42,684 bases of DNA, taken from an uncultured Synergistales bacterium (GTDB lineage Bacteria; Synergistota; Synergistia; Synergistales; Aminobacteriaceae). The notes under the pieces are model-generated. The model was not told the DNA's origin and made no database searches. It was given only the letters and a program-made list of their open reading frames with translations. Position 1 is the stretch's first letter. Each line of letters opens with the position of its first letter. Shown here one piece after another: positions 1 to 42,684 of the stretch. Location of the stretch: assembly GCA_905235735.1 (NCBI GenBank), contig CAJOMU010000014.1, forward strand, positions 1 through 42,684, given 5' to 3'. Made by a program: the position numbers and the translations under genes.

Positions 1-85
1 AATTAACGCCTTTGGAGAGGACGTAAGACACAGGCAGAACATCGCGGTGCAGCCTCGTAGAATTAGGAAGCTCCAGCCTCTGTAG
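1..85 (+). CDS. tnpB: TnpB (IS200/IS605 RNA-guided nuclease), C-terminal end only
   Basis: The frame from base 2 is open and ends at TAG 83-85. It encodes 27 residues starting INAFGEDVRH and ending RIRKLQPL. The INAxGxxVR pattern followed by a basic tail is typical of the extreme C-terminus of TnpB proteins, just after the last RuvC motif (DRDxNA), which would lie left of the window. TnpB is the RNA-guided nuclease of IS200/IS605 and IS607 elements; its guide RNA (omegaRNA) normally overlaps the 3' end of the gene and the right end of the element. The hairpin right after this frame supports the call. Nothing can be said about whether the missing part is intact or nuclease-active. Confidence 0.7.
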   Translation, partial: INAFGEDVRHRQNIAVQPRRIRKLQPL

Positions 86-103
86 GCGGAGTAGTTCACT
101 CAA
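65..103 (+). mobile_element. Right end of an IS200/IS605-type element (terminal hairpin, probable omegaRNA 3' scaffold)
   Basis: Bases 71-91 form a hairpin: CTCC (71-74) pairs with GGAG (88-91), A75 is bulged, GCC (76-78) pairs with GGC (85-87), and the loop is TCTGTA. It follows the tnpB stop and is followed by GTAGTTCACTCAA. Subterminal imperfect hairpins with an unpaired base are the recognition structures of TnpA(Y1) transposases, and they also form the end of the TnpB omegaRNA. The exact element boundary is uncertain: TCAC ends at 99 and TCAA ends at 103, and either could be the cleavage tetranucleotide. The ptsH ribosome-binding site begins only a few bases later. Confidence 0.6.
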
Positions 104-125
104 CATGAAAGGAAGTATGAGTTAC

Positions 126-383
126 ATGAAAGAATTTACGTACCGCATCACTGATCCAGTAGGTATTCACGCACGTCCGGCAGGTTTACTCGTCAAAGAA
201 GCCAAGAACTTCAAGAGCACAATCACATTCATCAAAGGTGAGAAAAGTGCAAAGGCAACTTCCCTCATGAAACTGATGGGAATGGGAATCGTTCAGAACG
301 ATGAAGTAACAATCCGCGTTGAAGGTGAAGACGAAGATACCTGCGCCGCCGCAATCGAGAAGTTCATGAAGGAGCATTTCTAG
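126..383 (+). CDS. ptsH: HPr, phosphocarrier protein of the PTS
   Basis: Small cytoplasmic phosphocarrier that takes phosphate from enzyme I on a histidine. With the start at ATG 126 the protein is 85 residues, the phosphoryl-acceptor histidine in GIHARPAG is exactly His15, and the regulatory serine in ATSLMKLMG is exactly Ser46, both canonical positions. Upstream in-frame ATGs exist at 105 and 117, but only the 126 start has a well-placed AAAGGAAG (108-115). Ser46 means control by an HPr kinase/phosphorylase is possible, though no such gene is in the window. ptsI follows after one base. No enzyme II gene is nearby, so the sugar target is unknown. No promoter is seen between the IS element end and this gene. 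Confidence 0.95.
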   Translation: MKEFTYRITDPVGIHARPAGLLVKEAKNFKSTITFIKGEKSAKATSLMKLMGMGIVQNDEVTIRVEGEDEDTCAAAIEKFMKEHF

Positions 384-384
384 T

Positions 385-2130
385 ATGCAGACCTTCAAGG
401 GCATCAAGATAGTAAACGGGATCGCAATAGGCAAAATCAAAATCTACAAAGTACCCGTTTACACAATCAATGAGGAACTCGTAAGCGATACAGCCGCAGA
501 ATTAGACCGCTTTGAAGCTGCACGCCTAAAAGTTCAGGAACAGCAAAACGCTCTTGCATGTAAAGTCAGCAAAGAAGAAGCCGGAATCTTTGAGGCTCAC
601 GCAATGATGCTCGATGATGATGATTTAATCGATTCATGCAAGGAAATCATTGATGAAGGACATTCCGCAGAGTACGCAGTTCGTGAAGGTTTCGATGCCG
701 CCGCTAAGATGTTCAGCGAGATGGAAGATGAATACTTCAGAGCAAGAAGCGCAGATGTTATCGACCTGAAGAATTCAATGCTCGATGTCCTCTTCGGTAC
801 TGACACCGAAAGCCTTCAGGGTAATGAACCCGCAATACTCGTCGCTGAAGATATGACTCCTTCTGACACAGTGAAGCTCGATAAATCATTGCTACTTGGC
901 CTCGTAACTCGTCAGGGAAGCTCGAACAGCCACACTGCAATCTTAGCGCGAAGCATGAACTGGCCGACATTGATTCAGTGTCATGATATTACTGATGACT
1001 GCGACGGAAAATTTGCCATTCTCGACGGATATAACTCATGCATTTACGTTGAACCCGACCAGTATCTGATCGATGAACTCTCAGCAAAGCAGGCAGAGGA
1101 TAAAGCTCGTGAGGCCAAGCTGAAAGAACTGAAAGGTCAGCCAAGCGTAACGAAAGACGGCTACAAGGTCAGGCTCTATGCGAACATCGGAGGCCCTAAA
1201 GATGTTGCCGCTGTACTCGAAAATGATGCTGAAGGCGTTGGTCTCTTCAGGTCTGAATTCGTGTACCTGAACAGCAAGACAGACCCGACCGAAGATGAAC
1301 AGTTTGCGGCCTACAAGAAAGTTCTTGAGGGACTTGCACCGAGATTAGTCATAATCAGAACATGCGATATAGGCGCAGATAAGACAATTGACTATATGCA
1401 TCTCGGAAAGGAAGATAACCCCGCATTAGGATTCAGGGCTGTGCGAATTTGTCTGAACCGAAGAGATTTCTTCAAGCGTCAGTTACGTGCATTGCTCAGA
1501 GCATCAGCGTTCGGCAATCTCGGAATCATGTTCCCGATGATAATTTCACGCTGGGAAGTTCAGGAGTGCAAGGAGATTCTCGAAGAATGCAGGCAGGAAC
1601 TCAAAGCCGAAGGGAAAGCAATGGGAGACGAAATCGAAATAGGCATCATGATTGAAACTCCTGCAGCCGCCCTTTGTGCCGATGAACTTGCAGAGGAAGT
1701 TGATTTCTTCTCGCTCGGAACTAACGACCTCACTCAGTACACATGCGCTATCGACCGTCAGAGTGCTAATCTTGAGAGATTCGCGGATACACATCATCCG
1801 GCAGTGTTGAAACTCATTCGCGAGACGATTGAAGCAGGCCACAGACATAACACATGGGTGGGTATCTGCGGTGAACTCGGAGCTGATCCGACACTCACAG
1901 AGGAATTCCTGAAGTGGGGCGTTGATGAACTCTCTGTGAACCCGAAGAGCATTCTGCCTCTGCGCGGGAATGTCAGAAATGTCGACTTATCGAAATATAA
2001 AACTGAATCCCCGAAGCCGAAAGCTGAACCTGAAGTACAAGCTGAAGTGAAGCCGGAAGTGAAACCGGAAGCTAAACCTGAAGTTAAAGCTGAAAAGCCA
2101 AAGGGATTTTTTGGGAGGTTATTCGGATAA
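385..2130 (+). CDS. ptsI: PTS enzyme I (PEP-protein phosphotransferase) with charged C-terminal tail
   Basis: Transfers phosphate from phosphoenolpyruvate to HPr. The phosphohistidine domain carries the active histidine at about His183 in QGSSNSHTAILAR. The C-terminal PEP-binding TIM-barrel ends with the active-site cysteine at about Cys495 in GICGELGAD and with VNPKSILPLR. At 581 residues it is slightly longer than the usual 570-575. The excess is a roughly 40-residue tail of Lys-Pro-Glu repeats (from about residue 541) ending GFFGRLFG, which is not part of the canonical fold. The gene starts one base after ptsH and its stop overlaps the next start (TAATG), so the three genes form a tight operon. 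Confidence 0.95.
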   Translation: MQTFKGIKIVNGIAIGKIKIYKVPVYTINEELVSDTAAELDRFEAARLKVQEQQNALACKVSKEEAGIFEAHAMMLDDDDLIDSCKEIIDEGHSAEYAVREGFDAAAKMFSEMEDEYFRARSADVIDLKNSMLDVLFGTDTESLQGNEPAILVAEDMTPSDTVKLDKSLLLGLVTRQGSSNSHTAILARSMNWPTLIQCHDITDDCDGKFAILDGYNSCIYVEPDQYLIDELSAKQAEDKAREAKLKELKGQPSVTKDGYKVRLYANIGGPKDVAAVLENDAEGVGLFRSEFVYLNSKTDPTEDEQFAAYKKVLEGLAPRLVIIRTCDIGADKTIDYMHLGKEDNPALGFRAVRICLNRRDFFKRQLRALLRASAFGNLGIMFPMIISRWEVQECKEILEECRQELKAEGKAMGDEIEIGIMIETPAAALCADELAEEVDFFSLGTNDLTQYTCAIDRQSANLERFADTHHPAVLKLIRETIEAGHRHNTWVGICGELGADPTLTEEFLKWGVDELSVNPKSILPLRGNVRNVDLSKYKTESPKPKAEPEVQAEVKPEVKPEAKPEVKAEKPKGFFGRLFG

Positions 2131-3029
2131 TGTTATACGGAGCATTAGAAGCCGGCGGTACAAAGATGATCTGTGCTGTCGGAAATGAAGACGGACAGAT
2201 TTTAGATCAGGTATCAATCCCAACATTAACACCTGATGAGACTATGCCCAAAGTGCTGGAGTTCTTCAAGGCAAAACTCGAAGGCGTACCTGATGACGAT
2301 AAAATTAAGGCAGTAGGTATAGCGAGCTTTGGGCCTGCGGATGTTCGGAAAAATTCAAGAACTTACGGAAATATCCTCAATACTCCAAAAATTGCATGGA
2401 GGAATTTCCCGATGCTAAAGACATTTAAAGATGCACTCGGTGATATTCCTTTTGGTTTTGACACTGACGTAAATGGCTCGCTTCTCGGTGAAGTTACATG
2501 GGGATGTGCAAAAGGTCTCACTGATGCTGTATACTTCACGATTGGAACAGGCATAGGAATGGGTGCAATGTCAGGAGGCAATCTCATTCACGGAATGCTT
2601 CACCCTGAACCAGGACATATAGCAATGTCAGTCATTCCTGGTGATGAGTACAAAGGACACTGCCCTTCACACGGTGCATGTTTCGAGGGTATGGCATCAG
2701 GGCCTGCAATTCAGGACAGATGGGGCAAGCCAGCAAAGGAACTCGCAGACAATGATGCAGTGTGGGAACTTGAAGCGAGATATTTAGCTCAGGCAATGAC
2801 AGCTGTAACTTACATGCTCAGCCCTCAGAAAATTATTCTCGGCGGTGGAGTTATGTCTCAGCCTCAGCTGTTCCCGTTAGTACGCAAATATGTCCTTGAG
2901 AATATCAACGGATATATCGACACGAAGGAACTGCGCAATATCAACAGCTACATCACACCGGCAGCATTAAACGGCAATCAGGGCGTAATGGGGGCAATTA
3001 AGCTCGCAGTCATGGCCTCAGAGGAATAA
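2130..3029 (+). CDS. ROK-family sugar kinase (fructokinase/glucokinase-like)
   Basis: Predicted cytoplasmic ATP-dependent hexose kinase of the ROK family. Visible motifs are the N-terminal phosphate-binding EAGGTK (residues 7-12), FDTDVNGSLLGE, the GTGIGMGAM glycine motif, and the zinc-type segment EPGHIA...CPSHGACFEGMASGPA, which resembles fructokinases of the YdhR/ScrK-like group. Length (299) is typical. Its ATG overlaps the ptsI stop by one base, so it is translationally coupled to the PTS genes, which suggests that the phosphorelay and this kinase serve one carbohydrate route. Substrate choice between fructose, glucose and mannose cannot be decided from motifs alone. Confidence 0.85.
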   Translation: MLYGALEAGGTKMICAVGNEDGQILDQVSIPTLTPDETMPKVLEFFKAKLEGVPDDDKIKAVGIASFGPADVRKNSRTYGNILNTPKIAWRNFPMLKTFKDALGDIPFGFDTDVNGSLLGEVTWGCAKGLTDAVYFTIGTGIGMGAMSGGNLIHGMLHPEPGHIAMSVIPGDEYKGHCPSHGACFEGMASGPAIQDRWGKPAKELADNDAVWELEARYLAQAMTAVTYMLSPQKIILGGGVMSQPQLFPLVRKYVLENINGYIDTKELRNINSYITPAALNGNQGVMGAIKLAVMASEE

Positions 3030-3044
3030 GAAGCACATAAGCTC

Positions 3045-3080
3045 AAGCCCCCTGTTTTGATGTTAAAGCGGGGGGTTAAT
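3045..3080 (+). terminator. Probable terminator after the ptsHI-ROK operon
   Basis: AAGCCCCC (3045-3052) pairs with GGGGGGTT (70-77 of the same hundred, 3070-3077) around a loop of about 17 bases. The run after it (TTAATCTA) is poor in T, so termination may be partial. The hairpin sits between the ROK kinase stop and the cheW ribosome-binding site. Confidence 0.55.
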
Positions 3081-3105
3081 CTATACGCAAAGAAGGTAAA
3101 ATCTT

Positions 3106-3636
3106 TTGGCAGATATTCAGAAAACAGATGCTACTCAGAAAGAAATCAATCAGGACTTCAGAGACATAGACGTAGAATCACTCGGTGAAGAACATATCAA
3201 TCTCGTATTCACGCTTGGACGTGAGAACTTTGGCGTTGATGTAAACATGGTACGTGAAATAGTTCGCGTTCCTTCATTCATTACACGCGTTCCTAATGCA
3301 CCGTCATACATTCGGGGTGTGATTAATCTTCGCGGCACAATAGTTCCAGTGTTCGATATGCAGATGAAAATAGGAATGAGTCATAGTCCGCTTACTGATG
3401 AGGCAAGAATTGTAGTTATTGCGATAAATGATGTTCAGTTTGGAATGATAGTGAATTCAGTTCGTGAAGTCCTTACGATTTATGATTCACAGCTTGAAGT
3501 TGCAACAAAGTTATCATCATCAATAGACAGGCGTTATGTCCTCTGGGTAGCTAAACCCGCAGATGACAGACTGATATTGCTTCTTGATGTGTCGAGTTTA
3601 TTCGAGCTTGACCAGATACTTGAAGACAGCGAATAG
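3106..3636 (+). CDS. cheW: CheW-like chemotaxis adaptor protein
   Basis: Adaptor that links chemoreceptors to the CheA kinase at the inner face of the membrane. The CheW fold covers about residues 28-170: INLVFTLGRENFGVDVNMVREIVR at the start, PNAPSYIRGVINLRGTIVPVFDM in the middle, and VLTIYDSQLEVATKLSSS later. There is an N-terminal extension of about 27 residues before the domain. The start is TTG at 3106 behind GAAGGT (3092-3097); no better-placed ATG is available. No receptor, CheA or other chemotaxis gene is in the window, so this is an isolated cheW. The amidase gene follows after 13 bases. Confidence 0.9.
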   Translation: MADIQKTDATQKEINQDFRDIDVESLGEEHINLVFTLGRENFGVDVNMVREIVRVPSFITRVPNAPSYIRGVINLRGTIVPVFDMQMKIGMSHSPLTDEARIVVIAINDVQFGMIVNSVREVLTIYDSQLEVATKLSSSIDRRYVLWVAKPADDRLILLLDVSSLFELDQILEDSE

Positions 3637-3649
3637 AATGCATTGACTG

Positions 3650-5629
3650 ATGCGTAAAATTTTTCTCAGCATATTCTTTCTGCTGATTCTTTCTGCATGT
3701 GCTTTCGCTGATGCAATGGTCTTCAGGGGTACAGGCAATATTGGTTCTGTTCCGTCCATCGATAATGCATCAGGATTATGCGTTCCGGTTGAGAATGTCG
3801 GTGTGCTTATGGGATTTAAATCTTCGCGCGTCGGTGATGAATTGATTCTCACAAGGGGTAATGTTCAGCTCAGAGTGATATTGAATTCTGCTGCTGCATG
3901 GAAAGGTTATTCAATCATTCCGTTATACTCCGCTCCGTTTGAACAGGACGGTAAAATATGGATTGATTCTCAGAGTGCAGCATCACTTTTTCATGAAGGA
4001 AGCAGATTGCGTTTCGTGAAGTCTTCAGGCAACTCTATGGTTGCAATCGCTAAGGATACATCAAAGAGTGAAGTTGAGTTCGGGAAGTTCAATGAAGAAC
4101 CTAAACCTGAAGTTCCTGCACCAACTCCAACACCTGAACCTAAACCAACACCTGCGCCTGCACCTAAACCTGCGCCTGCACCGACACCTGAACCTAAACC
4201 AACACCTGCGCCGACACCTGCGCCTGAACCTAAACCTGCGCCTGCACCAACACTTGAACCTAAACCAACACCGACACCTGCACCCGCAGTGAATACTACA
4301 GTTACGGCAACAAGGAGTACGGGAGGGAAATCACAGCCAAGATACGAGACATTCAAGCCCGATGATAAGAAGACCGAACGAGGCGAAAATTACAGCGGAA
4401 CGATTCAGGGTATCAGGTGGACTACATCAGAGAGTACACAGAAGAAGATACGTGCGGTAATCACTACGGATGAAAATGCAGACCCTCAGGTATTCATGAG
4501 TGATGGAAGTTTACACGCATTGTTCTCATCAAGTCTTGAGAGTTCAGCGGGAATAGCTTCACCGTACTCTAACATTAAGGCTGAGATTATACGCAGGGAT
4601 AACGGCATAGAGCTTGTGTTTCATGCTGAAGGCATAACTAAGGCTGAGAAGTTAGTGCTATCATCTCCAAGACGAATCGCGTTTGAATTCTTTTACCCAT
4701 TAAGCACAAATATCGTTCAGGTTAATCCCTCAACGAATCAGAAAGTTAATCAGGATACTATCACTGCACCCATTACCGCAAAGAACCCTGAGCCGCCTAA
4801 ACCCAAAGTGAATCCTGTGCCTAAGAACTCAGACCCGATAGTCATCATCAATGATAAAGACGTGACCGTACAAAATCCGCCTGTAAAGACTAATCAGACC
4901 ACAATTACGATTCCTACAACACCAACATCAAACGTAAGGAGTAATCTCACGGGAGGATTGAAGACCGTAGTTGTTGATGCAGGTCATGGAGGAAAAGATC
5001 CGGGAGCATCGGATAATGGTGTAACTGAGAAGAATGTTAATCTCGCAGTCGCTCTTGAACTTGAACGCGAATTATTATCACGAGGCTTCAATGTCGTCAT
5101 GACCAGACGCACGGACGTTTATCTTAAACTTCAGGAACGCACTGACATTGCGAATCAGGTCAACGCAGACTTATTCGTTAGTATTCATGTAAACGCATTG
5201 CCGTCAAAGAAATCTACAACAGGAATTGAAGTTTATATCATGGCCCTTCCGACAGATAAAGATGCTATGAACCTCGCAAAGGTCGAGAACAGAGAATACG
5301 TTGAAGGAAAAGGTTTCGATACTGCGAACGTTGACAGAAGAACAGAAATGCTATTACGAATACTCGGAGATATGCAGCAGAACAATAAAATCTCAGAGAG
5401 TACGGACTTTGCTGCGGCACTCTATAATTCAGGAGTGTTGAGCGGACTTCCAATGAGACGAGTTGCACAAGCACCGTTCTTCGTTCTCAGGGGAGCAGGA
5501 ATGCCGGCAGTGCTGCTTGAAATAGGATTCGTAACTAATGAGAATGAATCGAGACTGCTCACACAGCAGGCATATCAAAATAAAATCGCCAGATCTATGG
5601 CAGAAGGCATAACGAAATATTTGAACTAA
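3650..5629 (+). CDS. N-acetylmuramoyl-L-alanine amidase (Amidase_3) with AMIN domain and proline-rich linker
   Basis: Exported peptidoglycan hydrolase that cuts the amide bond between MurNAc and the stem peptide. Order: signal sequence (1-20), a copper-amine-oxidase-N-like domain (about 25-140), a Pro/Thr/Ala/Lys linker (about 145-215), an AMIN-type localisation domain (about 245-350), a second linker, and the catalytic Amidase_3 domain (about 438-657). The four expected zinc/catalytic residues are present: His446 (DAGHGG), Glu460 (TEKN), His513 (SIHVNA) and Glu624 (LLEIGFVTN). The leader reads [13 protein letters not shown] fits a lipobox, but AFA-DA also fits signal peptidase I, so anchoring is uncertain. 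There is no clear Shine-Dalgarno; coupling to cheW, which ends 13 bases upstream, is likely. Confidence 0.93.
4099..4287 (+). repeat. Degenerate proline-rich coding repeat inside the amidase gene
   Basis: The segment encodes a low-complexity linker made of EPKPTPAP-like octads and shorter APTP/APKP units. The DNA repeats CCTGAACCTAAACC and ACACCTGCGCC blocks several times, so length changes by slippage are plausible. The long open frames seen on the opposite strand here (Gly/Ala-rich) are a by-product of this composition. Confidence 0.8.
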
Positions 5630-5647
5630 AAAGGAGGAGTTTATGAA

Positions 5648-6436
5648 TTGCCCTCAGTCAGACGAACAAGAACATCATCAGAAACAGCCTCATCATTAGC
5701 TGAACGTGAACAGCGTGTGAGAGTCCCAACACACAGACGAAGACAGGCACGTCAGGAAGCAATCAGGAGGCAGCCTGCAAGACAGAGAGTGAATTACGAA
5801 GATAATTACGATGATAACAAACCTACACCGTTACTCTTCAAGATATTAATGCTTGTCGGGTTAATACTTCTATTCTTTGTGGCAGGTTATATAGGCGCAT
5901 CATGGGTTGTTGAGTTCTTCAACAGAAAATTACTGCTCAAACCTGAAGACAGAATCGAGAAGCAGGAAGACCTCTCAAGTTTCCAGAACGCAGAACATGA
6001 ACGCGTAACTCAGAACGCAGTGAAAGCAGGTGAAGGAGTTCCGCAGATAACGATAAACATTTATCACGTTGAAGATGACGCACTTTCAGAGACGCAGAAG
6101 AAATTCATCTCACGCACTCAGGAAGACAATATCAGAGATGCAGTAACGGAATTGCTATCACTGAGTACAGTTCCTAACACAGATAAAATCAAACTGCTTC
6201 ACGTATTCAGGAATGGTGATACTGCCTTTCTTGATATGTCGGGGCAGTTTGTCTCTGCTCTTGATTCAATGGGTCAGCGTAAAAGTCAGTTACTGCTCAC
6301 GGGAATAGTGAGAACATTGCAGGAAAATTTTTCGCCGATTGAGCAGGTTAGATTTCTGATTGATTCAAAGCCTCCAAAATCAGGAGGAACAGTTGAACTT
6401 GGCCGTGCATGGAAGATGCCTAAGAAAACATCATGA
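5648..6436 (+). CDS. Membrane-anchored GerMN-domain protein
   Basis: Predicted type II membrane protein: a basic, Arg-rich cytoplasmic N-terminus (residues 1-55), one transmembrane helix (about 62-83), then an extracytoplasmic GerMN domain (about 135-255) with INIYHVEDDAL, AVTELLSLS, TAFLDMSGQF and IEQVRFLIDSKPPKSGGTVELG. GerMN domains occur in sporulation proteins and in many non-sporulating bacteria next to amidases, where a cell-wall role is presumed. The start is TTG 5648, 10 bases after AGGAGG (5632-5637). An ATG at 5643 is better placed but opens a different frame that stops after 18 codons. The gene follows the amidase by 18 bases and overlaps rdgB. Confidence 0.85.
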   Translation: MPSVRRTRTSSETASSLAEREQRVRVPTHRRRQARQEAIRRQPARQRVNYEDNYDDNKPTPLLFKILMLVGLILLFFVAGYIGASWVVEFFNRKLLLKPEDRIEKQEDLSSFQNAEHERVTQNAVKAGEGVPQITINIYHVEDDALSETQKKFISRTQEDNIRDAVTELLSLSTVPNTDKIKLLHVFRNGDTAFLDMSGQFVSALDSMGQRKSQLLLTGIVRTLQENFSPIEQVRFLIDSKPPKSGGTVELGRAWKMPKKTS

Positions 6437-7032
6437 TGTTCGAGAAATTAATCATAGCGACGGGGAACGCAGGAAAGTATAAGGAGTTCAAAGAGATAAT
6501 ACGTTCATGCACAGATAAGTTTGCAAATGAGATTGTCTTTGCTCCTGATATTGCGAAGATGATTGTCGATGAAACCGGCAGGAACTATTCAGAAAATGCA
6601 ATGCTCAAGGCCAAAGCATGGTCAGAACTATCCGGACTTCCCTGTCTTGCTGATGACAGCGGCCTTGAAGTTGATGCATTAGACGGAGCACCTGGCTTGT
6701 TTTCCGCGAGAATCATTCACGGGAATGACGTTGAAAAAGTCTCATGGCTTCTTCATGAACTCGAACACGAAGCAGAACGCAATGCACATTTCACAGCTTC
6801 ACTTGCGCTTTCAGTTCCGAATGAATATATTCTCATCACTGAAGGTCATTGCTATGGAATGATTGCAGATTCCCCCAGAGGCATTAACGGTTTCGGATAT
6901 GACCCTGTATTTATCCCTGACGGATATGAATTAACGTTCGCAGAATTATCGCAGGAAATTAAGAATCATATCTCACACAGAGCAGACGCTTTCAAAAAAT
7001 TAATCTCATTCACACAGAATAAATATGCATGA
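6433..7032 (+). CDS. rdgB: XTP/dITP diphosphatase (non-canonical purine NTP pyrophosphatase)
   Basis: House-cleaning enzyme of the HAM1/RdgB family that hydrolyses dITP, XTP and related nucleotides to monophosphates, keeping deaminated bases out of DNA. Family motifs in order: IIATGNAGKYKEF (N-terminal NTP-binding segment), ETGRNYSENAMLKAKAW, CLADDSGLEVDALDGAPGLFSAR, INGFGYDPVFIP, and EIKNHISHRADAF near the end. Length of 199 is normal. The start overlaps the preceding stop (ATGATG at 6433 and 6436; the second ATG is an equally possible start), and the gene overlaps the next one by 8 bases. Confidence 0.95.
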   Translation: MMFEKLIIATGNAGKYKEFKEIIRSCTDKFANEIVFAPDIAKMIVDETGRNYSENAMLKAKAWSELSGLPCLADDSGLEVDALDGAPGLFSARIIHGNDVEKVSWLLHELEHEAERNAHFTASLALSVPNEYILITEGHCYGMIADSPRGINGFGYDPVFIPDGYELTFAELSQEIKNHISHRADAFKKLISFTQNKYA

Positions 7033-7750
7033 GAATTATACATGTGATGAGTTCTTCAATGGGAGATTGAAACTCTTTCAGCCTCTCGAAGGGCCTCGCA
7101 TTAATCTCGACACAATATTGTTATCATCATGGGTTAAACTGCGTTCTCACGATAAGCAAATCATTGAGGCTGGCTGTGCATCAGGTGCAATATCTCTCAT
7201 ACTGGCCATGAAATTTGGATTGAAGGTTCATGTTACAGGTCTTGAGATTCAGAGTGAGCTTGCTGAACTTGCCAGACGTAACGCAGAGATGAATTCAATC
7301 AGAAATGCAGAGTTCATTAACGGAGACCTCAGAGACAAAAATATATTCCCTCGTGAAGTATTTGATGTTCTCGTAATCAATCCTCCGTATGAATCGCTCT
7401 CAAGAGGAAGACTGAGCAGTGATACATCACGTTCAACAGCAAGGCTTGAAGTGTCATGCACGATTAATGATGTAGGAGACTTTGCATTTCGTGTGCTCAA
7501 GAGCAAGGGCAGAATGTTTTCGGTGTTTAGTTCTGAGAGATTAGACGCATTTATAAATGCAATGACTTCACATAGAATCATTCCCAAGAGAATCAGGTTT
7601 GTATATCCGTTCATGAACTATAATTCAGGAATATTTTTATCTGAATGCATAAAGAATGCCGGTGAAGGTGTAAGCATACTGCCGCCTCTGATAGTGCGGG
7701 ATGAGAATCACAATTACACTAAGGAATTATTGGAGTCATATGAATTTTAA
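7025..7750 (+). CDS. tRNA1(Val) (adenine-37-N6)-methyltransferase-like protein (TrmN6/YfiC family)
   Basis: Class I SAM-dependent methyltransferase. The cofactor loop reads IIEAGCASGAISLILA (about residues 46-61), an acidic residue after the second strand is in VTGLEIQ, and the catalytic motif is NPPY (VINPPYE, about 119), typical of N6-adenine methyltransferases. The N-terminal segment FNGRLKLFQPLEGPRINLDTILLSSW matches the TrmN6 pattern (in that family, a YRFSLDAVLLA-like stretch). Assignment to adenine 37 of tRNA-Val is by family and not proven. It overlaps rdgB by 8 bases and precedes the phosphoesterase by 15 bases. Confidence 0.85.
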   Translation: MHENYTCDEFFNGRLKLFQPLEGPRINLDTILLSSWVKLRSHDKQIIEAGCASGAISLILAMKFGLKVHVTGLEIQSELAELARRNAEMNSIRNAEFINGDLRDKNIFPREVFDVLVINPPYESLSRGRLSSDTSRSTARLEVSCTINDVGDFAFRVLKSKGRMFSVFSSERLDAFINAMTSHRIIPKRIRFVYPFMNYNSGIFLSECIKNAGEGVSILPPLIVRDENHNYTKELLESYEF

Positions 7751-7765
7751 GGAGAAGATAGGACA

Positions 7766-8839
7766 TTGGGAATTTTATTATTGTTGTCAGCATTTATTCA
7801 GTATTTTATCTACGGAAGGTTAAAGTCATCAGGCGTTCACAGGTCAATTATAGTTGTATTTGTATGCTGGGGAATATTCTGGTTCATTACTGGATGGCTT
7901 GCAGGATATGATTTTCATTCGCCGTTCATCGAAATTTTTCCGGGACGTTATGCTGAAATTCTTCGTTCACTCGCAATGACATGGTCAATCATTACGATAC
8001 TGTCATTCTTTGCTTTTATTGCAGTTGATATTCTTGCATGGGTTACAGGAATGAAGCTGAAAAAGATTTTATGTTCCGTTATTCTGACTGTTATCGCAAG
8101 TATATACTGTATATGTGAAGCATATTTTGTTCAGCCACGTTATGTTACGATACCGACCAGCAAACTCCCCGAAGGCACAGACAGAATCAGAATTGCACTG
8201 CTTACTGATGTTCATATAGGCGGACTGTCAACGTACTCATACTTTCAGCGTTTAATGAATCTCGTGAAGGAAGCTGAACCTGATATGCTAATGCTCGGCG
8301 GCGACATAATAGACGGAAATATGTCTTATCGTGAACGTGAACTCTCATTGCTCAAGGAAACGATTCAGAAAATTCGTTACGGTTGTTTTGCTGTGAATGG
8401 CAATCATGAATACTATCACCTACTTGATGAGGACGTAGAACAAATAATACGAGACTGCGGAGCTAACCTGTTAATATTTGAACGCACAGAAGCTGCCGGT
8501 ATCGTCATTATTGGTCTTGATGATGCATTATACGGCTGGCTTTCACCGTTCATGAAACCAGACGACAAAGATAAATTCGTGTTAGTGCTAAAACATCGTC
8601 CCGGCTTACCATTTGATTCGGAAGGGAAGTTTGATTTAATGCTTTCAGGTCATACTCACGGTGGGCAGTTCTGGCCATTAGGATATTTTAAGAGCATGTC
8701 CCAGAAGAGTACGCAGGGATTATCGAAGAAAGCAGGAGGATATGTATACGTAAGCAACGGTTCAGGTTTCAATGGGCCTCCAATGAGATTGTTCGCTCAT
8801 CCTGAAGTTACGATAATAGACATCGTGAGGGAATCATAA
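7766..8839 (+). CDS. Membrane-anchored calcineurin-like metallophosphoesterase (YkuE/YaeI-like)
   Basis: Four hydrophobic N-terminal segments (within residues 1-125) precede a metallophosphoesterase domain with all classic metal-binding motifs: ALLTDVHIGG (DxH), MLGGDIID, VNGNHEYY (GNHE), VLKHRP, and LSGHTHGGQ. It belongs to the family of YkuE/YaeI-type phosphodiesterases, some of which act on UDP-2,3-diacylglucosamine or other envelope lipids; the substrate here is unknown. The start is TTG 7766, behind AAGGAGAAG at 7750-7758. The stop overlaps the rsmI start (TAATG at 8837-8841), so it is coupled to rsmI. Confidence 0.85.
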   Translation: MGILLLLSAFIQYFIYGRLKSSGVHRSIIVVFVCWGIFWFITGWLAGYDFHSPFIEIFPGRYAEILRSLAMTWSIITILSFFAFIAVDILAWVTGMKLKKILCSVILTVIASIYCICEAYFVQPRYVTIPTSKLPEGTDRIRIALLTDVHIGGLSTYSYFQRLMNLVKEAEPDMLMLGGDIIDGNMSYRERELSLLKETIQKIRYGCFAVNGNHEYYHLLDEDVEQIIRDCGANLLIFERTEAAGIVIIGLDDALYGWLSPFMKPDDKDKFVLVLKHRPGLPFDSEGKFDLMLSGHTHGGQFWPLGYFKSMSQKSTQGLSKKAGGYVYVSNGSGFNGPPMRLFAHPEVTIIDIVRES

Positions 8840-9645
8840 TGTCTCTCTCTCTTGTTCCGACACCAATCGGGAATCTTGAGGACATAACATTACGTGCACT
8901 GAGAGTTCTTCGTGAAGCTGATGTTATTGCATGCGAGGATACGAGGACATCAGGAATATTATTGCGTCATTACGGTATAACGGATAGGAAGCTGATTTCG
9001 TTTCATGTTCATAATGAGAATGATAAACTTGAATCACTTCTTGAAAGATTACGTGAGGGCAAGAAGATTGCAGTTATATCTGATGCCGGTACACCTGGAA
9101 TTTCAGATCCCGGATGGATATTGCTGAAGCGTGCAATCGATGAAGGTCTTGATGCTGATGTTCTGCCCGGCCCTACAGCTGTTGTTCCTGCGGTCTTAAT
9201 GTCAGGATTAAATCCTCAGCCTTTCATGTTCATAGGATTTCCTCCAGAGAAGCATAATGAACGCATTAAACTTTTTGATTCACTGAGGGATTTGAAGTGT
9301 ACGTTATGCTTTTACATCTCGCCTCACAAAGCAGAAAAGGATATTGCAGACATGATTGATATATTCGGAAACAGGAGAGCCGCATTGATTCGGGAGCTGA
9401 CGAAGATGTTTCAGGAATCGATTCGTGATTCTCTTTCTGGAATATTATCTCGTGTGATTGAAGGCGTGAAGGGTGAACTAGTTCTTGTTGTTGAAGGGTA
9501 CACTGAGGAAGAGCATAATGATTCATGGAAGACAGAAGCCAACAGAATGATTGAAGAGGGAGCAAGCGTGAAAGATATTGTGAGTGAGATTGAGAGGCAA
9601 TATAACGTTTCGAGAAATGAAATCAAAAAGTATATTCTGAAATAA
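8839..9645 (+). CDS. rsmI: 16S rRNA (cytidine-1402-2'-O)-methyltransferase
   Basis: SAM-dependent methyltransferase of the tetrapyrrole-methylase fold that modifies the ribose of C1402 in the ribosomal P site. Diagnostic stretches are LVPTPIGNLEDITLRALRVL, IACEDTRTS, ISDAGTPGISDPG, VLPGPTAVVPAVLMSGL, FMFIGFPP and the C-terminal helix-rich tail (VKDIVSEIERQYNVSRNEIKKYIL). Length of 268 is slightly short of the usual 280-290. It is the last gene of the plus-strand run and overlaps the phosphoesterase stop by one base. Confidence 0.95.
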   Translation: MSLSLVPTPIGNLEDITLRALRVLREADVIACEDTRTSGILLRHYGITDRKLISFHVHNENDKLESLLERLREGKKIAVISDAGTPGISDPGWILLKRAIDEGLDADVLPGPTAVVPAVLMSGLNPQPFMFIGFPPEKHNERIKLFDSLRDLKCTLCFYISPHKAEKDIADMIDIFGNRRAALIRELTKMFQESIRDSLSGILSRVIEGVKGELVLVVEGYTEEEHNDSWKTEANRMIEEGASVKDIVSEIERQYNVSRNEIKKYILK

Positions 9646-9648
9646 TGC

Positions 9649-9684
9649 TGCCCAAGATGAAGATGCAGCTCCTCATCTCAGGCA
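9649..9684. terminator. Inverted repeat between convergent rsmI and the PTPS-like gene
   Basis: TGCC (9649-9652) plus AGATGA (9655-9660) pair with TCATCT (9673-9678) plus GGCA (9681-9684), with a matched two-base interruption and a 12-base loop. It lies exactly between two convergent genes and has no long T-run on either side, so it may be a weak bidirectional terminator or a transcript-end stabiliser. Confidence 0.4.
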
Positions 9685-9695
9685 ATGTTTGCGTG

Positions 9696-10262
9696 TTAGC
9701 TCTTTCTGTAGCCGCACTTCGGACATACACCGTCAACTAATGCTATTCCGCATAACGGACAACGGGGCTGTTCTCTGCATGGCGGGTTATATTCAACTGT
9801 TGCACCGTTTACACCGCTTGTGAAAGTGAGTTTTGCGATGTTGAGTTTATCCTTCAGAAGCTCATAGACGATTCGAATCATTCCCTCAACCGTCATTGTC
9901 TCCTTCGTAACGACTAATCTGCATTCAGGGTATGCAGTTGCGAGTTCAGTTTTGAATGCAGGGCCTTTCTGCTTATTGCTTGGAGCACCATCTTTGATGC
10001 CTTGTTCCTCATAGACTTTCAGGATTGCAGGTAAAAGCGGATCGTCTTCACGCAGGATCAATGCATGATCGAAATTCTGTAGAACTTCCCAAGCAGTCTT
10101 CTTGATTTCGTTGCAGGGGAAGACCATGTTTACGCCTTCGTTAATCGTATCTTCAACTTCAATCGTCAATATTCCTGTATGACCGTGAAGATACTGAGCT
10201 TCTCCCTGAAAACCGTAGAACCTGTGCGCATATTGCAAATCCAGAGTAGTGAAACTTCTCAT
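9696..10262 (-). CDS. 6-pyruvoyl-tetrahydropterin synthase/QueD-like protein with zinc ribbon, catalytic Cys absent
   Basis: Tunnelling-fold protein of the PTPS/QueD family. The three zinc ligands are in place: His13 (YAHRF) and His26/His28 (YLHGHTG). The Asp-His pair is present in NFDHALIL, and VVTKET supplies the expected Glu. The catalytic Cys that normally sits four residues before the first His of HGH (Cys27 in E. coli QueD) is Ala22 here. At 188 residues it is longer than QueD (about 120), with an insertion rich in Lys/Pro and a C-terminal zinc ribbon CPLCGIALVDGVCPKCGY. No queC, queE or folate genes are adjacent. The fold is confident; synthase activity is doubtful. The start follows GGGAGGT. 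Confidence 0.8.
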   Translation of the reverse strand: MRSFTTLDLQYAHRFYGFQGEAQYLHGHTGILTIEVEDTINEGVNMVFPCNEIKKTAWEVLQNFDHALILREDDPLLPAILKVYEEQGIKDGAPSNKQKGPAFKTELATAYPECRLVVTKETMTVEGMIRIVYELLKDKLNIAKLTFTSGVNGATVEYNPPCREQPRCPLCGIALVDGVCPKCGYRKS

Positions 10263-10351
10263 TTGTTTTTACCTCCCTCATCATTGAAAAGTTTTCTTTG
10301 CGGTGGAGGCATTATAAGATGAAATTGTACAAAATTATAGTATCTTAAATG

Positions 10352-10367
10352 CGTATTTTATAATACG
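10352..10367. promoter_or_regulatory. Perfect short inverted repeat upstream of the PTPS-like gene
   Basis: CGTATT (10352-10357) and AATACG (10362-10367) are separated by TTAT. The repeat lies in the 117-base gap between the DUF2442 gene and the PTPS-like gene (both minus strand), about 90 bases before the latter's start. It could be an operator or a weak transcript-end hairpin. The rest of the gap is AT-rich; no riboswitch-like fold was recognised in it. Confidence 0.3.
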
Positions 10368-10379
10368 ACATTGATATTG

Positions 10380-10634
10380 TTAATTAGTTCCGCATTCGTA
10401 TAAAGTCTCAGGGCTTATGTCAATATTTCCGGGCCACGTTACAGTTCCGTATTCTGCCTTTGCTGACATGAAGACATTTCGTAGATTCCCGTACATAGGG
10501 AGGTTCAGCAGATGTTCAGCATTATAGACTTTGCGTTCTCCATTCGTGAATATCAAAGTCATCGTGTAATCTTCATGAGGTTCTACAGATATTACACGTG
10601 GAAGCAATGCCTCTTTTCCGTGAATGATGTCCAT
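10380..10634 (-). CDS. DUF2442 domain protein
   Basis: Small protein of unknown function. The recognisable DUF2442 pattern is LPRVISVEPHEDYTMTLIFTNGERKVYNAEHLL...VTWPGNIDISPETLYECG. The domain is often encoded beside DUF4160 proteins, sometimes described as toxin-antitoxin-like, but without a proven role. The start is uncertain: ATG 10634 gives 84 residues with only a weak TAGGA ahead of it, and an upstream in-frame TTG at 10685 gives 101 residues without a ribosome-binding site. The leader region carries a broken DUF4160-like frame (10652-10720), so the present start may be a new one created by a deletion. Confidence 0.65.
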   Translation of the reverse strand: MDIIHGKEALLPRVISVEPHEDYTMTLIFTNGERKVYNAEHLLNLPMYGNLRNVFMSAKAEYGTVTWPGNIDISPETLYECGTN

Positions 10635-10651
10635 ATTCCTAACGCAGAGGG

Positions 10652-10720
10652 TCAATGCGGAATGTTTCCTCGCCGCTGAGTGCAAGTGTCCAGTCCGTAG
10701 AACAAACTGATTATCGGCAT
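10652..10720 (-). pseudogene. Possible remnant of a DUF4160 gene
   Basis: ATG at 10720 (minus strand), preceded by AAGGAG (plus-strand 10735-10740) at a long spacing, opens a frame MPIISLFYGLD...GNIPH that stops after 22 codons at 10652. DUF4160 proteins typically begin MPxIxxFYGI and soon reach PHxH, and they are commonly encoded immediately before a DUF2442 gene, as here. The frame stops where the second His of that motif would follow, so the rest of the domain has been lost or frameshifted. It could also be a short upstream leader frame. Confidence 0.45.
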
Positions 10721-10759
10721 TTTCTGCTTCTTTGCTCCTTTAGTTAAATTTGAATTTGA

Positions 10760-10788
10760 ATTGTATCATAATCGTAAATTGATGTTAA
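10760..10788 (-). promoter_or_regulatory. Minus-strand promoter for the DUF4160 remnant/DUF2442 genes
   Basis: On the minus strand TTAACA (plus 10783-10788) and TACAAT (plus 10760-10765) are 17 bases apart, and the -10 is preceded by TGA, giving an extended -10 (TGnTACAAT). Transcription would start about 30 bases before the 10720 ATG. Confidence 0.6.
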
Positions 10789-10856
10789 TGCGTGATTTTT
10801 TCTGCGCGGATGAGTAAAATATATCGCATTGACGAATACAGGAGGAACTTTAAAAT

Positions 10857-13223
10857 TTGAATCAGGAAAAAGAATACTCTGTAATGATAGGCGAAGTACC
10901 GCTCGTATTTAAGACAGGGAAGTTAGCGAAACAGGCAAATGGTGCAGTACTTGCATCACAGGGAGAGACAGTAATACTAAGCACGGCATGTATGACGGAA
11001 GAAGCGAGGACAGGATTAGATTTCTTTCCTCTTGTTGTGGACTACGAAGAGAAATATTATGCGGCAGGAAAAATACCAGGAGGATACATTAAGCGCGAAG
11101 GCAAACCATCAGATTCAGGGATATTAGGTTCAAGAGTTGCAGACAGAGCTATACGTTCATTGTTCGATGATGATATGCGCAATGATGTTCACATAGTCAA
11201 TACTGTAATGGCAGTAGATCAGGTGTATCCTCCGAACGTATTGGGCATAAACGCGGCAAGTGCAGCACTCGCAATCTCAGGCATCCCATGGAACGGGCCA
11301 GTAGGAGCAGTAAGAATAGGATTAATCGGCGGAAACTTACTCGTGAATCCAACAGAGGAACAAATGAACAATTCACTGCTCAATCTCGTAGTAGCAGGCC
11401 ATGAAGACGGAATCACAATGGTAGAATCAGGTTCATATGAAGTTTCAGAGGAAATATTGGTTGATGCTCTCGAACTTGCACATCATGAAATACGAAAGAT
11501 AATCGCACTCTTTAAGCGAATGAAGGAGGAAGTAGGCAAACCATTAATTGAAGTTCCGAAGCCCGAAAGAATTCCAGAAATAGACGACTGGGTACGAGAG
11601 AATCTTGACGGAGAAGTAGACGAAGCGGTAAGAATTCATGAGAAGAAGCCGCGAGAGAAAAAGATAGACGCAATCAAGACAGCAGCAAAAGAACATTTCA
11701 GTGAACTCATCAAAGAGAATCCCGACAAAGAAGAATACATTTCATCATATGTAGACAGCCGAGTAAAGACGATAATGCGCGGAATAATCATAAATGAACA
11801 TATTCGTGTTGACGGCCGCAGAATGGATGAGATACGTCCAGTTTCATGCGAGACTGATATTTTGCCTCGCGTACATGGTTCAGCACTCTTCACACGGGGA
11901 GAGACGCAATCACTCGCGACAACGACACTGGGAATGATAGGTGAAGATGACCAGCTGCAGGACGGAATTAAACTGAATGAACCGGCGAAGAGATTCATTC
12001 TTCATTACAATTTCCCGCCGTACTCAGTCGGAGAAGTCAAACCTATGCGCGGGCCGGGCAGACGTGAAATAGGACACGGTGCACTTGCAGAGAGAGCGTT
12101 ACTGCCTGTCATACCGAGTGAAGAAGATTTCCCGTATGTTATTCGAGTTGTGTCAGACATTCTCGAATCTAACGGTTCAAGTTCACAGGCGAGTATCTGC
12201 GGAGGATCACTCTCGATGATGAATGCGGGTGTACCGATAAGATGTCATGTCGCAGGAATCGCAATGGGACTAATAAAGGAAGGCGACAGGGTTCAGATAC
12301 TAACGGACATTCAGGGTCTTGAAGATCACTATGGGGATATGGACTTCAAAGTTGCAGGAACGAGAGCAGGAGTAACGGCTCTTCAAATGGACAATAAAGC
12401 GGGAGGCATAACGCGGGAAATTCTTGAAGAGGCACTTGGCCAGGCACGTAAAGCAAGGTTTGAGCTTCTCGAAAAAATGGAAATTGCAGTACCAAGACCT
12501 AACCCGTTATCACCGAATGCACCGAGAATAATAACCTTCGAGATTGATCCTGATAAGGTACGTGATGTAATAGGTGCAGGCGGAAAAGTTGTACGCAGCA
12601 TAACGCAGAGAACGGGCGTAAAGATGAACATTGAAGATGACGGTACGATTTCAATTTCAGGTTCGACTATGGCACAGGTTGAGGATGCAAGAGCAATAGT
12701 GTTATCACTTACGCATGAACTCACAGCAGGAGATGTATATCTCGGAACAGTTACACGCCTAATCAGCTTCGGTGCATTTGTTGAATGTCTTCCCGGTAAA
12801 GAAGGTTTACTGCACATAAGCGAGGTAAGTACGATAAGAGTTCCGAGAATTGAAGACGTATTCAAAATAGGCGACAGAGTTCTGGTAATGGTGAAGGAGA
12901 TAGACGATCAGGGACGTGCGAACTTAACGCGCAGGAGAGTACTTGCGAATGAAAACAAGGTGAGGGAAGCAGGTCTTTCACATGCATTGCCAGATGAAAG
13001 AGAACGCGAGAATCTGATTGCATCATTATCATCACGTGAACGCGGATATTCTTCAGGATATGCATTCAGGGATCACGTAGGGTCAGGCTACAATGAACGC
13101 GGATATTCAGGTTCATCAAGATCAGGACGCAATGAATTCGGACGCACAGAGTTCGGCAGGAATGTATATTCAGACAGGGACAGCAGGAGACGTAATGACA
13201 GGAGACGCGACTATGATAGATGA
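10857..13223 (+). CDS. pnp: Polynucleotide phosphorylase with RG-rich tail
   Basis: Phosphorolytic 3'-5' exoribonuclease of mRNA decay. Two RNase PH domains (about 10-230 and 310-550) flank a helical linker; the catalytic half shows FPPYSVGEVKPMRGPGRREIGHGALAERAL. A KH domain (about 558-618, with VIGAGGKVVRSI) and an S1 domain (about 625-695, with GTVTRLISFGAFVECLPGKEGLLHISEV) follow. At 788 residues it exceeds the usual 700 through a C-terminal tail rich in Arg, Gly, Ser and Asn, suggesting extra RNA binding. The start is TTG 10857, 11 bases after AGGAGG (10840-10845). The gene overlaps dut by 11 bases. Confidence 0.97.
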   Translation: MNQEKEYSVMIGEVPLVFKTGKLAKQANGAVLASQGETVILSTACMTEEARTGLDFFPLVVDYEEKYYAAGKIPGGYIKREGKPSDSGILGSRVADRAIRSLFDDDMRNDVHIVNTVMAVDQVYPPNVLGINAASAALAISGIPWNGPVGAVRIGLIGGNLLVNPTEEQMNNSLLNLVVAGHEDGITMVESGSYEVSEEILVDALELAHHEIRKIIALFKRMKEEVGKPLIEVPKPERIPEIDDWVRENLDGEVDEAVRIHEKKPREKKIDAIKTAAKEHFSELIKENPDKEEYISSYVDSRVKTIMRGIIINEHIRVDGRRMDEIRPVSCETDILPRVHGSALFTRGETQSLATTTLGMIGEDDQLQDGIKLNEPAKRFILHYNFPPYSVGEVKPMRGPGRREIGHGALAERALLPVIPSEEDFPYVIRVVSDILESNGSSSQASICGGSLSMMNAGVPIRCHVAGIAMGLIKEGDRVQILTDIQGLEDHYGDMDFKVAGTRAGVTALQMDNKAGGITREILEEALGQARKARFELLEKMEIAVPRPNPLSPNAPRIITFEIDPDKVRDVIGAGGKVVRSITQRTGVKMNIEDDGTISISGSTMAQVEDARAIVLSLTHELTAGDVYLGTVTRLISFGAFVECLPGKEGLLHISEVSTIRVPRIEDVFKIGDRVLVMVKEIDDQGRANLTRRRVLANENKVREAGLSHALPDERERENLIASLSSRERGYSSGYAFRDHVGSGYNERGYSGSSRSGRNEFGRTEFGRNVYSDRDSRRRNDRRRDYDR

Positions 13224-13653
13224 GATAACGGTGAAGATTCAGCGGAAGGCACAGACCGTAGAGATACCGAAATACGCAACTCCAAATTCAGCAGGCGTAG
13301 ATTTATGTTCAATGATGTACGGAATAATTCAGCCAGGAAAGCAAATGTTAGTTCCGACTGGAATTAAGCTCGCAATACCTGAAGGCTACGAAGCACAGAT
13401 AAGACCAAGAAGTGGGCTAGCATTGAATCAGCACATCATAATTCCCAATAGTCCCGGCACAATTGATTCGGATTATCGCGGTGAGGTTATGGTCTTGCTG
13501 TTGAACATGGGCACTGAACCTTTCACAATTACATTTGGCGACCGAATTGCACAAATGGTATTTGTACCTGTAGTGCGAGCGAAGTTTCAGGATGTGAAGA
13601 CGCTCGATGATACGAAGAGAGGTTCAGGTGGTTTCGGCAGTACAGGACGGTAG
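13213..13653 (+). CDS. dut: dUTP diphosphatase (trimeric dUTPase)
   Basis: Hydrolyses dUTP to dUMP, supplying dTMP synthesis and keeping uracil out of DNA. All five trimeric dUTPase motifs are visible: AGVDLCS, RPRSGLA, GTIDSDYRGEV, RIAQMVF and the C-terminal RGSGGFGSTGR loop. I place the start at ATG 13213, giving 146 residues as in the family, because AGGAG (13200-13204) sits 8 bases ahead; longer in-frame starts upstream lie in the pnp tail region. The 11-base overlap with pnp points to translational coupling. Confidence 0.95.
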   Translation: MIDEITVKIQRKAQTVEIPKYATPNSAGVDLCSMMYGIIQPGKQMLVPTGIKLAIPEGYEAQIRPRSGLALNQHIIIPNSPGTIDSDYRGEVMVLLLNMGTEPFTITFGDRIAQMVFVPVVRAKFQDVKTLDDTKRGSGGFGSTGR

Positions 13654-13662
13654 ATTAATTTT

Positions 13663-13687
13663 TTCCCTCTTACGTAATGTGAGGGGG
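13663..13687 (+). terminator. Weak hairpin after dut
   Basis: CCCTC (13665-13669) pairs with GAGGG (13681-13685) around an 11-base loop, extendable by T-G wobbles. No T-run follows; the -35 of the next promoter starts at 13688. Read-through from pnp-dut into the peptide cassette therefore remains possible. Confidence 0.35.
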
Positions 13688-13716
13688 TTGTATATACTAT
13701 ATATATATAGTATAAT
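13688..13716 (+). promoter_or_regulatory. Promoter of the RiPP cassette with a palindromic operator in the spacer
   Basis: TTGTAT (13688-13693) and TATAAT (13711-13716) are 17 bases apart. Bases 13693-13714 form a perfect 22-bp palindrome (half-site TATACTATATA and its complement), which overlaps the end of the -35 and most of the -10. A dimeric regulator bound here would block polymerase. The palindrome is AT-only except for one C and one G, so cruciform or melting effects are an alternative reading. Confidence 0.75.
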
Positions 13717-13747
13717 ACCATTATAAATTTTCTAGGAGGTCATACAC

Positions 13748-14059
13748 ATGACGGATAACATGAAGAAATTCGCTGAACTTCTCTCAGTTGATAAGGAAGT
13801 AATGAAAGAACTTGATGCACTGGTATCAGGTCTCAGCAAGGACGACAGAAAAGGTTTCGTCAAAGCAGCAATCAAAGTTGCGGCCCAGCACGGAATCACT
13901 CTGACGGAAGAAGAATTCAATGAAGAGAAAAAGGAACTAAAGGAACTTTCATTGGACGAGATGCAGGCAGTTGCAGGCGGTGTGGAGTGCAAGCATGGCT
14001 GGTTCAAAGGTGAATGCGATAGCTGGTTTGCTGGTAGATGCGACTCACTTTTTGATTAA
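13748..14059 (+). CDS. Nif11-type leader RiPP precursor peptide
   Basis: 103-residue precursor of a ribosomally made, modified peptide. Residues 5-60 resemble a Nif11-like leader (MKKFAELLSVDKEVMKEL, then KVAAQHGITLTEEEF), ending in ELSLDEMQAVAGG, with the double glycine at 77-78 as presumed cleavage site. The 25-residue core (79-103) contains Cys81, Cys90 and Cys98, each followed by an aromatic/hydrophobic pair: WF (85-86), WF (93-94), LF (101-102). AGGAGGT (13734-13740) lies 7 bases before the ATG. A radical SAM/SPASM maturase gene follows on the same strand. The product is unknown; thioether or Cys-aromatic crosslinks are plausible given the partner enzyme. Confidence 0.85.
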   Translation: MTDNMKKFAELLSVDKEVMKELDALVSGLSKDDRKGFVKAAIKVAAQHGITLTEEEFNEEKKELKELSLDEMQAVAGGVECKHGWFKGECDSWFAGRCDSLFD

Positions 14060-14127
14060 TGCCGCTGTGTAGAGTGTTCTCTCTGGCATTGTTTCAATTC
14101 CCCTGTTGTTTAATATACGGGGGATTT
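14058..14127 (+). terminator. Two tandem hairpins between precursor and maturase genes
   Basis: First hairpin: AATGCC (14058-14063) with GGCATT (14085-14090), with inner AGAG/CTCT (14071-14074 / 14079-14082). Second: AATTCCCC (14096-14103) with GGGGGATT (14119-14126), one wobble, 15-base loop, followed by an interrupted T stretch (TTATTGTTT). The second has the same shape as the organism's other terminators but a poorer T-run, so partial termination giving more precursor than enzyme is likely. Confidence 0.55.
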
Positions 14128-14153
14128 ATTGTTTCACGGGGCATTAAATCAGA

Positions 14154-15569
14154 ATGAAAAATTATTACAGACTAAACGGCAGATATATTCTTAGGGGCTG
14201 GGAAAAACTTCCGTATGCAATCGTTGACACTCAGACAGACAAGGCTGAATTCATTGATGCAGAACATATGAGCGCATTGAACTGGTGCAGCGGAAATATT
14301 GATATAACAATCCCGTTAGTATCTGACAATGAGAGAGCAATAATTCATGAATATGTTTCACGCGGAATTGTCGAACCATGTGAACATGGCCATGTCATAA
14401 GCAGGAATCAGGAATATAAATTTTATCCCGTTCGTTATGTTAAATCCGTTCAATGGTCAATAACAGGCAGGTGCAATTTCAAGTGTAAGCATTGTTATTT
14501 ATCAGCATCGACAGCTAAATTCGGTGAGATTTCACACGAAGAAGCCATGTACATAATCTCTCAGCTTGAAGAGTGCGGTATAAGAGAAGTGAAACTTACA
14601 GGCGGAGAACCATTAGTGCGCAGTGATTTCTGGGAGATTGTTGATGCTCTTATTGAACACGGAATCAGAATCACTCAGATATATTCAAACGGTGCGCTTG
14701 TGAATGAGAAATTCATTGAAGGACTCACTTCACGCAGATTGCACCCTGCAATCTACATCAGTTATGACGGTGTTGGCTGGCATGACTGGTTACGCGGTGT
14801 TAAAGGTGCTGAAGCAATGGCTGAACGTGCAATAAAATTATGCACCGATAACGGCTTTCATGTTATAGCTGATATGTGCCTTCACAAGCATAATAAGCAT
14901 ACAATAAATGAGAGCGTTAAACGTATGGTTTCGCTCGGAGCTTCTCTTATTCGGATCGGAGGCATTTCGAACACAGGAAGCTGGAAGGAGAACAATGAAG
15001 CAGATAATGCATTGAGTACTGATGAACTCTTCAGTCTGTACTATGACTATCTGCCGCAGTTCTTCGGGAATAACCTGCCAATAGGCTTATGGCTCGCATC
15101 ATTCTTTATCTACAATGACGGCATAAATGAGTTCTGTATACCTAACTACATGGAAAAATCAAATCCTGACAGCTGCATATGCGGTATAAGATCTGATATG
15201 TACATTTCTCCTGAAGGCCGCGTACTGCCCTGTATGCCTATGGCCGGAACTGTACTTAATGACAGAATGCCTTTCATTCAGGAAAAATCCCTTGCTGAAT
15301 GCATAAATGATTCTGCGTGGTTCAATATCGTGAATCTAAGAGTACGCGATTACTGGGCGGCTAATGAGGAGTGCCGGAACTGTGAATATGCTTCTGTATG
15401 TTCGCCTGGATGCCGTGCCTCTGCTCTTGAATATGAACCTGATAACTACATAGCCAAATCGCCGGTATTATGCACACTAATTAAAGGCGGCTGGCCTGAA
15501 AAGATTATTACTCTCATGAAGAGAATCAAACCTGAACTTGAATGCGTTAATCTAAGAAACAGGCAGTAA
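14154..15569 (+). CDS. Radical SAM/SPASM peptide maturase
   Basis: Predicted modifying enzyme for the adjacent precursor. Residues 1-95 look like a PqqD/RRE-like recognition segment (GWEKLPYAIVD, ALNWCSGNID, IIHEYVSRGIVEPC). The radical SAM core starts with Cys107-x3-Cys111-x2-Cys114 (GRCNFKCKHCY) and shows LTGGEP (149-153). A C-terminal SPASM-type region holds Cys341, 343, 360, 407, 410, 416, 420 and 440, enough for auxiliary Fe-S clusters (SPEGRVLPC; CRNCEYASVCSPGCRA). Length of 471 fits nif11-class and other SPASM maturases. No strong Shine-Dalgarno precedes ATG 14154, which with the hairpins upstream suggests low expression relative to the precursor. The reaction is not predictable in detail. 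Confidence 0.88.
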   Translation: MKNYYRLNGRYILRGWEKLPYAIVDTQTDKAEFIDAEHMSALNWCSGNIDITIPLVSDNERAIIHEYVSRGIVEPCEHGHVISRNQEYKFYPVRYVKSVQWSITGRCNFKCKHCYLSASTAKFGEISHEEAMYIISQLEECGIREVKLTGGEPLVRSDFWEIVDALIEHGIRITQIYSNGALVNEKFIEGLTSRRLHPAIYISYDGVGWHDWLRGVKGAEAMAERAIKLCTDNGFHVIADMCLHKHNKHTINESVKRMVSLGASLIRIGGISNTGSWKENNEADNALSTDELFSLYYDYLPQFFGNNLPIGLWLASFFIYNDGINEFCIPNYMEKSNPDSCICGIRSDMYISPEGRVLPCMPMAGTVLNDRMPFIQEKSLAECINDSAWFNIVNLRVRDYWAANEECRNCEYASVCSPGCRASALEYEPDNYIAKSPVLCTLIKGGWPEKIITLMKRIKPELECVNLRNRQ

Positions 15570-15572
15570 ATC

Positions 15573-15606
15573 AAATCTCCCTTATGTACGAGGGGGATTT
15601 TTTTGT
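15573..15606 (+). terminator. Terminator of the RiPP cassette
   Basis: AAATCTCCC (15575-15583) pairs with GGGGGATTT around a loop of about 10 bases, and the right arm runs directly into a T7 tract. A convincing intrinsic terminator that separates the cassette from argC. Confidence 0.8.
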
Positions 15607-15635
15607 CTCATTCGTTAGTGAACTTTTGTTCATTA

Positions 15636-15676
15636 TATGCTAAAATGTTGACGCATAATTTATTCGTGATTATAAT
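15636..15676 (+). promoter_or_regulatory. argCBD promoter with internal inverted repeat (possible ArgR site)
   Basis: TTGACG (15648-15653) and TATAAT (15671-15676) are 17 bases apart, a near-consensus promoter. Within the spacer, CGCATAA (15652-15658) and TTATTCG (15660-15666) form an inverted repeat with one mismatch around a central T. ARG boxes in other bacteria are AT-rich imperfect palindromes (TGAAT-like arms) placed over promoters of arginine genes, so an ArgR operator is a reasonable guess. A second extended -10 (TATGCTAAAAT, 15636-15646) lies just upstream. Confidence 0.65.
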
Positions 15677-15709
15677 ACCTCCATCAAAAATTTATGGAGT
15701 TATTGAATC

Positions 15710-16639
15710 ATGAAGAAAGTTTTTATTGACGGTTATGCAGGTACAACCGGCCTCAGAATTTACGAGAGGCTATCTTCACGCAAAGATATTCAGCTTCTCA
15801 CTCTCACCGAAGAAACTCGCAAAGATATTAACGCGCGCAAACATGCACTCAATGAATCGGATATAGCATTCTTATGTCTGCCTGATGATGCCGCAAAAGA
15901 ATCAGTATCGCTCATCGATAACCCGAATACGGCAGTCATAGATACATCGACAGCTCACAGGGTCAATCCTGACTGGGCATATGGCCTCCCTGAACTGAAA
16001 TCGCAGAGAGAAAAAGTCAAAGCGTCAAAGAGAATCGCTAATCCCGGATGTCATGCAACTGGATTCATTGTTCTCGTTGCTCCGTTAGTGCAGGAAGGAA
16101 TTATCGCAAAAGATTCAAGGCTTTCATGCTTCTCATTGACGGGTTATTCAGGCGGCGGCAAAAAGATGATTGCAGATTACGAATCAAATGAACGTTCACA
16201 TATGCTTGATGCTCCGCGTCAGTACGGAATCACTCAGGCACATAAACATTTACCCGAAATGACGAAAGTATCAGGTCTCAATGTTGCTCCTGTATTCTGT
16301 CCTGTAGTTGCGGATTACTATGCAGGAATGGAAGTTACTGTTTCGATTCATGGCCATGATGTTAAAGGCGGAATTGCGAAAATCAAAGAGTGCTATTCGG
16401 ATTACTATCATGACGGAGTGATTAATTTCACGGACAAAGATACGTTCTCTGAAGGCAATTTCATATCAGCCGGAGCATTCGCAGGACGCGATGACCTTGA
16501 AGTGTGCGTTTACGGAAATGATGAACGCATGATACTTGTCTCAAGGTTCGACAATCTCGGCAAGGGTGCATCAGGTGCAGCAATTCAGAACATGAATATA
16601 TTGCTCGGAGTTGAAGAATCAACCGGGCTTGTAGTGTAA
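15710..16639 (+). CDS. argC: N-acetyl-gamma-glutamyl-phosphate reductase, type 2
   Basis: Third enzyme of arginine synthesis: NADPH-dependent reduction of N-acetylglutamyl phosphate to the semialdehyde. The N-terminal Rossmann motif is VFIDGYAGTTGLRIYERL, and the active-site cysteine is Cys114 in NPGCHATGF. The 309-residue length and the gap pattern match the shorter type-2 ArgC subfamily rather than the 340-350-residue type 1. First gene of argC-argB-argD, 12 bases before argB. GGAG lies about 10 bases before the ATG. Confidence 0.95.
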   Translation: MKKVFIDGYAGTTGLRIYERLSSRKDIQLLTLTEETRKDINARKHALNESDIAFLCLPDDAAKESVSLIDNPNTAVIDTSTAHRVNPDWAYGLPELKSQREKVKASKRIANPGCHATGFIVLVAPLVQEGIIAKDSRLSCFSLTGYSGGGKKMIADYESNERSHMLDAPRQYGITQAHKHLPEMTKVSGLNVAPVFCPVVADYYAGMEVTVSIHGHDVKGGIAKIKECYSDYYHDGVINFTDKDTFSEGNFISAGAFAGRDDLEVCVYGNDERMILVSRFDNLGKGASGAAIQNMNILLGVEESTGLVV

Positions 16640-16651
16640 GGAGGAAACATA

Positions 16652-17500
16652 ATGAACGCATCAGAACGCGCAGAAATTCTCGTACAGGCATTGCCATACA
16701 TACGGAAATACACAGGCAAAATCGTTGTGATAAAGTACGGCGGAAATGCAATGACAAGCGAATCGCTCAAACAGCAGGTAATGGAGGATATAGTTCTTCT
16801 ATGGCTGACGGGCGTTAAGGTTGTACTCGTTCACGGAGGAGGCCCGGAGATTAATGCATTAATGGAGAAACTCGGAAAGAAACCGGAATTTGTTGACGGT
16901 CTCAGAGTTACGGATAAAGAGACAGTTGACATTGTACAAATGGTACTTGCGGGGAAAATCAACAAGTCATTAACGGGATTGCTTGAGACTAAAGGCGGAA
17001 GAGCAATCGGACTTTCAGGAGTTGATGACAGACTCATTGAGGCCAAGTGCAAAGATTCGAGGCTTGGTTTCGTCGGTGAGGTTACGAAGATTAACACGGC
17101 AATAGTTGATGATTTACTCTCACGTAACTATATCCCTGTCATATCGACAATAGGTTACGGCCTTGACGGTGAGACGTATAACATCAATGGAGATACAGCG
17201 GCAGCATTCATAGCCGGAGCATTAAAAGCAGAGAGACTAATCATGATGACTGACATAGCAGGCATACTCAGAGACCCGAAAGATTCTGCGACATTGATTC
17301 CAGAAATTACAGTTGAAGAGGCGGAAGAGTTAAAGCATTCGGGAGTAATATCAGGAGGAATGATACCGAAAGCTGAGTGCTGCATAAAAGCGATTCAGGA
17401 AGGCGTGAAGAAAGTTATAATTATGGACGGAAGAGTTCCGCATTCGATTCTGATTGAGCTTCTCACAGATGAAGGTGCAGGTACAATGTTCTTAGCATAA
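16652..17500 (+). CDS. argB: Acetylglutamate kinase
   Basis: Phosphorylates N-acetylglutamate, the second step and usual feedback control point of arginine synthesis. Amino-acid-kinase fold motifs: VIKYGGNAM near the N-terminus, VLVHGGGPEINALMEKLG, GLRVTDKETVDIVQMVL, YNINGDTAAAFIAGAL and GGMIPKAECCIKAIQEGVKKVIIMDGR. The N-terminal segment before the kinase fold (SERAEILVQALPYIRKYTGK) resembles the helix found in arginine-sensitive hexameric enzymes, so feedback inhibition is plausible. AAGGAGG precedes the start. Confidence 0.97.
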   Translation: MNASERAEILVQALPYIRKYTGKIVVIKYGGNAMTSESLKQQVMEDIVLLWLTGVKVVLVHGGGPEINALMEKLGKKPEFVDGLRVTDKETVDIVQMVLAGKINKSLTGLLETKGGRAIGLSGVDDRLIEAKCKDSRLGFVGEVTKINTAIVDDLLSRNYIPVISTIGYGLDGETYNINGDTAAAFIAGALKAERLIMMTDIAGILRDPKDSATLIPEITVEEAEELKHSGVISGGMIPKAECCIKAIQEGVKKVIIMDGRVPHSILIELLTDEGAGTMFLA

Positions 17501-17515
17501 GGAGGAATTAAATTT

Positions 17516-18673
17516 ATGAGCATACAGTCAGACGACAAAGAATATATTGCAGGTACGTACAATCGCTTTCCTGTCGTAATCGTTTCGGGCAAAGGTTCAG
17601 TTGTGATTGATGAGAACGGAAAGAGTTATATCGATATGACATCGGGAATAGCAGTAGATTCATTCGGGGCATGTGATGAAGTGTGGCGTGAGGCAATTTA
17701 TGAGCAGGCCGGAAAGATTCAGCACATCTCGAATCTATATTACACAGAACCATGTGTGAAGCTCGCGAAGATGTTATGTGAACGCACAGGAATGAGCAAA
17801 GTGTTCTTCTCGAATTCAGGAGCAGAAGCTAATGAATGTGCAGTGAAGACGGCAAGAAAATATGCGTCAGATACCAAAGGCCCGGATTACAATACAATAA
17901 TCACGCTCAAGAATAGTTTTCACGGACGTACAATAACGATGTTATCAGCGACAGGCCAAGACCATTATCATGAGATGTTCAGGCCAATGACACCAGGATT
18001 CGTTCATGCGGAAGCGAACAATCTTGAATACATGAAGGTACTTGCAGATGCGCACAAGACAGCGGCAATAATGATTGAATGTGTTCAGGGTGAAGGCGGA
18101 GTTATTGCGCTTGATGAATCATACGTGAAGGGCGTTGCAGAATTCGCACGTGAGAATGATATTGTCCTGATAGTTGATGAAGTTCAGACGGGCAACGGAC
18201 GTTCAGGCAAACTCTACAGCTACATGAACTATGGAATACAGCCCGATATAGTTTCGACAGCAAAAGGTCTCGCAGGAGGTTTGCCATTGGGAGCTACGAT
18301 GATGGGTGAAAAGGTGAAGGATACACTGAAGCCCGGAGATCATGGCTCAACGTTCGGAGGGAATCCTGTTGCGTGTGCAGGTGCAGTGAGCATTCTGAAT
18401 CGAATTGACGATAAACTTCTTGCTGAGGTTCGTGAAAAGAGCGCATATCTTTTTGATGTGTTCGGTCATGCGGAAGGAATTGAATCTGTTTCAGGAATGG
18501 GATTGATGATAGGACTGAAGACCGTGAAGCCAGCGAAAGAGATTGTGAACGAATGCATAGACAAAGGCGTATTATGTCTGACTGCGAAGGATAGAATCAG
18601 GTTGCTTCCTGCATTGAACATTCCGTTTGATTTGGTGAAGAGGGCTGCAGAAGTTATTATCAGCTGTTGCTAA
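17516..18673 (+). CDS. argD: Acetylornithine aminotransferase
   Basis: Class III PLP-dependent aminotransferase making N-acetylornithine from the semialdehyde. Visible: VFFSNSGAEANECAVKTARKY (substrate/cofactor loop), FHGRTITMLSATG, ECVQGEGGV, LIVDEVQTGNGRSGKL (cofactor Asp) and STAKGLAGGLPLGA with the Schiff-base lysine. Length of 385 is typical. AAGGAGG sits ahead of ATG 17516, 15 bases after argB. Last gene of the arginine run; argJ and argF/G/H are not here. A strong terminator follows. Confidence 0.95.
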   Translation: MSIQSDDKEYIAGTYNRFPVVIVSGKGSVVIDENGKSYIDMTSGIAVDSFGACDEVWREAIYEQAGKIQHISNLYYTEPCVKLAKMLCERTGMSKVFFSNSGAEANECAVKTARKYASDTKGPDYNTIITLKNSFHGRTITMLSATGQDHYHEMFRPMTPGFVHAEANNLEYMKVLADAHKTAAIMIECVQGEGGVIALDESYVKGVAEFARENDIVLIVDEVQTGNGRSGKLYSYMNYGIQPDIVSTAKGLAGGLPLGATMMGEKVKDTLKPGDHGSTFGGNPVACAGAVSILNRIDDKLLAEVREKSAYLFDVFGHAEGIESVSGMGLMIGLKTVKPAKEIVNECIDKGVLCLTAKDRIRLLPALNIPFDLVKRAAEVIISCC

Positions 18674-18686
18674 TGTTGAATAGAAT

Positions 18687-18723
18687 AACTGCCCCAGTTT
18701 TAATGAGCTGGAGCAGTTTTTTT
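18687..18723 (+). terminator. Terminator after argD
   Basis: AACTGCCCCAG (18687-18697) pairs with CTGGAGCAGTT (18708-18718) with one internal mismatch, followed by a run of seven T (18717-18723). A strong intrinsic terminator between convergent argD and serA. Confidence 0.9.
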
Positions 18724-18731
18724 ATCGTAAA

Positions 18732-19919
18732 TTAGCTTCTCTCTTTCACTCTTCGTACCCTCAATACTCCGTTTATCTCTCTTAATCTATCTGCTGTATC
18801 ATCAGGCATCTTGTGCGAAATATCAAGCAATGTATATGCATATGATCCTCTTGCTTTGTTCAGTAAGTGCTCAATGTTGAGATTATTATTCCCAAAGAAT
18901 GATGTTATCTGTGAAAGCATGTTCGGAATGTTACGGTGTAATATCGCTACCCTTGCCTCAGCTCCGCATACCCCTGCGTTAAGTTCAGGATAGTTCACGG
19001 AGTTCGTTATGTTTCCGTTGTCCAGATAATCCTGAAGTTGAATCGCAGCCATTATTGCACAGTTATCTTCCGCTTCTTCAGTTGATGCTCCCAGATGAGG
19101 AAGTATTATCGTGTTCGGAAGATTCGCACTCACACTGTTGGGGAAGTCTGAGATGTACTTTCCGACTTGGCCGTTCGTTAATGCGTCTCTTAATGCCTCT
19201 TCATCAACTAGAACATCACGTGCAAAATTCAGAATCTTTATGCCTGTTTTCATCTTCGCAATCACTTCTGAATTTATCATGCGCTTAGTCGATTCCATTG
19301 CTGGAACATGAATCGTAACGTAATCACTCGATGCATATACGTCTTCAGGGTTGTCTGAATGCTTCACCATTGGGCTTAACATCCATGCAGAACGCAATGA
19401 CAGATACGGATCATAACCGATAACATTCATTCCTAAAGAGACTGCCGCGTTCGCAACTTTTACACCTATTGCACCAAGACCAATTACGCCTAATGTCTTG
19501 CCTTCAATCTCACAGCCCGCAAAATTCTTCTTGGCCTTCTCCGTCAGCTTTGCTATGTCTGGATTACTCGCGTTATCTCTCACCCATTGAACTCCGCCGC
19601 TTATATCCCTTGATGCTAGAAGCAAACCTGCAATTACGAGTTCCTTCACTGAGTTTGCATTTGCTCCGGGCGTATTGAACACAACTATTCCGTTCTCTGA
19701 GCATCTTTCAATCGGAATGTTATTCACTCCTGCTCCTGCTCTTGCTATTGCGCGTAAACCTTCATGGAATTCCATCGTAAGCATGTCGGCTGAACGCACA
19801 AGAATTCCGGCTGCCTCGTTCACATTCTCCGTTATCTCGTAACCCTTCCTGAACTTGTCCAGACCAACGCGGGCAATATTATTCATGCAGAAAATTTTTC
19901 GTTCCTTTGGTGCAAGCAT
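18732..19919 (-). CDS. serA: D-3-phosphoglycerate dehydrogenase with C-terminal ACT domain
   Basis: First committed step of serine synthesis. The substrate domain shows RAGAGVNNIPIERC, the NAD-binding Rossmann motif is LGVIGLGAIGVKVANAA, the catalytic Arg is in NFARDVLVDEEAL, and the catalytic His in LPHLGASTEEA. An ACT domain (about residues 322-395) follows, suggesting serine or other ligand control. At 395 residues it is the short ACT-type SerA without an intervening domain. The start (ATG 19919) is one base after the serC stop, so the two serine genes are coupled; MNNIARVG at residue 12 is an alternative start. Confidence 0.94.
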   Translation of the reverse strand: MLAPKERKIFCMNNIARVGLDKFRKGYEITENVNEAAGILVRSADMLTMEFHEGLRAIARAGAGVNNIPIERCSENGIVVFNTPGANANSVKELVIAGLLLASRDISGGVQWVRDNASNPDIAKLTEKAKKNFAGCEIEGKTLGVIGLGAIGVKVANAAVSLGMNVIGYDPYLSLRSAWMLSPMVKHSDNPEDVYASSDYVTIHVPAMESTKRMINSEVIAKMKTGIKILNFARDVLVDEEALRDALTNGQVGKYISDFPNSVSANLPNTIILPHLGASTEEAEDNCAIMAAIQLQDYLDNGNITNSVNYPELNAGVCGAEARVAILHRNIPNMLSQITSFFGNNNLNIEHLLNKARGSYAYTLLDISHKMPDDTADRLREINGVLRVRRVKERS

Positions 19920-19920
19920 T

Positions 19921-21006
19921 CTAGTTTGTGTGTCTCCTCTCGAAATCGGCCATGAAATTCACAAGTGCTTTTACTCCTTCAACTGGCATTGCGTTATACA
20001 GTGATGCTCTCATTCCTCCGACTGAACGATGTCCTTTTACGTTCCTTAGTCCTGCATTCTCTGCTTCCTTCACAAACTCTGCATCAAGTTCCTTATCCCC
20101 TGTGATAAACGGAACATTCATTAATGAACGGTCTTTCTTCTCAACAGTACCATGAAATAATTTCGATTCATCAAGATAATCATAAAGTATCTTTGCTTTC
20201 TCCTGATTGATTCGATAAATTGCTTCAGTTCCTCCGAGTTTCAGTAACCATTTGAAGACCAATCCGCATATATATATATTCCAGCATGGAGGTGTATTGA
20301 ACAATGATTTTGCATCTGAATGTGTCTTATACTTCATCATTGTAGGTGTGAACGGCAGAACATCATCACGAATCAAATCCTCTCGAATTATCACAATTGC
20401 AAGTCCAGCAGGGCCTACATTCTTCTGTACTCCTCCCATTATTACGCCGTATTGATTCACATCGACGGGCTGACTCAGGAACATTGAAGATACATCTGCA
20501 ACTAACACTTTTCCTTTCGTATTTGGAAGTGTCTTTATGGTTGTGCCATGCACTGTTTCGTTCTGGCATATGTAAATGTAATCTGCATTTTCGCTCACGT
20601 TCAGGTTCGAGAGGTCTGGAACGTACGAATAATTTCTGTCAGATGAATCCGCAATCACATTCACTGTCCCGAAAATTTTCGCCTCACTTGCTGCCTTCTT
20701 TGACCATTGACCAGTTACGATATAGTCAGCAACCTTATTACGCATAAGGTTCATGGGTATCATTGCGAACTGTGTGTATCCTCCTCCCTGAAGGAAGAGA
20801 ACGCGATAATTATCGGGAATGTTCATGAGTGTACGCAAATCTTTTTCTGCCGTGAACAATATATCCTCAAAATCCTTTGACCTATGGCTCATCTCCATAA
20901 CGGACATTCCTGAATTGCCATACTCTAATAATTCATTGCGTGCTGTCATTAAGACTTCTTCAGGCAAGACAGCCGGGCCTGCACTGAAATTAAAAACTCT
21001 GCTCAA
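19921..21006 (-). CDS. serC: Phosphoserine aminotransferase
   Basis: PLP enzyme converting 3-phosphohydroxypyruvate to phosphoserine. Features: VFNFSAGPAVLPEEVL at the N-terminus, GNSGMSVMEMSHRSKDF, LFLQGGGYTQFAMIPMNL, VADVSSMFLSQPVDV, GGVQKNVGPAGLAIVI with the PLP lysine, and HRSVGGMRASLYNAM near the end. I place the start at TTG 21006 (361 residues, family-typical), because AGGAGGT lies six bases ahead on the minus strand (plus 21013-21019); the frame is open further upstream but that part is the end of the preceding gene. It follows the coiled-coil gene by 20 bases. Confidence 0.95.
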   Translation of the reverse strand: MSRVFNFSAGPAVLPEEVLMTARNELLEYGNSGMSVMEMSHRSKDFEDILFTAEKDLRTLMNIPDNYRVLFLQGGGYTQFAMIPMNLMRNKVADYIVTGQWSKKAASEAKIFGTVNVIADSSDRNYSYVPDLSNLNVSENADYIYICQNETVHGTTIKTLPNTKGKVLVADVSSMFLSQPVDVNQYGVIMGGVQKNVGPAGLAIVIIREDLIRDDVLPFTPTMMKYKTHSDAKSLFNTPPCWNIYICGLVFKWLLKLGGTEAIYRINQEKAKILYDYLDESKLFHGTVEKKDRSLMNVPFITGDKELDAEFVKEAENAGLRNVKGHRSVGGMRASLYNAMPVEGVKALVNFMADFERRHTN

Positions 21007-21026
21007 AAAATTACCTCCTGAATAAA

Positions 21027-21554
21027 TTATTTCCAGAAATGAAGAATAACTGATGCTATTATCTGAACCACACATATACCAGTTGCAAATATAATTCCCC
21101 ATTTCGCCATATTGTTAGCCTGCGTATTTTTCAAATCATCTATACGCATATTCGTCAGTGTGATTGCATCCATGATACTATCAACTCTTGAGTCAACTTT
21201 CTTTTCGAGTCCGTTAATTCTTTCGTCAATTTTCTTTTCAAGACCATTGATTCTTTCGTCGACTTTCTTTTCAAGACCATTGATTTTTTCATCAACGCTC
21301 TTTTCGAGACCGTTAATTCTTTCGTCAACTTTCTTTTCAAGACCATTGATTTTTTCATCAACACTCTTTTCGAGACCATCTACCTTAGCATCAAGAGCTT
21401 TCACCTCACCGCTTAGTTCTGCAATATCTGCTTTAATTCCTGCAGCTATAACTTCCTGACGAGACAGATTACGTTCAATGAGAAGTTCTATGCGTTCAAG
21501 CTGAAGATCATGAATTTCACGTGTTACATATTCATTCTCGCGAACCGTTTCCAT
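21027..21554 (-). CDS. Coiled-coil protein with C-terminal membrane anchor and 11-residue repeats
   Basis: Function not recognised. The 175-residue protein has a helical N-terminus (1-55), then five exact-length 11-residue repeats (residues 64-118) of the form [SK]-[VI]-D-E-[KR]-I-N-G-L-E-K, degenerate repeats on both sides, and one C-terminal transmembrane helix (about 150-172) ending FWK. Hendecad repeats predict a long right-handed or straight coiled coil projecting from the membrane. It resembles Bdr/DUF1640-type tail-anchored coiled-coil proteins only in general architecture. It is the first gene of a probable operon with serC and serA, with no obvious functional link. Confidence 0.75.
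   Translation of the reverse strand: METVRENEYVTREIHDLQLERIELLIERNLSRQEVIAAGIKADIAELSGEVKALDAKVDGLEKSVDEKINGLEKKVDERINGLEKSVDEKINGLEKKVDERINGLEKKIDERINGLEKKVDSRVDSIMDAITLTNMRIDDLKNTQANNMAKWGIIFATGICVVQIIASVILHFWK
21201..21365 (-). repeat. Five 33-bp tandem repeats coding for an 11-residue coiled-coil unit
   Basis: Five in-frame 33-bp copies. Units alternate between SVDEKINGLEK and KVDERINGLEK, giving a higher-order 66-bp period for the first four copies. Near-identity at DNA level suggests recent duplication and potential copy-number variation. Confidence 0.85.
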
Positions 21555-21633
21555 ATTTACATTCTCCCTTCTGCGTAATACTTTCCGTGTGTATTATAAT
21601 TCATGACAGAAAAAATATTTTCAGAGGCAAGCA

Positions 21634-22806
21634 ATGACACGAAAGTTATATTACGAAGATACATATGCAAGAGAATTTGACGCAGAAGTCATCTCTCATG
21701 AAGGAAACAAACTTATCCTCAATCAGACGCTCTTCTATCCAGGCGGAGGAGGACAGCCTTGCGATTTAGGCAGCATTAACGGAATTGAAGTCCTTGAAGT
21801 TATTGAAGACGGCGAAGAAATAATACACATCATGAAAGACGAAGTGAAAGATAAAAATGTTCATGGGGTTCTGAACTGGGACAGAAGATTTGAACTCATG
21901 CAGCAGCATTTAGGTGAACATCTTTTTGCTGGCTCATTATGGACACTTCATCATCTTCACACGGACAGAATGAGGATTGAGGGAGATAACGTTTCGATTG
22001 ATACTGACAAACCTGCGGACATGAAAGCAATCCTTGAAGCAGAATCAGGCGCAAATGAATCTGTCTGGCAGAATATTCCCGTTGAAGTGATTTATCCCAA
22101 TATGGATGAAGTTCGTGAACATGCGAGGAAACTTCCTCCAGAGAATGCAATCATGCCAATACGAATCGTTAAGGTTGAAGGTGTTGACTATGTGCCTTGC
22201 TGCGGACTTCATGTTAGTTCGACAGGCCAAGTAGGATTAGTGAAGATAACATCATGCGAGAATCACAAAGGAGGTTCAAGAATATATCTGAAATGCGGAC
22301 GTGCGGCATACAGATGGCTTGATTCACTTTACGCTGAAGTTCGGAAGGCAGAGAGTGAACTTGTATGCGGGTATGAAGGAATCAACGAGAAGATATTGAA
22401 CCTGAAATCACAGATACATGACCTGAAAGCACATAATGATTCAACGATTGACCGACTGATGAAACCCATTGCGGAGAATTTGATTCGAAATGCGGAGAAC
22501 GGAATAGTAACGCATATAATGAATGGTTCAGACCAGGAAGAGATAAAGCATTTGTTCAAACTCCTCACGAATGAGAACAACGGAATAGTCTCACTACTTG
22601 CGGGGATAAATGATTCTGGAGTGTTTCTGATGATTGGAACGCACAAAGAGAATAAGAGTGTTGATGTGAGACCTGCATTCAGAAAGGCGATTGAGATTCT
22701 CGGAGGTAAAGGCGGAGGGAGTTCGTTCTGTGCGCAGGGACATGGAAGTAACGTTGAGGCGTTGAACACTGCAATAGAATCAGCAATCTCTGAGATGAAC
22801 TCATAA
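21634..22806 (+). CDS. AlaX-L type alanyl-tRNA editing hydrolase
   Basis: Free-standing homologue of the alanyl-tRNA synthetase editing domain that deacylates mischarged Ser-tRNA(Ala) (or Gly-). The zinc site is complete: His92 and His96 in QQHLGEHLF, Cys189 and His193 in CCGLHV. FYPGGGGQPCDLG near the N-terminus matches the AlaRS editing region. The 390-residue length with a helical linker (about 235-290) and a DHHA1-like C-terminal domain (GGKGGGSSFCAQG) makes it the long AlaX-L form. It is transcribed alone, divergent from the coiled-coil gene. AGAGG precedes the ATG. Confidence 0.9.
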   Translation: MTRKLYYEDTYAREFDAEVISHEGNKLILNQTLFYPGGGGQPCDLGSINGIEVLEVIEDGEEIIHIMKDEVKDKNVHGVLNWDRRFELMQQHLGEHLFAGSLWTLHHLHTDRMRIEGDNVSIDTDKPADMKAILEAESGANESVWQNIPVEVIYPNMDEVREHARKLPPENAIMPIRIVKVEGVDYVPCCGLHVSSTGQVGLVKITSCENHKGGSRIYLKCGRAAYRWLDSLYAEVRKAESELVCGYEGINEKILNLKSQIHDLKAHNDSTIDRLMKPIAENLIRNAENGIVTHIMNGSDQEEIKHLFKLLTNENNGIVSLLAGINDSGVFLMIGTHKENKSVDVRPAFRKAIEILGGKGGGSSFCAQGHGSNVEALNTAIESAISEMNS

Positions 22807-22816
22807 CATGAGGAAG

Positions 22817-22843
22817 GGCGGACAAGCTCAACACCTATCCGCC
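22817..22843. terminator. Hairpin between convergent alaX and Sel1-repeat genes
   Basis: GGCGGA (22817-22822) pairs with TCCGCC (22838-22843) around a 15-base loop. No T-run follows on either strand. The convergent position is the main support. Confidence 0.35.
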
Positions 22844-22857
22844 TCAATCCGCACTCA

Positions 22858-25281
22858 TCACCTAAGGCGTTCAAGTGCCTCCCTCGCATCTTCATGACCT
22901 TGTTCAGCGGCTTTCTTGTACCATTCACGGGCCGTATTGAGGTTCTTCTCGACTCCGTATCCATTCTCGTACATAAAACCTAGATTGAATTGTGCAACTG
23001 GAAGACCTTGTTCAGCGGCTTTAAGATACCATTTCACGGCTTCCTTGTCGTCCTTAGTGACACCGTAACCCATATCGTACATGAGTCCTAAAGCACATTG
23101 TCCTAAAGCATAACCTTGTTCTGCAGCCCGGCGAAATAGTTCAACAGCTTTATTGTAATCCTGCGCAACTCCTTCACCTTCACGATACATTATCCCTAGA
23201 CTGACTTGTGCATCGGCGTTCCCTTGTTCTGCGGCCTTCTGATACCATTGAAGAGCCTTCTTATAATCCTTTTCAACTCCGATACCCTCACGATACGCAA
23301 AACCTAAGTTAGCTTGTGCTTCGATATATCCTGAATCAGCAGACTTCCGCCACCATTCAAATGCCTTCTTGTAGTCCTGCTCAACTCCTATGCCCCAATA
23401 GTACGCATCACCCAGAGAGTTTTGCGAGAAAGGTTGCCCTTGATCTGCGGCCTTACGATACCATTCAACAGCTTTCTTGAGATTCTGCTCGACTCCGATG
23501 CCGTCACGATAAAAATTACCCATAGTGCCCTGTGCCAAAACGTAGCCTTGATCTGCGGCCTTCTGATACCACTCAGCCGCCTTCTTTGGGTCTTGCTCTA
23601 CACCTATACCCCAATTATACGCAAACCCAAGAACATTTTGCGCACTAGCATTATTCTGGTCTGCAGCTTCACGATACCATTTCAGAGCGTTGGATATTTC
23701 ATTAAGCGTATTATACACAGCACCCATGCTCAACTGTGCATAGGCATTTCCCTTCTTTGCAGGCCCTGAGAAAAGTTCCAGTGCTCTCGTGTTCATTAGT
23801 TCAACACCCAAACCGCTTTGATACATGTCGCCCAAAAGCAGCTGTGCAAATTCGCTGCCCTTTTCCGCATAATGTTCAACGATTGGGAGTACCGCCTTGT
23901 ATTGTGCGGTTGATTCTGCACTTAGCGCATACTCTTTCAGTTGTATCTTCCAGATTTTAGCGTAGTCGAGCTGCTTACTCTTTCGTGTCTCCTCAATCAG
24001 TCTCAGTGCATGAAACACTACAGGATTGTTGCTGTTCCCGCTCAGACGTTCCAATGTCGATTGTGCCGAATCAACATGACCTTCAAACAAATCAGTCAAC
24101 GCAAAAACTAAATCTCTGTCCTGAGCTTTACGCACAAATTCTTCACGCTTCCCGATGTCCTCAGCAAGCCCTCTCAATTCTTCAGGCAATGCTTCAGGGT
24201 TCAACTTTCCACGCTCCATCTGCGAGAGAATCTTTCCGCTGATTTCACGCTCGAATTCAAACATAACATTAGCTTCAACACAATTAATCCCTTCGTCCTT
24301 CTCTCCAAGCGCAAAATATGCAACTCCCACAAAAAGATTATTGCTCCAGTCCCCGTCCTGCAAATTGTTCCGCACAACCTCAAGCTGATTCTTGATTTCC
24401 TTCGTTACTTCTGCTGATGGTGCTCCGTTCCTCACAAGCTCTCTAACTCTGTACTTCGCCGCCTCAAGTTTATACGGATCTTCCCTCAGCACTGGCCGCC
24501 ATACCTCGTTGAACTTCTCGTAGCACTTTGAAGCCTCCTCATCGTTCCCCGAATCCTGAGCCGCACGCGCACGATAAAACCAATACGGCGGATACACCTG
24601 AAAGTTTCGCTCAACATTCCGAACTCTCAGCATTCGCAGTCTCTTTGAAGGATCGGATTCATTCACTGCCCTGAAGAATATTCCGAGCTTGTCCTGCGTC
24701 AGTCGATACTCATCTGGAAGATTATATTTCCGCAGTAATGTCCATGATGAATCGAGTAACTTCACCTGAAGTTCATTGCAGTCTTCAATGTCTTCCTTCC
24801 TCAACTGCCACAATTCATCGTCAAGTCCTTCAAGCAATTCTGCCTTCGAGTTCTGATAGTCGAAATACTGCGACACACACGACACAGCAAGACTTCCAAG
24901 CCAGCTCCATAAACTTCCGCCGTATGCACGAACACCCGAAAGCGAATCGATAACCTGTCTCTGTTCACGACGATTATAACGTTCACGGAAACGCTGCGCC
25001 TCTTCATTGCGCAATAATCTGCCCGTGATGAATGTCATCAATTCCGTGTACAGTGCTTTAATCTCGTAGTCGTCCTCGATGTTTCCGAGTGCAAGTTTGT
25101 TGATGATGGTGTTGTATTCCTGGTCGAGCACTATTCTGTCCTGAGTGTTCGCTATCTTGTGGATTGATACTATCGCCATGTTCAACGCTAACATCGTATG
25201 CTGAGGGTCATATTCTTCGGCACTTGATGAACCAGTCAGCATGAACGAAACCAACAATACGAATAATAAAAAACGTTTCAC
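22858..25281 (-). CDS. Secreted Sel1-repeat (SLR/TPR-like) protein
   Basis: Large exported protein of unknown partner. The signal peptide is MKRFLLFVLLVSFMLTGSSSA (no lipobox). An N-terminal helical region of about 450 residues is followed by nine roughly 36-residue Sel1 repeats with the AQxxLGxxYxxGxGVxxDxxKAxxWYxKAAxQG consensus and a partial tenth. Sel1 repeats form superhelical protein-interaction scaffolds. The start is GTG 25281 (807 residues) with AAGGAG eight bases ahead; an in-frame GTG at 25290 overlaps that site. The gene lies five bases after the preceding secreted protein, so the two probably act together. Confidence 0.88.
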   Translation of the reverse strand: MKRFLLFVLLVSFMLTGSSSAEEYDPQHTMLALNMAIVSIHKIANTQDRIVLDQEYNTIINKLALGNIEDDYEIKALYTELMTFITGRLLRNEEAQRFRERYNRREQRQVIDSLSGVRAYGGSLWSWLGSLAVSCVSQYFDYQNSKAELLEGLDDELWQLRKEDIEDCNELQVKLLDSSWTLLRKYNLPDEYRLTQDKLGIFFRAVNESDPSKRLRMLRVRNVERNFQVYPPYWFYRARAAQDSGNDEEASKCYEKFNEVWRPVLREDPYKLEAAKYRVRELVRNGAPSAEVTKEIKNQLEVVRNNLQDGDWSNNLFVGVAYFALGEKDEGINCVEANVMFEFEREISGKILSQMERGKLNPEALPEELRGLAEDIGKREEFVRKAQDRDLVFALTDLFEGHVDSAQSTLERLSGNSNNPVVFHALRLIEETRKSKQLDYAKIWKIQLKEYALSAESTAQYKAVLPIVEHYAEKGSEFAQLLLGDMYQSGLGVELMNTRALELFSGPAKKGNAYAQLSMGAVYNTLNEISNALKWYREAADQNNASAQNVLGFAYNWGIGVEQDPKKAAEWYQKAADQGYVLAQGTMGNFYRDGIGVEQNLKKAVEWYRKAADQGQPFSQNSLGDAYYWGIGVEQDYKKAFEWWRKSADSGYIEAQANLGFAYREGIGVEKDYKKALQWYQKAAEQGNADAQVSLGIMYREGEGVAQDYNKAVELFRRAAEQGYALGQCALGLMYDMGYGVTKDDKEAVKWYLKAAEQGLPVAQFNLGFMYENGYGVEKNLNTAREWYKKAAEQGHEDAREALERLR
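22900..23850 (-). repeat. Sel1 repeat array (about 108-bp coding units)
   Basis: Nine in-frame units of about 36 codons at the C-terminal end of the Sel1 protein. Most end in W/F-Y-x-K-A-A-[DE]-Q-G. The units are diverged in DNA sequence, indicating old duplications rather than recent expansion. Confidence 0.8.
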
Positions 25282-25286
25282 TTGAA

Positions 25287-26093
25287 TCACTCCTTAATTA
25301 AAATGGAAATTCCGCGTGTCTTGAGTGTATCATGAAAACGTTCATTTAGTATCTGCGGAAGATATTTCTTTATGGCCTCAAGGAGTAATTGTGCTCGTCT
25401 GCTGTTTATGCGTCCTCTTCCAAGTCTCACTGCTGATGTAAATTCCCGCTCTATCTCTTCAAGCCTCTTTGTGTTCCCTCCGCCACTGATTAAACGTTTG
25501 AAGCCACGTTCAATCAAATCATTCTCAATGTCTGCGATTGGAGGGAGTGCTGATGTGTTAGTCGTTGAATAATCTCCCAAAAGATGAACGTCATAGATTA
25601 TAGTTGCAAGTGCATTTGCGTAACCTCGTGATGAAGGAATGCCTGTTGTCGTGATTACTGCGTTGATGAGCTTGCGGTTTCGGCGTGATTGAATCTCTTT
25701 CGTGATGTATGCAAAAAATTTCTTTTCTTCTTCATGTGCGTTTTTGTTATTCTTCAGGCATGTATGAACCTGACGCATCAGTTGAGAATATCTCTTAGGG
25801 TCAGCATTGAATCCCCAATGAAATAATAATCTGTGTCCGTAACTTCCCCATGTAAACCAATCGAAATTTTTCCGAATGTCCCTGTAGTCTTCCGTGTAAC
25901 TGTCTATTACCTCCTGTGCAGTGTCCCATAATCGTTGAATATTCCTGCGTGAATTATTATCGACGATTCCAAATGTTTCATTCCATAGTCTTGAATGTTC
26001 GGGCTTGGCCATCGCATAACAATATGAAGCCATAATTGCGAATAAAAACATGACTGCCAAAACATGACAGTCAAAATTCTTCAAACGTTTCAT
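25287..26093 (-). CDS. Secreted protein of unknown function, His-rich helical domain
   Basis: Not recognised as a named family. From ATG 26093 the protein is 268 residues with a signal peptide (MKRLKNF...FAIMASYCYA). Striking conserved-looking stretches are WGSYGHRLLFHWGFNADP and TIIYDVHLLGDYSTTNTSALPPI; the spacing of His and Asp residues in a mostly helical protein is reminiscent of zinc-dependent phospholipase C/S1-P1 nuclease folds, but this is only a loose resemblance. Upstream in-frame ATGs at 26108 and 26150 exist; the latter overlaps the DtxR gene. The Sel1 gene follows after a few bases. Confidence 0.55.
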   Translation of the reverse strand: MKRLKNFDCHVLAVMFLFAIMASYCYAMAKPEHSRLWNETFGIVDNNSRRNIQRLWDTAQEVIDSYTEDYRDIRKNFDWFTWGSYGHRLLFHWGFNADPKRYSQLMRQVHTCLKNNKNAHEEEKKFFAYITKEIQSRRNRKLINAVITTTGIPSSRGYANALATIIYDVHLLGDYSTTNTSALPPIADIENDLIERGFKRLISGGGNTKRLEEIEREFTSAVRLGRGRINSRRAQLLLEAIKKYLPQILNERFHDTLKTRGISILIKE

Positions 26094-26109
26094 GATTTCC
26101 ATTTGCATA

Positions 26110-26775
26110 TTATCTTGAAGGCTGCTGAATCCAAATCGTTGCGGCTTCATTCAATGGAAGTTCTATTACTCGCTTCCCTATTTTGCACGTGAACTTCTCA
26201 TCCTCAACCTTCATCATCTTAATCTCTGCTCCGGCAATGAACCCAAGCTCAACAAGTTTCTTCCTCAACTCTTCATCCGCAGTCAGTCTCAGCACAGCAC
26301 CTTCTGAACCTTCATCGCATAATGTCAATGGAACTGGCACTATCAGAATTGGCTTCTCTATCGCAAGAAATACCTCGTCTACCCATGGCTGATGTTCCGC
26401 TTTCGCCTTCCTGAAATATTCAAGCAGTGCATACAGTCTCTCCTCCGTTACTGTGTCCACATAATGCTCCATTGAACACGCCATCTCCGAAGAGTGATCC
26501 CTGTCCAGGCCAAGAAGCTCATGAAAGAATGCCCTGAACCCTTCATGCCTGCGGAAAACTGTCATTCCCTTACGGCGGCCCGCATCTGTCAGATGAAGTG
26601 TACCGTAGCGTTCATGCCTCACAAGTTCAAGTTCAACCAGTTTCTGAATCGTCGCTGTTACTGTCCCTTTCGTTATCTTCAGTCTGTTCGATAAATCCGT
26701 AACTGTTACGCTTCGTCCTGTGCTCTCAAGCAGGAATAACTCTTCAAGATAGTCTTCTATTCTGGGGGTCAACAT
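26110..26775 (-). CDS. DtxR/MntR-family metal-dependent repressor with FeoA-like C-terminal domain
   Basis: Predicted Fe(II)- or Mn(II)-responsive DNA-binding protein. An N-terminal winged helix-turn-helix (RIEDYLEELFLLESTGRSVTVTDLSNRLKITKGTVTATIQKL) is followed by the metal-binding dimerisation domain (RRHEGFRAFFHELLGL...EMACSMEHYVD) and an SH3/FeoA-like domain (about 145-220: DEELRKKLVELGFIAGAEIKMM). The metal ligands His/Glu/Cys/Met of the family are represented by residues in RHEGF and EMACSMEH. It lies directly downstream of the iron-uptake operon and is the obvious candidate regulator of it. A palindrome covers its own -10. Confidence 0.88.
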   Translation of the reverse strand: MLTPRIEDYLEELFLLESTGRSVTVTDLSNRLKITKGTVTATIQKLVELELVRHERYGTLHLTDAGRRKGMTVFRRHEGFRAFFHELLGLDRDHSSEMACSMEHYVDTVTEERLYALLEYFRKAKAEHQPWVDEVFLAIEKPILIVPVPLTLCDEGSEGAVLRLTADEELRKKLVELGFIAGAEIKMMKVEDEKFTCKIGKRVIELPLNEAATIWIQQPSR

Positions 26776-26795
26776 TGAATATTTCAGCCTCCTCT

Positions 26796-26815
26796 TACGA
26801 TATTATATTCTCGTA
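26796..26815. promoter_or_regulatory. Imperfect palindrome over the -10 of the DtxR-type gene
   Basis: TACGA (26796-26800) and TCGTA (26811-26815) flank a 10-bp AT-rich spacer; 16 of 20 positions are symmetric. On the minus strand the spacer contains TATAAT (plus 26802-26807), a plausible -10 for the dtxR-type gene starting at 26775. No good -35 is visible. The placement suggests autoregulation. Confidence 0.55.
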
Positions 26816-26822
26816 TGTTTCA

Positions 26823-27488
26823 TTATATCTTGCTTTGCAAAATCACTCTCCCATGTTCAAGTATTATTTTTCTCTGCGCTGCATCTCCGACTTCCGGGTC
26901 ATGCGTAACTATGATTATCGTTACCCCTTCATCATGAAGTTTCCTGAATATATCTACAACTATCCCCTCGTTATATTCGTCTAAATTTCCGGTCGGTTCA
27001 TCTCCTAGCAATATCTGAGGTGAATTGATTAACGCTCGGGCAATACATACACGCTGCTGTTCTCCTCCTGATAACTGTGCAGGCAAATGATTTGCTCTGT
27101 CTGCAAGTCCAACTTTAGCAAGGGCTTCTAATGCTTCTTCTTCATCTGGCATACTGTGATAATACTGCGCGACCATTACGTTCTCAACTGCTGTAAGATA
27201 ACTTATCAGATGAAACTGCTGAAAGATTAACCCGATTTTGTCTCTTCGTATGCGCGTGAGATTCGCCGCACTCTCTTTGCTGATGTCAACGCCGTCAAGT
27301 ATAACGCTTCCGATTGATGGTGTATCCATACAGCCGATTATGTTTATCATTGTCGTCTTGCCTGAACCCGAAGGCCCCATGATTGAGAGCCAATCTCCTG
27401 AATTCACGCTTAAGTTTATATCTGCGAGTGCTTTCAAGTTTCCGTATATCTTTGAGACGTTCTTTAATTCAAGAATCTTTGATGACAT
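26823..27488 (-). CDS. ABC transporter ATP-binding protein (iron-uptake operon)
   Basis: MacB/LolD-type ATPase. Walker A is GPSGSGKTT, the Q-loop FQQFHLI, the signature LSGGEQQRV, Walker B ILLGDEPTGNLD, and the H-loop IIVTHD. Length of 221 is typical. It corresponds by position and type to Campylobacter jejuni Cj1663 in the FTR1/P19 iron operon. Its start follows GGGAGAA overlapping the end of the FtsX-type permease gene (ending 27495), so the two are coupled. Confidence 0.9.
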   Translation of the reverse strand: MSSKILELKNVSKIYGNLKALADINLSVNSGDWLSIMGPSGSGKTTMINIIGCMDTPSIGSVILDGVDISKESAANLTRIRRDKIGLIFQQFHLISYLTAVENVMVAQYYHSMPDEEEALEALAKVGLADRANHLPAQLSGGEQQRVCIARALINSPQILLGDEPTGNLDEYNEGIVVDIFRKLHDEGVTIIIVTHDPEVGDAAQRKIILEHGRVILQSKI

Positions 27489-27494
27489 GTTTTA

Positions 27495-28697
27495 TCATTC
27501 TCCCTTCAGAACTATTGCAGGATGTATTTCCATTACTTTATGAACAGGAATTATTGACGCAAGAACCGTTATTGCTATGAATACAGCAATCGTTACAGGT
27601 ATCAATGACCATTGGAAATTTATTGCACGACCGAAGACATTCAAACTAACCCTCTGTGCAAACTCGAAACCCAAAAACACACCTGCTGTTCCTCCAAGAA
27701 GGCCAAGTAGTACACCTTCACCGAGCAGTTCACTAATAACAAGTTTATTCTCTGCTCCCAGTGCCTTCTTCAATGCAATCTCCCTGCGTCTCTCTGCTAC
27801 CATTGCCGTCATTGTCGTATAGACCGAAATCATTGTGATAATCAGAACGACAACCGTAACAATAAGAACGAGTGCCTTTAATTTTCCGAGAACGATATCT
27901 TGAGACTGCGTAAGTCTGCGAACTGCTCGCGGCTGCAACTCTGGAATCTCATTCTCGATTCGTGAACATAAAGCTGAAAGTTCATCTGCATCTGCTACTA
28001 TGCTGCATTCAATTACGTCTGCCCTGAACGTATCGCCAATTAATTTATCAAGTTCATCTATATCTGCGAATATGAATCCCTCTTCAGCTCCTCCTGTCGT
28101 AACTATTCCTTTGACCGTGAATTTCCTTGCGAAGTTTTGACGTGCTGAATCTCTTCTCTGATTCTCTTCCGCACTCAAATCCTGACGTGATGCTTCTGCC
28201 TGCTCTCCGTATTTCACTCCCTGAACCGTGAATGTATCACCAACTCTGAGATTCAACGTGTCTGCTATTTCACGTCCAATCATGACATTTCCCCATTCAC
28301 CCTCGATGTACCAGAAGGGACTGTTCTTTTCTGCCTGAGATAAATCTGTTCCTGCGATAATATACGGCTGTTCATTTATCTTCACTGTCTGATAACGATA
28401 TGGTGTCATTCCCACGATTTTGCCTGTTCCGATTAGACTGCGAAGACTATTCATGACTTCGCGCGTAATCTTTGACTCTCCTCTTGGAAGTATGATTAGA
28501 TTCGCACCGTAAGATCTGAACTCACGGCCAAGCTGTTCGGGAATATCGTAATATATCGTAACCAGTCCTGAAAGAATCGTTGCACCAATCGCTATAGCCA
28601 GTACTGCAATTATGAGCCTCGATGCCCTTCGTATCAGTGAGCTTGATACCATTTTCATATACATACGTTTTCTGCTGCCTCTGCGTTTATTTACCAT
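27495..28697 (-). CDS. FtsX-type ABC permease, second of pair
   Basis: Four-TM MacB-like permease: an N-terminal transmembrane helix (about 27-48), a large periplasmic domain (about 50-270) and three C-terminal helices (about 275-395) with the FtsX signature YTTMTAMVAERRREIALKKALGAENKLVISELLGEG. It corresponds in position to Cj1662 of the Campylobacter P19 operon. It overlaps the previous permease by 11 bases. The role in iron use is assigned by context; whether the ABC module moves iron, an electron carrier or something else is not settled in the literature I recall. Confidence 0.88.
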   Translation of the reverse strand: MVNKRRGSRKRMYMKMVSSSLIRRASRLIIAVLAIAIGATILSGLVTIYYDIPEQLGREFRSYGANLIILPRGESKITREVMNSLRSLIGTGKIVGMTPYRYQTVKINEQPYIIAGTDLSQAEKNSPFWYIEGEWGNVMIGREIADTLNLRVGDTFTVQGVKYGEQAEASRQDLSAEENQRRDSARQNFARKFTVKGIVTTGGAEEGFIFADIDELDKLIGDTFRADVIECSIVADADELSALCSRIENEIPELQPRAVRRLTQSQDIVLGKLKALVLIVTVVVLIITMISVYTTMTAMVAERRREIALKKALGAENKLVISELLGEGVLLGLLGGTAGVFLGFEFAQRVSLNVFGRAINFQWSLIPVTIAVFIAITVLASIIPVHKVMEIHPAIVLKGE

Positions 28698-29967
28698 GAA
28701 GAACCTCCGTAGGTTTTAATGCCATTAAGTAACGTATTGCAGGTATGCTTCCCGCAATCGTAACGAAGAATAGAATCACTGCTACAATCAGAATAACCAT
28801 TCTTGCAATCTCAATATATGAACCGAAAACTGTCTGACCGATTACCTGTGCAAATCCTATTCCCAAGAAGTAACCGAGAATTCCTCCGATTAAACTGGTA
28901 AGCATTATTTCAGCGAGAACTAGTAATGCTATCTGCCAATTGTATGCACCTAATGCTTTAAGGAGGCCAAGTTCCTGACTTCGTTCAATTACGCTTGCTG
29001 TGATTAGATTCGATATTGCGAGTGCAGAACCTATTGAACTAAGAATCGTTATGAGTACCATTAAGAGCGTAGTCTTGTTTAGTATCGTACCTTCTGACTC
29101 TGCAACCTGTCTCACAGGCTTTGCTACTCCGTCCCTTATCACTTCCTGAATCTGATGACATATCGCACTCACATATGCTGTGCAGTACCATGTCTCATAT
29201 TCATCGGGTGATAAGCTGTGAGGGTCTTGTGCTGCCTTTCGTGCCAAATCATTATCTGGTGTAGTGAGTGCAGATATTTCGATTGATGATACCTTTCCGT
29301 GAAGATTCATTATGTCCTGAACTGCTGACAGTGTCATTAGAATCTTGCTGTCCGAATTCCCTCCGTCATTGAATATTCCCTTGACCGTGTAATCTTTCGT
29401 GTAACTGTCATTCGTTAGCGTTATCTTGTCTCCGATGTGAATATCATTCTCTGATGCTAATATGCTTCCGACCATAACAGAATCATCATCATTCTCATTC
29501 AGCCATTCGCCTTTTACGTCCCACCATTTACGAAGTGATTTTAATCCTGTGCTGAGTTCCTCACCTGTAGAGAGCACTGCATGTTTCTCCGTCCATGTTC
29601 CTGTAAGCGACACTTCAGATGATGAGTTCATAGTCGCTCTTCCGTCCAGCATCGGAGCGAAGTCTATAATATTGAATCCCCAGAATATAGTTTTGAGTTT
29701 CAGAACGTCTTCCTCATATAAAAACTTATCATTCACACCGAGACCTTCATTGAGTCCGTACAAATCGCTCATTAGTGCTGCGTCTTTATGCCTCACGGTT
29801 ATATTTGCTCCGTAAACTTTCAGCTCACGGTTCACTTTATCCCCAACTCCGAGCATTACGTTCATCATGGCCGTTGAGAGTGATACGCCGAGAATGACAG
29901 TGAACGCAATCATGAGCATCTTGCTTCTCTGACGTATGAGCGTCTTAATTATCATGTGCCAAAACAT
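28687..29967 (-). CDS. FtsX-type ABC permease, first of pair
   Basis: Same architecture as its neighbour: N-terminal helix (about 15-40), periplasmic MacB-like core (about 45-300), three C-terminal helices with SNLITASVIERSQELGLLKALGAYNWQIALLVLAE. It corresponds to Cj1661. It starts six bases after the DUF2318 gene and overlaps the next permease by 11 bases. The two permeases are divergent in sequence, so the transporter is probably a heterodimer with two copies of the ATPase. Confidence 0.88.
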   Translation of the reverse strand: MFWHMIIKTLIRQRSKMLMIAFTVILGVSLSTAMMNVMLGVGDKVNRELKVYGANITVRHKDAALMSDLYGLNEGLGVNDKFLYEEDVLKLKTIFWGFNIIDFAPMLDGRATMNSSSEVSLTGTWTEKHAVLSTGEELSTGLKSLRKWWDVKGEWLNENDDDSVMVGSILASENDIHIGDKITLTNDSYTKDYTVKGIFNDGGNSDSKILMTLSAVQDIMNLHGKVSSIEISALTTPDNDLARKAAQDPHSLSPDEYETWYCTAYVSAICHQIQEVIRDGVAKPVRQVAESEGTILNKTTLLMVLITILSSIGSALAISNLITASVIERSQELGLLKALGAYNWQIALLVLAEIMLTSLIGGILGYFLGIGFAQVIGQTVFGSYIEIARMVILIVAVILFFVTIAGSIPAIRYLMALKPTEVLHGK

Positions 29968-29973
29968 TTTTTA

Positions 29974-31239
29974 TCACTTAAACCTCATTTCATGTTTCTC
30001 AAGCTCTTTAACATCAATAAATATCTTTCCTGCTCTCACTTCATATTCAAACGGTACAGGGTTGCATCCTCCCTTGAAGCCTATAGTATTCTTGTTCATG
30101 ACTACATCACACCGCCTGCATACGACCTCATCATCTCCGCGTTCGTAGTAGCCTGCAATGCCGCATATATCACATGCATCAAGACCAACGCCGTATGCAC
30201 TGCCTGAAGGTTTCTTCACGATAAGGAAGCGAACATCATAGCCGTTAGGTGTAACGTATGAGAATTTATGCAGATGACCGTCTGAAACTTTATCGAGTGC
30301 TACGGATATTATTCCGTCATTCAGTTCGTAAGGTTCGGGCTGAATTTCTGCGGGAGGTTTCGTGTCGTAATAGTGCAGAACTATCACGATGAACACTGCG
30401 AGCATTCCGAAGACGCATAAGCTCCATGACCATCGACGGCAATCGCGCAAACGTGCTTTCTCTTTTCTGAACATGGCCTTATTAGGGAATGTTCCTGAAG
30501 GTTTCATGTGAGTTGCTATCACGAATATCATCATGGCAAACATGAGGATTAACTGTGCGAAGAGAAATGCATTCGGGTTTTCGCCTCTCCATATCATGAT
30601 CTTGAAGACGGTATCAGTGAGAGGAATCAGTTTCAGCCTTTGAAGTGCCGCAACAGCAGATGCAGAATATTCACATGCATACACGATCACTGACGCAAGC
30701 ATGAACGTATATCTCTGTGATTCAGTGTTCAGTGAACGGTGAACTTCATATGTGCTGAGTGTGAGAAGCAAACATACTATGAGGCCAAGTGTGAAACCCA
30801 ATGCTCTCAACATTGCGTTTGTGCTTATCCCTGATTCACCGAAGTATACGAACTCCCTCGTGTATTGCATGAACGGAGGCACAAGATACATCAGTGAGAC
30901 CAGAACGAGAACTGAAAGCGAAAATAGATTCATGAGACGCATAATATGATTCCGAATCAGTGATGATAATACGGTCATGATAACGGAGATTAATGCTATG
31001 CCTGCAATCGTAACAACGAGTTTTCGGTTAAAGGCCATGAGAATCAGATTCATTCCTTTGGGATTATACATGCGTACTCCGAAGACGGAACACCCTACGA
31101 TAATTCCGAGTAACATGAAGATGAACGCAAACTTTTTCTCTTTTGGCTTAACGAATGAGTGTGAGAAGCTGAAGATTATTCCGAGCATGATTGAGAATGC
31201 TGCAAGATGATCCGTAACAGCTACAAGATACTTTAACAT
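29974..31239 (-). CDS. DUF2318 membrane protein (Cj1660-like) of the iron operon
   Basis: About eight predicted transmembrane helices (residues 1-300) precede a periplasmic DUF2318 domain (about 320-420) with the Cys pattern LDACDICGIAGYYERGDDEVVCRRCDVVMNKNTIGFKGGCNPVPFEY. The paired CxxC motifs suggest metal or heme-independent redox cofactor binding. In C. jejuni the equivalent gene sits between p19 and the FtsX permeases, as here. It is separated from P19 by a strong hairpin-terminator (31259-31291), so it may be expressed less than the first two genes. Confidence 0.88.
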   Translation of the reverse strand: MLKYLVAVTDHLAAFSIMLGIIFSFSHSFVKPKEKKFAFIFMLLGIIVGCSVFGVRMYNPKGMNLILMAFNRKLVVTIAGIALISVIMTVLSSLIRNHIMRLMNLFSLSVLVLVSLMYLVPPFMQYTREFVYFGESGISTNAMLRALGFTLGLIVCLLLTLSTYEVHRSLNTESQRYTFMLASVIVYACEYSASAVAALQRLKLIPLTDTVFKIMIWRGENPNAFLFAQLILMFAMMIFVIATHMKPSGTFPNKAMFRKEKARLRDCRRWSWSLCVFGMLAVFIVIVLHYYDTKPPAEIQPEPYELNDGIISVALDKVSDGHLHKFSYVTPNGYDVRFLIVKKPSGSAYGVGLDACDICGIAGYYERGDDEVVCRRCDVVMNKNTIGFKGGCNPVPFEYEVRAGKIFIDVKELEKHEMRFK

Positions 31240-31258
31240 TTTTCATTCCCCCTAACGC

Positions 31259-31291
31259 AAAAAACGGAGGCCTGCCGAAGCAAACCCCCCG
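31259..31291 (-). terminator. Intra-operon intrinsic terminator/attenuator with UUCG loop, after P19
   Basis: On the minus strand a stem of about ten pairs (CGGGGGGTTTGC against GCAGGCCTCCG) closes a TTCG tetraloop and is followed by six T. It is a textbook terminator, yet it lies between P19 and the DUF2318 gene, which otherwise belong to one conserved operon. Partial read-through is the likely mode. Confidence 0.8.
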
Positions 31292-31308
31292 CGTCAATTT
31301 TCAGTCAG

Positions 31309-31905
31309 TTAATCATTCTGTAACTGCTCTGCTGTATAATTCCAATTGAATTCGACTGTATGAGTCTGGAAGAAATTCTTTGCGTCTTCTTTCGCCGGTA
31401 CGCCTGTCTCAGGATCAATGTGAAGCAGGTAATCGGTCGGAGGCTCAATGATGAATCTCAGCTTATACTGTCCAACCTTGAGGCCCTTTGCTATGTTCGC
31501 ACCATAGTGAGGGCCGTCATCTGCGTTCATCGGCATGAATGAGCCTTCCATGACTACCGTTTTGCCGTCCATCTGCAAAATCTGATACTTCACTGTCAGG
31601 TATGCAGGCCAAATGTCTTCGCCGTTTCCGAATCCGTATGCTACTGCGTACACCGGCTGAAGGTGAATGTCTGCCTCAAGGTGAAGGTCTGACTCTTCGC
31701 GTGAGAGTCCCTTACCTGCCGGATACATATCAACTGGCTGGAAGTAAACTGCCGCTACGTTATATGGGCCTACCTGAGTTTCACCGATTGGGATTTCCTC
31801 AAATCCTGCCTCGCCGGGCTTCATTGATACGGGAGCCGGAACTGCAAACGCTGCACCTGCAAACGCAAGTGTAAAAATCATGACTGCTAAAATGCACTTT
31901 TTCAT
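31309..31905 (-). CDS. P19/Tpd-family periplasmic iron-copper binding protein
   Basis: Periplasmic metal-binding protein of the P19/Tp34/FetP family, partner of FTR1-type iron permeases. A Sec signal peptide (MKKCILAVMIFTLAFAGAAFA) precedes the mature domain. Family metal-site motifs are present: the Met in VDMYP, SDLHLEADIHL with two His, and the His in DDGPHYGANI. Length of 198 is a little above the 170-180 typical. AGGAGG precedes the ATG. Placed directly after FTR1 exactly as in Campylobacter jejuni (Cj1658-P19) and in E. coli FetMP. Confidence 0.93.
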   Translation of the reverse strand: MKKCILAVMIFTLAFAGAAFAVPAPVSMKPGEAGFEEIPIGETQVGPYNVAAVYFQPVDMYPAGKGLSREESDLHLEADIHLQPVYAVAYGFGNGEDIWPAYLTVKYQILQMDGKTVVMEGSFMPMNADDGPHYGANIAKGLKVGQYKLRFIIEPPTDYLLHIDPETGVPAKEDAKNFFQTHTVEFNWNYTAEQLQND

Positions 31906-31943
31906 TGTGTATTACCTCCTGAAAAAATTTGTACTGCCTGTAT

Positions 31944-31973
31944 AAAATCCCCGTTCTATTTCGCAGGGGTTTT
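31944..31973 (-). terminator. Terminator-like hairpin overlapping the FTR1 stop
   Basis: On the minus strand AAAACCCC pairs with GGGG-A-TTTT (one bulged A), loop of about 13 bases, ending in TTTTAT. The left arm lies inside the last FTR1 codons. It may reduce transcription into P19 or protect the FTR1 message. Confidence 0.5.
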
Positions 31974-33356
31974 ATCCTTCTTTCTGAATATATGAGGGAG
32001 CATTATCCATATTGCCGCAATAACAAGCATTATCTGAGGGATTAACGTCTCTGCACGATCATATATACTCAGCACTTCAATCTGAAATCCCTTCATCGCA
32101 GGTATAACTGTACGGCCTGTAATTACATCTGCTTCTGTGAGTTCAACTACACCCTTACCCATGAAAGATATGCACATAAGGAACAGCAATATACTCGTGA
32201 ACATGAAGAATGCCCTCAATGGAAGTTTCACGCTGAAGTATCTGAACGCTACCCACACGACCGCGAGCACAAGAATTCCTGCACCTATACCGTAAGCTAT
32301 GTATGTCGGATTGCTCATACCTCCAGTGAAAGCCGCAGAGTAAAACAGAATCAGTTCTGCACCTTCACGCATTACGGCAATGAATGCCGCAAAGATTAAA
32401 GTCCATTGTGATTTTGAATCAATTGACTGCTGAACTTTTCCGCTAATGTAATTTTCCCACGCAATATTATCTGCCTTCGATAACATCCAGTTGCTGACGT
32501 AAAATAGAACTGCAACAGCAAGGAACATCGTCCACCCTTCAAGCAATTCACGTGCAACACCGCTCTGTTCACCCATCCACGCCTCAAGTGCCCACGCAAG
32601 AATCACGCTCGCAATGATTGCCGCTAATGATCCGAGATATACTCCCTTCAACATGTTCTTGTTGCCTGTCTTGATGAGGTACGCAACGATTGCAACGATA
32701 ACTAGTATTGCCTCTAATCCCTCGCGGACGAGAAGACCGAATGCAGTTATGAATGTCAGCCAGTCGCGGTTCACTGGTGCTTTCGATTCTGATGATGAAG
32801 ATGCTGTTGATGATGTTGTTGTCTCTGTTGGTGCCGGCTGTGAAGGAACACCGGCTAATTCTGGTCGCGGAACTTTCGTATCAGTGTACAATGCTGCTCC
32901 CACACTGTCAGGGTCAGAAACATCAGCAATGCCGTCGAGAACCATTGAGTCCTTATAGATTTTCAGTTTGAGGTCTTCGATTTGCTGAAGCAATAAGTTC
33001 TTCTCTTTCTCCTGATTGCCGAGTAAAACATGTTTGATGTCTCTGAACTGACCCTCAATGTGATTCACTCTTGCCGCAGAGATTGCATACATAACTGTTC
33101 TCTCTACACCTTGAACCTCATAATACTTGAAGTATGCATCATTCACATGGTTATATGCGTCCTGATACTTATCGTTCTTTACGTCCTCAATTGCCGCGTT
33201 GAATTCAAGTGCCATATCCGCAGCTACTGCTCTCCAGTCGTCATAGCGTTTCTTTTTCTTGGCCGCTTCTGATTCATTCGTGAACGTGAACAAAAGCACA
33301 AATAACATCAGGGTCAGCGTTACACATTCAGCAACGCCTCTTCTATATTTCAGCAA
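31956..33356 (-). CDS. FTR1-family iron permease with N-terminal periplasmic domain
   Basis: High-affinity iron permease. A signal-like N-terminus (to about residue 31) is followed by a helical periplasmic domain (about 35-150), a Ser/Thr/Pro linker (about 165-195) and the seven-TM FTR1 domain. Two iron-binding REXXE motifs are present: REGLE (211-215) and REGAE (330-334). This layout matches bacterial FetM/Cj1658 rather than fungal Ftr1. The start is TTG 33356 behind AGGAG with an 11-base spacing. It is the promoter-proximal gene of the operon running FTR1, P19, DUF2318, FtsX, FtsX, ATPase. Confidence 0.93.
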   Translation of the reverse strand: MLKYRRGVAECVTLTLMLFVLLFTFTNESEAAKKKKRYDDWRAVAADMALEFNAAIEDVKNDKYQDAYNHVNDAYFKYYEVQGVERTVMYAISAARVNHIEGQFRDIKHVLLGNQEKEKNLLLQQIEDLKLKIYKDSMVLDGIADVSDPDSVGAALYTDTKVPRPELAGVPSQPAPTETTTSSTASSSSESKAPVNRDWLTFITAFGLLVREGLEAILVIVAIVAYLIKTGNKNMLKGVYLGSLAAIIASVILAWALEAWMGEQSGVARELLEGWTMFLAVAVLFYVSNWMLSKADNIAWENYISGKVQQSIDSKSQWTLIFAAFIAVMREGAELILFYSAAFTGGMSNPTYIAYGIGAGILVLAVVWVAFRYFSVKLPLRAFFMFTSILLFLMCISFMGKGVVELTEADVITGRTVIPAMKGFQIEVLSIYDRAETLIPQIMLVIAAIWIMLPHIFRKKDKTPAK

Positions 33357-33411
33357 TCGCTTCTGTCTCCTTTTATGGGAAATTTATTTTATGTATCAAA
33401 CTTATTTGTTG

Positions 33412-33446
33412 TAATGAATTCTATCAGTCATTAAATCTCAAGTCAA
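33412..33446 (-). promoter_or_regulatory. Iron-operon promoter with overlapping inverted repeat
   Basis: On the minus strand TTGACT (plus 33441-33446) and TAGAAT (plus 33418-33423) are exactly 17 bases apart. An inverted repeat TAATGA (33412-33417) and TCATTA (33428-33433) with a 10-bp spacer covers the -10. Its geometry equals that of the palindrome in front of the dtxR-type gene (26796-26815), suggesting one regulator for both. Confidence 0.65.
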
Positions 33447-33471
33447 GTTAAAATGTTAATATCGGCAAACT

Positions 33472-34407
33472 TTATAACATAATCACATCGGGAAGTGTTT
33501 CTACTCCTTCAAGAGGTATTGATGCTCTCACTCTGAAGTTCAGCATGTCCTGTTCAAGTTTAAATTTAGGGTCATAGAGTTTGATTCGTTCAATGCCTTC
33601 ATTATTGCACTTTGAGATTCCTGAAAGCACAAAAATTTTCTGAAGTCTGTGGTTTCGTGTTACGCCTCTAACTATTGCAGGGTTATCGATAACTGCTCTC
33701 AATGGATTGGGCTTAATCTTTAAGCTGATGAATCGTGATATGTTATAGTCCGAATGCAGAAGTGAATTGATGAATGCCTCACGGAATGCACGTGCGCACC
33801 TGTCAGAAAGTTTATGTGTCAGTCTCGGAAGTATATCTGTGTATGCCCGCCAGATGTTATATGCCTCAATCTTTGTATCATTCACCTTCGCACGTACACG
33901 CATTATCTTTCCGAACATCAACGCACCTGCAAACGTCAGATACTTTCCTGAATATATGAACGTCCTCCTGAAGAACTCATTGCGATTCAGATTCTCATAG
34001 CCTGTTCGCAAACTCAGAACTGAAGCACGGAACTCATTCATGCATTCTTCATCGAGCTTGGCCTTAACAGGAAAGTCATCACGAGAGGAATTCAATGCAT
34101 CCATACTCATCACTGAACGGGCATATCTTCCTGAAATTATGTTCTCTCCTTCAACTCGTCTGTACACTCTATCATGAATCATTGCGGGTCTGCGATTCCA
34201 TTTTAGTGGCTGAACGTGAACCGCATATTTCCCGTCTGAAAGTTCTTGAACGTTATACTCTATTTCATGTGGGATATTGAGTTCAGAAATCGAATCAAGA
34301 ATAACAATGCCTCCTGAAGAATTAGCGAAGGCACAGATAATTTCAGGGAGCTTGTTGACTTCATCATCATTAAGGAAGCAAGTATCGTCTCCTAAGTTAT
34401 GATTCAT
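33472..34407 (-). CDS. AlbA_2/Schlafen-like ATP-binding regulator-type protein
   Basis: Resembles the widespread 'putative transcriptional regulator/ATP-dependent helicase-like' proteins with an AlbA_2 domain. The N-terminal part shows LPEIICAFANSSGGIVIL and later YRRVEGENIISG; the C-terminal part has FREAFINSLLHSDY and NPLRAVIDNPAIVRG, matching the HATPase-like half. At 311 residues it is shorter than most members (400-500), and the usual N-terminal S-x-E-F-K segment is missing, so it may be a trimmed or diverged copy. The role is unknown; such genes are often in accessory regions. It is divergent from polA. Confidence 0.65.
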   Translation of the reverse strand: MNHNLGDDTCFLNDDEVNKLPEIICAFANSSGGIVILDSISELNIPHEIEYNVQELSDGKYAVHVQPLKWNRRPAMIHDRVYRRVEGENIISGRYARSVMSMDALNSSRDDFPVKAKLDEECMNEFRASVLSLRTGYENLNRNEFFRRTFIYSGKYLTFAGALMFGKIMRVRAKVNDTKIEAYNIWRAYTDILPRLTHKLSDRCARAFREAFINSLLHSDYNISRFISLKIKPNPLRAVIDNPAIVRGVTRNHRLQKIFVLSGISKCNNEGIERIKLYDPKFKLEQDMLNFRVRASIPLEGVETLPDVIML

Positions 34408-34469
34408 AAAATGATTCTACTCCGTCAAAAATTTCTCAGCATATTATAATTTATTCATAATGTTTCAAT

Positions 34470-36848
34470 ATGATTCACAAAGAGGTGAGCACTATAAATA
34501 CTTTCCTTATTGTTGACGGACACAGCATTGCATACAGGAGTTTTCACGCAGTAACAGCTAAACTCACAGCTCCAGACGGAACACCTACAGCAATGATAAC
34601 TGGCTTTCTAAACATACTGTTCAGAGTTCAGGATATAATCAATCCGAACTATAATATTATTGTCTTCGATGCTCAGGGAAAAACATTCAGGCATGAATTG
34701 CTCCCGACATATAAAGCTGAACGTAAAGCTATGGTTGATGAGTTAAGGATTCAATTTCCATTATTGCAGGAGCTTCTTGGGTATCTCGGTTACAACGTGA
34801 TAATCCGTGAAGGAGTTGAAGCTGATGATGTAGTTGCGTCTGTCTCAAAGCTCGTTCATGATTCAGGCTATACAGGAGTGATTCTGTCTTCGGATAAAGA
34901 TTTGTTCCAGCTTCTTGATACTGAAGTAGTTATGATTCGTCCGGTGAAAAGTGGTTTATCTGGTGCAGAATTCTATGACACAAACGCCTTCGTGAAGGAG
35001 TTCGGGTTCATGCCTTCATCAATGTCAGATTACCTCGCTATTGTCGGTGATGCTGCAGACAATGTGAAGGGCATTGCCGGTATAGGTGAGAAAGGAGCAA
35101 AGAAGTTACTATCTCAATATCCGACACTTGAAGAAATCTACAAATCACTTCCTGAACTCCCAAAAGGTACTCGCAGTAAGTTAGAGGCACATGGTCTAGG
35201 CCATGCATTATGGACTCGCGAGAATATTATCAGGCTCAAAGATAATCTTTATGATGGTGAAGCAGGAAAACGTTTTCTTGATGAGTGCATGAAATTTTCA
35301 CCCGACATGAAGAGTGCAGAAGAATTAGCCGCAAGACTGGGACTGTCAAAGCTGCTAAGACGAATGGGAAGCAATGCGGAAATAACATCACGTAAGATTA
35401 AAACTGCTGACAGATTCGTTATGCCTGACTGCGATATTATCACTGCGGATTACAAGACAGAACTCAGAATCAATCCCGAAAATTTCCCCGAAGGTTCAAG
35501 AGTGTGGGACATGAAGACCGCATACTATCTTCTTCACCCTGATATAACCGGCAGTAAGTTTCACGATACAGCATCAGATATATCCCCGAATGAACTTGCA
35601 GACATGGCCGCTAAACTCGAAGGTGAAATACGTGATCATGAATCACTTTCTGATGTGATGAATGAGATTGACATTCCGTTAATCCCTGTGCTGAATAAAA
35701 TGGAGGACAGAGGAGTCAGAATCAATCAGTCAAAGTTCATTGCGATTGAAGAGGAACTTGAAGCGAGGATACGTGAGATTGAAGAGTGCATAACGAAAGA
35801 GACAGGTGCAAGAATAAATGTGAATTCTCCTGCTCAAGTATCATGGTTACTGTTTGAACGTTTAGCCTTTGAGCCTGAAATAAAGACACGAAGCAGAACA
35901 TCATACTCAACGAGTGCACAGGTACTTGAACACCTTGCAGCACTTCCGAACGGGGCAGTCCCGCGCCTGATTCTCGAACATCGAGAACTCTCAAAGATGC
36001 TCACGGGATTCGTTGTGCCATTGCAGAAGGCAGCGGATGAAAACGGAATCATACACACGACATTTGAACCAGCATTAACGGGAACAGGAAGATTAAGCAG
36101 CAGAGATCCGAACATGCAGAACATACCGGCATTCGGGAAATGGGCAGACGAAATTAAATCCGCGTTAATCCCAAAAGAAGAGGGAAATGTTTTCGTCGGA
36201 GCAGATTATTCGCAGATTGAACTTCGTGTACTGGCTTGGATGTCAGGAGAAGAGAGACTGATTGATGCGTTCACACACAACAGAGATATTCACACAGAGA
36301 CAGCATCATGGGTATTCGGAGTTATGCCTGAAATGGTGACACCTGAACTGAGACGTGCGGCCAAGATGATAAACTTCGGACTGCTTTACGGCATGACATC
36401 ATTCGGATTAGCTGAGAGATTGAATGTCTCACGGACAGAAGCGAAGGACATCATGAGCAGATACTTTGATGCACTTCCCGGACTGAAAGCATTTCTTGAT
36501 GAATTGATTCACGGAGCGAAGGAAAGAGGATTCACGCGGACAATGTTCGGGAGGATACGAAGAGTTTCAGAGATACCAGCGAATGGAGCGGCATTAGACC
36601 GAGCGATAATAAACAGTCCGATTCAGGGGACAGCGGCGGATATAGCACGAAAGGCCATGATAAATTTTGAGCGTTCATGTTCAGATAAACTTTTTCTTCA
36701 GGTTCATGACTCTCTTGTATGCGAATGTTCAGAAGCAGAATCATTAGACATTTCAGAAATGATGGGAGAGATTATGAAAGGTACAGGAGAAAAAGGAGAA
36801 CGCCTTGAGGTAGTAACGAAAACAGGCAGAACATTAGCGTATGTGTAA
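34470..36848 (+). CDS. polA: DNA polymerase I
   Basis: Repair and Okazaki-fragment-processing polymerase. The 5'-3' exonuclease domain (about 9-290) shows DGHSIAYRSFHA, EADDVVASVSKL, SSDKDLFQLLD and GDAADNVKGIAGIGEKGAKKLL. The polymerase domain (about 400-792) has motif A DYSQIELR (near 579), motif B RRAAKMINFGLLYG (near 628) and motif C QVHDSL (near 745). At 792 residues the middle domain is short and I see no 3'-5' exonuclease motifs, so proofreading is probably absent. The start is unclear: ATG 34470 and GTG 34485 are in frame, but the best Shine-Dalgarno (AGAGGTGA, 34481-34488) lies after ATG 34470 and overlaps GTG 34485, five bases before an in-frame ATA at 34494. Confidence 0.96.
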   Translation: MIHKEVSTINTFLIVDGHSIAYRSFHAVTAKLTAPDGTPTAMITGFLNILFRVQDIINPNYNIIVFDAQGKTFRHELLPTYKAERKAMVDELRIQFPLLQELLGYLGYNVIIREGVEADDVVASVSKLVHDSGYTGVILSSDKDLFQLLDTEVVMIRPVKSGLSGAEFYDTNAFVKEFGFMPSSMSDYLAIVGDAADNVKGIAGIGEKGAKKLLSQYPTLEEIYKSLPELPKGTRSKLEAHGLGHALWTRENIIRLKDNLYDGEAGKRFLDECMKFSPDMKSAEELAARLGLSKLLRRMGSNAEITSRKIKTADRFVMPDCDIITADYKTELRINPENFPEGSRVWDMKTAYYLLHPDITGSKFHDTASDISPNELADMAAKLEGEIRDHESLSDVMNEIDIPLIPVLNKMEDRGVRINQSKFIAIEEELEARIREIEECITKETGARINVNSPAQVSWLLFERLAFEPEIKTRSRTSYSTSAQVLEHLAALPNGAVPRLILEHRELSKMLTGFVVPLQKAADENGIIHTTFEPALTGTGRLSSRDPNMQNIPAFGKWADEIKSALIPKEEGNVFVGADYSQIELRVLAWMSGEERLIDAFTHNRDIHTETASWVFGVMPEMVTPELRRAAKMINFGLLYGMTSFGLAERLNVSRTEAKDIMSRYFDALPGLKAFLDELIHGAKERGFTRTMFGRIRRVSEIPANGAALDRAIINSPIQGTAADIARKAMINFERSCSDKLFLQVHDSLVCECSEAESLDISEMMGEIMKGTGEKGERLEVVTKTGRTLAYV

Positions 36849-36860
36849 AATTGCTTAGCT

Positions 36861-36871
36861 TATGCTAAAAT
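36861..36871 (+). promoter_or_regulatory. Extended -10 promoter before the SurA-like gene
   Basis: TATGCTAAAAT gives an extended -10 (TGnTAAAAT); no matching -35 is seen 16-18 bases upstream. TTAGC and GCTAA around it (36855-36868) form a short inverted repeat. The same 11-mer occurs upstream of argC at 15636-15646. Confidence 0.45.
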
Positions 36872-36928
36872 TTGAGTTACGGAGAAATACTGAATACAAA
36901 ATTTTTTGAGAGAAGGTTTTAAAATAAA

Positions 36929-38476
36929 ATGATGAATTTTCTGCGCAAACAAATGAAATGGGTTATGGCAATAATTGTTGTTGCTTTTCTGCTTTCCACG
37001 TTCCTTATGTACGAAGGCAGAAGCACGAGACGTACACCTGAACGCAATGCAGACGGAACGATGAGCGACTATGAAGTTGCACAGATAAACGGACGTTCGT
37101 TAATGCGTTCGGAACTTGAGAGAAGAGTTCGTGAATACCTGAGCAATTACAATTCGAGAAGTGCTGAGAACTTGGACATGCCATCAATATATCAGGCAGT
37201 GTTGGATCAGGCGATTCTTGAATCACAGCTTGCAAAGGAAGTCGATGAAAGCGGAATACGTGTATCAGATGCGGAAGCTGAACAGGTCATGAAGAATTAC
37301 GCGGACACATATTTTCCGACAAGAGAGACATTCTATCAGACACTTGCGAACTCAGGCATAAAGGTTGAGGATTACAAGCGCAGTTTAGCCAGACAGATGG
37401 CAGTTGATCAGTTACTCAGCAACGCAATCGGAGAAGTGAATATCAGCGAGGACAGAGCCGTAGAATTTTACGACACGATGAAGAGTTTAATTTACTCTAA
37501 GCCTGAAGGATTCATGATTCATGCTGCGAACTTCAACAAGAAGGAAGATGCCGAAGTACTTCGTGAAAAGTTAGTATCGGGAGAAAGCTGGGATGTAATC
37601 GTCTCGAATGATGAGCTTGCATCCAAAGATGTAATCAACATCACGAGAGCACCTGTATTTCTTCCTGCAACTGCACTTGCGACAGGAGCATTTTCAGTTC
37701 TTGAATCGCTTGATGTAGGAGAGGTCAGCCCTGTATTTGAGGTAACGAGTTCAGATTTTGCGGTTGGACTGAAGACGGAGCATGTTGAAGCGAGTGTAAC
37801 ACCGTATGATGAAGTGAGTGCGGATATAAGGACACTTTTAACCCAGCAGGAACAGAGGAACAGATTAGCGGCATATGAGACATCACTCAAAAATAAGGCA
37901 CAGGTTGTTATTAATGATGAATCACTTTTTGCACGCGCTACTGTAACATCTCCAGATGAAACGATACATGAATTATCGATTGATAATGTGATTGAAGTTT
38001 CAGCTGACACGAAGACAGAATCGGAATCAAAAGCAGAATCGAAGGATGAAACAGTTCCCGCGATTGTGATTGAGGAAGTAAAAGACGAAGAACCTGAACC
38101 TTCAGCAGAAACAGTGAGTGAGGAAGTTAAACCAGAAGAGCCGAAGCAGGAAGAAAAACCTGAATCAGAAGCAGTAAAAGAAACAGTGAGTGAGGAAGTC
38201 AAACCGGAAGAGCCAAAGCAGGAAGAAAAAGCAGAGGAGAAATCAGAAGAAAAACCTGAAGAACCTGCAGCAGAGGCAAAATCAGAAGACATAACAGTAA
38301 AACCTGAAGTTAAGACGGAAGTTGAATCAGAAGTTAAAACAGAAGGAACTGCACCAGTTGTTGAATCTGAAAGCGTAAAGGCTGAACCAGAAGTAAAACC
38401 AGAAGAGGCAGTAAAAGAATCAGTAAAAGAATCAGAACCAAAAGCATCACCAGGCGTTGAAGGGGAATCAAAATAG
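36929..38476 (+). CDS. SurA/PpiD-like membrane-anchored periplasmic chaperone with acidic repeat tail
   Basis: An N-terminal membrane anchor (about 10-28) precedes a SurA_N-like helical chaperone domain (about 45-190: AQINGRSLMRSELERRVREYL, LDQAILESQLAKEV). A region (about 195-310: EDAEVLREKLVSGESWD, VGEVSPVFEV) resembles a parvulin-type domain, but without clear catalytic residues. The last 170 residues (about 345-515) are a Glu/Lys/Pro/Ser-rich low-complexity tail. Expected role: folding of exported proteins. ATG codons at 36929 and 36932 are both possible. carB follows after 28 bases. Confidence 0.78.
   Translation: MMNFLRKQMKWVMAIIVVAFLLSTFLMYEGRSTRRTPERNADGTMSDYEVAQINGRSLMRSELERRVREYLSNYNSRSAENLDMPSIYQAVLDQAILESQLAKEVDESGIRVSDAEAEQVMKNYADTYFPTRETFYQTLANSGIKVEDYKRSLARQMAVDQLLSNAIGEVNISEDRAVEFYDTMKSLIYSKPEGFMIHAANFNKKEDAEVLREKLVSGESWDVIVSNDELASKDVINITRAPVFLPATALATGAFSVLESLDVGEVSPVFEVTSSDFAVGLKTEHVEASVTPYDEVSADIRTLLTQQEQRNRLAAYETSLKNKAQVVINDESLFARATVTSPDETIHELSIDNVIEVSADTKTESESKAESKDETVPAIVIEEVKDEEPEPSAETVSEEVKPEEPKQEEKPESEAVKETVSEEVKPEEPKQEEKAEEKSEEKPEEPAAEAKSEDITVKPEVKTEVESEVKTEGTAPVVESESVKAEPEVKPEEAVKESVKESEPKASPGVEGESK
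38108..38230 (+). repeat. Near-identical 51-bp direct repeat in the SurA-like tail
   Basis: Two copies (38108-38158 and 38180-38230, period 72 bp) encode ETVSEEVKPEEPKQEEK. They differ at only a few third-codon positions, indicating recent duplication. The surrounding tail has further short EVKPE/KTEVE repeats. Confidence 0.85.
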
Positions 38477-38504
38477 TTTTTTCGAGTAAAAAGAAGGGAT
38501 TTAT

Positions 38505-41500
38505 ATGACGTCATCACAGCACAACATCCGCAAGATATTAATCATAGGGTCAGGGCCGATAGTAATAGGTCAGGCGTGCGAGTTCGATTATTCAGGAACT
38601 CAGGCGTGCAAGGCTCTTCACTCATTGGGATATGAGATTGTACTCGTGAACTCGAATCCCGCAACGATAATGACTGACCCTGAAATGGCAGACATAACAT
38701 ACATTGAACCTCTGAACCCTGAACGCTTAGAGGCAATCATTGCGCGTGAACGTCCTGATGCTTTGCTTCCGAATTTAGGCGGTCAGTCAGGATTGAATTT
38801 ATGTGCGGAACTTCACAAGTCAGGGATACTAGCGAAGTATGGAGTTCAGGTAATAGGAGTTCAGGCAGATGCAATTGAACGCGGAGAAGACAGAATCGAA
38901 TTCAAGAAGACAATGCAGGCACTTAATATCGACATGGCCCGCTCGAAGGTCGCATATTCGGTTGAAGAGGCGTTGAACATTGCAGAAGAATTGAATTATC
39001 CCGTCGTCCTCAGACCCGCTTACACTATGGGCGGTGCAGGTGGAGGACTCGTGTATAACCGCGAAGAACTAAAGGTAGTATGTGAACGTGGATTGCAGGC
39101 GAGCATAGTACATCAGGTACTCGTTGAAGAAAGCGTATCAGGCTGGGAAGAATTAGAGCTTGAGGTTGTACGCGATAAAGACAACAACATGATAACCGTA
39201 TGCTTCATCGAGAATATTGATCCTATGGGAGTTCACACGGGAGATTCATTCTGTGCTGCTCCAATGCTGACGATAAGCGAAGACCTCCAGAAAAAACTTC
39301 AGGAACAGGCATATCGAATCGTTGAACACATCGGAGTAATCGGAGGAACGAACGTACAGTTTGCACATGACCCGAAGACAGGACGAGTGATAGTGATTGA
39401 GATTAACCCTCGTACATCACGTTCATCTGCACTCGCGTCAAAGGCAACAGGTTTTCCTATTGCGCTTGTGTCTGCAAAACTTGCGGCAGGTTTATCGCTC
39501 AGTGATATATCATGCGGCAAGTATGGCACGCTCGACAAATATTATCCTGACGGTGATTACGTTGTGGTGAAATTCGCACGCTGGGCATTCGAGAAGTTCA
39601 AAGGAGTACAGGATAAACTCGGAACGCAAATGCGAGCTGTCGGTGAAGTCATGAGTATAGGTGCGACGTTCAAAGAGGCATTTCAGAAGGCGATACGTTC
39701 ACTTGAAAAGGACAGATACGGTTTAGGGTATGCGAAGAATTTTCATGAACTCTCAAAGTCTGAATTGCTGAGTATGCTTGAGTATCCGACAAGTGAAAGA
39801 TACTTCATTATCTATGAGGCACTGCGTAAAGGCGCAACTATTGATGAGATTTATGAACTCACGAAGATAAAAGCGTATTTCCTTGAACAGATGAAGGAAC
39901 TAGTTGATGAGGAAGAATCAATCATCAAGTACAGAGGCAAAGAACTTCCTGATGAGATGTTAGCTCAGGCCAAGCGTAATGGATTCTCTGACAGATACTT
40001 GGCCATGCTGTTGGACGTTCCAGAGAAGAGCATACGTGAACGCAGAAAGGAACTCGGAATAAATCAGACGTGGCACGGAATACATGTAAGCGGAACTGAC
40101 AGCGGATCATATTACTATTCGACATACAACAGGAAGCAGAGCACGAACAAAGTCTCGAATAATCGAAAGGTTTTGATTCTTGGTGGAGGCCCGAACAGAA
40201 TCGGACAGGGAATTGAATTTGATTACTGCTGTGTACATGCGGCAAATTCATTGAAGAAACTCGGATATGAAACGATAATCATCAACTGTAACCCTGAGAC
40301 GGTCTCAACGGATTACGACACCTCCGACAAGTTATATTTTGAGCCTCTTACACTCGAAGACGTTCTGAGCATATACAACGAAGAGAAGCCTGAAGGAGTT
40401 ATCGCTCAATTCGGAGGACAGACACCTTTGAACCTTGCATCAGAACTCGAACGCAATGGTGTGAAGATACTCGGAACATCGCCGGAGATAATTGACCTTG
40501 CAGAGGACAGAGGAAGATTCAAATCCGTAATGGACACTTTGAATATCCCAATGCCTGAGTCAGGAATGGCAGCGACACTCGAACAGGCACATGAAATCGC
40601 AAATCGTATAGGCTATCCCGTAATGGTGAGACCGTCATATGTTCTTGGCGGTCGAGGAATGGAAATCGTATATGATGATGCGAGCCTAGAGAGTTATGTG
40701 AATGCCGCAGTCGGTGTAACTCCAGACAGGCCGATACTGATTGACCGTTTCCTGAATCATGCACTCGAATGTGAAGCTGATGCAATTTGCGACGGAGTTC
40801 ATGCGTATGTACCCGCAGTAATGGAACACATAGAGCTTGCGGGAATACATTCGGGAGATTCGGCGTGCATAATTCCTTCGAGACATATATCACCTGAAGC
40901 ACTCGCGACCATAAAAGATTACACGAGGAAGATTGCTGAGGCCATGCATGTAACAGGACTAATGAACATTCAGTACGCAATCGAAAACGGAAAGGTATTC
41001 GTCCTTGAGGCAAATCCAAGAGCATCACGAACTGTGCCGTTAGTGTCGAAAGTCTGCGGGATTCAAATGGTGCCTCTTGCAGTTGGAGCAATCATGAGCA
41101 AATTGACGGGAGAACCTTCACCGTTGCATTCACTTCATGAGAGAATCATTCCGTATTGGGGAATGAAGGAAGCAGTGTTCCCGTTCAATATGTTCCAGGA
41201 AGTTGACCCCGTGCTTGGGCCTGAAATGAGATCTACGGGTGAAGTACTTGGTCTGTCTGTTGAGGCAGGCGAGGCATTCTTCAAGGCAGAGGAAGCCGCG
41301 AATTCAAAGCTGCCGTTAGAGGGAACAGTCTTAATTGCAGTAAGCGATTCGGACAAGAAAGCAATCATTCCTATAGCTCAGAGATTCGTTTATGCGGGTT
41401 TCAATGTGCTAGCAACTGAAGGAACATACGAAGCTCTTCGGAAAGGCGGAATTGAATGCGAGAATATCGGTTCAGGCAGACCAAATGCGATTGACCGAAT

Positions 41501-41729
41501 CATTAACGGAGATGTTCAAATGGTCATCAACACACCGAGAGAGAAAGCATTCACGAAAACGGGAAGTGATTTGCGTCGTGGAGCAGTGAAGGCAAATATA
41601 CCTTACGTAACGACACTTGCGGCGGCCAGTGCAGCAATTGAAGGCATAATGATGGTGAAGGCAAAAGGAACGAACTCACCATCTTTGAAGTCAATTAAGG
41701 AATGGCACAAACTGATTCACGAAGCATAA
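38505..41729 (+). CDS. carB: Carbamoyl-phosphate synthase large subunit
   Basis: Makes carbamoyl phosphate for pyrimidines and arginine from glutamine-derived ammonia, bicarbonate and two ATP. Two homologous ATP-grasp halves are visible: KILIIGSGPIVIGQACEFDYSG...RPAYTMGGAGGGLVYN...EINPRTSRSSALASKATGFPIA, and KVLILGGGPNRIGQGIEFDYC...RPSYVLGGRGMEIVY...EANPRASRTVPLVSKVCG. They are followed by an allosteric MGS-like C-terminal domain (VLIAVSDSDKKAIIPIAQRFV...INTPREK). Length of 1074 is canonical. carA is not adjacent, which is less usual. GAAGGGA precedes the ATG. Confidence 0.97.
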   Translation: MTSSQHNIRKILIIGSGPIVIGQACEFDYSGTQACKALHSLGYEIVLVNSNPATIMTDPEMADITYIEPLNPERLEAIIARERPDALLPNLGGQSGLNLCAELHKSGILAKYGVQVIGVQADAIERGEDRIEFKKTMQALNIDMARSKVAYSVEEALNIAEELNYPVVLRPAYTMGGAGGGLVYNREELKVVCERGLQASIVHQVLVEESVSGWEELELEVVRDKDNNMITVCFIENIDPMGVHTGDSFCAAPMLTISEDLQKKLQEQAYRIVEHIGVIGGTNVQFAHDPKTGRVIVIEINPRTSRSSALASKATGFPIALVSAKLAAGLSLSDISCGKYGTLDKYYPDGDYVVVKFARWAFEKFKGVQDKLGTQMRAVGEVMSIGATFKEAFQKAIRSLEKDRYGLGYAKNFHELSKSELLSMLEYPTSERYFIIYEALRKGATIDEIYELTKIKAYFLEQMKELVDEEESIIKYRGKELPDEMLAQAKRNGFSDRYLAMLLDVPEKSIRERRKELGINQTWHGIHVSGTDSGSYYYSTYNRKQSTNKVSNNRKVLILGGGPNRIGQGIEFDYCCVHAANSLKKLGYETIIINCNPETVSTDYDTSDKLYFEPLTLEDVLSIYNEEKPEGVIAQFGGQTPLNLASELERNGVKILGTSPEIIDLAEDRGRFKSVMDTLNIPMPESGMAATLEQAHEIANRIGYPVMVRPSYVLGGRGMEIVYDDASLESYVNAAVGVTPDRPILIDRFLNHALECEADAICDGVHAYVPAVMEHIELAGIHSGDSACIIPSRHISPEALATIKDYTRKIAEAMHVTGLMNIQYAIENGKVFVLEANPRASRTVPLVSKVCGIQMVPLAVGAIMSKLTGEPSPLHSLHERIIPYWGMKEAVFPFNMFQEVDPVLGPEMRSTGEVLGLSVEAGEAFFKAEEAANSKLPLEGTVLIAVSDSDKKAIIPIAQRFVYAGFNVLATEGTYEALRKGGIECENIGSGRPNAIDRIINGDVQMVINTPREKAFTKTGSDLRRGAVKANIPYVTTLAAASAAIEGIMMVKAKGTNSPSLKSIKEWHKLIHEA

Positions 41730-41748
41730 AATCGTAACAGAAAACTTG

Positions 41749-41780
41749 AATCCCCTGATACAATTTCGGGGGATTTTTTT
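41749..41780 (+). terminator. Terminator after carB
   Basis: AATCCCC (41749-41755) pairs with GGGGGATT (41768-41775) around a loop of about 12 bases and runs into T7. Strong intrinsic terminator between carB and hisK. Confidence 0.88.
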
Positions 41781-41796
41781 ATGGGAGTGATTTAAA

Positions 41797-42591
41797 TTGA
41801 AAGCTGATTATCATCTTCACAGTTACTATAGTGATGACTGCAATACACCTATGGAACTTCAGATTAAACGTGCACTTGAACTTGGCCTCGATGAATTATG
41901 CTTTACAGATCACGTTGATTATTTTTCGTACAGTTCTGAATCATTGGGCGACAGAACAAAATATTTCCGTGAGATTGAAGAGATGAGGAAGAAGTTTAGC
42001 GGCATAAGAATCAGAGCAGGACTTGAGTTTGGAATTCAGAGGCATACAGTCAAGAAATATGAAACTCTCTTTGAACGTTACCGTGATAAACTCGATTTCG
42101 TTCTTCTCAGCGTACATGAGATTGACGATAAAGATTTATGGTCTGCTGAATATCAGATAGGAAAGACTCAGGATGAATACAACATAGGCTATTACGAAGA
42201 GCTGTTGAACATTATGAAAAATTTTCATGACTATTCTGTGCTTGCACATCTTGATTTAATGGTTCGCTATGACAAGAAAGGTGTTTATCCCTTCGTAAAG
42301 GTGAGGGACATCGTAACGGAAATTCTGAGGAGAGCAATAGATGAACATAAGGGGATTGAAATGAACGCCTCAAGCTGGCGTTACGGACTTAAAGATACGC
42401 AGCCAAGCAGAGAGATTTTGAGGCTGTATCGAGATATGGGCGGAGAGATTTTAACATTAGGAAGTGATGCACATACACCCGATTATCTTTACGCGCACAT
42501 GAACGAAGCAAGAGACATTCTGAAAAATGAAATAGGCTTCAGATACTTCTGCACGTTCGACAAGATGAAACCGATTTTTCACGAGCTTTAA
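41797..42591 (+). CDS. hisK: Histidinol-phosphatase, PHP family
   Basis: Metal-dependent phosphatase of the PHP superfamily (HisJ/HisK type), dephosphorylating histidinol phosphate in histidine synthesis. PHP motifs in order: YHLHSYYSDD, FTDHVDY, GLEFGIQ, LLSVHEID, LAHLDLM, and LGSDAHTPDYL. Length of 264 is typical. The start is TTG 41797, eight or so bases after GGGAGTGA. No other his genes are near. It is the last gene before the right edge. Other PHP phosphoesterases are possible, but the family match is good. Confidence 0.88.
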   Translation: MKADYHLHSYYSDDCNTPMELQIKRALELGLDELCFTDHVDYFSYSSESLGDRTKYFREIEEMRKKFSGIRIRAGLEFGIQRHTVKKYETLFERYRDKLDFVLLSVHEIDDKDLWSAEYQIGKTQDEYNIGYYEELLNIMKNFHDYSVLAHLDLMVRYDKKGVYPFVKVRDIVTEILRRAIDEHKGIEMNASSWRYGLKDTQPSREILRLYRDMGGEILTLGSDAHTPDYLYAHMNEARDILKNEIGFRYFCTFDKMKPIFHEL

Positions 42592-42598
42592 CATAATC

Positions 42599-42643
42599 GC
42601 GCAAGAAGTCTTCCGCCTCTATAGGCGGCGAGATGAATTGCGC
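42599..42643 (+). mobile_element. Nested hairpin resembling an IS200/IS605-type right end
   Basis: CCGCCT (42613-42618) pairs with AGGCGG (42623-42628) over a four-base loop, and an outer pair GCGCAA (42599-42604)/TTGCGC (42638-42643) encloses it. The core GAAGtCttCCGCCTCTATAGGC resembles, loop included, the hairpin at 68-91 after tnpB, where GAAGCTC...GCCTCTGTAGGC is found. No transposase frame is beside it in the window, so it may be a solo end, a non-autonomous copy, or the end of an element outside. It is not followed by a T-run, so it is an unlikely hisK terminator. Confidence 0.45.
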
Positions 42644-42671
42644 TTGCTTAGCTTAGTTTTTATGATATAAT
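42644..42671 (+). promoter_or_regulatory. Strong promoter reading out of the right edge
   Basis: TTGCTT (42644-42649) and TATAAT (42666-42671) are 16 bases apart, and the -10 is preceded by TGA (extended -10). No start codon is reached before the window ends, so the driven gene lies outside. Confidence 0.7.
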
Positions 42672-42684
42672 CTCAAACACTGGA

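Follow-up and report, generated by a model that had tools for sequence, protein, structure and literature searches.

A Nif11-type precursor and a radical SAM/SPASM maturase form a candidate RiPP cassette between dut and argC in a Synergistaceae genome

A two-gene RiPP cassette, with a Nif11-type precursor gene (13748-14059, +) followed on the same strand by a radical SAM/SPASM maturase gene (14154-15569, +), was found with dut on one side and argC on the other in the genome of a Synergistaceae species of a kind known from ruminant guts. The window, i.e., the whole stretch of DNA analysed (42,684 nt), is the entire contig C14 of this 2.1 Mb genome, which is 99.8% complete. An earlier, sequence-only reading of the DNA had proposed such a pair; both ORFs were found where it had placed them, and the proposal is well supported. 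We consider it fairly probable that the cassette encodes a leader-guided, thioether-forming RiPP that is modified by the radical SAM/SPASM enzyme and exported in trans. The RRE-like domain of the maturase would bind the 78-aa leader, and the enzyme would cross-link the three-Cys core, most likely by thioethers from Cys to nearby residues. The modified peptide would then be cut after Gly-Gly and exported by the genome's single C39-peptidase ABC pair, whose genes lie on a different contig (C25). The cassette is genuine, and radical-SAM-modified peptides are already known as a kind; the maturase subfamily is apparently unnamed.

Organization of the cassette

The cassette, its parts and its neighbours are as follows (evidence in brackets).

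13093-13653: dut, left neighbour of the cassette
13665-13687, +: terminator hairpin 3' of dut, left border of the cassette (terminator scan; comparison with the empty site of genome G012, see below)
13688-13716, +: possible promoter, TTGTAT-17 bp-TATAAT, inside an AT palindrome (read by eye)
13734-13739, +: ribosome-binding site AGGAGG, perfect, 8 nt before the precursor ATG (sequence)
13748-14059, +: precursor, 103 aa, Nif11-like leader and core (ORF, profile searches, dN/dS)
13748-13981, +: leader, 78 aa, ending in Gly-Gly (sequence)
13982-14056, +: core VECKHGWFKGECDSWFAGRCDSLFD, 25 aa, three Cys (sequence)
14099-14124, +: terminator-like intergenic hairpin, 8-bp G+C-rich stem followed by UUUAUUGUUU (folding)
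14154-15569, +: radical SAM/SPASM peptide maturase, 471 aa (Pfam, alignment, model, fold matches)
14154-14393, +: predicted N-terminal RRE-like (PqqD-like) domain, residues 1-80 (model and fold comparison)
14472-14495, +: radical SAM cluster motif CNFKCKHC (Cx3Cx2C), residues 107-114 (sequence, alignment)
15180-15473, +: SPASM domain with seven Cys, C343 to C440 (Pfam, conserved columns)
15573-15600, +: terminator hairpin followed by seven T, forming the right border (terminator scan)
15710-16639: argC, right neighbour of the cassette

The strong ribosome-binding site and the T7 terminator of the earlier reading were both recovered. Its dedicated promoter is plausible: both boxes are recognizable by eye, but no more than three of six positions match in the -35 box, and the promoter scan did not report the pair. 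The stretch between the two genes folds with an MFE of -30.9 (z -3.1 against shuffles), and a strong ribosome-binding site comparable to that of the precursor is not visible before the maturase gene. Both features would hold the enzyme below the level of its substrate, the hairpin as a possible attenuator.

The maturase and its N-terminal domain

The maturase exceeded the cut-offs of the Pfam profiles Radical_SAM (PF04055, 71.4 bits, cut-off 29.5) and SPASM (PF13186, 22.6 bits, cut-off 21.5). When it was aligned with 66 relatives, the Cys of the Cx3Cx2C motif were invariant, and C343, C360, C407, C410, C416, C420, and C440 of the SPASM domain were each invariant or nearly so; the SPASM Cys noticed by the earlier reading are therefore a full set of seven. 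The AlphaFold2 model (pLDDT 93) had its best solved match in SkfB (Z 27.6, rmsd 4.9, 351 aligned residues including the N-terminal domain), with anSME, SuiB (Z 25.6), CteB (Z 24.7), and TigE among the further matches.

Residues 1-93 were also modelled alone (pLDDT 94). This model aligned mainly with RREs (FusB1, TbiB1, TruD, MccB, PbtF, PqqD, and CteB), best illustrated by FusB1 (Z 7.3, rmsd 2.3 over 72 residues). The Z values are modest and a few non-RRE proteins align too, and since the Foldseek E-value is only 0.03, the evidence stands at the level of the fold. The models thus support the RRE-like segment that had been read from the letters, for which a leader-binding role is predicted.

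The comparison with NCBIfam radical SAM families, suggested earlier as a check, gave no equivalog anywhere near its cut-off. The maturase scored 72.1 bits against TIGR04103 (cut-off 725), and the curated sactipeptide models AlbA (70.9 of 850), SkfB (70.9 of 300), and StsB (87.6 of 625) were missed as well. Like the TIGR04103 maturase 3 with its TIGR03798 precursor, the cassette places a Nif11-type leader with Gly-Gly beside a radical SAM maturase; its own enzyme, to judge by the distance from the TIGR04103 cut-off, belongs to a different subfamily and carries an N-terminal RRE-like domain. The sactipeptide/thioether maturases SkfB and CteB and the streptide maturase SuiB share the RRE-like domain, radical SAM core, and SPASM domain, but they are only 15-21% identical to the window maturase, which reaches no curated group model and whose chemistry is predicted.

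The precursor and its relatives

Taken alone, the window precursor stayed below threshold against TIGR03798 (21 bits, cut-off 32.3, E 3e-4) and did not match PF07862. Its relatives did match: 49 of 54 aligned sequences matched TIGR03798 at E < 0.01 (best 8.8e-19), and 36 of 54 matched PF07862 (best 5.9e-14). The Nif11-like leader of the sequence-only reading, which had proposed a search with Nif11 HMMs, is therefore secure only through the family, where the assignment is firm; the Gly-Gly is present as described. A leader model built from the relatives, with the window precursor among its seeds, matched a single ORF (E 8e-22) among the 360 of the window and nothing at 18 control radical-SAM loci.

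The leader closes with ...ELSLDEMQAVAGG, and its end, LSLDEMQAVAGG, carries L(-12), E(-8), M(-7), G(-2), and G(-1). The pattern recognized by C39 peptidases, L(-12)-x3-E(-8)-L(-7)-GG (PMC6363468), is thus present except for Met in place of Leu at -7. The core is Cys-rich, as had been noted, with three Cys in 25 aa. Each is followed by W or F at +4 (C-x3-W/F), an arrangement with p 0.003 by shuffling, or 0.04 if any offset is allowed, from three Cys only.

Cores across the subfamily and the predicted cross-links

Of the 102 subfamily maturases, 82 have a peptide with this type of leader encoded no more than 1.5 kb away on the same strand; the association with such peptides, on which the earlier reading had staked its proposal, is thus common among homologues. 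Cys occurred in 121 of the 138 neighbouring cores (88%), at least two Cys in 110 of the 138, and many cores lacked Trp. The dominant core type in Clostridia and Coriobacteriia relatives is built of C-x-C-x3-G-x-G units, usually three per core, in which Gly stands at +6 of ~91% of the Cys.

Thioethers are the cross-links that we would expect. The Gly at +6 would suit Cys-to-Gly thioethers in the C-x-C relatives. In streptosactin (GggA/GggB), compact Cys-x2-Gly/Ser thioether rings are made by a radical SAM/SPASM enzyme (PMC8172795), so Gly can be an acceptor; precursor, maturase, and ring spacing differ from those of the window. For the window core, a C-x3-aromatic ring would be the first guess because all three Cys have an aromatic residue at +4. 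The test for a shared acceptor position was strong for the C-x-C relatives and weak for the window lineage.

The same pair of genes could also make a RiPP with C-C or other non-thioether cross-links, e.g., on Trp or Phe (WFK, WFA), with the Cys serving as disulfides or metal ligands. SuiB forms a Lys-Trp C-C bond and is among the best fold matches of the maturase, TigE, another RRE and SPASM maturase, matches too, the window core is rich in W and F beside its Cys, and the maturase matches no NCBIfam equivalog. We nevertheless hold this alternative to be rather unlikely: Cys is the common denominator of the neighbouring cores, many of which do without Trp, and the dominant relatives, with their three C-x-C-x3-G-x-G units, have no aromatic positions.

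Conservation, loss, and core turnover at the dut-argC site

The phylogenetic tree grouped the window maturase with exactly those of genomes G035 (two copies), G005, and G024 (support 100), and all maturases of this group adjoin argC. The gene dut lies opposite argC in G035 and further off in G005, while the G024 contig begins within the maturase. Homologous cassettes occupy the dut-argC site in four species.

The closest relative of the window genome, G012, has an empty site. There, argB, argC, and dut share 99%, 92%, and 93% identity with their window counterparts, and dut and argC stand 148 bp apart with nothing between them. The cassette is also absent from further relatives, and in other species the gap is occupied by different genes, so the site is variable. 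As for the stable trait suspected earlier, the conserved site in four species agrees with it and the absence from G012 and others does not. By eye, the gap holds a 5'-nucleotidase-like gene, sometimes with small SGNH-hydrolase-like genes, at three loci (L174, L175, and L176).

At the G012 junction, the left part of the dut terminator of the window (CCCTCTTgCGTAATGTGAGGGGG) is joined to the tail of the right terminator (ATTTTTTT...TTAGTGAAC). Comparison with G012 places the repeat GAGGGGG at both borders of the cassette: one copy, at 13681, is the 3' arm of the dut terminator hairpin, and the other lies at 15590-15596. As the nearest maturase occupies this very position in G035, the simpler reading would be that G012 lost the cassette by recombination between the terminators; acquisition through the GAGGGGG repeat would be the less simple alternative. 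The terminator pattern CCC-N-GGGGGATTTTTT was found at only six sites of the genome (eight overlapping matches), so the likeness of the flanking hairpins is not trivial, but it does not prove that the element is mobile.

Purifying selection acts on both the leader and the enzyme. Between the window and the orthologous cassette of G035, the leader gave a dN/dS of 0.19-0.24 and the maturase one of 0.18, ratios that are rough as dS is ~1. The cores at this site (VECKHGWFKGECDSWFAGRCDSLFD, DACGDFWANFICTFGKAPIVYPD, WACGDLWATLLCDVSGQGSVL, WKCNESHVAAVRTYALCGWCNYSHIW, DSDCGEAYVKGYMTVAKCGWCNYTRMW, KCTNDTQLIYCGSPNWWCGWLA, and DCVFVGCGETATRECWGLAAAVIAW) are hypervariable except for their Cys. The C-x3-aromatic pattern is partly kept in G035 and not in G005 or G024, whose cores are so different that no single shared ring pattern is visible. 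A diversifying core with a conserved leader and enzyme is what would be expected of a secreted peptide for competition or signalling between gut bacteria, and this is the role that we propose. Conserved Nif11-like leaders with diverse cores are also found in Prochlorosin/Lah-type lanthipeptide systems, where the C39 transporter tolerates many cores (PMC6363468); those systems use LanM instead of a radical SAM enzyme, and the window has one precursor per cassette. With one enzyme lineage and one kind of leader set against very different cores, the system is well suited to testing how the choice of bond is made by promiscuous radical SAM maturases.

It is highly improbable that the cassette is a functionless, decaying relic. 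Related genomes do contain broken copies of this maturase (G024, G033, and G005, with stops or splits), and the closest relative has the empty site. Both window genes, by contrast, are intact and come with a ribosome-binding site and a terminator, all catalytic Cys are kept, and the dN/dS values are low (0.18-0.24).

Export in trans

The genome was searched for C39-peptidase ABC transporters, as the sequence-only reading had advised, and one was found, on C25, with a second ABC gene 3' and a 79-aa HlyD-like protein 5'. Its C39 peptidase domain scored 118.3 bits against PF03412 (cut-off 22). With this C39 ABC and second ABC, the pair resembles the NHLM/NHLP export system (TIGR03794, TIGR03796, TIGR03797), from which it differs in staying just under the cut-offs (845.9 bits against TIGR03796, cut-off 853.3, and 679.6 bits against TIGR03797, cut-off 709.4) and in its reduced HlyD gene. 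The HlyD-like protein matches only the first 44 of 421 HlyD family positions; it is a reduced adaptor and not a broken gene, as it is conserved in several species.

Among 37 genomes of the genus, 12 had both maturase and transporter, none the maturase alone, four the transporter alone, and 21 neither. The transporter was thus present in 12 of 12 genomes with the maturase and in four of 25 without it (Fisher p ~1e-6, or 1e-4 with genomes at least 90% complete), counts that are not independent events because the genomes are related. In several relatives, the same transporter pair adjoins the maturase, together with small HlyD-like proteins of 63-172 aa. The earlier suggestion that the functions of export and cleavage must lie elsewhere was right at the level of genes, and the exporter probably acts in trans. 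The case for this comes from co-occurrence, and against it the C39 transporter would also have to serve the other precursors of the genome. The lack of an adjoining transporter, which had been called unusual, is not so, because the same genus has cassette copies both beside the transporter and apart from it. If exporters do act in trans, this would explain incomplete-looking cassettes, which cluster-based mining could miss.

Alternatively, the modified peptide might be retained inside the cell and serve as a redox carrier or as the precursor of a cofactor, like mycofactocin or PQQ. No transporter, protease, or immunity gene adjoins the cassette, and housekeeping genes lie on both sides. We regard this as very unlikely: the leader retains the C39 signature, the maturase co-occurs tightly with the transporter, a cofactor peptide would be expected to be conserved, not hypervariable in its core, and no mycofactocin- or PQQ-specific match exceeded its cut-off.

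A 63-79 aa protein opens NHLM-type transporter operons on C25 of the host genome (locus L049, 3054-3293, +) and, as the same gene, at L058, L062, L183, and L185. Short GG-leader ORFs with a C2H2-zinc-finger-like core (CPVPGCNF...HMKQAH) lie at L049 (995-1198, -), L060 (8315-8512, +), and L133 (2064-2402, +); the L060 copy has a sub-threshold zf-C2H2 match, and a DUF7005 gene adjoins the L049 copy.

Distribution of the maturase subfamily

Members of the subfamily scoring over 400 bits were present in 12 of the 37 genomes of the genus, and the best maturase score in 24 genomes of other families was 64 bits. A scan of GTDB genomes, whose counts are lower bounds, had among the matches listed relatives in Bacillota, Coriobacteriia, Treponema, Mailhella, and others, mostly gut MAGs. 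The subfamily is large, occurs in gut MAGs of several phyla, and apparently has no name; the cassette points to a sizeable group of RiPP maturases of gut and rumen bacteria that is unnamed in curated libraries. Searches of an open-access library found no named family of this sort, combining Nif11 and radical SAM, for Synergistaceae or rumen bacteria, though a published description may exist. None of 205 plasmid records matched by the maturase covered 80% of it (best listed places 26% identical), giving no sign of plasmid carriage; the viral contigs searched had only nine weak, partial radical-SAM matches, and the phage records searched had none.

The 23 Synergistaceae rows of a quick tree formed one group (SH-aLRT 99) inside Bacillota relatives. 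This suggests one horizontal acquisition into Synergistaceae followed by duplication, which we infer from a tree with a midpoint root. It is conceivable, if somewhat doubtful, that the subfamily ancestrally worked on triple C-x-C-x3-G-x-G cores, was acquired by a single Synergistaceae genus, and diverged there into three or more lineages with different cores. The window lineage would then sit in a fixed dut-argC site, with leader and enzyme kept and the core replaced per species, giving ring patterns (e.g., C-x3-aromatic) new to RiPPs.

Three further such loci are present in the host genome, on C16, C17, and C19. The C16 locus has a maturase and three precursors with C-x-C cores; these lie in tandem (L015, 8252-9439, +), consist of C-x-C-x3-G-x-G units, with the full triple in two of them, and adjoin the paralogous maturase. 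Two precursors and a maturase make up the C17 locus, and more precursors are found at the end of C22. At the C19 locus, a more distant radical SAM gene adjoins a LanM-type synthetase and a GG-leader peptide, possibly a lanthipeptide and radical SAM hybrid. These three genes belong to locus L018 and lie at 11635-13068, 13088-15802, and 15790-16092, all on the - strand; the radical SAM/SPASM protein scores 184 bits as a distant paralogue of that in the window, and the peptide core is DGDPFEYTNICDLTQGCIQPTDCQC.

Elsewhere, a split maturase 71-77% identical to that of the window was seen away from dut-argC in G024 (L053, contig C39, 6047-7627, +), a decayed sister copy. G035 agrees over its contig with the goat abomasum MAG RGIG1542 (L050 and L069, with the same genes and lengths). 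Near Clostridia maturases of the subfamily (L133, L134, L136, L140, and L143), long cores contain GCAATVExGSDCWGTDGGC followed by zinc-ribbon-like Cys pairs.
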